A DNA stretch of 64,000 nt from Liolophura sinensis (lineage: Eukaryota; Mollusca; Polyplacophora; Chitonida; Chitonidae): contig NC_088305.1 of assembly GCF_032854445.1 (NCBI RefSeq), positions 5,893,606 through 5,957,605 on the forward strand, read 5' to 3'. Under the pieces are notes generated by a model that saw only the letters and a program-made list of their open reading frames with translations, did not search any database and was not told the DNA's origin. Every line of letters begins with the position of its first letter. Positions within the stretch are counted from its first letter, which is position 1. This document shows, piece after piece, positions 1-64,000 of this stretch. The translations under genes and the position numbers were made by a program.

Positions 1-220
1 AAGTGCTGTAAGAATAACACTCAGTGGTTTCCGCCCCAAAATTACCGCATCTTAATGTGTGTGTGTGTGCGTAATGATATATCTACATGATACAATGCGC
101 GGCTTATCACAGGCATGACAAGTCAATTGTTTCACAAACAGTTCACCAGCAACAATGTCTGAACAACGTTTACATGTACATGTATATACAGTACATTATG
201 CAAATTATGTGATCTTGGCT

Positions 221-461
221 TAATTTGATTGGTGTTTTACGCCGTACTCAAGAATATTTCACTTATACGACGGCGGCCAGCATTATGGTGGGAGGAAACC
301 GGGCAGAGCCCGGGGAAAACCCACGACCATCTGCAGGTTGTTGGCAGAACTTCCCACTTACGGCTGGAGAGGAAGCCAGCATGAGCTGGACAAACTCACA
401 GCGGCCGCAATGGTGAGAGGCTCCTGGGTCATTATTCTGCGCTAGCGCGCTAACCGACTGA
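221..461 (-). mobile_element. tRNA-derived SINE (family 1), nearly full length
   Basis: The copy runs tail-first on +. It starts with the ttgattggtgttttacgccg tail and ends in the tRNA-like head (gcgctaaccgactgag). A 10-bp direct repeat gatcttggct flanks it at 211-220 and 462-471, which marks the insertion. The last dozen bases of the head (ccacggaggccc) are missing, so it is slightly 5'-truncated. Confidence 0.85.
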
Positions 462-868
462 GATCTTGGCTAAAAGCAAACCAGCTTGGTATCAAACATA
501 GATGTACCCACATGTATATTAAGTCTATATGTACAAGTATGTATATTTATGTATGTACATGTACGAAACATAATAAAACTGGCTGACATCTGTTACTTTA
601 TAAAATGGCATACAAGGTACATGTGCATGTATAAAATGCATGTTGACATGCAATGTTGTACACATACATGTACATTCCCTGCACATGGCAGTCTTTATGT
701 AGGAGACAAGAAAACATTCATCATACAGAGTTGCAAACTACATGTAAGAGTACTGCTTAAATTCATTCATGCATTTACACGCCCATGTTTACACACTTAC
801 ATGTACAGTGCATGTGAATTACACTTACTGCATCAGATGCCGTTAGTTACAGGTGTTTTCTAAAACAG

Positions 869-1010
869 GTGTGATGAGAAGCGCCCCCTGGTGTTGGGAG
901 ATTACAAGCTCAGATTACCGAGGTTTGTCTACATCCCATCTGAAAAGACCATCTCCGATCTTGGAAGGGTGCAGAGGTTGCTGTCAGTGCTACACGGGAT
1001 AGCAGATTAA
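869..1010 (+). CDS. Possible terminal exon of an unidentified gene
   Basis: After an acceptor-like taaaacag, one frame stays open for 46 codons to a TAA at 1008-1010. The predicted peptide contains GDYKLRLPRFVYIPSEKT and ISDLGRVQRLLSVLHG, which reads like a globular protein end. The other frames on both strands are interrupted. I do not recognise the family. No upstream exon could be joined, and a 46-codon open stretch can arise by chance. A second short frame (MEQIEFLLEAVIAAVSQK) follows an acceptor-like ctacag near 1100 and might belong to the same gene. Confidence 0.28.
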
Positions 1011-2012
1011 TAATTGGCAAAAAAAAGCTCAGGTGTGGTATGACCTAGGCATGTAGCTGCTGTAAGGCCACAGGCTAGATGGTTTTATACCAGTTATCAT
1101 GGTCTACAGATGGAGCAGATTGAATTCCTTCTAGAGGCTGTTATAGCTGCAGTCAGCCAGAAATAGCTCGGCTGGGAGGGAAGAAGGACCCATGATGGTT
1201 CTCCATTATCCACACAGCCCCCATCAGAGGCACAGGAGTGTGCAGCCAGGCCTCCCTTACCCATGCCTGACATTTCCACTCACAAAATCCATGGACAAAG
1301 TTGTTTTTTTTTTTGTTAGTTGTACACACATGCAGAGTATTAGTTGAAATATAGCTGACAAAAGCCTCTAGGAGTTCAACATAAAGTTCATGCATTTTAT
1401 ATGTACTTTATAAAACTGGGGGTTTACTTTGCTGATCTTTTACTCTTTACAGAAGGCACAATTCATAATGAAACCACCTATGATATCGACTTTTTACTTA
1501 CATGTACTTACAGGTGTTCTTCTGATGATCTACACACGTAAAGTTATATTCCGGGCTACTTACTGATAACTTCATAACTTTATATTTCACACACAACTTC
1601 ATCACAAAATGATGAGCAAAACAGCTGGACGTGTCATGGCGATATGTGTCTTCCCAACTTCCTGCCTTACATCGTGATCAGCTAGGGACTTAGGACCAAA
1701 CATATCCATCACTTCTGGTTCATGTTTTTCCCCTAATAACAAAGTTTGTCGTGCCACACGATTGTTTGTTATCATTTTCACTCTTTTCTATACAGGCTTT
1801 TGTTGACATAACAGTACAGGTGCACTGGATTCTGCATTGCAACTACCTGTAACGTAAATCTTCAGCAAATTCGACCAGCAAGATATAACTTTGGATACAA
1901 TTTGAAATTAGAATTCATATCTTAGTCAGGCTGGGCCATATGAAGTTCTCAAAAAAACAAATAAATAAAATAACTCAGATCAGATCAGGCACCTGCAACA
2001 TTCCTTCGAGAC

Positions 2013-2210
2013 TGATTTATTTATCTGATTGGTGTTTAACGCTGTACTCAAGAATTTTTCAAGACGGCGACCAGCATTATTTTGAAAGAAAACCGAGTAA
2101 AGCCCGGGGAAACCCACGACCATCCACATGTTGCTGAGGGTTGCCCACATGCAGACAAAGAGGAAGCCAGCATTGCACCATGCTGGCGTGCTAACCACCT
2201 CAGCCACATT
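2013..2210 (-). mobile_element. Divergent family-1 SINE
   Basis: It shares the tgattggtgtttaacgc tail, the core (cagcattat, aaacccacgaccatcc) and gaggaagccagcat, with many substitutions and small deletions. It is an old copy without a clear target-site duplication. Confidence 0.75.
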
Positions 2211-3787
2211 CCTTCCAGAGGGTTTGTAGAGGATTTACTTGCTGAGATGAGAAGAAAGTACAGGTACATGTAGCTATGAAAACGAAGTTTAAAGAAACAT
2301 TCACCACTAGTTCAGACAACAGTGCAACACATGTACAATTACACACACTTAGATCTCAGATCAGTGATGTACATATACATGCATGTCTGGTGCCCTATGG
2401 AGCTTGTGTACAATACACACAGATGTATACAATTCTGCCCATAAAAACCTTGATTTCCCCAGTGTTCAAGTTCACCACAGGCAGCAATTTGAGCTACAAG
2501 ATATCTTTATGTTAGCTAATTCCCCGAAGGTTAGATTAAGGTATATGCTGAAAAAAAAAAAATTGTTTTGAACACCTTCATTAAATCTGATTTAATTGTA
2601 TCGGGATATCTATGTAAAGATCTAACAACTCACACATCACTAACCCTTCATATCCAGTCTGCTGTTTGTTGACTACACAACACTATTCAATTTGCTAAAT
2701 AACACCATATCTTTAAATCTAAAGAAACCTGGCCTATATTCCCATTTATCACCTAGATCACTCCCCTTCAATTTAATGGCCAGCACAGTTTCCATTTACC
2801 TCATCCAAGGACGTATAGGGTTCAACTCACAAGCCACTTGACAAAGCAATCAAAACCACTGGGGACCATGTCAGGATCTGTCAGAAACCAGCCAGAAAGG
2901 CTTTGAAGCTGTAAGCGCATTGTCCTGTTTTTTGTGTGGGTAGACATAAACTGTGAAGAACAAATCAGTGATCCATGACAGCATGGTGCTCACTTTGGTC
3001 AGTCTTATAAAATACTTTGTATTCAGCACATACCGTTTGTCATGGACCATGTACCCATTTATGCACTATACACACAGGTACATACAAGTATTCAATCTAC
3101 CCTTCACATTCACCAAGTCCCACATGTACTTGAGATCTTTTGAAGTGTAAACTTTTACATGTATGCAACTTTCTTACAAATTGCAACACCTCCCTCCCTC
3201 CTCTCCCCCCCTCAGCAATGAACAGGCTCTGAGGCCCCTGGGGTACACGCCTCATACAAAGAGGATAGATCAGGGATATTAACATAGATAACATCTGGTG
3301 TGTTACAGTCGCATCTACTGCTGAACCTTGAATCACATACATAATACACATCTAGAAAGGTATACAAACTATAACAAAGAGTAAGATTCAAAGCTGCTGT
3401 ACCGTAGAAATGGTACCTCACCATTGTGATGAACTAGAAGGCTAGATAAGAACTAAGTGTGCTATACCACCACCATGGAAATCTGATCATATGAACACAT
3501 GAACTTACACTCAAAACATAATGTACATGTATCATCTGTAAATTAAACAAGACACTGAATCTGATAAAAACAGATACATTATACCTGTGTATATCAAACT
3601 GGTTTAATAGATATTCAGTTGACCACATTCAGTGTTTGGCTCGATCTATTCTACCTGGTTGGCGCTAAGTATCCATTTCCTGTAGTTTGCACACATGTAT
3701 AACATGCACAGTACACACCTAACAGGTACAGAATGTTCGTACAGGTACAAGTCATAGGCTTAATAAGGGTGTCCAGTCAAAACATTC

Positions 3788-3980
3788 TACCTTAAATTTC
3801 ATCCAAAAAAGTGTATTTTTAGAGGCAAATAAATGTCACAAAATGTTATTTTTGGTGCAGAAACTTGCAACTTTCCAGTAGGTTATTATCCCCTGTTCCA
3901 AGGAAACTTCAAAACACCTTAAGATCTAAAATCAATAGAAGATCAGGAAAAATGGATAAAAATCATGGTCATTTAGGGTA
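3788..3980. mobile_element. Small TA-flanked TIR element (MITE-like), copy 1
   Basis: The right end reads gtcatttaggg before TA, and the left end ccttaaatttc after TA is its imperfect inverse. The interior (tagaggcaaataaatgtc, aaaatcaatagaag) matches the element at 6799-7015. TA flanks and the short non-coding body fit a Tc1/mariner-type MITE. The class is inferred from the ends only. Confidence 0.6.
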
Positions 3981-4418
3981 CTCTCCAGTCACTTTTCCAC
4001 CAAAGTAGAGGAGACTGCCACATTGAGTGATCTATACAGCAGTGGTTGTGATTTGAAATCTGGGCTGTTAATCATCACACCTGTGACAGCATTTAAATAC
4101 CGCTCTGAAAAACCTGTCTCAGCTATAGTGTTTGTTCAGGTGATCAGAAGGGACACTCACAGTTTTCATTTGGTTTTGAGCCAAGAAACCAATCAGAATA
4201 CAGGTACAAGGCAAACAATGGATTGTTCGACATCAGCAAAGTTTCCAAGCTTTCAACCTGATGTATTTCAACCTTACATTACTTAATGCATCCCACAATG
4301 GGATGTCACGTTTTTGGGGGGGTCACATGTTATTTTGGGTTACCTGTTGCTGGGCATCAGACAATGCTACATATAGTTTTCACATGTTCTTGGTAACCAC
4401 ATTGTGTTGGATGCCACG

Positions 4419-4632
4419 ACTTGTTAGGCATCATGTCTTGTTATGTGTCACAACCTGTTAGGCATCACAATCTGTTAGGCATCACATCTTGTTAGGTGTC
4501 ACAACCTGTTAGGCATCACAATCTGTTAGGTGTCACAACCTGTTAGGCGTCAAAATCTGTTAGGCATCACATCTTGTTAGGTGTCACAATCTGTTAGGCG
4601 TCACAATCTGTTAGGCAACATGTCTTGTTAAG
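4419..4632. repeat. 17-bp minisatellite, about 12-13 copies
   Basis: The unit is ctgttaggcatcacaat with variants (gtgtcac, gcgtcac, atcttg). Copies are contiguous with few indels. Nothing suggests coding use. Confidence 0.9.
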
Positions 4633-5500
4633 CACAACTTTTCCTGCAAGTTTAAAAACTGCATGGCTTTTCAAGGCCACTGAACTCCACAAATTTAATT
4701 AAAAATGTTCCATACCCCTTAAGAACCTCTGCACCTCTCAATCTGATTATTACATGAGAATTCATGATAAGCATAAAGATAAACTGTGCAAATTCAGGTA
4801 CACAAAAATGCCTGGCTTCCTTGTCTTCTTTTTTCTTCTAAAATCATTCAAGAAGGTTAACTCTGGAGATCTTCACAGATAACACATAGAATGAAAGATC
4901 TATGCATCAGTGCTTAAATTATGTCAGGTATCTCTGTAGCCTTGTGCATGTAGGCTAGTTGGTGAAAAGAAATCTCTAGAGAAGAATATAGCAGCCTGTT
5001 CATAAACAATTTAAGATAATATGTACATTTGTACTGACTGATACAAGTTGACGCAAGTACAGAAGTTACAAAAAAACAGCTGTGGATTTTTCATCATCAA
5101 AGTTCAGAGGGCATTAAAAGACCTGAACACATTTACAATGTACTACATGTTCCTTCTGTGTAGGTATAAAGACTGTATAAATCTGTATCTGTTCACATAC
5201 AAAAATCTGAAAATTTACTTGTAGCCAAGGTTGGACATTATTTTAATTAACATAATTAACATTTATGCATGAATTAGTCTGAAGGCCATTTTTTGTCCCA
5301 GCAGAAAGACAGAGAGAGAGACAGAGAGCGGTAGCATTGAGCATACATGTATACTATCAGACAGACATGACAGGCAGTGATGCTGGTGGTGGTGGCTGAA
5401 AAGGTGGTTGGGTGGGACTGGTGAGAACAGTTGACACTTTACGTTTACATACTACTTGCCTGCAATTCACATTTGATTGATGACAATGACAGTGAAATTC

Positions 5501-5700
5501 CTTAATGCTTACCTGTCTGACCATAGGTTTGAATATCAGGGTAAGCGCTCCTCTACAACACACCTGTGCTTAATGTTTACCTGTCTGACCATACGTTTGT
5601 ATATCAGGATAAGCGCACCTCTACAACACACCTGTGCTTAATGCTTACCTGTCTGAACATAGGTTTGTATATCAGGATAAGTGCTCCTCTACAACACACC
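5501..5700. repeat. 68-bp tandem repeat, three copies
   Basis: The word ttaatg(c/t)ttacctgtctg recurs at about 5502, 5570 and 5638, an exact 68-bp step. Each unit also carries atatcagg(g/a)taagcg and ctctacaacacacct. Identity is about 90 percent by eye. On the minus strand each unit has one open frame and a donor-like site, but no exon structure follows. Confidence 0.88.
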
Positions 5701-6437
5701 TCTCCTTACTGTACATAAACCCCAAGTCCTCAAGTAATTCCACCACAGACATACATGCAGTGCATGTTTTGGCACATAAGAAGAATGATCCCTGAACTAG
5801 AGATGTTATTTTAGAATTTTTCTGAGGTTTATTTGAGCCAGAAACCTGAGCAACACATTTTAATCCTTAAAATCTTATGAATTATGTTTAAAAATCTTAA
5901 AATCTTAACTTATAATTTACTGGTATTATTTATTGATGAATTAGGATAGACTACAAAATTAATTAATATTCCTACAGGTACATATATATAACTGCACACA
6001 CAGGTGTACATGTACATTAATCGCTTCCCCTCTGGCAAGGTTTCGCATTTCCTTTGGAAGTCTGCCAGACAGGTGGGTCAGAGCTGACACGAACCTCAAC
6101 AATGAGATTTTACATGAGGTGGCCTAAGGACTCTACTCCAATCCAAATGCGACAACAGGCTACCCTCTCTGATGGAACACATAACACAGATGTACAGTAC
6201 ACTAACGATAAATCACCTGAGAATATTCTGGAAGGAAGGTCATCGTTCACTTGACTTGTCACTTAAAAAGTAATGATGAAAAACCATTGGCTGTCACAGC
6301 TCACTATCTACGCTACTGGCACATGCATGCACATGTACATGTCTGTCCCACGCAAAGATAAGATAACATTCAGTGTGTAGCAGACTGAAGTTTTTATTGC
6401 TCAATACAAAAATTTCTGACAGCCCATCTTTTGTACA

Positions 6438-6708
6438 GGGGCCTCCGTGGCTCAGTTGGTTAGCACGCTAGCGTAGCGTAATGACCCAGGAGTCTCTCAC
6501 CAATGTGGTCGCTGTGAGTTCAAGTCCAGCTCATGCTGGCTTTTCTCTCCGGCCGTATGTGGGAAGGTCTGTCAGCTACCTGCGGATGGTCGTGGGTTTC
6601 CCCCCGGGTTCTGCCTGGTTTCCACCTACCATAATGCTGGCCGCCATTGTATAAGTGAAATATTCTTGAGTACGGCGTAAAACACCAATCAAAAAAAAAA
6701 AAAAAAAA
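6438..6708 (+). mobile_element. Full-length family-1 SINE with intact pol III boxes
   Basis: This is the best reference copy. The head ggggcctccgtggctcagtt contains an A box (tggctcagttgg), and gagttcaagtcc fits a B box, so it derives from a tRNA gene. The body ends in ttacgccg-type tail sequence (tacggcgtaaaacaccaatc on +) and an A tract of about 18. The 12-bp direct repeat atcttttgtaca flanks it at 6426-6437 and 6709-6720. Confidence 0.95.
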
Positions 6709-6798
6709 ATCTTTTGTACATGCTAGATCTTTCCTGCACCTCTACCTTCCAACAGTCATAAGAGAGAGGCCTGCATGTAAGCTTATTTCACATATATA

Positions 6799-7015
6799 TA
6801 CCCTAAATGACCTAAAGTTCCGCCCGTGAAAGTCCAGGTTTAGAGGCAAATAAAGGTCACAAAATACTATTTTTGGTGCTAAAACTTACACTTTTCCAGT
6901 AGAATATCCCATGTTCCAAGCAAAACCCAAAACACCTTTCTAAAATCAATAGAGCTCTCATAATCAATCAAAATGGGCAAGGTAGACATGGATAACTTGA
7001 TTGTCATACAAGGTA
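6799..7015. mobile_element. Small TA-flanked TIR element (MITE-like), copy 2
   Basis: The left end is TA then ccctaaatgac. The right end gtcatacaagg then TA is the imperfect inverse. The interior resembles 3788-3980 (tagaggcaaataaaggtcac, atttttggtgc, aaaatcaatag). It is non-coding. Confidence 0.6.
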
Positions 7016-7941
7016 ATACATATATATGCGTTTATAAATGTCACAAGGATCCGACATCCAAAACAATGTAGTGCTTGGGCATATACATGTACACATACAA
7101 TTCTTGTGATTGTCAACGTGGCCCTAATGCACATCTATCTGAATGTATAGAAAACTAGCATCAAGGGACACCTTTCAAACCAATGACCTATGTGTACATC
7201 AGTTGCAGCTTCAGCCTTGGCTTAACACAATCTGTAATATTTTTCTCCAGCTGCCTCGCTCAATGGCAGACAGGTAATTGATTTGTGCACTTCAGGGTAC
7301 AACCATTATGGCAGAGGTCATGTTAGAAATCGAAACAGTAAGCAAAACTGTATCAGATGAGCAAGGGTTTCGTACACTTTGTTTCCAAGGTAACCTTCGA
7401 ATTCCACACCCACTACTTTGCAACACAGTGTAAAAGTACAATCAGAGGCTCTTAAATAGGGACAGGGTGTAACCATGCCCATCACATGTTTTACAAATTT
7501 CAGCTTTCAGCTTTAAATGAAATATTGACACTGTACAGCTTCTGTATGGGAATTACATTTCTGACTAACTACCGTAGCTTATATCTTTCAAAATCAACAA
7601 AACACGAACGAAAAAAAAAAAAGGGTAGCCTGCTTGAACAACAAGAACACATGTACTATACTGTCTAGACACAGTTTTATGTGCTTTCCGCTTCTATACA
7701 AGTTGAAAGTACATAATACATTATGAATATATAATACAAAATGCACTGGTACATGTACTGTAATTGTGGCATCTACACAATGATCATGTTTACACAATAA
7801 CCATCATATCATTTCACCTGTTTACACCTACGCGCATTTGGGAACCCACTCTAAAGTCTAATTTGACACATTGCCAAGTAATGCAAACAAAGACCTGCAG
7901 CCTAAACAATTGTTTTGTTTCACATGCATATTGACATACAC

Positions 7942-8062
7942 GTGGAAAGGTCTCCCAGCAACCTGCGGATGATCATGAGTCTTTTTAGGGCTCTGCCCTA
8001 TTCTCCCCCCCCCCCCCCCCCACAGCCTAATGGTGGCCTCCGTTAATCAAATAAATAAATAA
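7942..8062 (+). mobile_element. 5'-truncated family-1 SINE
   Basis: Only the second half of the SINE is present (gcaacctgcggatgatcatg onward), interrupted by a poly-C run near 8006-8022 and ending in aataaat. A 14-bp direct repeat atattgacatacac lies at 7928-7941 and 8063-8076. The copy was therefore truncated when it inserted. Confidence 0.85.
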
Positions 8063-10582
8063 ATATTGACATACACAATGATGAACTGCATGCACTTTGT
8101 AATAATGAGTTATATAGCTTAACAGGGCCTATACACATGCATAATGCCAGTACAATATCCATCCAAATATTGAAGAAAAGTACTTTCAATGAGAACATAC
8201 ATCTACATGTATTTTTAGACCAAAATCAGCCCTTTTATACCATCTATATTGTGTTTGGGATAATAAAAAAAAAGGATTGCTGCCCTGCAGCACCCTGAGC
8301 AGCGCTTAGCAATTTCCTATTTATAAATTTATCTAGACACTCAAGACAGTATATATTTACGTGTCAATGACTTAAAATGGGTACTCACTTCAACTTGTGG
8401 TTTCACAGGTTAGTCAATTGCAACACATGATCACCTCTTTTCATGTACAGTACAGTCATGTACAGCATGTGGTGGTTGTTGGGGTGGAGTTCAAGGGCAG
8501 ATAATCCTGATGTGTAAAGAACTCAGGGTGGGGAAGGGGCCTGGCACTGATCTATTTGATACCCAATTTGACACCATAGGATATGGAATTAATAGATTAA
8601 CATGACATTTTCCAGGAGTGCAACCAGAAATTTAGGAGCATTTGGCCACAAAAATGTCTTTATTCTGAGCCCTGTCTGGCCTACCAGGCTTGATCAATCT
8701 CTGTCATCATACAAATATTTGTGACTATTACAGCTAAAATCTAGAAGATTTTTATGTTAGGTGCCAACAGTGCAGTCGACTTGACAGACAGATATGTATT
8801 CAATCTAGCAACTACAATAAAATAACGTCTTTTATCTACGTTAATTTCAGAGAGCCTCCACCTGCCTCACAGATATCTGTGTGAACTTGCGAGACCTGTG
8901 AAAAGGTAAATGGCTTACAGCTGGTAAGCTGGCAAGCAAAGTCAGCAATAAAACCATCTCTGTGAATGTTCCAGGACAGTCTGCGAGTCAAGAAATGACC
9001 GCAGAGTTAGAAACAACAACACAAAATAATCAGGCAGTAGTAAAGACTAGATTTTGTTAGTCAATGAGCCCCTTCCAAAATTCTCACTGTGAAACGCTGG
9101 TTCTTCAATGAACTGACATCACTTTTCCATGTGATAGCAGTCTCAACTTCCAAATTTCAAATAAGCTTTCATGTGACATATATCCACGTTTATGCACTGG
9201 GGGAAAGGAGACAGTTCGTGAGCATTACAGATCCTTATCGTGCATCTTCGAATGTCAGAATTAACACTTGTGGCACTTCCGGCCAATCCCAAACTGAAAG
9301 TCGTCAGCCTTTACCCGCGCATAAAGATATGCAATTTCATGTGACACATCTTTACATAAATTTTTACAATAATAGGTATGTGTGAAACAGAATGAAACTG
9401 GAAATTTACAAGAGTTGGCTTATCCCATCTTATTTTCTCTGCCCCTTGGTTAAGAAATACAGATGAGAGTATGCCAAAATCAAAGATGGCACACTATTCT
9501 AAGGGAAATATATTCTTATCGGTGTTTGTCTTTATTTTACAGCTATAAGTGTAATGGAGATCATTGTATTTTTGGTGAATTATACATGGTCCCTCAATTT
9601 ATTTTTTTATTTCAATTATGCCCCTCTGTTCACTGTTCAAATCATGAAACAGGTGTTGCTTAACACTACATTTTGACAGTTGACATTCTATGGGAACGGT
9701 TCCATAGTTCAACAGCCATGGAAGTCAATGTGTGTACAGTGTTAAGTGGTTACTGCATGAGGTTTTGAGTTTATGAACCATACACAGGCTACACTTCATG
9801 TCCCAACAAAGAAAGAAACGGCAGGAAATAGATCTAGGCACCAAGAGGAGGATTTTAATATTTTGCTGTAATGCCTATAGTTTCAGCCGTATGGTTAAAA
9901 AACAATACAGAATATTTCACTTAGTTATGTGATGTAATGTCTGCGAACCTTGGTATAAATTACGCGCATCTATACTCTTCCATTTCCCTGAAATTCGTGA
10001 TAAGTAGCATAGCACTACATGCGCAAGCACTACTTCCCTCGTACTTTCCTTTCGGGGTTGTATTCTGGATTTTCCAGTCGGTCTATGTACGACGCGCACA
10101 TCAAACAAACCAGACGTCATGGAGCGGCCTTCCAGTCAAAACACGATATCTTATTCAGCACACCCACCAAAACCTCGCAAATAAAGCGCGTAAAGTGACA
10201 TTAGAATGGTATAACAACACCTAAACATCTTACCAGTCCGGTGAATCCGATCTGGTTGTTAGAAAGGCACACTACTGTATTTCTCAAGTCCTCTCTCGTG
10301 TGCTGTGTTGTTGGGAAAGACGTCCCAAAATTTATGGTTGTTACAGGAAGAATGGAACGTTCCAGCAGACTCGTACATTTCCAGCATTAACGTTATGTTA
10401 GTGATGTACGAGTTCAAATTTATCCATCAAAAAGATTTATTTATTTTAGAAAACGTTTGAACATTGTATATTATTGTTGCAAATCGTGTGTGTTTTGACC
10501 TTACCAAATAAAATCATTTTTGTTTTTCGGAAAGTGAGATCAAGGAAGGGAGATAACCTACCAAAACACACCACACGTGGAT

Positions 10583-10604
10583 GTCATTTCTGCCTAGAAA
10601 TGAC
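10583..10604. promoter_or_regulatory. Palindrome upstream of the CLP1 start codon
   Basis: A perfect 9-bp inverted repeat, gtcatttct and agaaatgac, is separated by gcct about 65 bp before the ATG. Its right arm runs into tgacgtc, a CRE-like core, and a cacgtg E-box core lies just upstream. It could be a promoter element. No function is shown by sequence alone. Confidence 0.35.
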
Positions 10605-10670
10605 GTCTAGATCATTTACCTTTTGACTTTAGCGTCAGTCGTGGTTTGATAAAGTGAAATATCCATCATC

Positions 10671-10691
10671 ATGTCAGAGGAAAAGGAGGAG
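10671..10691 (+). CDS. CLP1: CLP1 exon 1 (start codon)
   Basis: It encodes MSEEKEE and ends at donor gag|gtaacg in phase 0. It is short and little conserved, so the exact join to exon 2 is the least certain in the gene. Confidence 0.8.
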
Positions 10692-13600
10692 GTAACGTAT
10701 TCGACATCAGGTCCCCCAAAATATTTGGCAGTTGTTGTACTGGGCTGTGCAACAACAACAAAACGCTAGCAATGGACCTCATAAACTGCAAAGTTAGGCC
10801 CATAAGACGGCTGCTTAGGTCCATCGCGTATGTGATCTCATTCCGTCATTTTCTTTTAAATTGGATTCAAAATTTAGCCATGAAATATTCAACACTACCC
10901 TGAACAATCCAACAATGTAAACAAATACATGTATTGTTTTTGTATATTTCAGATAGCAGAAGAGATATACTGGGTCTGTATTTCAAGTTGCAGTCGTTGT
11001 ATTTGTTTCTTTTGCTTCTGTATATAGCTGTAGATTGCAGTTACTGTTTTGCTTTTGTCCTTTGTTGTTTTGCTTACTTGAAACTGTCCAACGTTATTGT
11101 GTTGAAGTCAAAAGAGGAGTTCAAGCTGGAGAAAGACTCTGAGCTGAGGTTTGAAGTGGAACATGGAGCAGAAGTTCAGTTGGAGGTAAACTAGCCATAT
11201 TTATTTATTGATGTATTTATTCATTTGATTGTAGTTTTATGCTGGACTCAAGAATATTTCACTTATACCAAGGTGACCAGTATAGTGGTGGCAGAAAAGC
11301 GGGCAAAGCCCCTTAGAAAACTCATGACCATTTGCAGGTTACTGGCAGACCTTCTCACATACGACTGGACAGGAAGCCAGCATGAACTAGATTTACATTG
11401 GTGACAGGCTTTTGGGTCATTGTGCTGTGCGAGCACACTGTGGTAAGTAACCTGAAGTTTCGCATGTGAGTTACTGTCGTTTACTTCCGCACGATCTGAG
11501 CTGGCGGCAAGATGACAGAAGAGAGTGATTAGCCCCCCACCCATTTCATTACCCTGCGTGGCACTTAGCAGTCCTGGTTTCTAATCCTCGCCACATTGGG
11601 TCAAGTCACTGACAGTGAAGTGTGCAGGTCTCCCGACCAGTAGGCCTGCATGTGCATCTCTACATATACCATAAATGAAATCGAAGAAAGTATCAACACA
11701 AGCGATGTCTAGTACAAACCTTTAAATTCCAAACACTGTCTCAAAAGATGACCACGTCAAACAAAGAATGTACATGCACAGTGTACACTGCAGACAAACC
11801 AATTATTTGCGTCAGGCCTACGTGGAATACACCTTTCACCGTTATCCGTTGAATGGTTGTCTGCTGAGACATTATTCAACAATTATGTGTGCAAATGTAT
11901 TTCATCTAAAATTGAGTTTCACTGAGAAATATCTCTCATCAGCTACCTGTATCCATGTAAATCCAATATAGTATGTCAGTCTAGGCCTACACGCACAGTT
12001 TGTTTCTTTACAGTCGGAACTGTCCTATTGGAGAAGAGTTCCTTTTCCCGCATTTCTATACCAGGAACCTCCCATTAAACGCAGAAAACATACTCCACGT
12101 GAGGTTTCCAAAACTACCACGATTTACTTTTACCTCTTTTCGGTAGCACTGTGTTCGAGTCTGTCATATCGGGGAACAGGATTTGTTTGAGTTGATATCA
12201 CATTAGGAGTTCTCACAACACGGTCACTGGCTTTATAATAAAATGAAATGCAGGTTTTATGACTTCCTGTTTACAGTTTTGCCCAGACGTGAGTAACGTG
12301 TAGCCAGCGACAGATAAGATTATTGCTTTTGCCTTTCGCCAGCAAAAATCACGTGAGACGTGTTTGGAAATTTTGAGTTCTGTGATTGGAAATGACTAGT
12401 ATTTACATGTAGATAAAACCAACCTGTATGACCTGTATAATTTTATCTGAAGGGACTCGATTAGGTATTATATGAATTAAGCATTCATGTTTACGAAATA
12501 TGGGCGGAAGTTGACAGCCTTTCAAATTACGCCAGAATGAACAAGAAATGTTTAGCTGCAGGGGGGCAAAAGCACGTGTGTAGGTATCACTATAACCGCA
12601 ATTTGACATCTTCATCTGGTCTGTTGGTAGGTCCAGTTTGCAAAGTTGTATTGATTTGCGGTATGCTAAATTTTGCTAGGGGTTTGCATACGGAGTCGTG
12701 CAGTTTTAAAATGGATATTTGACACGACAATCCACGCACGTACAGGTACTAGGTAGTCATGCTTAATCTCCATAGAATTCTTTCCCAAATTCCCATCTAT
12801 CACAAAATAATGATGGTAAAATAATCAGCCTGTTGCGAAGTGCATGTACTAAAATCATTATGATTAAAACTGAAGAAGAACACGAACTGTTGGAGGTAGG
12901 ATCATAGACTAACTGCTCAGTGAAGTGTGAGCTTGTATCTTACATTCTTGAACAGTCAGTATAATCCCCTGACCAACCCTGATGCTCTCCCGTGGCGCCC
13001 AGTCAGTAACAGCCACAATTAACGCATTGAATCCTGGGATACGCTTTCCAAGTCCCAGGGCGTCATTTACCGTAACCACTTGGCCACAGAGGCCCTCATA
13101 AACTGGCTATAATATTGCTATCATGCTGTTTGTAATATGTGTACACCTGGCATATTGGTTTACACCCCATCTGTCAGACATCAGTCTGCCACAAAGCAGT
13201 CCTTTGTCGTAATTGAAACTTCATACACTGCTTCACCAGGTGAAGCCAAGGTTTGAGTTTTTGTCTTTTCCAACAAAATTATTGAAATTTTTTTTGGGGC
13301 GGTTGGACTTTTTCTGGAAATTTTTTGTTAATGGTCCATTATTTTGTATCAAAACTGGATTACGGGGTGTTTCATTCATTTTCAATGGAATTAAAGCATT
13401 TGGGAAAAGCAGTCCAATTGTTAAGAGGTACGAGCATGGATGGCTTTGTGTGTTTTTTTGAAGCAGGTATTAAACCACACCAGCTGACCACATTTTTGCG
13501 CTTTGGGTTGTTTAGCAGTTTCTTCACTCTCAGATGACTGAATCCATGTGATCATTTTACGCTAATTACTTCAAAAAATGAAGTGGATTATATTGTTACA

Positions 13601-16600
13601 TAACAGCATATTGTGACTTGCTACTTAACATCCTATTATTAACTATTTTTCATGTTATGTCACTGAAAAATGATCAGCTTGCTTTGTGAATACTATTAAA
13701 GTTCATACACTGTTGACTTTTACAAGCCATAATCAAATAATGGTATAACATAAATATGCATGCACTTATATTTTAATGTCAACTGTTGTTTTGATGCACT
13801 TGTCTGTGGGGTTTCTTTCACTTGAGCTGCTGGATGGAATGGCAGAAATATTTGGCTCCGAGCTGACGCGGAAGAAGAAGTACATTCTGGTGTCTGGGTC
13901 AAAGGTGGCTGTCTTTACGTGGCATGGCTGTGTGCTTAAGGTAAATGAAGTTTTCTCACTTCAGTTGCCATGGACAACCATATTTAGAGCTTGGAAGTAA
14001 ATATTGTGGAAAAGAATGGACTCTGGACTGAAACTAATATGAAAGGCACAGTTTTTGATGGAAAGTTTTCAGAGAAGGTTTTTGCCTACTATACCATCAA
14101 AGATATAAAATTATTTTCAGCAGTTAGTGTCATGGACTGGGGGTTTTGCCAAAACACAAATGTGAAAGTTACACAGTTTTAGCTGTTTTGTGAATTGACA
14201 AATCTTTCCTCTTTTTTTTTCTTAAATGAAAGAATGCAAGGTTTTCACTAGAATGTTTTTTTCTTAAAGGGACATATCGTAGACGTCAAAAAATTTCGCT
14301 ATTATTTTAGACATCATCTACATGTATATTAAAGATGAGACTTCCAGATGTCTTGACACATATCTGACTTCAAGCGAACAATCAAATGTTCAATTTTATC
14401 TGTGGTTTCCCTTCGACCATCAACTCACGCAAGTTGCTGTATTTAGAAAGCCTACTTTTTTGAGCCAGTTACCTCCCCTTGTTATCTAGACAATGATCTA
14501 CCATGGTCTACCATGTAACTTCAGTTATCGATAGAAAGGAAGGTCTTATTTGGTTTACTAGACTTCTAATTCACTTTCAGTCTATGGTAGCGCTTACATG
14601 TGCGACCCATGAGCTTATGTTGCATTGGGGAAACTTTGCCGTGCCTCATTTGCATGTAATCTCATCTAGTGTAGAGCAGTAGGGGATTTCCCCTTATAAT
14701 TCTCTTAATTGACATTTTTCGGAAAATATGGGCTCAGGAGTTTGAAGTCAAATGCAGCTCGCTTTTGTATTTACCTGAACCAACTGAAAAATTCTGAATT
14801 TTATTTGACAGTATGTCCCTTTAAATTTTCTTGAAATTTATTGAAATGTTCTTGCCTAACCCCATTTTAGCAAGAATCTTTTCATTCAAGAATATGTATT
14901 TCTCTAGTAGGAATGATCAGACAAAGAGATCTTTGTTTTGTACGTTGTTACATCTCCAAATGCTTTCTTGTTTTTCAGCTGACGGGTAAAACTGAGGTGG
15001 CATACATAGCTAAGGAAACTCCGATGGTAATGTATGTGAACACACATGCTGCCTTAGAACAGATGAGGATCAAGGCCGAGACAGAGATTGGGCGTGGACC
15101 CAGGGTAACATTAACCTACACGTGTTTCTCTAGGGGTGGGTGGGTGGATGTTTTTGGAGGAGGGGTTTGGATTATGTCAGCCATTGTGTATTGAAGCTTG
15201 CAATTTTTTTCACACCGCAATACCTTTCTGGCATTTCTGAGATCAGAATTTTGCTTGCTGTCTTTGTTGCTGATTTATTGTTTTCTTTATCAATTTTTGT
15301 GTGAGTAAATCGTGTAAAAGTTAGAAATTACATGTAACTGCAAAAGCCGTGCTGTATGTGGTATGATCTTTGGAGGTCTGCAACAGTAACAGAGTTATCT
15401 TTCTTTATTGAAGGGGCTATCTCCCTTGATACTTTTTCAGCTAAAATCTGCACATATACATGAACAGTGTATTGTATGGTGCAGTGTTATGACTTGCGCT
15501 ACTGGCGAAGGGTAACCAGATTTTCCATGAGCGAGCTGATTACATAAGCTGACAAAAATTTCGTTTGGATTGTCATAATCTGCAATCCCGAAAATTGATA
15601 TCAGCTTCTCCTTTCCTGAAAGTTTTTGAAATTTAGAACAGATCATCGTTCTATTCTCACATTAACCTGATATTAAGGTTTCAACTCAGACTCCAGACAT
15701 AATGCTGATATATTCTGACATAAGAAATGCTAAGTTAAAAAAGCTCATCTTGGTCACATTCCAGCTGTTTTTAAAATGAGACAGAATCATCACTGATTGG
15801 CTGACAGGGGAGATAGGATTTCCTGAAGCCTTGGTCGCGCTTGAATGAATGTAACATACTTGAAATTCATCATCGGCTTAGAACTACCTGAACCATATCC
15901 AATATCTCTCACACCAGCCAGTTAATCACAGACTTTAAGCAATGTACTACTCCTTCAGCTTAGGCCAGATTGCACAATAACAGTATTACATGTATTATAG
16001 TAGCTAGTGTCTAAATTGTTTTTGTTTCTATTTTTTAACCATTCCTTGGGGCCTCCATGGCGTAGCAGTTAGTGTGCTAGTACAGCACAAGGACCTTAGT
16101 TTAAGTCCAGCTCATGCTGGCTTCCTCTCCAGTTGCACATGAAAAGGTCTTGTAGCAACCTTCGGAGGGTCGTTGGTTTTCTCTGTGCTCTGCCCGGTTT
16201 CCTCCCACAGTATGAGTGGCTTTCATTGTATCAGTGAAATATTCTTCAGTACTTAAAAAAATACCATGCAATGAAATAAATAAATTTTCACCCATCCCCC
16301 TTTGCTAGGTAATGGTTGTGGGTCCCACGGACGTGGGAAAGAGCACCCTGTGCAGGCTCCTGTTGAACTACGCAGTGCGTGTAGGGCGGGCTCCGGTCTT
16401 CGTAGACCTGGATGTAGGACAGGTGGGTAGAGCCTCTTTCTTTTTGTAGACCTCTGCCCCAGTATTGCTCTTGGTAGATTTGTTACACTGAGGTGAAAGT
16501 TTTCAGAATTTATGTGGATTTATTATTAATAGTAAGTTTGAAGGGCTGTCAGCAACCTGCAGATGGCGGTGGGTTTCCCCTGAATTCTGTCCAGTTTCCT

Positions 16601-19600
16601 CCCATTATGATGCTTGCTGCCATCGTATAAATGAAATACTCTTGAATAAAATGTAAGCACTAATCAGATAAATAAATTCATACATGTACATGTATTGCTA
16701 AGAGAAATGACAGCTCATTATATTTGGCGTGTAATTTGGCCATTGTTGGATTTTTTTAACACTTCTCTGCTTTTATCTCTGATTACATGTAACATGTATA
16801 ACCTTGAGAAAAACAAAAATGAAGCTGAGGTTTTTGTATTGAGTCTAACGCTATTAAGTAGGCTTGGTACAATGCCACTTTTTGTTGTTGAAAAGAAAAA
16901 AAACTCCTTTGTATTACTCAGTTTTTATTATAGAATCCAATAATTTGTCAAATTATTATGTCTTTGCCCTAGCTGATGTGAATTTCATTAGGTGTTAATA
17001 TTTAAAGTCAGATCACAGATCAGAAATTTAGCAAATCAGCTGTAGAAATGGGTAAACCCAAAATGATAAGATGAAGGAAATTTTGCAGCCTAGGGGATTT
17101 CGCTATAACTGTTCAGTTTTTCGTTTTTCTTGTATAATTGGTCTGTTGTTTATATTTTCAGGGCCAAGTTTCCATCCCAGGGACCATTGGTACACTTTTC
17201 ACTATCTTTTGTATTTTATGTTCAGAAATTAATTTTGTAATGACAATAATACGCCAAAGTTAGTGTGCAGGATTGGAACCGGTTGCTAATTAGACTGAAA
17301 TGCTGACGAGATCGATCATTCAGTTAATAGGAACACTTTGGTGGGGTAAGGGCTAGAGCATCTTCCTCAAAGCAGGGAGACCGGGGATCAATCCCTGCTC
17401 AGGTTACACCAAAGACTTTGAAAATGATACTCGGCACTATAAAAAGGTTAGAGCAAGGAAACAGGACTGGTTGGCCCAGTGTCCGTGTAATGTGACTCGG
17501 TGGGGTGTCCTGTCTGATGTGTTAGGTATTATACTTCATGATGAGTGGTGACAGCACTTTGGGCGCATGGACTCTAACACATAGTGACTCCTCCACGGCA
17601 TCTGTCTGAAACCTATGCGTACATACGTTCATTTACGTATCCAGGTAACAAACACATGTAGGTATGACGAGTATTTGCCAGTTAACGAAGATCAGTGAAT
17701 CTCTAGATTTAACAAAGCATTTCTGCACTAAAAGAAACAGTTTATTATCCCCATTCGTCTTCCCAATTTGTCTGATTTTGATAAAAGTTTGGTAAAAAAA
17801 TTAGCATATTCCATGGAAAATTCTACATTATGACATATTTAGCTTGAATATGAATTCGCTGAGTTTGCTGCTCTGTGTTGCTGCAGGTGCTCTGGTTGTG
17901 GAGAGGTCTGCAGATGTGGAGGAGGGGTTCTCCGAGACGGCACCCTTGGTGTATCACTACGGACACAACAGCCCCTCTGACAACCTTGCCCTCTATCACA
18001 TGCTTATCACCTGTATGGCTGATGTCATCAATGTGCGCTGTGAGCAAAACAAGAAAGGTAAGATGAAGAAATAGGCAGTTTAACTTTACATATTGCTGAA
18101 AGATATTTTCTTCTTTCCTTCCCTAGGCCCTGTTTCCTCCCACCACATTGCTGGCCGCTGTTGTATTAGTGAAATATTCTTGAGTACACCATAAAAGAAC
18201 AATCAAATAAATAAATTTCCGTTTTCCTGAATGTATAGAGTGAAGGTTTTTTATTGTAACATATTATTTTTTTTTTTAGAAAGCTGTGAAAGCTAAACTT
18301 TAGAGGCATAACTGCATGTGCAGTACTTAGATACGTGTTCAGATTTCTGAATCGCAAAAATGTTAGTGTTTTGTGTTTTTACTCACATTGGGTGCAGGGA
18401 GTGATTCGCTCAAAAATAGTTAAGACATATTTTGAATGCATTTCGGGCATACTGTTATTCACGTTATGTTATTTGGCTCTTTTAAACTTGTAATTTTGTG
18501 ACTGTAACATATGGTTTCTGTTATTTATTCCTTTTCTTGTGTTGGTTTGATATTTTATTTCTTACTAATTTGCTCTATGCCTGTAAATCATTGTAACATA
18601 GGTCAGTAAGAGTACGCCAGGGCATCAGAGTAAACCGAGGTGTGCCTTTAGGGCAGTATGTAATGTTTGATTAGGATATAGGGTGTGTGTCTAGGTATAA
18701 CTGTAGGAAAGGGTAAATCACATATAACTGTATAACCATATATGGTAAATGAAGTAAAGTTTCGCCAATAGGTTACTATTTACAGAAGATAACAGATAAG
18801 GGTTATTAGAGACAACACCCCCCCCCCCCCCCCCCATCTTCCCATCTCCCCACCACCCCCACCCACTCACACTCCTATGTTTTATTAGCCTGCATGGCAG
18901 TTCTGGCTGCTAATCTGCGCCACGTAGAGCCAAGTCACCCCACTAGCCCATGTGCATCTCTAATTATACAAATGAATTGAACCCAAGAAAGCATCAAATC
19001 AGGCGATGACTATTATGAACCTGTCAATTCCAAACACTGTCTCTATCCATGGCTGTGTGAAATAAGCAACATGTATATGCTATGTACACTGCAGACCGAA
19101 ACGACGAACGATTGTTTGAGTAATATGAGAGTCACCTCGCAGCATTATCTGGTAAATCATTGAGTGGTCAGAGCCATCGTTGTGCGAGGAATATGTCTAG
19201 GAATGTATTTCGCCTACAAATGGATTTCACTGAGAAATATGTCACAAGCCTACCGTGTAATTTGAATGAAATGTGTCACTCTAGACACACATTTTGTTTT
19301 GTTACAGTCGGAACTGTCCACGTATTGCAGAAGAGTTGCCTTTCCTGCATTTTGAAATCAGGAACCTTCCATTAAACACAGAAAACATGATCAAAGCAAG
19401 GTTTCCAAAAACTACCACGATTAACCTTGACCCCTTTTCAGCAGCACTGTTTGAGAGTCCGGCATATTTGGAGTCATACAGGATTTGTCCGAGTTGTTGC
19501 CACTGTAGAAGTCCGCACAACATTGACATGGGAGTCACTGGCTATATTTCTAAATAAAGTGCATGTTTTACAATTACCGGTATGCAAATTTGCCAAAACA

Positions 19601-22600
19601 TAATTTATGTGAGGTCAGCGACAGGTAAGATTATGTTTTTTTGGCCATGCATCAGAAAAAATCTCACCATCGACGAGTATAATAGACACGTGGAAATTTC
19701 GGGGATTGTGATATTAAGTTGTCACTTTAAAACGCAGTTTGACATCATCTGCTGGTAATTTACAAGTCAGGATTCTGTTATAGCTTTGTTCATGAAGACC
19801 TCTGTAGATATTTGACATGCCATTCCTCATGTGTAAAGGTACTGGGTAGTCATGCTCAGTGTCCAGATAGTTTGTTCCCAAATTTACATTTATCATAAAA
19901 TGGTGATCATAAAACTATCAACATTCACCTGCTGTGAAGTCATTATCATTAAAACCGAGGAAAACATGAGCTGTTGGTGGTATAGTAGGAGCATAGACTA
20001 ACTGCTCAGTGAAGCGTGAGCTTGTTTATTACATTACGGAACTATCCATATAATCCCCTGACCACCCCGAATGCTCTCCTGCGGTGCCAAGTCAGTAAGA
20101 ACCACAATCAATGCAATTTATCATGGGATACACTTTCCAAAAGTCTGAGGGCGAAACCTAACATCATTTACATGTACCGCGTCGGGAGTGGTAGATCCAG
20201 GGTCAATCCTGGCTCGAGTCACACCTAAGACCTTAAAAGAGGAAGGGGTACCTTCCTCACTTGGTGTTCAGCATGAAGGGAATAGTGCAACGACTGGTTG
20301 ACCTGTATCAGTATAACGGCTCGGGCGGGGAAGCTTACTTGCTTTTGGTAAGATGTCCCAGTGAAGCAGCCCTAGGTAAAAGAGCGGTGGAAATCCATCC
20401 TGCAAAAAGGAGGCACATTACATGCACTCTAAGGATTCCTTCATTGTCATAAGACTGAAAAATTGTTGAGTATGACATTAAACCCCAAGCACTCACTCCC
20501 TCACTCACTCATTTACAAGTACCATAACCAGACTAGACTATAATTAAGGTCCTTGTTAAAACTTTCAGCCAAGTTCAATCTTTAGACCAGGGCATAACTT
20601 TACGAAACAGCTGCTGTAGACTGTGACCCTGTAGTGTAAGCTCTTCTATCAAATTAGTAGCTTACAGGTGCTCATACCATGTTGTAGGCCTGCCTTATAC
20701 CCAAAGTGTGTTTGCCATGTCTCTTTCTTCTAGCAAATGTGAGTGGCGTTATAGTGAACACAGGGGGCTGGATTCGTGGAGGAGGGTACCATGCCCTTAT
20801 TCACACGGCGGGGGCATTTGAAGGTAAGACAGTACACAGTTCTGTTTTAGGTTTTTACTTGAGAGTCCATACTGAGATATCCAAAAATAAAATAAAATAA
20901 CTCTTCCTTTTTATTTTTTCATTTGTTGATGTTTGTATGATTTACATGTTTTTCCGGGCTTTACGATCGTGACATCTACATGAAAAATTGCTCTAGAGAT
21001 AGTCCACATTTTCCTTAAATTAGATGAATTTCCAGTTTTATTTTTAGCTTATGTCCTACCCCGGGCGTCGGCGTGGGCGTCCAATAACAGGGAAAGAAAT
21101 GTTAAGCAAAATGTTAGGGGTCGTATCTCCAAAAGTATAGCGTGTATTGACCTAAAGTTTTACATGCATATAAAGCACAATGACAAAAGCTGGATGTTGC
21201 ATCGCTGATCCTCTGTTTGCATATTAATTACTGTAATTGGCCACATTCGTAATTTCAGTACTTTATGTATTTAGCTGAAGTCTTGCAGTCTCTTACATGC
21301 GAACTCAAAGCCTTGCTACCAAATCTAAGTTATTTTTATAGCTTAGTCCAACGTTGATGAAAGATTTATCTGTCCTGTAAAACAGCAGTTAAACTTGTTA
21401 AGGCCTGAACTTCATGGTCTGTGTTGTTCCAGTGGATGTGGTAGTTGTACTGGACCAGGAGAGGCTGTACAGCGAGTTGTCCAGGGACATGCCAGACTTT
21501 GTCAAGGTCGTCTTGCTGCCCAAATCAGGAGGGGTGAGTCGCCTCGGGTTTATAGAAGTCATCTGGACACGCCGGTATTCAGTCTGTCGTTTGAATAATA
21601 AAACGCAATGTGTGGTTATATTTATTCAGTTTAGGTTGTTTTTTTGAAAGAAATATTCAAAATTTTTACATTAACTCAATTTGAAAATCTCTAAAGTTTC
21701 ACGAAGCAACCTGTTCGCGTTGTGAGTTATCTCCCAGTTTCAGTATAATGTGACTCGGCGAGATGTCTTCGACTTGGTTCTTCAGGCACCTAATGACTTG
21801 TCGTCATATAACTGAAAAATTGTTTACCTTAATCAACTACCACTGCAACCAGTATTTGGAAACATTTTGAGAAAGCTGTGGAGTGTGGAGAACTTATTTG
21901 CACAGTTTTATGAAGCTTGCACCTTTAAATGACACAAACGAATCATTTTAGCTTTGTTTTTGTAAGAATGTTTGAATTCCACTGAAAAAAGTACTTTAGT
22001 GGTTGAAAAAGTTGAAGATTTACAGTAAGTATAACATAAAACCCCAATCATATATACATACATAATTTAGACAGAACTGGCACATTTGTCTAACATTAGT
22101 GTTGTATATTTCAGGTTGTGGAGAGAGGCTCACAAACACGCACAGAGGCCCGCGAGGGGAAAATTCGAGAGTATTTCTATGGCAACAGGAATACACTGTT
22201 TCCGCATACATTTGAAGTGAAGTGGTCAGAAATCAAGATATACAAAATCGGAGGTGAGCTATATCGAGAGTTGCCTATACACCCTCTGACTAGCTTTTGT
22301 TCCTTTTGTGTGTATATCATCTGATAGATGAAATTGTGGTAATTTTTGTGACCGAAATAGAACTTATTCTTATTGCAAAGTTACTTTCTGTTTGTAGATT
22401 GGTAAATCCTGTCAATCATTCTGGAATATAATTTATTTAACATTTATTTGATTGGTTTTGACTGTGTTACACTGTACTCCAGAATATTTCACTCGTACCA
22501 CAGCATTATGCCGAGAGGAAACCAGGCAGAGCCTAGGGGAAACCCACAACTATCCGCAGGTTGCTGGCAGACCTTCCCATGTACAGCTGGAGAGGAAGCT

Positions 22601-25600
22601 ATCATTGATAGCATTGTGGAATATAATGGAAATGTACCATGGAAACTGCCTTCATTGAGATTACATATCTTAATTGCGTACTTCAATGCTTTGGCTTTGA
22701 ATCATGTGAAGTTTTAAAAGAGGCAGTTGTGTGTGACTTCAGCGTATCTGTGAACTTCTCTGAGATGTTGAAGAAAACCATGTGACATCATGGTGGCTAC
22801 AGGCCACATTGTAAAAATGTTGATGACCTGTAGGTGATAGAGTGAACCTGTCTGATGACTTGTGAGCGCAAACTCCTCCATTTGCGTACACCAAACAGCT
22901 TAATGACTGCCTGTCTTCCACACCTCTCCAGTTTAAGTCGTTGTTGTACCGGCAGAATAAATCTTTTTCCATTGCCAGAGGAGAATATAAAAATAAAACT
23001 TAAATATGGTGTAATTTGTGGGAAATGTGGACTGTTCCAGCAATTCTTTCCAGTTGAAGACATATTTCATGATAAACCAAGTTATCCGGGGAAATACATG
23101 AGTTATATTTTGTGTCACATTTTTCTGTTAGTTTGTAAACTTCTATGAAATGTGTGCCTTTAACAAAGTTTGCCTTTAGCACATGACTGGAACACCCTTG
23201 TCCTTGAAAGCTGATTCCTATTGTTTATTGGTGAGACTGTTATCATGAGCTGCGGTAAATGATGTAAAGTTTTGCCCGTCGGTTTCTGTCGTAAATTTTC
23301 CGGCGAGCTGAGTTTAGCGGCAGGATGACAGAAGTGGCAAATGTCAGTGGCGTTATAGTGATCACAAGAGACTGTTGTAGCTTTTGTAGCACAAAAGGCT
23401 GTTGTAGCTTTGTACATGAAGAGCTCTGCATTTTCACAAGTATTTGGCATGCCACTCCAGATGTGTGTAAAGGTACTGGGTGGTCATGCTCAATCTCCAG
23501 AGAGTTTTCTCCCGAATTTCCCATTCATCATGAAATGGCGATCATAAAAACAATCAAGGTGCACCTGTTATGAAGTAAGCGTATATGTACTAAATTCATT
23601 TTGGTTAAAACTGAGGAAAACATGAACTTTTGGTGAGAAGAGCGTAGACTGACTGCTCAGTGAAGTGTGAGCTTGTTTATTACATTCGGGAACTGTCCAT
23701 ATAACCATGCTCTCCCAGGGCACCCAGTCAGTAATAGCCACAATCAATGCAATAAATCATGGGATACACTTTCCCAATCTATGGGCAAAACTTAACATCA
23801 TTTACGTGTACCGCTTCGGGAGCAGTAGATCCAGGGTCAATCCTGGCTCGAGTCACACCTAAGACCTTAAAAGAGGAAGATGTAACTTCCTCGCTTGGCG
23901 TTCAGCATGAAGGGGATAGTGCAACGACTGGTTAACCCATCATTTACCATACCTTGATTTAGCTTTGAAATTTTCACTCAGTGCAAACCCATTTTATGCA
24001 GTGCTGTGTTGCCCATGTCTACATATATTTACATGTCCCCCAATCCTGTCTGCCCACAGCCCCCGCCCTGCCAGACTCGTGCCTCCCCCTGGGGATGAAG
24101 GCTCAGGATAACAAGACCAAGGTAGTCCCTGTTACTCCAGGTGAGTGGAAATATGGATACCTGACACCATAATCCCACCATGTTACTGGCCGCTGTTGTA
24201 TTAGAGAGTGATTCTTGAGTATGGTGTAAAACACCAATCAAATAAATAAATATGGACACCTGACACCATAATCCCACCATGTTACTGGCTGCTGTTGTAT
24301 GAGTGAGTGATTCTTGAGTATGGTGTAAAACACCAATCAAATAAATAAATATGGACACCTGACACCATAATCCCACCATGTTACTGGCTGCTGTTGTATG
24401 AGTGAGTGATTCTTGAGTATGGTGTAAAACACCAATCAAATAAATAAATATGGACACCTGACACCATAATCCCACCATGTTACTGACCGCTGTTGTATTA
24501 GTGAGTGATTCTTGAGTATGGTGTAAAAGACCAATCAAATAAATAAATATGGACACCTGACACCATAATCCCACCATGTTACTGGCCGCTTTCGTATTAG
24601 TGAGTGATTCTTGAGTATGGTGTAAAATACCAATCAAATAAATAAATATGGACACCTGACACCATAATCCCACCATGTTACTGGCTGCTGTTGTATTAGT
24701 GAGTGATTCTTGAGTATGGTGTAAAACACCAATCAAATAAATAAATATGGACACCTGACACCATAATCCCACCATGTTACTGACCGCTGTTGTATTAGTG
24801 AGTGATTCTTGAGTATGGTGTAAAAGACCAATCAAATAAATAAATATGGACACCTGACACCATAATCCCACCATGTTACTGGCCGCTTTCGTATTAGTGA
24901 GTGATTCTTGAGTATGGTGTAAAATACCAATCAAATAAATAAATATGGACACCTGACACCATAATCCCACCATGTTACTGGCTGCTGTTGTATTAGTGAG
25001 TGATTCTTGAGTATGGTGTAAAACACCAATCAAATAAATAAATATGGACACCTGACACCATAATCCCACCATGTTACTGGCCGCTGTCATATTAGTGAGT
25101 GATTCTTGAGTATGGTGTAAAACACCAATCAAATAAATAAATATGGATACCTGACACCATAATCCCACCATGTTACTGGCCGCTGTCATATTAGTGAGTG
25201 ATTCTTGAGTATGGTGTAAAATACCAATCAAATAAATAAATATGGACACCTGACACCATAATCCCACCATGTTACTGGTCGCTGTTGTATTAGCGAATGA
25301 TTCTTGAGTATGGTGTAAAAGACCAATCAAATAAATAAATATGGACACCTGACACCATAATCCCACCATGTTACTGGCCGCTGTCATATTAGTGAGTGAT
25401 TCTTGAGTATGGTGTAAAACACCAATCAAATAAATAAATATGGACACCTGACACCATAATCCCACCATGTTACTGACCGCTGTTGTATTAGTGAGTGATT
25501 CTTGAGTATGGTGTAAAAGACCAATCAAATAAATAAATATGGACACCTGACACCATAATCCCACCATGTTACTGGCCGCTGTCATATTAGTGAGTGATTC

Positions 25601-27206
25601 TTGAGTATGGTGTAAAAGACCAATCAAATAAATAAATATGGACACCTGACACCATAATCCCACCATGTTACTGGCTGCAGTTGTATTAGTGAGTGATTCT
25701 TGAGTATGGTGTAAAACACCAATCAAATAAATAAATATGGACACCTGACACCATAATCCCACCATGTTACTGGTCGCTGTTGTATTAGCGAATGATTCTT
25801 GAGTATGGTGTAAAAGACCAATCAAATAAATAAATATGGACACCTGACACCATAATCCCACCATGTTACTGACCGCTGTTGTATTAGTGAGTGATTCTTG
25901 AGTATGGTGTAAAATACCAATCAAATAAATAAATATGGACACCTGACACCATAATCCCACCATGTTACTGGCCGCTGTCATATTAGTGAGTGATTCTTGA
26001 GTATGGTGTAAAATACCAATCAAATAAATAAATATGGACACCTGACACCATAATACCGCCACAATACTAGCTGCTGTCATATTAGTGACTGATTCTTGAG
26101 TATGGTGTAAAACACCAGGCAGATAAATAAATAAATCATACTACGTGTACATATAAGGCACATTGTGAGTATGCACGGATATTCTTCGTACTTCATGTAA
26201 GACTCAGTCTGAGTTCATGCATCGTCCTCCTTATTCATTCAGTCAGTCATTCACTAAATCATTCCTCATGGTTTTCCTTTTACAGGCCCCAATCTGCTAC
26301 ACCACATCCTCAGCATCAGTACCGCTACTGCCCCAGAGAGCATTGTGCAGTCTAACGTGTATGGGTTTATTGTTGTGTAAGTATAGCTTTTGTTCTCAGC
26401 TATCTGGGATGTTGTTGAGTTTAGTCTGGTGTAAGTCTGATGTTTGTCTGTTTGTTGTACGGTGGGGTCTACTGTCATAAGTAAGCTGGCAGAGTCCATG
26501 TGACTGGGTCTAAGTTTTAACAGTTTTGTCTGTCCAGCAATGTGTCACTATAATTGGTCAATGGCAATTTTGTTTTCTTACTGTTCAGAAATGGTGTAAA
26601 ACTTTATGCAAAATTGCCCTGATCTCTTTGTCCGTGAAGCCGTAGTGACAATTTACGTGATGATTTGCAGTGCCTTATGTTCATTGTAGACTTAGTAGGC
26701 CGTAAAAACCAATTTTTTCATGAATTTTATGGTAATTTCCTTCACCTATAATCCTGACAATCTCATGTATGAAAAAATGTTACTACATCATAATAATGTG
26801 ATTTGACGAAGTTTTGTGGCCGCTGGTCTTCCGTCTATATGGGATGCAAGATTGTACATGTATGTCACATGTGTAAATATTTATTACTGATTTGCCAAAG
26901 GTCAGTGGTTTTGCACAGGAACGCTGGTATTGCATTTAACAGTAATCAAAGAAATACATAATAATATCATTTGGGAAAAGGTCTGAAGAAGATAGGTGCA
27001 TCTTTTTGTTTTAGATTTCTTTCAAAATGGCAGCCTTGCCCTGAGCAAATCAGTCCACCGTGTATCTTACATCTGATTGGTATTGATATTTCAGAACTGG
27101 AGTTGACATTGAGAGGCAGATTTTCTCTGTGTTGTCCCCCTCCCCACGTCCCCTGCCCAAGGGAATGTTAGTCATGATGGAGCTACAGTTCATGGACATT
27201 AAGTGA
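10671..27206 (+). CDS. CLP1: CLP1, polyribonucleotide 5'-hydroxyl-kinase (13 exons)
   Basis: CLP1 phosphorylates 5'-hydroxyl RNA ends. It belongs to the tRNA-splicing endonuclease complex and to cleavage factor II of pre-mRNA 3'-end formation, in the nucleus. Thirteen exons join in phase to 1,266 nt, giving 421 aa against 425 in human. Visible parts are an N-terminal domain (LRFEVE, then MAEIFG(S)ELT and FTWHGC), a Walker A P-loop GPTDVGKST at residues 118-126, a Walker B-like VDLDVGQ at 145-151, RSADVEEGF, an arginine-rich lid region (about 285-305, with REYFYG), PDSCLPLGM, and the C-terminal ending LQFMDIK. Every motif matches human CLP1 from memory. The start at 10671 gives MSEEKEE; the human protein also begins with a short acidic stretch. 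Introns are crowded with mobile elements, and the stop lies inside a tandem array. No frameshift or missing key residue is seen. Confidence 0.97.
11108..11185 (+). CDS. CLP1: CLP1 exon 2
   Basis: Twenty-six codons run from [18 protein letters not shown] to QLE, equivalent to the human FELERETELRFEVE region. Acceptor ttgaag|tca, donor gag|gtaaac. The acceptor has a weak pyrimidine tract. Confidence 0.9.
11212..11440 (-). mobile_element. Family-1 SINE in CLP1 intron 2, split by a transposon
   Basis: Tail, core and most of the head are present (ttgattgtagttttatg, cctgcaaatgg inverse, gtcattgtgctgtgcgagca). The head stops at 11440. Its missing end, gtaaccacttggccacagag, appears at about 13072-13098, directly after the TIR element of 11443-13070. 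The transposon therefore inserted into this SINE. Confidence 0.75.
11443..13070. mobile_element. Non-autonomous TIR transposon, copy 1 (CLP1 intron 2)
   Basis: About 1.6 kb, related along its length to 18744-20171. Shared words include aattccaaacactgtctc, tacagtcggaactgtcc, ggaacct(c/t)ccattaaac and actaactgctcagtgaag. The left end gtaagtaacctgaagtttcg is a decayed version of the ends of copies 2 and 3, and the right TIR is shortened to gggcgtcatttac. No transposase frame was found. Confidence 0.75.
13827..13940 (+). CDS. CLP1: CLP1 exon 3
   Basis: Thirty-eight codons, [15 protein letters not shown] through [11 protein letters not shown], aligning with human LLTGMAEIFGTELTR and AVFTWHGC. Acceptor cttgag|ctg, donor aag|gtaaat, phase 0 at both ends. 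Confidence 0.97.
14264..14824. mobile_element. TTAA-flanked MITE (piggyBac-like) in CLP1 intron 3
   Basis: TTAA at 14264-14267 and 14821-14824 flanks a 553-bp body. The body starts agggacata and ends tatgtccct, perfect inverse ends of 9 bp. Beyond that the inversion is imperfect. TTAA duplication with short TIRs and no coding capacity is typical of piggyBac-derived MITEs. Confidence 0.85.
14979..15104 (+). CDS. CLP1: CLP1 exon 4
   Basis: Forty-two codons, [20 protein letters not shown] to EIGRGPR. Acceptor tttttcag|ctg, donor agg|gtaaca. It ends just before the P-loop exon, as in the conserved order [17 protein letters not shown]. Confidence 0.97.
16048..16286 (+). mobile_element. Family-1 SINE in CLP1 intron 4, near full length
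   Basis: Head ggggcctccatggcgtagca, body cagctcatgctggcttcctc, and tail with aaataaata. It ends about 25 bp before the exon 5 acceptor, so the SINE tail lies next to the splice site. Confidence 0.85.
16309..16422 (+). CDS. CLP1: CLP1 exon 5, Walker A and Walker B
   Basis: Thirty-eight codons from [20 protein letters not shown] to [10 protein letters not shown]. The P-loop lysine is residue 124 and the Walker B-like aspartates are 146 and 148. Acceptor tttgctag|gta, donor cag|gtgggt. Confidence 0.98.
16540..16680 (+). mobile_element. 5'-truncated family-1 SINE in CLP1 intron 5
   Basis: It begins at the cagcaacctgcagatgg segment and ends in agataaataaa. Only the 3' half is present and the ends have decayed. 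Confidence 0.75.
17162..17189 (+). CDS. CLP1: CLP1 exon 6, 28-bp microexon
   Basis: It encodes GQVSIPGTI plus the first base of a glycine codon, matching human GSVSIPGTMG. Acceptor ttttcag|ggc, donor attg|gtacac. It is needed to keep phase between exons 5 and 7. Confidence 0.93.
17337..17600 (+). mobile_element. Family-2 tRNA-derived SINE-like repeat (CLP1 intron 6)
   Basis: The segment carries a B-box-like ggggatcaatccctg, then ggttacaccaaagactttg, ggcactataaaaaggttaga, and gactggttggcccagtgtcc. The same order recurs near 30715 and 51721. This is a second repeat family with a tRNA-like head. Ends are not sharp. Confidence 0.65.
17887..18057 (+). CDS. CLP1: CLP1 exon 7
   Basis: It continues the split glycine, then [26 protein letters not shown] and CEQNKK; human has ALYIERPADVEEGF and APLVYHFG. 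Acceptor gctgcag|gtg, donor aaag|gtaaga. Confidence 0.97.
18126..18220 (+). mobile_element. 5'-truncated family-1 SINE tail in CLP1 intron 7
   Basis: Only the tail half is present: tttcctcccaccacattgct, gctgttgtattagtgaaata, caatcaaataaataaa. It lies about 70 bp after the exon 7 donor. Confidence 0.8.
18744..20171. mobile_element. Non-autonomous TIR transposon, copy 2 (CLP1 intron 7)
   Basis: The left end gtaaatgaagtaaagtttcg and the right end cgaaacctaacatcatttac are inverse over about 20 bp with few mismatches. The interior matches copies 1 and 3. A poly-C run sits near 18818-18836. Family-2 SINE sequence follows directly. No transposase frame is present. Confidence 0.82.
20172..20512 (+). 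mobile_element. Family-2 SINE-like repeat (CLP1 intron 7)
   Basis: It contains gatccagggtcaatcctggc (B-box-like) and cacctaagaccttaaaagag, and ends ttgttgagtatgacattaaa followed by cactcactc repeats. An inverted copy is at 31205-31535, with the same order and most words. Confidence 0.75.
20734..20823 (+). CDS. CLP1: CLP1 exon 8
   Basis: It encodes [20 protein letters not shown] through AGAFE; human has ASVSGCVINTCGW and AASAFE. Acceptor ttcttctag|caa, donor gaag|gtaaga. The first 29 bases reappear in intron 10 (see findings). Confidence 0.97.
21433..21533 (+). CDS. CLP1: CLP1 exon 9
   Basis: It encodes [19 protein letters not shown] and VLLPKSGG, nearly identical to human [16 protein letters not shown] and VLLPKSGG. 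Acceptor ttgttccag|tgg, donor ggg|gtgagt. Confidence 0.98.
22115..22253 (+). CDS. CLP1: CLP1 exon 10
   Basis: It encodes [20 protein letters not shown] then [11 protein letters not shown] and IKIYKIG. Human has VVERSKDFRRE, REYFYG and VKIYKVG. Basic residues here correspond to the lid region over the nucleotide. Acceptor tatttcag|gtt, donor ggag|gtgagc. Confidence 0.97.
22433..22616 (-). mobile_element. 5'-truncated family-1 SINE in CLP1 intron 10
   Basis: The tail and core are present and the tRNA-like head is missing. It is flanked by the 11-bp direct repeat tggaatataat at 22422-22432 and 22617-22627, so truncation happened on insertion. Confidence 0.88.
23254..23806. mobile_element. Non-autonomous TIR transposon, copy 3 (CLP1 intron 10)
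   Basis: A 553-bp copy with the best-preserved ends: ggtaaatgatgtaaagtttt at left and gcaaaacttaacatcattta at right are inverse over about 23 bp with one or two mismatches. Its interior matches copy 2 (aaaggtactgggt(a/g)gtcatg, atgctctcc) with a large internal deletion. It contains a 29-bp segment matching CLP1 exon 8 at 23338-23366. Confidence 0.85.
23807..23940 (+). mobile_element. Truncated family-2 SINE-like repeat (CLP1 intron 10)
   Basis: It matches 20172-20290 closely (gatccagggtcaatcctggc, cgttcagcatgaagggg) and stops after caacgactggtta. It abuts the TIR element just as in copy 2. Confidence 0.75.
24060..24140 (+). CDS. CLP1: CLP1 exon 11
   Basis: It encodes [13 protein letters not shown] and KVVPVTPG; human has [11 protein letters not shown] and KLVPVTPG. 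Acceptor gcccacag|ccc, donor ccag|gtgagt. Confidence 0.97.
24150..26122. repeat. 99-bp tandem array, about 20 units, in CLP1 intron 11
   Basis: Units of 99 bp start tatggacacctgacaccata. They continue into a family-1 SINE tail (ggccgctgttgtattagtga, attcttgagtatggtgtaaa, caccaatcaaataaataaa). The array begins about 10 bp after the exon 11 donor. Variants form a three-unit, 297-bp higher-order pattern repeated near 24480 and 24777. Since 99 is a multiple of three, one minus-strand frame stays open for 683 codons; it is a by-product, not a gene. Confidence 0.96.
26286..26376 (+). CDS. CLP1: CLP1 exon 12
   Basis: It encodes [11 protein letters not shown] then [14 protein letters not shown], aligning with human MVHHLLSVS and SVAGFIVV. 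Acceptor ttttacag|gcc, donor gttgt|gtaagt, splitting a valine codon. Confidence 0.95.
27095..27206 (+). CDS. CLP1: CLP1 exon 13 (stop codon)
   Basis: It encodes [20 protein letters not shown] then [16 protein letters not shown] and TGA; human ends RPLPKNFLLIMDIRFMDLK. Acceptor atatttcag|aac. The last 24 bases are the start of the first unit of the 73-bp array. Confidence 0.97.
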
Positions 27207-28140
27207 ACTCTACCAGAGCTAGGGTATAGTTCAAGAGTGATTTACATGTGTGGAACTACCATTCATAGAAATCAAGTAAACTGTACCAAAGATACAGTTC
27301 GGAGGAGGTTATATGTACATATATCGAACTACAGTTCATGAACATCAAAAGTTAACTGTACCAGAACTAAAATACAGTTCAAGAGTGGGTTACATGTATG
27401 AAGCTACAATGCATAGACATCAAGTAAACTGTACCAAAGATACAGTTCAGAGGAGGTTATATGTATATATGTCGAACTACAGTTCATGAACATCAAAAGT
27501 CAACTGTACCAGAGCTAAAATACAGTTCAAGAGTGGGTTACATGTATGAAACTACAGTTTGTGAACATCAAGTAAACTGTACCAGAACTGAGATATGGTT
27601 CAGGAGAGGTTACCTGTACATGTATGAAGGCACAGTAATGAACGTCAAGTGAACAGTACCAGAACTAAAATGCAGTTCAGGAGTGGGGCTTACATGTACC
27701 AGTATCTGTATGAAGCCACTGCTCATGGACTTCAAGGGAGCTGTACCAAAATTAAGATACAGTTCAGGAGAGGTTTATGTGTACATAAATGACATTACAT
27801 GGTACCAGTTACCTTACAGAGCTAAGATACAGTTTTGGTGAGGTTTACATTCATGGGGCTACAGTTCCTAGTCATGACCTGAACCATTCCAGAACTAAGA
27901 TACAGTTCAGGTGAGGTTTACACGCATGGGGCTACAGTTCATGGTCATCAACTGAACCGTACCAGAACTAAGATACAGTTCAGGTGAGGTTTACACCCAT
28001 GGGGCTACAGTTCCTAGTCATGACCTGAACCATTCCAGAACTAAGATACAGTTCAGGTGAGGTTTACACGCATGGGGCTACAGTTCCTAGTCATGACCTG
28101 AACCATTCCAGAACTAATATACAGTTCAGGTAAGGTTTGC
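27180..28140. repeat. 73-bp tandem array overlapping the CLP1 stop codon
   Basis: About 13 units of 73-75 bp, two of them longer and one shortened. The shared words are ctacagttcatggacatcaa, gaactgtaccagaactaaga and tacagttcagg(a/t)gaggttt. The word ctac starts at 27183, 27256, 27329, 27404, 27477 and so on. The first unit is coding: it holds the LQFMDIK codons and the TGA. The rest lie in the 3' UTR or just beyond. Confidence 0.94.
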
Positions 28141-30235
28141 GTGTACATGAATGGTCACTTTTCCATGGAATTCTCCTGGAGTGGAACATTTGTACTCAGT
28201 TTCTGGGTGCTTTTAACATGCGACAGGTGACAAAAAATGCAAAAAAGAGGAGAAGTGAGGCAACAATATTCCACACTGTTATAATACAAATTCTTGTGGA
28301 GACTGGTTCATGGAAGAGTAGGGGAATTGGTGCTAGCCTGTTTCTTACTACGACATGCAAGGTGCAGAGACAATCCTGACCTTGGACAGGAAGTTTGTGG
28401 ATTCCCTCGCTCTGATTGGCCTTGGTGCCTGGATGACAGGAAATGATTGATGACGTTGAGGTGACAGGTTGTGCAGCCTCACATTCATTGAAAATTACTT
28501 GTCTACCACCAACGTGGCATTGAGCCACCATCAAATAAATAAACAAGATACTTCTAAATATATGATTAGAATTTTGCAGCGTACTCTCAGTGGACAGTGC
28601 ACAATACTGGTGTTATTTTTGTAAGGATTTGTACTTTTGTCTTGGATTTTTGTGCAAGGTGAAATGTAAGTGTGATTTGCGCATTGCAGTGCAAATGCGA
28701 ATATTTTAAGATTCACAAGATTCGTATGACTGAAATGGGTATTGTTTTAGACTTAAGAATGGATCTTATGAATGCAAATGAAGTGGTGAAGTAGGTAGTT
28801 AGGAGGAAGGAAAGGAGCTAAACATTTTACGAATCAAAATTCCACAAAATTTTAGGAAAACAAAGTTGGTTTTTTGAAACGCACTGAGAAAGGGATTTGA
28901 ACCGTGCAGGCTTGAATTGCACTCCAGATGTTAAAAGATATGGATGGCCTATAAAAACTGACAGTCATTCCACCATTGGTTAAACAGATACAGAATCTTT
29001 TCTGATTGCTTCGTGTTAGAGACAGGTAAGTCCAGGTTATCTCTAGTGTACGCTGAAGTTTAGGTACACCGACCAGTTTGACAGATTTATTCAAGCATGA
29101 CCAAAGTTAGAGGGTTTAACCCAGGAATGCGTATCTGCAATGTCAGCCAATCAGCGTTGATTCAGTATCCCTTTACTATAAGGTTCTTCATTGTAGATGT
29201 ACTTTCACTTGTATTCATATCCACTTGACAAAAGTAAGTGGCATAAATTTTAAATAAATTTCACTTGTTTTACTTGAGGCATTAATTGTTATTTGTTTTG
29301 TTATGTGTGTGTTTGTTCAACTAATAAAACATAGGAACGTCTGACAGCAGACTGCAGGTGATCATAGGTTTTCCCTGGGCTCATATATGCTGGCCCCCTC
29401 TCTGGCTATACTTGGGAAGATCTGACAGCAGCATGCTGACCGCAGTCGTATTAGAGAAATATACTCTTGTGAAAAAAGAAACCCATAGCTGTCGCGTGGG
29501 AAAGTCCGTCAGTAACTTGACAAAGTTTTCCGGTTTACAATTTTCACAATTTTTTCCACCCATTTCATTCATATTTTTGGTTTTATTTATCTTGTTAATT
29601 ATGTTCCGAAGGAATGATGTGGTCACGATGTCCGTCCTGAATATGATTTCATATTTAATGTGTATAGGTTCATTTTGAAGTGAACTAGGTCCTTATTTAA
29701 ACTGATGCTGTTTTGATCAAATTTTTGGTTTCCACTGCAAGGGCCTGAATAGCCTGTTTCACGGACGTGAATGAAATAGAAATTGTAAGATATTCATAGT
29801 TTCTCGAGGTGATAAATAACATGGAGCTAAATGGGCGAAATGCTAATTTTTGCCGATTGCTAAAATTTAGAGCTCTAGAGGACGTTGGAACTATCATATC
29901 AGAAAGCTATACATGTACATCTTGATTACTATTTCAGAAAGAGTTTCTGACCAAAAAGCTAGATTTTTCGTTTCTTATACTAAAATTTTCGTCTGTGCCT
30001 GTCTGAGGAGGGTTAAATTCGCTTTGTTTTTATCTCCAGTACTCTGTTCACGTGATCAAAGAACGTGCTGATGATTGGCTCGGAGCAGCTATGACATCAC
30101 TACAAAACTGTGAATTACACAGGGATTCAAAATTTAGCGGGCGGGTTCACGTGGTTATAAAATACGTTCAATTTATACTAGGACGAGCATTCAGAATTCT
30201 AGTTTCTAAAGCAACGGACTGAAAATAACAAGTTC

Positions 30236-30390
30236 GTATGTGAGTAAGCCTGCCAGCAACCTGCGGGTGGTCGTAGGGTCCCCCACTGGCTGTGCCCAAC
30301 TTCCACCCACCATAATGCTGATCGTCGTCATATGAATGAAATATTGTTGAGTACAGCGTAAAACATGCACCAATCAGATAAACAAAATAA
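30236..30390 (+). mobile_element. 5'-truncated family-1 SINE
   Basis: It starts near the gcctgccagcaacctgcggg segment and ends with ttgagtacagcgtaaaacat and aatcagataaacaaaataaa. The tRNA-like head is absent. Confidence 0.8.
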
Positions 30391-30714
30391 AAGAAAATAA
30401 CAGTTATACAATTCCTGAGTTTCGCAAGTACAAAGCTGTTAAATATGAGATTGTGTGTGTCAGACATTTAAAATTATGAATTTCCTTATGAATTTCTTGC
30501 TTTTCTCTACAATTTTGTGTGAAAATGCGGCTGTTTAGCAGCCGTTATAGTATATGTATAGTGGTGTATGAAAGGTAGACTTTACGGCGGCGTTATAGTT
30601 ACGCACAAGATAGTCTTTTTGACACGTTTTGTTTTTCGTCATGTGACTGAAGCATTGTTGAGTGCGACGTAAAACCTTCCAAATCCATATCTATACACGG
30701 TTTGTCGCCGTCTC

Positions 30715-30975
30715 CCTTCGGTGCCCGATATAACGGTTTAAGCGTCCGCCTTACAGTCGGTAGACCTGGATCAAATCTGGGCCGGGCTATACCTAAGACA
30801 TTAAAAATGGTATTTGTTTGGCACTCAACATGTAGAGATTAGAGCAAGGAATCAGGACTGGCTGGCCCGGTGTCAGAATAATGTGACTGGGAGGGGTGTC
30901 AGTGTTTGGTGTCTTCGGCATGATACTTCAGTGCGGCGTAAAGCACTTATCAAATAGATGAATAAATAAATCAAA
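30715..30975 (+). mobile_element. Family-2 tRNA-derived SINE-like repeat
   Basis: The head ataacggtttaagcgtccgc, with tagacctggatcaaatctgg, is tRNA-like. The body has gactggctggcccggtgtca and ataatgtgactggga, and the tail cggcgtaaagcacttatcaa then aaataaat. It parallels 17337 and 51721. Confidence 0.7.
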
Positions 30976-31204
30976 GACGACGCCAATCTGAACAATGAAA
31001 TATCACATTAAACTGATCAGCTTGAGTCGATGGGGGGTTTCCTACGATTGATGCACAACGTGCAAGAAATAAACAAATGCAACGATTCTTGAGTGACGTA
31101 AAAAAACGCCAATTAAATAAATCGATGAGAGTCGATAACAAAGAGATGAGCCGAGGGAGAGTGCCATTTTCAGAGAGTGCCGAATAATTGCATATTGCAG
31201 TCCG

Positions 31205-31535
31205 ATGTGGACAGTGAGTATTTTGGGTTTAACGTCGTACTTAACAATTTTTCAGTCATACAACATGTATGACAACGAAGGGGTCCGTAAAAGTGCATGT
31301 GATGTGCCTCCTTCTTGCAGGATTTCCATCGCTTTTTTATCAAGTGCTGCTTCACTGAGACGATTTACCAAAGGCAAGTGAACCGCCCCACCCGAACCAT
31401 TGTATTCATACGGGTCAACCAGTCGTTGCACTATCCCTTTAATGCTGAACGTCAAGCAAGGAAGCTACACCTTCCTCTGTTAAGGTCTTAGGTGTGAGCC
31501 GACCCAGGATTGACGCTGAATCAACCGCCCCCCCC
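31205..31535 (-). mobile_element. Family-2 SINE-like repeat, inverted
   Basis: Reading on the minus strand it repeats 20172-20512: gcgtcaatcctgggtcggc, cacctaagacctta, a gaa-rich step, and the tail ttgttaagtacgacgttaaa. Its head abuts a poly-C run, beyond which the full-length SINE of 31548 inserted. Confidence 0.75.
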
Positions 31536-31547
31536 CAAAGCGATGTA

Positions 31548-31813
31548 TTTATTTATTTATTTGATTGGTGTTTTACGCCGTACTCAAGAATATTTCACTT
31601 AAACGACGGCGGCCAGCATTATGGTGGGAGGAAACCGGGCACAGCCCGGGGGAAACCCACGACCATCCGCAGGTACCTGACAGACCTTCTCACGTACGGC
31701 CGGCGAGGAAGCCAGCATGAGCTGGACTTGAACTCACAGCGACCGCCTTGGTGAGAGATTCCTGGGTCATTACGCTGCGCTAGCGCTTTAACCGACTGAG
31801 CCACGGAGGCCCC
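31548..31813 (-). mobile_element. Full-length family-1 SINE with target-site duplication
   Basis: Complete from the tattta-rich tail to the head end accgactgagccacggaggc. The 12-bp repeat caaagcgatgta lies at 31536-31547 and 31814-31825. On the minus strand the A box (tggctcagtcgg) and B box (gagttcaagtcc) are readable. Confidence 0.94.
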
Positions 31814-33073
31814 CAAAGCGATGTAGATAGAAGCGTTATATATGTTAATAAAATATATAGGCCTACCTTTAAAACGGAAGTCAGTAATCACAAATTCAGG
31901 CGAATAAGAACTAATGAAAAGGATATATGCTTTATACATTTTGGATGGTTTGAACTTTAAACCGAAACAACAAAATGAGTTCAGGACTCCAAATGCCATA
32001 CTTCTGTGCGTTTCCCGCAGTGAGGCGAAAGACGTGGATTTTCTGTAGACCAAAGTTTGACGCTGTCGTGTAATTTATGTAGGCCTACGGTCTGAGTGTT
32101 AAGGGTATTTTGGTATTATTTGTGAAAGTAGTCCCTTCCATACTAAAAACTGTATTTGTATGGTAGGCTTTTAAGCCTCCAAATCATAACTACAGCGGAA
32201 CAAATCATTGTTCAGTATATGATAAGTTGACGAGCAGAGGGCGCCAGGTGTTCCTTGCCCACCTCTATACCTGCCCCTCTCCATGCAGAGGGGGGGGGGG
32301 GGGGGGTATGTAGTTATCACAAGGTATAGTGGGCAGAGGAACAGAACTCAGGGAAAGTCCCGTGCCATCATCAGGGGCCCTACGGTCAGTGCATAACGAA
32401 TACGAATGATCTTTGGGCATGGGACGACAGTAGTATTTCGTATCAGTCTTTGATTGACTGAATGACAGATTGAGTTTTAGCTGGATGGGCGATTTATTAA
32501 ACAACGTCCTCCAATGTTGTTTCACAAGCTCAAGAACTTCAGTGGACGAATGTAAACACATGGACGAATTAACTCGGTGGTTGACTTAAGGCACTCCGAC
32601 CCCCACCCCCCATAATACTGACAACTACACATGATACATGTAGGGGCCTATAGGCCTAAATCAAAATTCTTCAGTGAAAATGGATGGACCAACGACCAAC
32701 GAAGAACTCTATTCCATCTGTATTCCACCGATATAAAGACCCTTACATGCTATTTTCTTTTCAGTACTATTTAAGAACAGATATTGACATACGCTACCCT
32801 ACTTATGCAGACCTATGTCAGTGCTGTTTAAGTAAATATACACGTGTATGATTGACCAATATTTACAATATAATAATAGAAGAATTAAACCAGGCAACAA
32901 ATGAACAGCTATCAAAGCAAGAGATGGGGAGTTAGCAGGTGTTGCTGTTGTTATCGCGGAATATTACAACAGTCGCAGTATATATGTATGGTGAGAGGTC
33001 TGTGAAGGCGTCAAGTCCCTTCCCGGTACCTCCCCACGGGGACACAGATGGAGTTAATAAACATCGGCATGCA

Positions 33074-33079
33074 TATAAA
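33074..33079 (+). promoter_or_regulatory. TATA box of dehydratase copy A
   Basis: The word tataaa follows gcatgca and sits about 100 bp before the end of the non-coding first exon. The same word is at the matching place in copy B. Flanking blocks (aacagctatcaaagcaagag, gttgctgttgttatc, acacagatggagtt) are also shared between copies. Transcription would start near 33105. Confidence 0.7.
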
Positions 33080-33104
33080 CCCGGCGTTGGAATAGATGAC
33101 ACAT

Positions 33105-33175
33105 TACAGCCTGTGATTTGTGGGACAGAGATTGACTAGGCCTTACGCGTTACCCACTTACCTTCACTAATACAG
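33105..33175 (+). other. Non-coding 5' exon of dehydratase copy A (start approximate)
   Basis: The segment ends tcactaatacag|gtaggt, a donor site conserved in copy B (tacag|gtaagt). The next acceptor is ttctttcag at 33790-33798, which leaves four untranslated bases before the ATG. The 5' end is set only by distance from the TATA box. Confidence 0.6.
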
Positions 33176-33802
33176 GTAGGTTATGTATTTGTTTGATATC
33201 TACAAGTATTCTGTGATGGGGAAAATTCCTCCCTTTGCATGAAGACTGATAGTAAAGCAGTTTCCATTCATATGCATGTACTCTTATAAATACTTTTTAT
33301 TGCATATATGCAATGTATAGACAGTTTGTAGACTTCTGTCATTAAGGGCTACGCATATCGGCATGTGTCTGGCTTTGCGTTAAGCTGTAAATTTGCACAC
33401 TCTCTACTCGACGTTGTAATAAGCAAGCATATTTACAGGGAGTCTTTCTACATTTGCATTTAGTCCTCACCAGCAATTCTATAACATTAATTAAAAATAG
33501 TTTAAGAGCATGTTATTTCCAAATGCGTTAGCTTTCCCTGATCACTTATTTTCATTTGAACTGAGACGGATGCACAAAACTGCCGGAAAACAAAAAAAAA
33601 AAAAATGGACATAAACTTCAATGGACATAAACTTCAAAGAGTCTCTAAACCTGATGTTTCACCGGAAGTTAGATTCTTGCTATGTATTTGTAACATCAGC
33701 ATCACTGCTCTATCAGATTCTAGACTTCCTTTATACAGACACATACAGCATTAAGACAAATAATAAAACAATGTCCCTTTTTCTTCGTTTTCTTTCAGAA
33801 CC

Positions 33803-39218
<5,416 letters not shown>

Positions 39219-42200
39219 ACGGACGATGTGGTGTGCTTTTACAAGTGGTGTATTTCTTGCTACAAACAGCTGGATGTGATCTCTTGAAGTGTGAAATATT
39301 AATTCATGTGTAGAAGTGAATTGAGACAAAGATCTAATTAACTTATTTGTGATACAGTTCGTGTGGGCGGTACTGAGATAGCAATCATGTTTGGAACGGT
39401 TGTGTCATGCACTTGTGTACTTTTTGTGTCTTTCGACCCGCAGTATGGGTACTAAAGTGTTTTCCGATACCTCTGGGATTTTCTGTCACACTATTCAGGA
39501 TATGTAATTGATGCACGAAGTTGCTGATCACTTTTTCACAGAGATCTCCTGGAGTAAACATTTAGGGTCTGTCCTTAACATTAGACAGTTTTTTTTATAA
39601 AACAGCGTATTAGAAGTAAAAGTGAAGGACTTATGCCTGACAAACAGTGCTGGAAACCCATTCCTTTTGCAAGGGTTTGTGTATATATGACGTGAACATC
39701 GCTTTAACTCACCTGGTGATGACTTGACATAAATGAGCAATATATACCTACAATACCTGTCATTGTTAAAGGAAAGTCCTCTAAAAATCGGAGTGGGCAT
39801 CACTAAATAGACCGCTTAAAACTATGAATAAATATACTTATACCTGTGAAAAGAGCTAAAGGCATTCAAAAATGTGAATTTTAAGTTGGGTTTTATGCAC
39901 CATATTATCAGTTTAGGGACACAGACGTCAAAGGAAGTTTTTTCCAACTCTAATGTTGGAATAACTCTTTTTACCCATGAATAAAATATTACTGAAATAA
40001 TGTTCCCAAAAATTCTTTCTCTCAGGTGAATATCAGGAAAAAAAGGTGATGTGACGTCAAAGTTCCAAGATACCGTCAGTATGGCTAATAAAGCCCACTA
40101 CAATTTAAAATATTTGAAAGCCTTTCAACACTTTTACAAGAAATGTGAAAAAGTAAATATTGAAAGTATTTGTTTCTTGTCTGTATGATGAACCTTACCT
40201 TATTTTTTTAGCTTTCTTTTATTTTAAATGTGAGACACAGCCGTGTGTTTGTGAAGTGTAGTACAAATCAGAATGATTAAGGATTTAGAGAATTCGGGAT
40301 TTACATAAGAATACGCTTATGGGTTGAGACTTTTGTTATAGCGGTGTTAAAGCACCTTATGTGATGTGGTAGGAGGAGGTTTCACATTTCTGCAAAATTG
40401 AGATTCTACAAAAGTTTGACAAAGCAAAGTTGGTGTAAGAAGTTCCATCATTTCTATACTATATAATCTTGGTTTGAATAATAAAACCTGATTAAGTTTT
40501 TATTCAGTATTAATTAATAATATCTTTACCTCCCTTCTGGTTGTACTTAGGTGACATAAGTACTATATCTGAAGTGTCAAATGTAAGTATTATGCCAGTT
40601 GTAAATAAATATCTTTGAAATTTAAGTTTTATTTATTTAACAAATTGGAAAAAAGATAAGAAAAATGTATACTACTTACAATACATGCGCAAAAAGAAAT
40701 CTTGAGCAACGCCTAGATCACTCGGGTCAGGGGGATGGGGCAGGAAGGGATCTCAGAAAAAACAAAAACTCTGTCTCAACCTTCGTTTCCAAAAATTCTT
40801 TGTACATGAACTATGAATGCTGATTAAATATTTCCTCGCCAGGACACGAGTGATGAGGACTGGTCATATAATCCCACATGAGTCGCTAAAGCTCCAAAAG
40901 TTAAGCTTGTCTAGTGATGTAAAGCGAGCGTAGAGACCGGCACATGCGCTGTAAGAAGCATAAGAAAAATGGCTGATTTGTGGTCACAAGCTGCCACGCA
41001 TGCGTGTTTCAAATGTACACCATCGAACAAGAAAAACACTATTTCAAATAACAAAATAGTAACAACAACAACAACTACAGCACCACCTTTAACTCACATC
41101 AGGTGCTTTGCTGGTTGTCATCTGCCTAAATTCTGTGCATGGACATTCTTTTTCCCAGCTGAAAGATACACACTGTCACATATTTGTGTGTGTATATGAT
41201 AGGAAACCCTTGCCGACTGGTCTGTCCAATGAGTTCTGATAGAAGACACTTCCTGTCGGGAGTGGCTTGATACACTGCTTGTTTCCGCCATATGCTGAAA
41301 TGTTTCCTGACAACTCTTGGACTGGTATTTAATTAGACCACATTAAGGTTGTTGCTCACTTTTTCAGAATGTTTTCCTAGGGAAGCACTTATGAGTTGTT
41401 GTTGTTTTTTTTTTTTTGTTTTTTTTTGACAAATCGCGAAAGCAAATATAAGAAGTGAATGTCAAAGAACTATGTTTCACAAACTGTGCTACAAACATTA
41501 ACGAAATTACTGTGCTACAAACTGTGCTACAAACGCTAGGGAAATAAATCCGGAAAAATGCAGACTTTGTTTCATCTCGGCAAGGGCTTGTGGATGTATA
41601 CTGAAACACTTTGAATACGAATTACTGAAAATGAACGCTGGTATTGAAACGTGCATGTTATCGGTCGACAAATCACAGAAGAATATTGCTCTTCTAGGAA
41701 TACGACGGCATTGATGGGAGGTTCCTGGGTCATTGCATCGAGGTGGAGTGCTAATTACCCGTAATTAGTAATTTAAGAATGTGACGTAGATCATTCGAAA
41801 GTACAAAGCACACTATTTATTCACAAGATAAAATATGTGCCACACAAAAGATTTCAACATTAGAATTGACTTTACTAACCAAAATCTGTAAGATCTGTAT
41901 AATTAAAACTGAGTAGCAGAAAACTGTTTCAGAACAGTTTATAGTTTATGTTTATGTTTGTCAGGTAAAGACGCCGAGGAGTCATGGTGAAATCGGTGAT
42001 GACGATACGAGTGGTCAACGTGTTCGTCAACATGTGTGAGATCATGTCGTGACACAACAATCAGGTCAACAAATGAGCATGATCAGTTGTGGATTTATTG
42101 TGATTTCTATACCGTATTTTATACAATGCCGAATGCATTGTATTGTCACAATGTCGTGTCTGTACATCCATCCTGTCCATATAAACCACATCTTTATGTA

Positions 42201-43509
42201 TACATTTCAACGTCCATCTGATGGGCATCATTTTAAAGCATGCCTTATAACCGTGCGAACTGAAGAGAATTATTTATTTATTTATTTATTTGATTGGTGT
42301 TTTACGCCGTACTCAAGAATATTTCACTTATACGACAGCGGCAAGCATTATGATGGGAGGAAACCGGGCAGAGCCCGGGGGAAACCCACGACCATCCGCA
42401 GGTCGCCGAAGAGAATTACAAATAATAAGGAATAAATCTGCTGAATATGATATCTGCTGTACATTTTTTATTATTTCAACTTTCTTCGTCTTCAAACTAA
42501 ATTAAAACACCACTTTCCTTATAACTCCACATATATACCGAAATAAAATTAATTCTGGCAACTATTTCTATACATATATGAGTAACAAACTGCTCCCGCA
42601 CACTTACAATCCTGTCAGAATACAGGGTGAAATATTTTTGCATTGGGCCGATTTGTGTTCGGGCATTATGCCGAAAACTTTCTGGAATGCAAAAGCTAGC
42701 AGGGAAACAAAATGTGTTGCGATCTGTGCTCTATACATGTCCTTTACCTCAGAAAATCAGCATCATCGGAGGCAAAAAATTAGAAATGAGACAGCACAAT
42801 GCTTTGTTACACCATGAAGGTCGAATGGAATAAAGCAAAACCTCCATGGTTACAGTACGGCAAAAGGACCCCTTGTAACTACATAGGAAATTGTCCCACT
42901 TCGGTGCAGCAGTGAGATGTAATTTTCTGCATGTAAACAAACAAGTAAAACTTACTAGAATATAAAGTACAGTTACTCAAGAACCTGTATGTGGAAAACT
43001 TGAGTGATGCGATCTATACTTTTTGTTTCATCAAAAGGTAAAAGTAGATTTTGCTATTTTAAGACATTTTCCTGAGGGAATTCCCTTCATATAAAAATAT
43101 GATTATGTGAACCAAAATCTTTTCCACATATTTGGTATTAGTGAAGCATTAGTAAGCCTTAACGAAGTATCGCGTTGGTTCAAGCAATCATATGTTTATA
43201 CATTGAAAAAATGAAACAGTTTGGAAGTTCAAAGAAACTCTACATTCGCCATAATATTTCGTGGTATGTAACGCATTGACCGCATTGGTCCAGTGGTAAC
43301 AGGCTTGCCTTGAAACCGGTGTGTGGATTACGATAATTGCAATTGCTGTAAGTTGCATATGTGTAAGGTTTGATATTGAGGTGAATTGAAGTATTATTTG
43401 AAAAATTAGAGCCATTTCAAACTTTTTCTGTCGTCGGACTCCAATAAATAATGAAATAAAAACTCAACCAAACCAATAATTGTTCACTCACTGTAGGTAC
43501 GGTAAACGG
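39219..43509. other. Spacer between the two dehydratase copies
   Basis: No gene supported. AATAAA words at about 39826, 39982, 40485 and 40606 could end copy A transcripts, with 40606 followed by a long gene-free stretch. One truncated SINE is at 42273. Poly-T near 41405-41428 is the only other simple feature. Confidence 0.6.
42273..42407 (-). mobile_element. 5'-truncated family-1 SINE with target-site duplication
   Basis: The tail and core are intact up to gaccatccgcaggtcgcc, then stop. The 11-bp repeat gaagagaatta lies at 42262-42272 and 42408-42418. The core is close to 31548, so it is a fairly young copy. Confidence 0.92.
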
Positions 43510-43889
43510 ACACAAAACAGTGCGACAGGTGTTCCTTACCCACCTCTATTCCTGCCCCTCTGAAGGAGAAGTAGGTCAAGGGGTGGGGGTGGGCCTGGGG
43601 GTTGGGGGGGGGGGGGTTGGGGTAATGGAGAGGGGAGCAGGGCTAACGAGAAATTCACCTGCACCAAAAAGAAATAATGTGTTCATTTTATCAGAAAGTC
43701 TGTTGTCTGAGTGATGCTAGATCGTATTCTTTTATTACTAGTATTATGCTCTGTTCAACTTATTATCATGTTAGTGTATTACAATCTTTGTGTTAAAAAA
43801 CAGAACATTTGGGCTAAATTTAACAGAATAATCTACTGCAGACAACAATCTGTTAAATTTAATAGCTTATGTTTTTGAGCGTACCTTCA

Positions 43890-43976
43890 GCGAGGGTGCC
43901 TCGTCGTCATATGATTGAAAAATTGTTGATACGACGTTAAACCCCAGGCACTCACTCACTCACTCACTCAGCGAGG
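43890..43976 (+). mobile_element. Family-2 SINE tail fragment
   Basis: Tail only: cgtcgtcatatgattgaaaa, attgttgatacgacgttaaa, then cactcactcactcactca. It matches the ends of 20172-20512 and of the inverted copy at 31205. Confidence 0.7.
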
Positions 43977-44213
43977 GTTCCGCAATCAGTGTTGAATACT
44001 ATTAACGAATGGGACGTTCTGTAGCTTGTCTCTATAGTGAACGGATTTTGATTGATGGAATAACTGTAATCGTGTGCGCCCGTCAACACTCTATTGACTG
44101 AATGACAAAGTGATTGTTTGGATGAACGATGTATCAATCAATGCAATTCCCTAAATTTGTGTTTCACTTCAAGTTCAGGAAGATCAGTGGTTTAATGGAA
44201 ACAAATGAATGTC

Positions 44214-44490
44214 AGTTAAGTGAATATGACCGAAAAAAAGAATGGAAACAGCTAAATGGTAGTTAAGTGAATATGACTGAAAAAAAGAATGGAAACAGCT
44301 AAATGGGAGTTAAGTGAATATGACCGAAAAAAAGAAAGGAAACAGCTAAATGGCATTTAAGTGAATATGACCTAAAGGAAGAATGGAAACAGTTAAATGG
44401 CATTTAAGTGAATATGACCTAAAGGGAAAATGGAAACAGCTAAGTGGTAGTTAAGTGAATATGACCGAAGGAAGAATGGAAACATTATAC
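44214..44490. repeat. 47-bp minisatellite, six copies, upstream of dehydratase B
   Basis: Units contain agttaagtgaatatgaccga, then aaaaaagaatgg and aaacagctaaatgg. Unit starts at 44214, 44261, 44308, 44355, 44402 and 44449 give an exact 47-bp step. It is absent from the matching part of unit A. Confidence 0.95.
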
Positions 44491-44906
44491 AGAAAGCTAC
44501 ATCAATGAAACGTTAAATAGACTACTGAACGCAGAATACTAATATATCTATAATACTACCGGTGTCAATAACATTACAGCCTGTTTTTTTAATATTACTT
44601 CTTGACTCCATGGATATATCCATGTGCTACATTATTGTTAAAAGCCGGTTCTATCTTGGTGAATATATATGTGGGATAGAGTAACATTTATAAAATAACA
44701 ATATAACAATTAAGTCAGGCGGCAAATGAACAGCTATCAAAGCAAGAGGCGGGGAGCTGACAGGTCTAGGTGTTGCTGTTGTTATCACGGAATGTTACAA
44801 CAGTTGCAGTATGCGGAGAAGCCTGTTAGGGCATCAAGATGTCACCTTTACCTTAATGGTACCTCCCCACCAGGACACAGATGGAGTTTTTAAACGTTGG
44901 CATGTA

Positions 44907-44912
44907 TATAAA
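44907..44912 (+). promoter_or_regulatory. TATA box of dehydratase copy B
   Basis: The word tataaa lies within catgtatataaaccc, at the same relative position as in copy A. It is followed by the conserved gatgacacattacagcctgt. The start of transcription is expected near 44938. Confidence 0.7.
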
Positions 44913-44937
44913 CCCTGAATTGGAAAAGATGACACAT

Positions 44938-45008
44938 TACAGCCTGTGATTTGTGAGACAGAGATTGACTGGACCTTACTCGTTACCCACTCATCTTCAC
45001 TAATACAG
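44938..45008 (+). other. Non-coding 5' exon of dehydratase copy B (start approximate)
   Basis: It ends tcactaatacag|gtaagt, conserved with copy A. The next acceptor is gtttctttcag at 45621-45631, four bases before the ATG at 45636. Confidence 0.6.
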
Positions 45009-45635
45009 GTAAGTTATTTATTTGTTACCGGTACTATTTTGTCACAGGCAAACTTCTTTACCTTTACACGAAGACTTAAAGTAAGGTTGTTTCAAATGGT
45101 ACATATGTATTCCTAACTATGCTCTTGTAAAATACTTTTTATTGTATGTATGTAATGTATGGGCAGTTTCTGTCATTAAGGGCCATGCGTAGGTGTTATT
45201 TGACATGTGTTCAGGTGTAAATTTGTACATTCTCTACTTGAACGTTCCAATAAACAAGCTTAGTTTATGAGAGTCTGTCTACATTTCCCTTTATTCTCCA
45301 CCCGCAGTTCTTTAATGTTAATTAAAAATGGTTTAAGAGCATGTTATTTACAAATGCGTTAGCTTTCTCTGATCGCTTATTTTCATTTGAGGTAGAATGA
45401 GTTATGTAAGTGCCACAAAAAAACTGATTTTTACGATACCAGTGGACTTGGACTACAAAGATTCTCTGAGCCCGATGTTTGAGCTTCACCGGAAGTTACA
45501 TTGCTTTAATGTATTTGTATTACCAGCATCATTGATCCATCGGATTGTAGACTTCCTTTATTCTTGACAATTGCAGCATTAAGACAAATAATTAAAACCG
45601 TTTCGGTTTTTTTTTCCTCGGTTTCTTTCAGGACC

Positions 45636-45774
45636 ATGTCTCAGAACGTCACTCAGAGCGATATTGTTGCCGCTAAAAACCGGATTCAACAATACATTCG
45701 GAGAACGCCCTTAGATTTCTCTCCATTTCTGACAAAATTGAACAAAAATGGCCCGAATGTTTATCTCAAGATGG
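45636..45774 (+). CDS. Dehydratase B coding exon 1
   Basis: It encodes [20 protein letters not shown] to NGPNVYLKM. Four residues differ from copy A, and 13 of 139 bases by eye, the highest of any exon. Donor atgg|gtaagt. Confidence 0.95.
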
Positions 45775-48700
45775 GTAAGTTCTCCTGGTTTGAAATTTTA
45801 AATGAACTTTACCGACTTGTAATGCACAATCGTTCGATTGATACATATAGGTGCATACAATTAATGGAATTTTAACATTACAATAAATGGTAAGGGAAAG
45901 AGTTAGATAAAGTAATGTTGTGTTTTGAGGCGTTATTTGGGCAGAAAATGAAGAACATTTCTGAATCTGAGCGCCTCCAGATTCACGCGAATATGCTCAC
46001 AGATATCGATACGTGAAGTTCATCAGAACAATACTGTTATACTTGTGATCTTGGTCTCTTCTTTACTCAACTCACAACAAACGCTGCGTTTACTAAACTG
46101 GAATTGTTCAGCATGCACATGATATACTGTATATTCGACAAGTTACGTGTGTGTGTTATACGGCTAGCAGCTGTATATTCATCGTGTTGAACTAGATCGC
46201 CACGTTGGAAATATGAACGGTTCTATCAAAGCGTAACTGAGATGCATATTTTGTTCTTGACAACTGATATTCTGGTATGGTGCACAGTTTGAATACTGAT
46301 TTTACTCAGTCGCCTTGCGCCTTTCTAACATCAATAAAACCTCTTGATTACTTCTTTTTGCATGATTCCGTCCTATTTTCGTACTTTATATACTTTCTTA
46401 GTTTTTTGGTGGTTTGTGTTAAACCTGGTTTGCTGGTTTGTGGTTTATTGCGTTGGGGATTGACCTTGCGATTATTGATCTGGAACATCCTTACTGGTTG
46501 ACGGCTGGTAAGCGAATGTCTATTTCGATGCATTGATTTACATAAGTCTTATGTAACTTACACAGTCTTCGGACTGTGTAAGTCTGGTCTCCACCAGTTA
46601 ACGGTGAACACCGGACTGAGAACTCTGTGGAGTGCCAGGTGGGGTGAACAGATCCAATGCAAAGTTCTTATATTTGTATATGCATTCACATTGAATCCTA
46701 TTCCAATCAGATGTGGTCTTTGTGATTGTTTACGTGAATCATTGAGTAACCTACACTTATTGCTTTTCAAAAATGTCAAAGATGAGAAATGTCCTTAAAA
46801 TGCGTTAGCGACGAATCCATAGAGAACATAGCTTAAAATTTCATTGTGTTAGGAAGAGTTATTTTATATATGAAAAACATATACAGCTGAGGCCCGAATG
46901 TTGAAGACTTTTGTCTTTTATTCACTAGAACACACTTCCGGGGACAGAGTCCAATACCCATAGTATATGTGGATCTCCGCGTTCTCATTGTTCACAGGGC
47001 ATTGATGATGACATGGTGAGGTGGAAAAATCGTTGGTAGCATACCAATAGTTCATATATAGCTTCCTCGGCCCCTAAAACTCACCGCCTTTGTATAACTG
47101 AAAACTTCCTTCCTTATCATAGTAGTGGTGGCGATACTAGTTCGTGGTTTTCTCCACCACTAAAATTGGCCATCATCGTGTAATTAAGCAACAATCAAAT
47201 AATTAAATAAATAAACAAATCAGACAAAGCTACAGAAGTATTCAAGACACTGTCATTCTTGTTTTTCAGAGAGCGAGCAGTTTTCCGGCTCCTTCAAAGT
47301 TCGGGGCGCTTACAACAAGCTGTGTGTTCTGTTAGAGAGTGACTCAGAGCTAAAGAGCAAAGGGGCAGTGGCAGCGTCGTCGGGCAACCACGCTCTAGGA
47401 TGTGTGAGCCTTTATTTCTGTCTCCTTGTCCCTTTTAAAAATCGGTACCCTGACAGACCAAGTTTTCGAGTCTAACAATTAACAAAGTTGTCATCTGTTT
47501 TAGTCTTAGTTCTTAGTTCAAGCCCACTTTCTATTTCACCAATAAGTAAAAAAAAATTATTAATTAAAAGTACAAATAAATAATCAAATGTACATCTCTG
47601 TTTGACCACAGACGATAGCGATGAAGAGGTTAGGAATCCCTATCCAGGTGTTTACACCAGAGAACGTCAGTCTGGCCAAGAAGAAGATGTTAGAAGCTTA
47701 CGATGCTAATCTGGTTCTTCATGGGTTAGACGTGGTGGACACAGAGCACGAGGCCCGCAGGCTCTCTGAGGTAAAATCTAATTTTCCATCTGATTTGCAA
47801 ACCTCACCCAACATCCGTGAAGCTAATGTTGTTTTGGTGGGCGAATCGTACTACAAATGTTAGCGACGCAGAATTCAGAGCATATTTTCCACAGATGTGT
47901 AGTAGAATTTATGTGGGAAATTATATGCGAAATACCACAAGAGATGGTAGGGTACAAAATCTTTTTCTGATACACTTATATAAAAAGGAAAAACACAAAA
48001 CATAGTTTATAACTGGATGTCTCCATGTTTTTCATCAGGAGAAGGGAATTCCCTTCATCTCACCATACAATGACGTCGATGTTGTGGCCGGACTGGGGAC
48101 AATTGGGTGAGTTGTCTACATTCGGCTTCATATGTATATGTACTTCACGTGATTATGTGGTCACATCGACTTTGAATAAAGGTTTTCATATTTTGACATC
48201 GTTTATTCGACCTTCAACGCCATGAATTGAAAAAAGCCAAAAAGATTTTATGTAATTGCTGTGAAACCTTTTGATAATGACAGGTATTTAATCTTTTACG
48301 AATGATCATCTCAAATTGTACATTGCAGGATCTATTCTCACCTTGTATAGACTATAAGTTTAGTACATAAAGTTGTAGCTTACCTTTGTGGAAAAAGAGA
48401 ATGCATTGTAAACAAAATTATTTTGACAAAACGTTATTTCTAAACAAAAAATAAACAATAATTTTCATATTTGTGGTTGACAGAATGGAGATTTACGAGG
48501 ATTTGTCAGAGGTTGACGCCGTCTTGGTATCTGTAGGTGGAGGAGGTTTAATCAGTGGAATAGCCTCATACCTGAAGGCCATAAACCCAAATATAAAGGT
48601 AAACATTAAGCGTCAGTTCCCGGGTTTATCCTTAATCAGCCGACTGTTATCATTGGTGTAACCACGCCTTGTTTAAGCACTAGAATTGTTATTAGCCTAT

Positions 48701-50708
48701 AAACTGTCGTTTTGGGGGATGTGAGTTTAATCTGGCGTTGGGTCAAGCATTCAAAAGTCGGCATGGAATCGAGTGGTTAAGATACTAAGACAGAAGAGTT
48801 TCGAGTTCAATCCCTGTCGTGGATAGGGAATTTTTGAATCACCCCGCTCTCCTTGTTCGTGGGAAAGTTCGTAAGTAACTTGTCAAAAGAGGTTGGTTTA
48901 TGCAGAGCACTGGTTTCCTGCACCAACAGTAGCCTATACAAATGAAAATTTCTTGAGTTTGAATAACAATGAAATACTTGCTCAGAAGTACTGACTAGAC
49001 CAAGTATATTCCTTCGTGGTGTCAATATGCATTTGTTTTATGACTCTATGGAGCCTCATTGATACCTGGTGTCTTCGCCATGATTATTCAGTGAGGCAGC
49101 ACTTCTCTGTATCGTCTGTGTTCCGGCCTCTATATTTCTCGTGACAAGACTAAAACAATTATTGTTGAATAAAACAAACCACTTCATGCATTGTTTTCTC
49201 AAGGTGTTTGGCTGTCAACCAGAGCTGACAAAGGTCATGTATGAAAGTGTGAGGGCCGGGAAGATCGTGTTTGAGGAGTCAGGGGACACTTTGTCTGACG
49301 GCACCAAGGGAGGCATAGAAGACGATTCAGTAAGCATCATATACACGCACAATAAGCTACAATAGATTAGTCTCACAACAGAGATACACAGAACATACAC
49401 ATTAGTCCAGCATCTTGCACGATTTGGGTGCTGATTTCATTGGTCTAGAATATTCCTTGCGTCTCTCCATCACCATTGAAAACTTTAATTTTAAACGTTA
49501 GATATACTCTCCTAGTTCTTTGGTTTGAGTAAAATGTGGTTTCAGAAATTGGCCTTGCGATTATTGAGCCAGAACGTCCAATATTGGTTGACGACTGGCA
49601 AACGAGTGTCTGTTTCGACGCATAGACCAATAATTAGTAGAATTTTTTTTTGTTCATGTAAAGCAGATTAAATTGTATCATTTTTGTACGCATGTGTTGG
49701 TTTACAACCACGAATATTTACCAGCTAATTGGGGCCTTATGAACCAGGAATATTTACCAGCTAATTGGGGCTTTATGAACCACGAATATTTACCAGCTAA
49801 TTGGGGCCTTATGAACCACGAATATTTACCAGCTAATTGGGGCCTTATGAACCACGAATATTTACCAGCTAATTGGGGCCTTATGAACCACGAATATTTA
49901 CCAGCTAATTGGGGCTTTATGAACCACGAATATTTAGCAGCTAATTGGGGCTTTATGAACCACGAATATTTAGCAGCTAATTGGGGCCTTATGAACCACG
50001 AATATTTAGCAGCTAATTGGTGCCTTATGAACCACGAATATTTGCCGGCTTATTGAAGCCTTATGAACCACAAATATTTTAATATTCAGGTGACCTTTGA
50101 ACTGTGCCGTAAACACGTAGACGATTGGTTGTTGGTTACTGAAGAACAGATTGCAGAAGCCGTTTATTTCATGCTGGACAAACATCACAAGGTAAGTACT
50201 GTTTTTCTATATTGTGACAGTTTATTATAGAATATAATAATGTATAATATTTTACTGATACAGATGTTGAAACTTCTCATTATGATATTTGTATGAACTT
50301 CTGTTAACAATTATCCCATATAGATATACTGTGTAATTTTCAAACTACAACTCACCCAAACTCAGAATGTTAGTACGGCTCCGTTTTAAACAAAAACGGA
50401 GGTATATTATGCATTTCCACAAGTGACTTTCTCCGGAAAAACGTAAAACTTTACCCAGATTAAGAAGAATCAGATTTGAAGGAAAGCTGCTGTGAAACTA
50501 AATCCTCCCACGACTTACGCCCCTTTGTTTTCTCTTGCAGGTGGTAGAGGGCGCTGCAGGAGCGGCCGTAGCGGCGTACACAAACAACCTAGCAGTGTTC
50601 TCCCGATTCTCTAACGTTGCCATAGTTATATGTGGCGCCAACATGACGAGTGACCACCTTCACAAGATCATGCTCAAATATGGCTGTAAAAAGAATCCCT
50701 CGGAATGA
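45636..50708 (+). CDS. PLP-dependent threonine/serine dehydratase-like enzyme, copy B (8 coding exons)
   Basis: Paralogue of copy A with the same eight coding exons, phases and exon lengths, also 336 aa. I count about 16 amino-acid differences, of which four fall in the last eight residues. All active-site features are kept: Lys56 in SGSFKVRGA, Ser84 in SSGNH, GGGGL, Gln210, and Cys312 in CGAN. It should therefore catalyse the same type of PLP-dependent reaction on a serine- or threonine-like substrate. No stop or frameshift is seen, and splice sites are intact, so it is probably functional. The promoter with TATA box and non-coding exon is duplicated too, so expression may overlap with copy A. 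Confidence 0.93.
46190..46560. repeat. Intron-6-like block inserted in dehydratase B intron 1
   Basis: The words ttgcgattattga, actggttgacggctggtaag and tatttcgatgcat match intron 6 of copy B (49540-49625: ttgcgattattga, ttggttgacgactggcaaac, gtttcgacgcat). The start (tctatcaaagcgtaactgag) resembles intron 6 of copy A near 38125. It is absent from intron 1 of copy A. Confidence 0.65.
47270..47403 (+). CDS. Dehydratase B coding exon 2 (PLP lysine)
   Basis: It encodes the same SGSFKVRGA and SSGNHALGC motifs. Two residues differ from copy A (Ser68 to Leu, Pro72 to Ser). Acceptor tttttcag|aga, donor tgt|gtgagc. Confidence 0.97.
47612..47770 (+). CDS. Dehydratase B coding exon 3
   Basis: Same protein sequence as copy A, with a single silent change in 159 bases by eye. 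Acceptor accacag|acg, donor gag|gtaaaa. Confidence 0.97.
48039..48106 (+). CDS. Dehydratase B coding exon 4
   Basis: Same protein sequence as copy A with two silent changes. Acceptor tttcatcag|gag, donor attgg|gtgagt. Confidence 0.97.
48484..48598 (+). CDS. Dehydratase B coding exon 5 (tetraglycine loop)
   Basis: [14 protein letters not shown] is conserved. Ile-to-Val and two Val-to-Ile changes separate it from copy A. Acceptor gttgacag|aat, donor aag|gtaaac. Confidence 0.97.
49204..49329 (+). CDS. Dehydratase B coding exon 6
   Basis: [20 protein letters not shown] to EDDS, one residue different from copy A (Lys to Arg). Acceptor ttctcaag|gtg, donor tca|gtaagc. Confidence 0.97.
49704..50080. 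repeat. 36-bp minisatellite in dehydratase B intron 6
   Basis: About ten units reading accacgaatatttaccagct then aattggggccttatga. Because 36 is a multiple of three, a + frame repeats [12 protein letters not shown]; it stops at 50054-50056 before exon 7 and is not coding. The last degenerate unit runs into the exon 7 acceptor (ttttaatattcag). Copy A lacks it. Confidence 0.95.
50090..50191 (+). CDS. Dehydratase B coding exon 7
   Basis: Same as copy A except Ser to Ala in EEQIAEA. Acceptor aatattcag|gtg directly after the minisatellite, donor aag|gtaagt. Confidence 0.96.
50541..50708 (+). CDS. Dehydratase B coding exon 8 (stop)
   Basis: [16 protein letters not shown] to [11 protein letters not shown] and TGA. 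Up to LKYG only Leu300 to Val differs from copy A; the tail and everything after it are unrelated. Acceptor tctcttgcag|gtg. Confidence 0.97.
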   Translation: MVEGAAGAAVAAYTNNLAVFSRFSNVAIVICGANMTSDHLHKIMLKYGCKKNPSE

Positions 50709-51720
50709 ACGGTTCATGGTGAAGTCATGAGACGTTATTCTGTGCAGCTGATGGCGGGCTATTTATGAAGATAAACAGACTGGGCTGAATATGGCCACCG
50801 GAGAAGTGAAGATTATACTTTGGTTTGACAGGCCAAAGCATTAGGCTACTATGTCAGAATACCATGGCAGGAGGCAAAAATGTAAATATTTATGTGCTAT
50901 AAAATAGTTATTTCTTTTTATTTCAATTCGCTTTGTCCTATTTATATAGCAAATTGTTGTGGCGAGGATCGTTTATGCATAGAGGAAATGGTTAGGAAAT
51001 TTGGTGATTACCATACCATACAAGCACACTGTTAAGAGCAACAGTCAGCAGTTTTCAATTATATCAAGATCGAGGCACTCCTCTAGTGGTCCTGACATGA
51101 TACGAAACTAAGACCACGAGATGGCTCAAAGGCTAGTGGGGTAGCGCTCACTTTACAACGCCAATCAGTCCATATATTTGAGATACACTGAATCCCGAAT
51201 TCATCAGAAGTGCAGAAACGTCAAAGACAACATCGGTAGATCATCTTGTATCAGTAATTTAGCCGTTTAAATTATTTTTTAATCGAAACAATTCGAAGCA
51301 ATGTCCTCCACGTTTCGATTTCGAACTTCCATCAAGTTCCCGCAAAGTACGAGCTAATTGTTTAAAAGATACAACGACAAACCACTAAATCCACTGGCCA
51401 GAGTACGCTTATATTGGAAGGAATAAAAAAAGCAACGAAAACGAACAATCCCGTGGAAATTTTCGTACAGCCAGCACTTACTTTGTCGTAACTTGTGGAA
51501 GTTCGCCCCGCGCCAGTGTTGCCACGTACCTGAATACATAGTCCATAAATCGCTCCCAACGTTCGCTTTACATCACTACCACCAACAGACCAGACTGACA
51601 TTTAGAGCCTGTGCGACGCACACAGGCTTCTATGCGTTTAGCCCCGCCGCCCCCCTGACCTGTTCCAACGGTGGAATTATACCCTAATAAGCCAATGATA
51701 CCAGTGAAAGTTTCATATTG

Positions 51721-52110
51721 ACGTCCTCGGTGGCTTAATGGCCAGAGCGCCCGCCTCACAGTTGGGAGACCTGGGGTCAAAACCCGAAATGTTAGAGCTA
51801 AATATCATGTAAATGAGATGTTGTATTATGACCGCTTCGGTACTTAATGGCTAGAGTGAAACCTGGGATCAAACCTGGGTCGCGTCATACCAATAAAGGT
51901 ACTTCTTGCTGTCTTGCTTGGCGACCGAGTGGTCCGGTGTCGGTTTAATGTGACTGGATGTGTTGCCATGGCTGGTGTCTTTGGCATGGTACTTCAGTGG
52001 TAGCAGCAAATTGGCGGCATGGCCACAAGAAGACACAGTATATGTACACACACCTAATGACTCCTCGTCATCATGCATGTATGACTGACAAAAAGGGCGA
52101 CGTAAAACCA
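51721..52110 (+). mobile_element. Family-2 tRNA-derived SINE-like repeat, near full length
   Basis: The head tcctcggtggcttaatggcc and agagcgcccgcctcacagtt contains an A-box-like segment, and gacctggggtcaaaaccc a B-box-like one. A second head-like stretch follows near 51840, then tcatgcatgtatgactgaca and gacgtaaaacc. It is the clearest head for this family in the window. Confidence 0.75.
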
Positions 52111-52237
52111 CACTCATACATACATACTTCTTCATATCGAGTGGCATCTTCTGATTCAAATTCGCTGTTCAGCTAATTAAATCAAACTTGTCAGGATTTC
52201 TACCTGCATATTGGTTATATCCAGGAACCAAATCAAA

Positions 52238-52504
52238 TTCATTTATTTATTTGATTGGTGTTTTACGCCGTACTCAAGAATATTTCACTTATACAAAGGA
52301 GGCCAGCATTGTGGTGGGAGGAACCGGGGAAGAGCCAGGCAACAACCCACGACCATCCGCAGGTTGCTGGTAGAACTTCTCACTTACGGCTGGAGAGGAA
52401 GCCAGCAATAGCTGGGCTTGAACTCACAGCGACCGCATTAGTAAGAAGGCCCTGGGTCATTACGCTGCGCTAGCGTTCTAACGAACTGAGCCACGGAGGC
52501 CACT
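52238..52504 (-). mobile_element. Full-length family-1 SINE with target-site duplication
   Basis: Tail tttatttgattggtgtttta at left and head end actgagccacggaggccact at right. The 10-bp repeat ccaaatcaaa flanks it at 52228-52237 and 52505-52514. Confidence 0.93.
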
Positions 52505-53379
52505 CCAAATCAAAACTAATCGACCAGGATTCATAAAACAGCACAAGCACAAAAGAATTTAAAGTAAACTTAACATATCTGATCAGGTAAGCGTGCGTAA
52601 TGTAGCTTTAGTTCTTTTATTAATTGTTTGACCAGGTTTAAAATTGTACTCTTGTTGGGTGGGTGGAGACTGGGATGTCGGTTAGCCCTCCGATTTTTTG
52701 ATATGCGTATGCAGGTCAGTGGATTTACTGTACCTTAAAACGATACCCCAACTCCCACCCTTTCACTCAGTAAATAAACTGAGATTCCCAGAATTTTATG
52801 AAACTTTATGAAACCATGTAAAGATCATGGAACACCACTAAAATAGGCCAACGGGATCTGTTGCTGTGTAAATATTGGGCAATAGGGGGGACCTGGGTAT
52901 ATGCATTATTGAACGGGGGGGCAGCTACGTGCAGCTAAACAGCATGTCACTGGGAGTTATCTCCCTTGGTATGGTAAGGTAACTTTTCCTTGACACTGGC
53001 GTCTCGGTTTGACGGGGAAGTGCCGGTTTTTCTCTTCCCGTGCGCTAGTAATACGCTACCAGTTTGTGTTACCAGGAGGCATAGGTTCCATGCTCCATCT
53101 GTAGATTTCAGGGGAAATCGGTGTGCATGGAATGGACAATAAGACTCGACGGTCATCGTACATGTATGCCCTACCATTAAATTCTTATCCTTGTATTGCC
53201 TTCCGCACCTGAGCTTGTTTACACGATGGACAGCAGACGACGTGGTAGCCTACATGTAGTGGGTAATGTGTATTTTGCTGTGTGTTATATTTTCTGAACT
53301 TTGTTTCAGAGATTTGTTACAGGATTGTCCGATGGACACCAAATACCGCGAGACAGCACCGAGGGCTTAACGCCACTTG

Positions 53380-53660
53380 GAGCCTCACTGACCGAGGGGC
53401 TTCGCACGCCAGCGCGGCGCAACGACCCACGTGTCTCCCACAAATGCGGCTGTTGTGAGTTCAAGTCCAGCTCATGCTGGCTTCCTCTCCGACCGTACCT
53501 GGGAAGGTTTTCCAGCAACCTGCAGACGATCGTGGGTTTCTCCCGGGCTCTGCCCGGTTTCCTCCTACCATAATGCTGGACGTCGTCATATAAGAGAAAT
53601 ATTCTTGAGTAATGCGTAAAACACAAATAAAATAAATAAATAAATCAATAAATACGTCAC
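53380..53660 (+). mobile_element. Family-1 SINE, near full length
   Basis: Head agcctcactgaccgaggggc (damaged A box), B box gagttcaagtcc, body cagctcatgctggcttcctc, tail ttgagtaatgcgtaaaacac and aataaataaataaat. The 3' flank (acgtcactgtttctgagtag) is shared with the element at 55185. Confidence 0.85.
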
Positions 53661-54633
53661 TGTTTCTGAGTAGTTGTGCTTGTAAAGCAAAGAAATAGTA
53701 CATAACCACTGATAAATAATAAAGTGACTAAATCTACAACATTACATCATAGCTATGTTGTGGGGATGTGGGAATGTGAATAAACAGTATAGTATATGTG
53801 AGTATAGCTGCAATTTTGACAGTCCATCCCATACATAACACTCACAAACCATTGAAGCAACAACATAACAACAAGTCCTTTTATCTCAAAGAGTTTAATT
53901 TTGTTTTGTAATAAAATATTAAAATACGGTAACATATTTTGTGCATACTTATAGTTTACGACAGCATAAAATACAGGACATATATTGCACGTGTAAAGGA
54001 GATTACTTCTGTTAAAGGCGGAGTTGGAAAACAACTAACCCATTAAACCAAACCAAACCGAGACGGTAGACTTTCGTTAAATAAGTTAAGCATTTAAAGG
54101 TACCTTACAAAAGATAATCACTAAACTATTACTTTTATCTGTCTGAATTTTACTCGTCGATTTGCAATACTCGGCCTTCTTACATGTTAAGCTTTACACG
54201 TATTTAACAATAGTGAATGTCAAGATGGCGTGTGGGACCGGAAGCACAAACCGCCATGATGGCTGCAGCTAGTCATAAACGCATATCAGCTTGATCTTGC
54301 CGCTTTGTCTGACTTCTTGTCAGTATGTGAAATGTGTGTGGCAGAGTACAGAAAGCTGTTCTAGAAAGCTAGCAGGGACTTGAGTCCGTGGAAGTACACA
54401 CGAGCCAGAGGAAGGCGACAAGTTTCCAAGAACATGTTTTCCCAGAGTCGGACGAAGGATTCCTGTGACTGGCTACGTCTTCTGCACGAGACATTAGCGT
54501 GACGCACTATGACTGGATTATCCACGGATTCTGCTTTCCGTGCTGTCATTCTACGATGTAGTGTCTACTATGTCTACGTGGTTAATACTCTCTAAGGTGA
54601 AGCTATTAATGAAAGTTTTTGGCGACATAATAC

Positions 54634-54835
54634 TTAAAATCCGCAACTAGAGCACAATTCCTTGAAGTCGATCATTCCGTCACCGCTGTTGTCTGCCGCC
54701 GTGATCATCTCGTTGATGTCGGATAGCGTTGCCTGGCAACCACCGGCTTCCAGAGCCTGTCGAAATTCCTCGGCATTGATTTTACCGCTGCCGTCTTGAT
54801 CTATTTGCTTGAAAATTCTTCGAAGGTTGCTTTCA
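54634..54835 (-). CDS. EF-hand gene, terminal exon
   Basis: Acceptor tgttttccag on the minus strand, then ESNLRRIFKQIDQDGSGKIN to CSSCGF and TAA at 54634-54636. It completes a codon left by aa at the end of the upstream exon (Asn). Confidence 0.9.
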
Positions 54836-55603
54836 CTGGAAAACAAATTAAGACATACAGATTAAAAGTACTTCACGTACCTTTCAGTGTTTACATAATT
54901 TTATGTCGTAACGTTATCCTATTGGGTCACATCGGCAGTTTTCATTCCTGATACCTTCATCCACTTTGTGCTTTTCCTTTGCTGTATCATTTACCAAGTG
55001 TACCAGCAATGACTTTTCGGAGTTTTCATAAAACGCACACCACTGAGATTAAGACGGTAGAATAAGTGAATTCAGCTTTTTTTTAAACAATACTTAGTTT
55101 GTAACCATACAACGCCAACCAAGGGACCAATACCTGTCTTCAAAAACTAAATAGAGGTTTACACTTTTGTGCTTTTCTGCATTACGTCACTGCAGTGGCC
55201 GCGCAGTGAACCAGGAGCCTCTCACCAGTGCCTTCGCTCTGAGGTCAAATACCTTCGTATAAGTGAAATATTTTTTCGTAAAACACCAATAATTATCTAC
55301 TATCAAATAAATATTTAAATAAATAAATACGTCAGTGTTTCTGAATAGTCGTGCTCGTAAAGCAAAGAGACACCGTAACAGCAGAAAATGGCGTGTTATT
55401 ACACAGCTTGGACCTGATTGGTTTGGTTGAAAATGTTTTCTTTTGAAATTCGACCATTTATATATTTCTGTTTTCAAAGGCTGTATAGCATGTGTTCTTT
55501 ATACTCACTTGAGCTCGGTCCGGGGTTTCTGATTGATCAGCTCTAGAAGTTCTTCTTGGTTGATCAACCGCGTGTTGTCCTTGTCAGCATCAAGGAATTT
55601 GTC
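54634..55603 (-). CDS. EF-hand calcium-binding protein (calmodulin/troponin C-like), last two exons
   Basis: Two exons on the minus strand join in phase and encode about 99 residues with three EF-hand regions. The upstream exon has LDADKDNTRLINQEELLELI. As a 12-residue loop (DKDNTRLINQEE) it has Thr at position 5 and Arg where Gly is expected at 6, so this hand is degenerate. The last exon has two canonical loops, DQDGSGKINAEE and DNSGDGMIDFKE, then the end CSSCGF. These loops bind Ca2+ through Asp, Asn, Ser and the final Glu. Length and spacing suggest a small calmodulin-like sensor. The start of the gene was not found with confidence; 61102-61186 is a candidate. The exact subfamily is not recognised. 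Confidence 0.85.
55185..55330 (+). mobile_element. Internally deleted family-1 SINE in the EF-hand intron
   Basis: It keeps part of the head (ccaggagcctctcaccagtg) and the tail (ataagtgaaatatttttt, aaaacaccaat), but most of the body is gone. Its 3' flank aaatacgtcagtgtttctga resembles that of the SINE at 53380. Confidence 0.7.
55509..55603 (-). CDS. EF-hand gene, penultimate exon
   Basis: Acceptor ccaccatcag and donor ctcaa|gtgagt on the minus strand. It encodes DKFLDADKDNTRLINQEELL then ELINQKPRTEL. The open frame has no start codon, so earlier exons are needed. Confidence 0.85.
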
Positions 55604-55760
55604 CTGATGGTGGAAAAATCACATACCATTAGTCTAGAAATAAAACAGTTCATCTGGCTGTACTTGAGTCGTCTTACAGAGAAGACTTCAAGTCTTTTTA
55701 TCAAAGTATGCCTCTCTTTATGAGGTTTGTATCGGCTCAATTTCTCCACACACCCATATA

Positions 55761-55903
55761 TTTATTTATTTGATTGGCGTTTTACGCCGTACACAAGAAT
55801 ATTTCATTTATACGACAGCGGCCAGCATTATGGCGGGAGGAAACCGGACAGAGCCCGGGGGAAATCCACGACCATCCGCAGGTTGCTGACAAACCTTCCC
55901 ACT
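55761..55903 (-). mobile_element. 5'-truncated family-1 SINE with target-site duplication
   Basis: Tail and core up to gttgctgacaaaccttccc, head missing. The 11-bp repeat acacccatata is at 55750-55760 and 55904-55914. Confidence 0.93.
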
Positions 55904-56928
55904 ACACCCATATAAAGCGGACATCCGTCATAACACATATGAACGCCTACAACATGAATGAACAAATAACTAAGACTGAATATGAATCAGTGAATGAATA
56001 AGTAGGTTATTATGCAGCTAATCCATTAATCCATCATGCAGGTTTTGTTTTCTGAAGGCTTAATTTAGGGATAGTTTGCAAATTGTATATAATAATTTAT
56101 ATAGGGATTTGTTTAATTTCATGACATAAAACTCATATGCATAGTGAAGGCTATTTCTGCGAACACACGGTCGTACAATATCGACGAAATCTGCAAAACA
56201 AATTGTCAAGAACAAAAGTGGCATGATTCGTAATTCCCTTTACAGCATAGCACGAAGGCGGTGCAGAATGTATTAAGTGTGCATGGGGTAGGGTGGGTCG
56301 TAGGCGTCATAAAGGGTCAGGATTTACCCTAGCTACCATGTAACAGTGGTGTAACATTACTTAAAATCCAGTCGTTAACAAATAATACGTGAGACATACA
56401 TCAAAATGTCATCTATAGCAGAAGTTTAGGTTTGGGTTCCGAGTCTGACCCACTTGGTTACCCACCCTAGCAGGTCGTACTCGCGCTACTCACTAAACAT
56501 TCCTCACCGTTAACAATGGCTTTCTTGCGAATTAGCAGCTAATTTATTCAACAAAACTAACTTCACCACATCTCCCACGTGAAGGCCAATTTTGTAATGT
56601 GCCAATCTGAAAATGTCAACTAGGTTGCCCTTTGGACTGAAACGCTGCGTATGCATTCAGATATACACATCCTGTAGCAATCTCGTCTGGACAATTTCGC
56701 ATCGTGCGTCCAGTTCTGTCTATATTAGCTCTCAACGATCTGTCATTAAGCTGTACCGCTGTTTATCCCCCATACCAACTGCTTTATGTTCATAAACTTG
56801 GGGAGCAAACAATTGTGGGATTTTATTCAGAGTGTTATCTGTTGGATAAAATGTGCCAAAAACGGCTGACTTCAGAAAATTCACAATAAAATAAACACCG
56901 CAATAACTACACCGTTAAATAATCTGAT

Positions 56929-57345
56929 TCACGCCTTCAGAAAATGTACACTAATGCCGGAGGAAATCACGCCTTCAGAAAATGTACACTCATGTCGGAG
57001 TAAATCTCGCCTACAGAAAATGTACACTAATGCCCGAGTAAATCACGCCTTCAGAAAATGTACACTAATGTCGGAGTAAATCACACCTACAGAAAATGTA
57101 CACTAATGCCCGAGTAAATCACGCCTACAGAAAATGTATACTAATGCCGGAGGAAATCACGCCTTCAGAAAATGTACACTAATGCCGGAGTAAATCACGC
57201 CTTCAGAAAATGTACACTAATGCCCGAGTAAATCACGCCTTCAGAAAATGTACACTAATGCCGGAGTAAATCACGCCTACAGAAAATGTACATTAATGCC
57301 GGAGTAAATCACTCCTTCAGAAAATGTACACCAATGCCGGAACAA
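56929..57345. repeat. 38-bp minisatellite, about 11 copies
   Basis: Units read acgcc(t/a)tcagaaaatg, tacactaatg(c/t)c and (g/c)gag(t/g)aaatc, in a 38-bp step with substitutions and almost no length change. Unit variants (cggag or cgag, ttcag or acag) are interleaved. Confidence 0.95.
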
Positions 57346-60300
57346 ATCAAACAGTCAGACAATCAGTCAGTATTACGATTCACATTTATTTTCATCCTCA
57401 ATAAAAAAAAGCTCTTGCAAATGCTTCCTGCTAGCGCATTGCTTTATAGAATAGAATCCCTAACAGAGTAGATATCTTGCAATATCTTCTCACGCCCTAG
57501 TTCCCGCTAAATTCGCCACAGGCAATGATAGCCCATGGTTGACTACACAGAGTTCCCGCCAAGACCGTTAGGTTATTTGTACTTGATGACTCCGTCTTAC
57601 TTCCGCAGCAATATATGTACGCTATCTCTGAATATATAAATGGGGATTTTAAATGGCGAGAACAAGTATTCGTCTTTCCACCCATCTAGAGCTGCTATCA
57701 GCGATATTTCTTGAGCCCCCTTGACGTCGTTTCTGTGGTTTTGTTTGTTAAATGTGTCAACAACGCGGCATTTTGATTATTTCTACGCCACTGGCGACTT
57801 GTAGATTGTTCTTAAAATCACTCCATATATTTACCCAATTCTGCATAGGCCTTGGTACTGAGGGGGATGTACCACGTTTGAATAAAATCTTAACAATTAA
57901 GAGGGCGGACTTCATCGGTTCCATTGGCCAACTATCACCACAATGTCGTAACTTTCTGGTTTTACTCGCTGTGCTGCAGTCTTTCATATTATTACGAATT
58001 TCTACTTCATCACATTACGCCATTCGCATCAGTGACGAAAATTACATTGTGATGCAATAGTCTCTATTCACAGTATTAATCAAAGCAAGGCATGGAGGCG
58101 TGTGAAAGCACAGGACAATCCCATGTGTGAAAGAACAGAAAGAAAAAAGGGACTGTTATTCGTTGTTATAGCTGCACGCATGTACATGTGAGTCTCGCGG
58201 TTTACATGCCCTGTTGTTGTGCTTAAGTGTTCCGTCTAATGCTCTGCTGCATAAATACTGGATGACGGACGATGACATATGTATTCAGAAACGTTAACGG
58301 TTGATACCTTGCTGTGTTTGAACACACAGCACGGAGTCATTCCTCACGCACGAGAAATGCAGGATGGCATAATTTAGTCACTTTTCTCCATCTTTCTCGG
58401 CAACGAACTGCCTGGACGTTAACAGATTTCTTTTGCTTTCTTTACCTCCCAATTGTTCCTCTCACGCCGTCTCGGATGTCATGTGACTTTGAACGTGATT
58501 TGTACCATAGGTTTTGAATTCGGCGTATGTTGTCTTATGTTGTTGCACATTTTTCTCTCATATATACTGTAAACTCTATCATATTCTGAAACAATATTTG
58601 CTCACTTAAAAGTACTTAAAAATGTAGTTTATTGACCTGTCTTGGCCGATATAAGAGATACCTCAGAACGTAGCAAGTGTAGGCCTACTCTGACCTAAGC
58701 GACATGCACAAGAAAGTGTTTTTCATACACCTGTGATGTCTAACAACATCTCACACACTAATTTTAAAACGTGTTGTTATTGCAGGTAGCCTAAATAAGT
58801 AAACTAGAGACAAAATGGATCGCAATGGATAATCAACTTGACACTTTATACCCCCTTGACGTTAACATATCGTTGAGAGATGCGACACCTGATATATCAG
58901 CAAACACCTTATTCTTCGGTGATAGAAATGTTATTTTTACCAATTAGAAATGTTATTATTTGCACATTTATGCAAAAACACAAACTCTGTTTGGTCCACC
59001 ACAATACGGGGACCATGGTACAAGATAACCTGAATACGACGTACAATTAGCCGGAAATGAGTTTCTGTAATCCATGTGGAAAATGTCAAGGGCCACCAAC
59101 TATTTCGGAATGTCACAAGCTAGTCTGAACAAAGTTTAATCCAAATTGAAGCATTTTTTGTACTATATTTTGTGTTACAAATATTGTTTCAACTATAGTG
59201 ATAACAATAAATTATGATTTTTTTTTTAAAAAATTTTCATGAAAATGAAACAAATATGATATTAAAGACGTACAGCATTGAGTTAGACTAGCGACGACAG
59301 TGTGATAACTGGTAAATGGCCATACGTAACCGGTGAACTACGGTCTCTTGTAAGTTTTTCTCAATTACTGTTTTTTTACTGGAATTTTATTAGGATGAGA
59401 GATACTCATAGACACATGAATTTGAACGAACAAAAAGATATGCAAAAGCAAAATGTGACCGTAACAAAAAAACTGGTTTAAGGTTTTTCACCTGTCAATG
59501 ATAAGAAGGTGAGTGGTATTTAAATGTGTCCATATGCAAATATATTCGTCGTACACAGGTATTTGCATAGGAGACACGCGCTGGTGTGTATAGACATTTT
59601 TTCGTGCGACAGCCATCAATGTTTTAAATCGCATTTTAATGTTAATGTTCAACACGGAGGAAAATTATAATGTGTGGGTTAAACTTGTATAGGATTACAA
59701 GCCCCAGGATGCCTGCGATTAGCTTAACACCCTCAAAGCATAACGCCATTCATTAAATACGTATGGATTCGTGAGTTTAAATTACCGATCGATTTCCTTT
59801 CAAGCACGAACTTGTCAAACGAGTTTTGGACAAGGGAACTGTCTGAGGCCTTTCAGAGCGCTGAAAAGACTTGTGTCAGGTGTACATGTAGTCAAGAGAG
59901 CCAGAGACAAGAGCGTCATGGTTGGTCAAACTATAAATGAAATGTCCTTTCTTCGCACGCTCGAGATGTGTTCAAATGTCACGGTGACCGTTTCGGTTCA
60001 GTTGAGGCCATGAAATGTCAGGAGTGGTTGTTGATCGGACAGAGTGTCCACAAAGAACGCTAAAAAGCAGAAACAATGCAAGTGAGCAAAAGAAGATGAC
60101 CCGCGACAACTGCCTGACGCTCTGACGGTGCTGCTGGACAAACTACCGGAAAAAGTTACGTAACATCAAGATCGTGAAAAATGTCAGTATTGAGACAACC
60201 TTAATATGTATCTACCAGAATGAATGGATGGATGATTAGGGCTTTAACGCCATCTAAAGTACAAGACACATGCTGGACACTGGCACTCATTCAGTTTAGT

Positions 60301-60894
60301 AGTCACAAAATATGACACTTTTGTTTTGTTGCCACACTACGTTCTATTTCCTTAACACATTGCAGACCTGATGCTGGTAAGGAATGGAATTCCTCTACAA
60401 TCGGGCAGAACACCAAGACAACTCCAGACACTGAGAGTGACATGCAAAAACAACCAAGAGGAAAATGAATCTGAATGTTCCCCTGTTTTCAGCTGCGATA
60501 AGCAGCTCTTTATCAGTCGCTCTATCTGTGCGATTGTTGATTGGTCCCATTTTTTTTAACATCCTGTATTTTGATAAAGGCTATTCTCTTAATAGTAGTC
60601 CCGAGTAAAAGATGACCATAGACTTTTGGCCGAACTTCGGAGCATTTGCAAATTTGCGCTTGTTGAAATAGCACTTAGATGTGGGTTAGTTTAATGAAAA
60701 TAATATCAGCTAGTGGTAGACAAATTTATGTGTGTACAAAATTGGATTACCTAATATAAAACCGTGCAAGACATCACTGGTTTCGATCCAGCGACCCCAT
60801 CGGGCAGAGATCGATAGCAGAATCTTTTAGTCGACTGCTATGTCAGCCTCCCGTTATGTTTCACTTGATATATGCACGTATGACAGATTTGTCT

Positions 60895-60950
60895 TTATTT
60901 ATTTGATTGGTATTTTACGCCTTACTCAAGAATAAGCAGATTTATACGGC
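60895..60950 (-). mobile_element. Short family-1 SINE tail
   Basis: Only tatttatttgattggtattt, tacgccttactcaagaata and a few more bases remain. Confidence 0.7.
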
Positions 60951-61101
60951 GTGACGTAAGCAACAATTACAATAAGATATTCCGGTATAAAGCATTTCGT
61001 GGGAAAAATGTTGCTGTTTTTTCTCACACATTTACATAAAATGTACTTTAATTTTGCACAAATATGTGTGTTCAAAGTTAGCCTGACTTTAGTTAACTCA
61101 C

Positions 61102-61186
61102 TTTGGTGAAGAATGCCAGTTTTCTCCATCAAGTCAATAGTCCGGGCGAATTTATACAATGTGAAATAACTCTCCCGTGTTGTCAT
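61102..61186 (-). CDS. Candidate first exon, possibly of the EF-hand gene
   Basis: From an ATG at 61184-61186 (minus) 28 codons read MTTRESYFTLYKFARTIDLM then EKTGILHQ, ending at donor caaa|gtgagt. Composition looks coding. The phase (one base left over) does not fit directly onto the 55603 exon, so an intermediate exon would be needed, or this belongs to another gene. Confidence 0.35.
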
Positions 61187-61593
61187 TAACAATCACACAT
61201 GTCCACGCAGTCATGCATATGAGTTTATCACTAACGCACCTGGTGTAAGCATCATTAGGACAAAAAAAAACACATCCACTACACAACCGTTTGTAATGAC
61301 TAGCTCAATCATGTGGCATATACAGGCTATCTGTGGCAGGAGATTTCAGAGCCTCAGCGACAATTACTGTTTAAAATCCTTTTTGTGGACAGCTGTCTTT
61401 TTTTTTTCCTTCAGTTTTCCCCTTTCCCCCTCTTCCCTATCCATCACCTGTTTCAACAACTGCAAATTTCAGCCACATTTCCTTAAGCCGACTTATCATA
61501 CGGCAGATTTCAACCAGTGTAATTTTATGCCAAACTTCCATATTAATTCCAGATGTACAGTCTGGCCACTGTGCAGATTTCTGCAGAATACCA

Positions 61594-61712
61594 CTTATTT
61601 ATTTATTTATTTATTTATTTATTTCATTGATGTTTTACGCCTTACTCAAGAATATTTAACTCATACAACAGCGGTCAGCATTACGGTGGGAGGAAACACA
61701 GCCCGGGGGAGA
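61594..61712 (-). mobile_element. 5'-truncated family-1 SINE
   Basis: A long tttattta tail, then ttcattgatgttttacgcct and the core up to aacacagcccgggggagac. The TTTA tail makes the target-site duplication ambiguous. Confidence 0.82.
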
Positions 61713-63194
61713 CAACTTATTTATTAGAAGTAGGTTAGTCTCCTTCACCCCTAAACAAACACTGATAGTATGTATACATGTGGGCTAGGAAAACCCTTCC
61801 CTGGATGCCACAGGCCTGAGTTACAACACCCATTCTTTACTCCACAGTGGTGCCACCTACACATCCTGTATATTGCGGTCATATCCACTGACGTGATCCA
61901 GCAGAATAACGGCAAAACGTGACCAGGCCTTTCTCTGGACTGAACGGAAAGATTAGAATGCAATGTGAGGTTTGGCAGAAAACAAGAGGTTCCCCCGAAA
62001 ACTAGGTGATTTGCATGTCTCTAATATGTTCAGTCTGTTTTGCAACAATTTCGATCTCTATGTACAGAAGTTTAGCAATTTTTTAATTCACTCCTCGAAG
62101 GAACTTCTTTTAGGAAAATATAACAGCTTATTATTAGTCGAAATGCTGTTTTGTTTTTCTTTCCCTGAGAGTCAAACACTATTTTTCCTCATTTATCAAT
62201 AAAACCTGGTGTTTACTAATAACAACTTCACTGTCGTTAGCAAAAATGACAAACTTATTCCTCTTGCACTCTGTAGTGTTTGACTGCTTATTTCAGGTTG
62301 TGAGCACAATCAGAAAAAAGTTTTACAGCTCACATGATAAAAACGGTCATACACCAATTTATCGCCCTCACCACTAAAATAGCCCTAAATTAGCGAATTA
62401 GATTACAAAGGCCTTAAATAAAGACAATCTTTTCACAGCAGGGTTAATTAAAAACAAAAAGAGGGAATTTTTATAGTTTGTTAAAAATAAGCATCCGGTC
62501 TTACATAATTCAACGCACAGAAAGACACTAGGGCTATACCGTTGTGTGACATCACGTCATTCAGTCACGTGCCGGGGAGTTAAATATTCAGACAGACAGA
62601 CACTCAAATAAAGAGCTGCCGGCATGCATGCCCTTTTTGCATACTAACACGAATTCGTCTGGATGGTCAAAGTTAATGTGTAAGACAGCAATAGTAACGT
62701 AACCTGTATTATTAAATGACATAAAAATGAGTCACAAACGCGAATCCAATTTGTTATACACGCCATTAAATCTATGTATATTATGGTGAGTCACTGTATA
62801 TTAAACATGACTTATGACCTGAATGTCAAGCATATTGGACATCCGTCACCTGTACAGGTGCGCTGACTATCTCATTAGCATACACTTGAAGAGCATGTGA
62901 TTATAAGCAGAAAAACAAGAAAGAGCTACCTGCAGGAATATATAGATGAGACGAGAAATACATTTGACATACTATGATTAGTTTCTGTGACTGCCTATGG
63001 TATTTTCCTTAATCTCAAATGCCCACACGTATTTGGTCTGAAATATGATCTTTAAGAGGTATTTGTTTAGACAGCCACGAGAACAATTTATTGCTGTATG
63101 GAATTCTCGATGAAAGGTGGTAAAAGTCGGTTAAACAAATAGTATCAATTGTTACTAGTATTTTGACGTTCCATTCACAGATTCTTTGCGGCGA

Positions 63195-63310
63195 AATAGT
63201 GAGTGAGTGCTTTGGTTTTAAGGTCGTGCGTAACAATTTTTCAGTCATAAGATGACGAGCAATATATTGAAGCCATAAGCTCGTTATTAGACCTAACGAA
63301 CACAACGGCC
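63195..63310 (-). mobile_element. Family-2 SINE tail fragment, inverted
   Basis: It begins gtgagtgagtgctttggttt and taaggtcgtgcgtaacaatt then tttcagtcataagatgacga, the inverse of the family-2 tail. Beyond 63270 the match fades. Confidence 0.6.
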
Positions 63311-64000
63311 AGGGTGTACTTCGTTGGTCCGATACCATGTGAGCCAGGGAACACCCTTTAGAGCTCAGTACTCTCTCATCCGTAAGGTAGAATGTTCGAG
63401 TCGCAATATATAGCTGTCGGATTTACGGCAACCCCTCCCTGGTTCACTACTATATTTCGGGTCTTTTACATTGACAAAGGTACCCTGCATTACTCATTAA
63501 GTTTCATCGAGATGAATATAGATTAGGTTCTAAGGGGAAATAAACATAAACCTATATATTAAATGTGCCGCAGTCTAAATGAGGTCAGAGGAATGAATAA
63601 CGCGCGTATAATGGCTTAACCCTGTTTGCTGTCTGTATGTATATCACCCTCACAAACTAGATAGCTTCATGAATGGTTACAAAACTTATACGTAGGCCTG
63701 AATCACGGTCTAGGCCAGGCCAGCCACTTTGAAGTCATTCCCGTACCTGACAGACGCATACTGGCTGGGTGTGTCATGTTTACAAGACCTGGTATGTCCT
63801 CTACACAACAATGTCAGTATTGCCTTCCCTAGTCACCATGTGCTGCAGTCACGCTACAGCCAGGTGGGCTGAAGTGTTGTGGGTAACTTCAGGCAGAGAT
63901 GACTTCATGTGAAGCACTTGGGATAGGTCAGAAAGTGCTGACGGAGACATGCAACTGCATGAACTGCAAACGTGTGCTAGTTGACATTAAGAGCCCGCAC

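Follow-up and report, generated by a model that had tools for sequence, protein, structure and literature searches.

The CLP1 gene end and the array behind it

We analysed a 64,000-nucleotide stretch of the Liolophura sinensis genome (the window), whose plus strand carries a CLP1 gene for which 12 coding blocks were picked from the open frames between 11108 and 27203. Two of these, the block at 22115-22255 and the last one, were tested against databases; the other ten, recognised by their resemblance to the human protein, presumably belong to CLP1 as well, and the first exon of the gene may be absent from the 12 picked. The last coding exon, which runs on the plus strand from its first full codon at 27096 to the TGA ending at 27206, matches the Pfam Clp1 family (PF06807; E 1.7e-06, 28.9 bits, cut-off 27.9), and the human CLP1 chain 8hmy_E aligns with it without a gap over all 36 exon residues, reaching the last residue of the human protein. 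Matches of this exon to the chains from C. elegans and yeast were weaker, the alignments shown ending before the last residue. The gene end at 27180-27206 reads GAG CTA CAG TTC ATG GAC ATT AAG TGA (ELQFMDIK and a stop) and stands in register with the human C terminus DIRFMDLK, with the F-M-D-x-K pattern and the tail length common to the two proteins. An earlier sequence-only reading of this DNA had given the end of human CLP1 as FMDLK, which the human chain confirms; its label of exon 13 for the last exon stands against the 12 blocks picked here.

An array of 13 head-to-tail units of about 73 bp each, spanning 27173/27180-28145 or about 0.97 kb, lies at this gene end, with the left and right edges of unit homology placed at 27173 and 28145 by blastn. 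Tandem Repeats Finder reported periods of 73 and 148 at 27183-27698, of 75 at 27253-27511 and of 73 at 27817-28138. The self-match of the array is 0.534 at lag 73 and 0.425 at lag 148, compared with 0.229-0.306 at nine other lags within 70-79. We set the unit borders by eye at the GAG, GAA, GGG or similar bases preceding CTACAG, which gives unit lengths of 72-86 bases. A 99-bp intron array was also noted.

Unit 1 (U1, 27180-27252) consists of the last eight codons and stop of CLP1 (27180-27206) followed by 46 post-stop bases; 27-34 of the 73 bases of the founder unit are coding, and the remainder is 3' of the stop. The sequence-only reading had taken the first unit for the coding end of CLP1 and had counted about twelve units more. 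U1 does begin with the ELQFMDIK codons and TGA, 12 units follow it, and the peptide relics that were quoted are present (ctaccattcatagaaatcaa in U2 and ctacaatgcatagacatcaa in U4). All units lie on the plus strand. In the unit alignment, U2 (27253-27325) holds the relic ELPFIEIK with a stop and is 89% identical to U4, and U3 (27326-27398) holds ELQFMNIKS with a stop and is 97% identical to U5. U4 (27399-27473) reads KLQCIDIK and a stop, U5 (27474-27546) reads ELQFMNIKS with the old stop lost and the next stop after 14 residues, and U6 (27547-27624) reads KLQFVNIK and a stop. Further along, at 27625-27782, the frame of U7 is broken after three residues and U8 is without the old stop, while U9 (27783-27855), at 59% against the all-unit consensus, has a 5' half that is barely recognisable. 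The 73-bp units U10-U13 (27856-28147, with blastn homology ending at 28145) are more alike, U10 and U12 being 100% identical. The alternation of U3/U5 with U2/U4 gives the 148-bp period, and the sub-group consensuses read KLQFMNIK and a stop for U2-U8 and GLQFLVMT and a stop for U10-U13. The possibility that the odd 5' half of U9 was copied from the 3' flank was rejected, as 407 of 1963 random windows were equally good. A longer alignment of U9 that includes the end of U8 had an uncontrolled score of 34.

Homology of the units with the gene end

With U1 left out, the consensus of U2-U13 shares 26 of the 27 bases that make up the gene end (GAG through TGA) and translates as ELQFMDIK followed by a stop, the sole mismatch being synonymous; the first unit thus reaches into the last exon, as the sequence-only reading had it. 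A consensus in which close relatives were collapsed, again without U1, gives the identical reading from the L to the stop. When the window was searched with the 27-base gene-end pattern, allowing up to three mismatches, two matches were returned, both inside the array, whereas 100 shuffles gave 0.00 on average. The open eight-codon windows on the two strands, 81,113 in all, were also ranked by their score against the human tail: the gene end came first, U5 and U3 tied for second place, and none of these windows outside the array scored as high as the consensus (29). Single relics are weak evidence, the human-tail scores of those other than U1, U3 and U5 being equalled or beaten by non-array windows. 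Among the 4,428 stop-terminated windows, U2 and U6 ranked 2 and 3, U4 ranked 9 and U11 ranked 11.

Homology was unsupported for the 40 bases upstream of 27180, taken as a whole, when these were compared with the tails preceding 11 other units (U9 excluded): 66 of 1961 random windows were as good as the tail before U2, and for the other ten tails the number was at least 283 of about 1960.

Extent in the genome and class of the array

We searched the 609-Mb assembly (632 contigs) with a tool whose counts are lower bounds. The whole array as a query found at least one place in the genome, namely itself, and the doubled consensus, at E up to 1, found at least seven pieces, each of them in the CLP1 array locus; elsewhere in the window the doubled consensus had no match below E 1. 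A 26-base pattern with up to three mismatches was found at at least seven places in the genome, four in the array and three elsewhere, all of the latter with three mismatches, and its backward control gave at least one match genome-wide. Copies on plasmids (at E 1e-5) and the exact gene-end pattern in contigs of prokaryote genomes were both absent, results that are uninformative on related animals.

Minisatellites are made of head-to-tail units of tens of bases; satellite DNA forms long, high-copy arrays, usually at many loci. Partial text of PMC2820488 gives the length of minisatellites as about 0.5 kb to several kb. With 13 units of 72-86 bases, about 0.97 kb in all, and one locus apart from the three weak pattern matches, the CLP1 array has the features of the former and, at 13 units and one locus, lacks those of satellite DNA. 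As far as the searches reach, it is a single-locus minisatellite. The sequence-only reading had spoken of a 73-bp satellite grown out of the CLP1 stop-codon region; the array is borne out and its proposed origin supported, and the word satellite is wrong for a single-locus minisatellite of about 0.97 kb.

The array as probable 3' UTR and possible effects on CLP1

The first canonical poly(A) signals past the CLP1 stop are two overlapping plus-strand AATAAA hexamers at 28534 and 28538 (28534-28543), with neither AATAAA nor ATTAAA between the stop and 28534. Because these signals fall beyond the array, the array probably lies in the 3' UTR of CLP1, where it would make up about 71% of the stretch from the stop to the first AATAAA, if that signal is used. 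Variant hexamers do occur inside the array, for example AGTAAA at 27275, 27423 and 27571, located at the relic stops of U2, U4 and U6.

These variant hexamers and the share of the stretch taken up by repeats would suit an explanation in which the array has been retained for its effect on CLP1 output, be it by way of RNA structure, by alternative poly(A) sites or as a reserve of C termini opened by unit exchange. With regard to RNA structure, a stem AACUGUA/UACAGUU is predicted in five of 13 single-unit folds (U2, U3, U4 and U5, and extended in U8); however, only U8 folds more stably than shuffled versions of itself (z -2.85, equalled by 1 of 200), and the other twelve units have z between -1.68 and 0.62. 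As U8 alone stands out, which is weak over 13 tests, we discarded the idea that the repeat exists for its RNA structure.

With regard to the C terminus, a unit exchange at U1 possibly could alter the CLP1 protein, though none was observed. If U1 were hypothetically exchanged for a later unit, seven of the 12 (U2, U4, U6 and U10-U13) would yield an eight-residue tail with a stop, U3 would yield nine residues, and U5, U7, U8 and U9 would yield 14, 3, 42 and 18. Such an exchange would often be mild, since most later units retain the tail length and the stop. Against any retention for output, however, four of the 12 relics (U5, U7, U8 and U9) have lost the stop at its old place, U3 has its stop one codon later, and the stops that are kept are explained by common descent. 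We regard retention for an effect on output as very unlikely, and the array is most likely neutral. Its more elaborate form, in which the array would be a nearby store of alternative tails and ends for CLP1, with exchange swapping the last eight residues, mostly together with a stop, with the TAA-bearing relic units (AAGTAAA) as putative weak poly(A) signals and with copy number tuning the site of mRNA cleavage, we consider most improbable. The sequence-only reading had also hinted at a tie between the array and the role of CLP1 itself in mRNA 3'-end formation, for which we found nothing in support.

Direction of copying and possible constraint on the first unit

Since human CLP1 carries DIRFMDLK at the corresponding place, the gene end would be ancestral and the array derived, barring convergence of this animal's tail on that of the human protein. 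The sequence-only reading had reached the same direction, and the human tail, standing in the same register, agrees with it. The reverse direction would have a pre-existing minisatellite or mobile repeat beside CLP1 overwriting the codons at the gene end, through gene conversion or a deletion, such that the present tail comes from the array. Arrays are able to convert neighbouring sequence, and a tree of the units leaves U1 unplaced (support 0.000), both of which suit such an overwriting; against it, the tail keeps the F-M-D-x-K pattern and the length of human CLP1, and the genome searches, whose counts are lower bounds, gave nothing elsewhere beyond the three weak pattern matches. This makes overwriting highly improbable. 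Chance similarity or an assembly artefact can practically be dismissed, for although the copy number of tandem arrays is prone to mis-assembly and U10 equals U12, the match to the gene end exceeds chance in both the pattern shuffles and the window ranking, and most units differ from one another as products of assembly error would not.

U1 is the copy that still serves the protein. Set against the consensus of the others, it has a single difference over 27 coding positions but nine over 45 positions beyond the stop (Fisher one-sided 0.051), a pattern that would fit, at a borderline level, purifying selection on the coding part. The same 1 of 27 set against 30 of 161 coding positions in six chosen, less-related units (U2, U3, U6, U7, U8 and U11) gives p 0.038, and the 12 other units jointly differ at 69 of 318 positions in the coding-derived region and at 75 of 533 in the post-stop region; the units share kinship, and all of these difference statistics are rough. 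Across 11 relics (U9 excluded), differences from U1 by codon position number 17/98, 21/99 and 29/99. By inspection, the third-position surplus was traced to one U1 base, the T in ATT, which differs from all 11 relics; since this single base explains the surplus, it is no signal of selection on the relics.

Discussion

We consider it very likely that the array was born by duplication of a gene-end segment of CLP1. In this account, a 73-bp segment comprising the last eight or so codons of CLP1, its stop and the 46 following bases would have undergone tandem duplication, for which the likeliest mechanism is slippage during replication or an unequal exchange involving short direct repeats. Such repeats bound the array: CATGATGG lies at 27173-27180 on the plus strand, at the left edge of unit homology seen by blastn, and CATGAATGG lies at 28146-28154 on the same strand, where it coincides with the continuation of the unit. 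The pair, chosen by eye beforehand and aligned with one gap, was equalled by 1 of 20,000 random pairs. The repeats used would have been CATGATGG in the exon and CATGAATGG, formerly some 73 bases downstream. Later exchange would then have led to 13 units, probably in at least two phases, because U2-U5 alternate while U10-U13 form a more alike block: an older part with the two-unit, 148-bp period (U2/U4 and U3/U5) would have been followed by the 73-bp units U10-U13 as the younger block. U1 still terminates the protein, and the other units would be decaying as probably neutral 3'-UTR sequence.

In tandem arrays, usually no copy is held fixed, and the founder is hence hard to identify. In the CLP1 array, selection on the protein would keep one copy in place, the gene end, from which one can infer which unit is ancestral and which way the copying ran, and against which the decay of the remaining copies can be measured. 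The array further suggests that many duplications of a conserved stop codon may be harmless, since all copies fall behind the first stop. It is probably best seen as a non-functional example of the birth of a tandem repeat, and it opens no new class of system, being of a known kind, the minisatellite.

The CEL gene has a coding VNTR near the C terminus of its protein. The CLP1 array is like it in that coding sequence near the gene end was copied, and unlike it in that the founder included the stop, with the consequence that the protein did not grow. There are human VNTRs that overlap 3' UTRs as well as coding exons according to partial text of PMC8096271, the main text of which does not contain the words "stop codon". 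The CLP1 array resembles 3'-UTR VNTRs such as that of SLC6A3, named in reference titles there, in being a tandem repeat that would lie in a 3' UTR; unlike that type, its first unit is partly coding, and it is known here from one assembly. A narrow search of open-licence literature, covering titles and the starts of abstracts of the papers listed, found no published case of an array with a stop codon inside its unit, and we do not claim the kind to be unreported.

Two models of minisatellite birth come closest to the account that we favour, both of them named in the available portions of PMC2820488 and PMC3389668. As excerpted in PMC3389668, the flanking-repeat model (Haber and Louis 1998) has direct repeats of 5-10 bp flanking the region, and the model of Taylor and Breden (2000) has an incomplete terminal repeat unit. 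The CLP1 array has short repeats on both sides, at 27173-27180 and 28146-28154 (the pair picked by eye), as in the former; with regard to the latter, the edges of the array offer little either way, the homology of U13 stopping two bases before the unit end and seven unit-tail bases preceding U1. On the partial text of these sources, the CLP1 array is like the minisatellites of both models in its single locus, its unit of tens of bases and its bounding direct repeats of 8-9 bp, and it is unlike them in that its founder spans a conserved stop codon, by which the identity of that founder can be read from the protein.

Other repeats and open frames in the window

Besides the 73-bp array that lies behind CLP1, this plus-strand gene carries a second tandem array inside one of its introns, at 24149-26133, where about 20 copies of a 99-bp unit (95% matches) occupy most of the intron. 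The splice donor GT starts at 24141, and the array begins 8 bases beyond this point. By eye, the 99-bp unit is similar to the scattered repeat of the window (its 16-residue reading), and because of this resemblance the intron array may have been derived from a mobile element.

Shorter repeats are also present. At 36629-36769, a pure (TA)45 run is immediately followed by (AG)26, and a 36-bp repeat spans 49706-50079 in about ten copies (95% matches). Here the plus strand has an open frame of 140 codons, which gives a 12-residue reading, and the minus strand has one of 115 codons.

The open frames at 36031-36297 and 47606-47860 have an identical 57-residue run in common, and two further pairs of frames are alike (33767/45510 and 37872/49084). 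The three pairs look like a tandem duplication of one gene, putatively serine racemase or threonine dehydratase-like. A separate minus-strand open frame at 54637-54861 contains the stretch FKQIDQDGSGKINAEEF..., presumably EF-hand-like.

Finally, a dispersed repeat occurs many times on both strands, including at 42251-42502, 52155-52370, and 55668-55886, and can be read as 19 residues or, in another frame, as 26 residues. This repeat may be of a kind typical of mollusc genomes.
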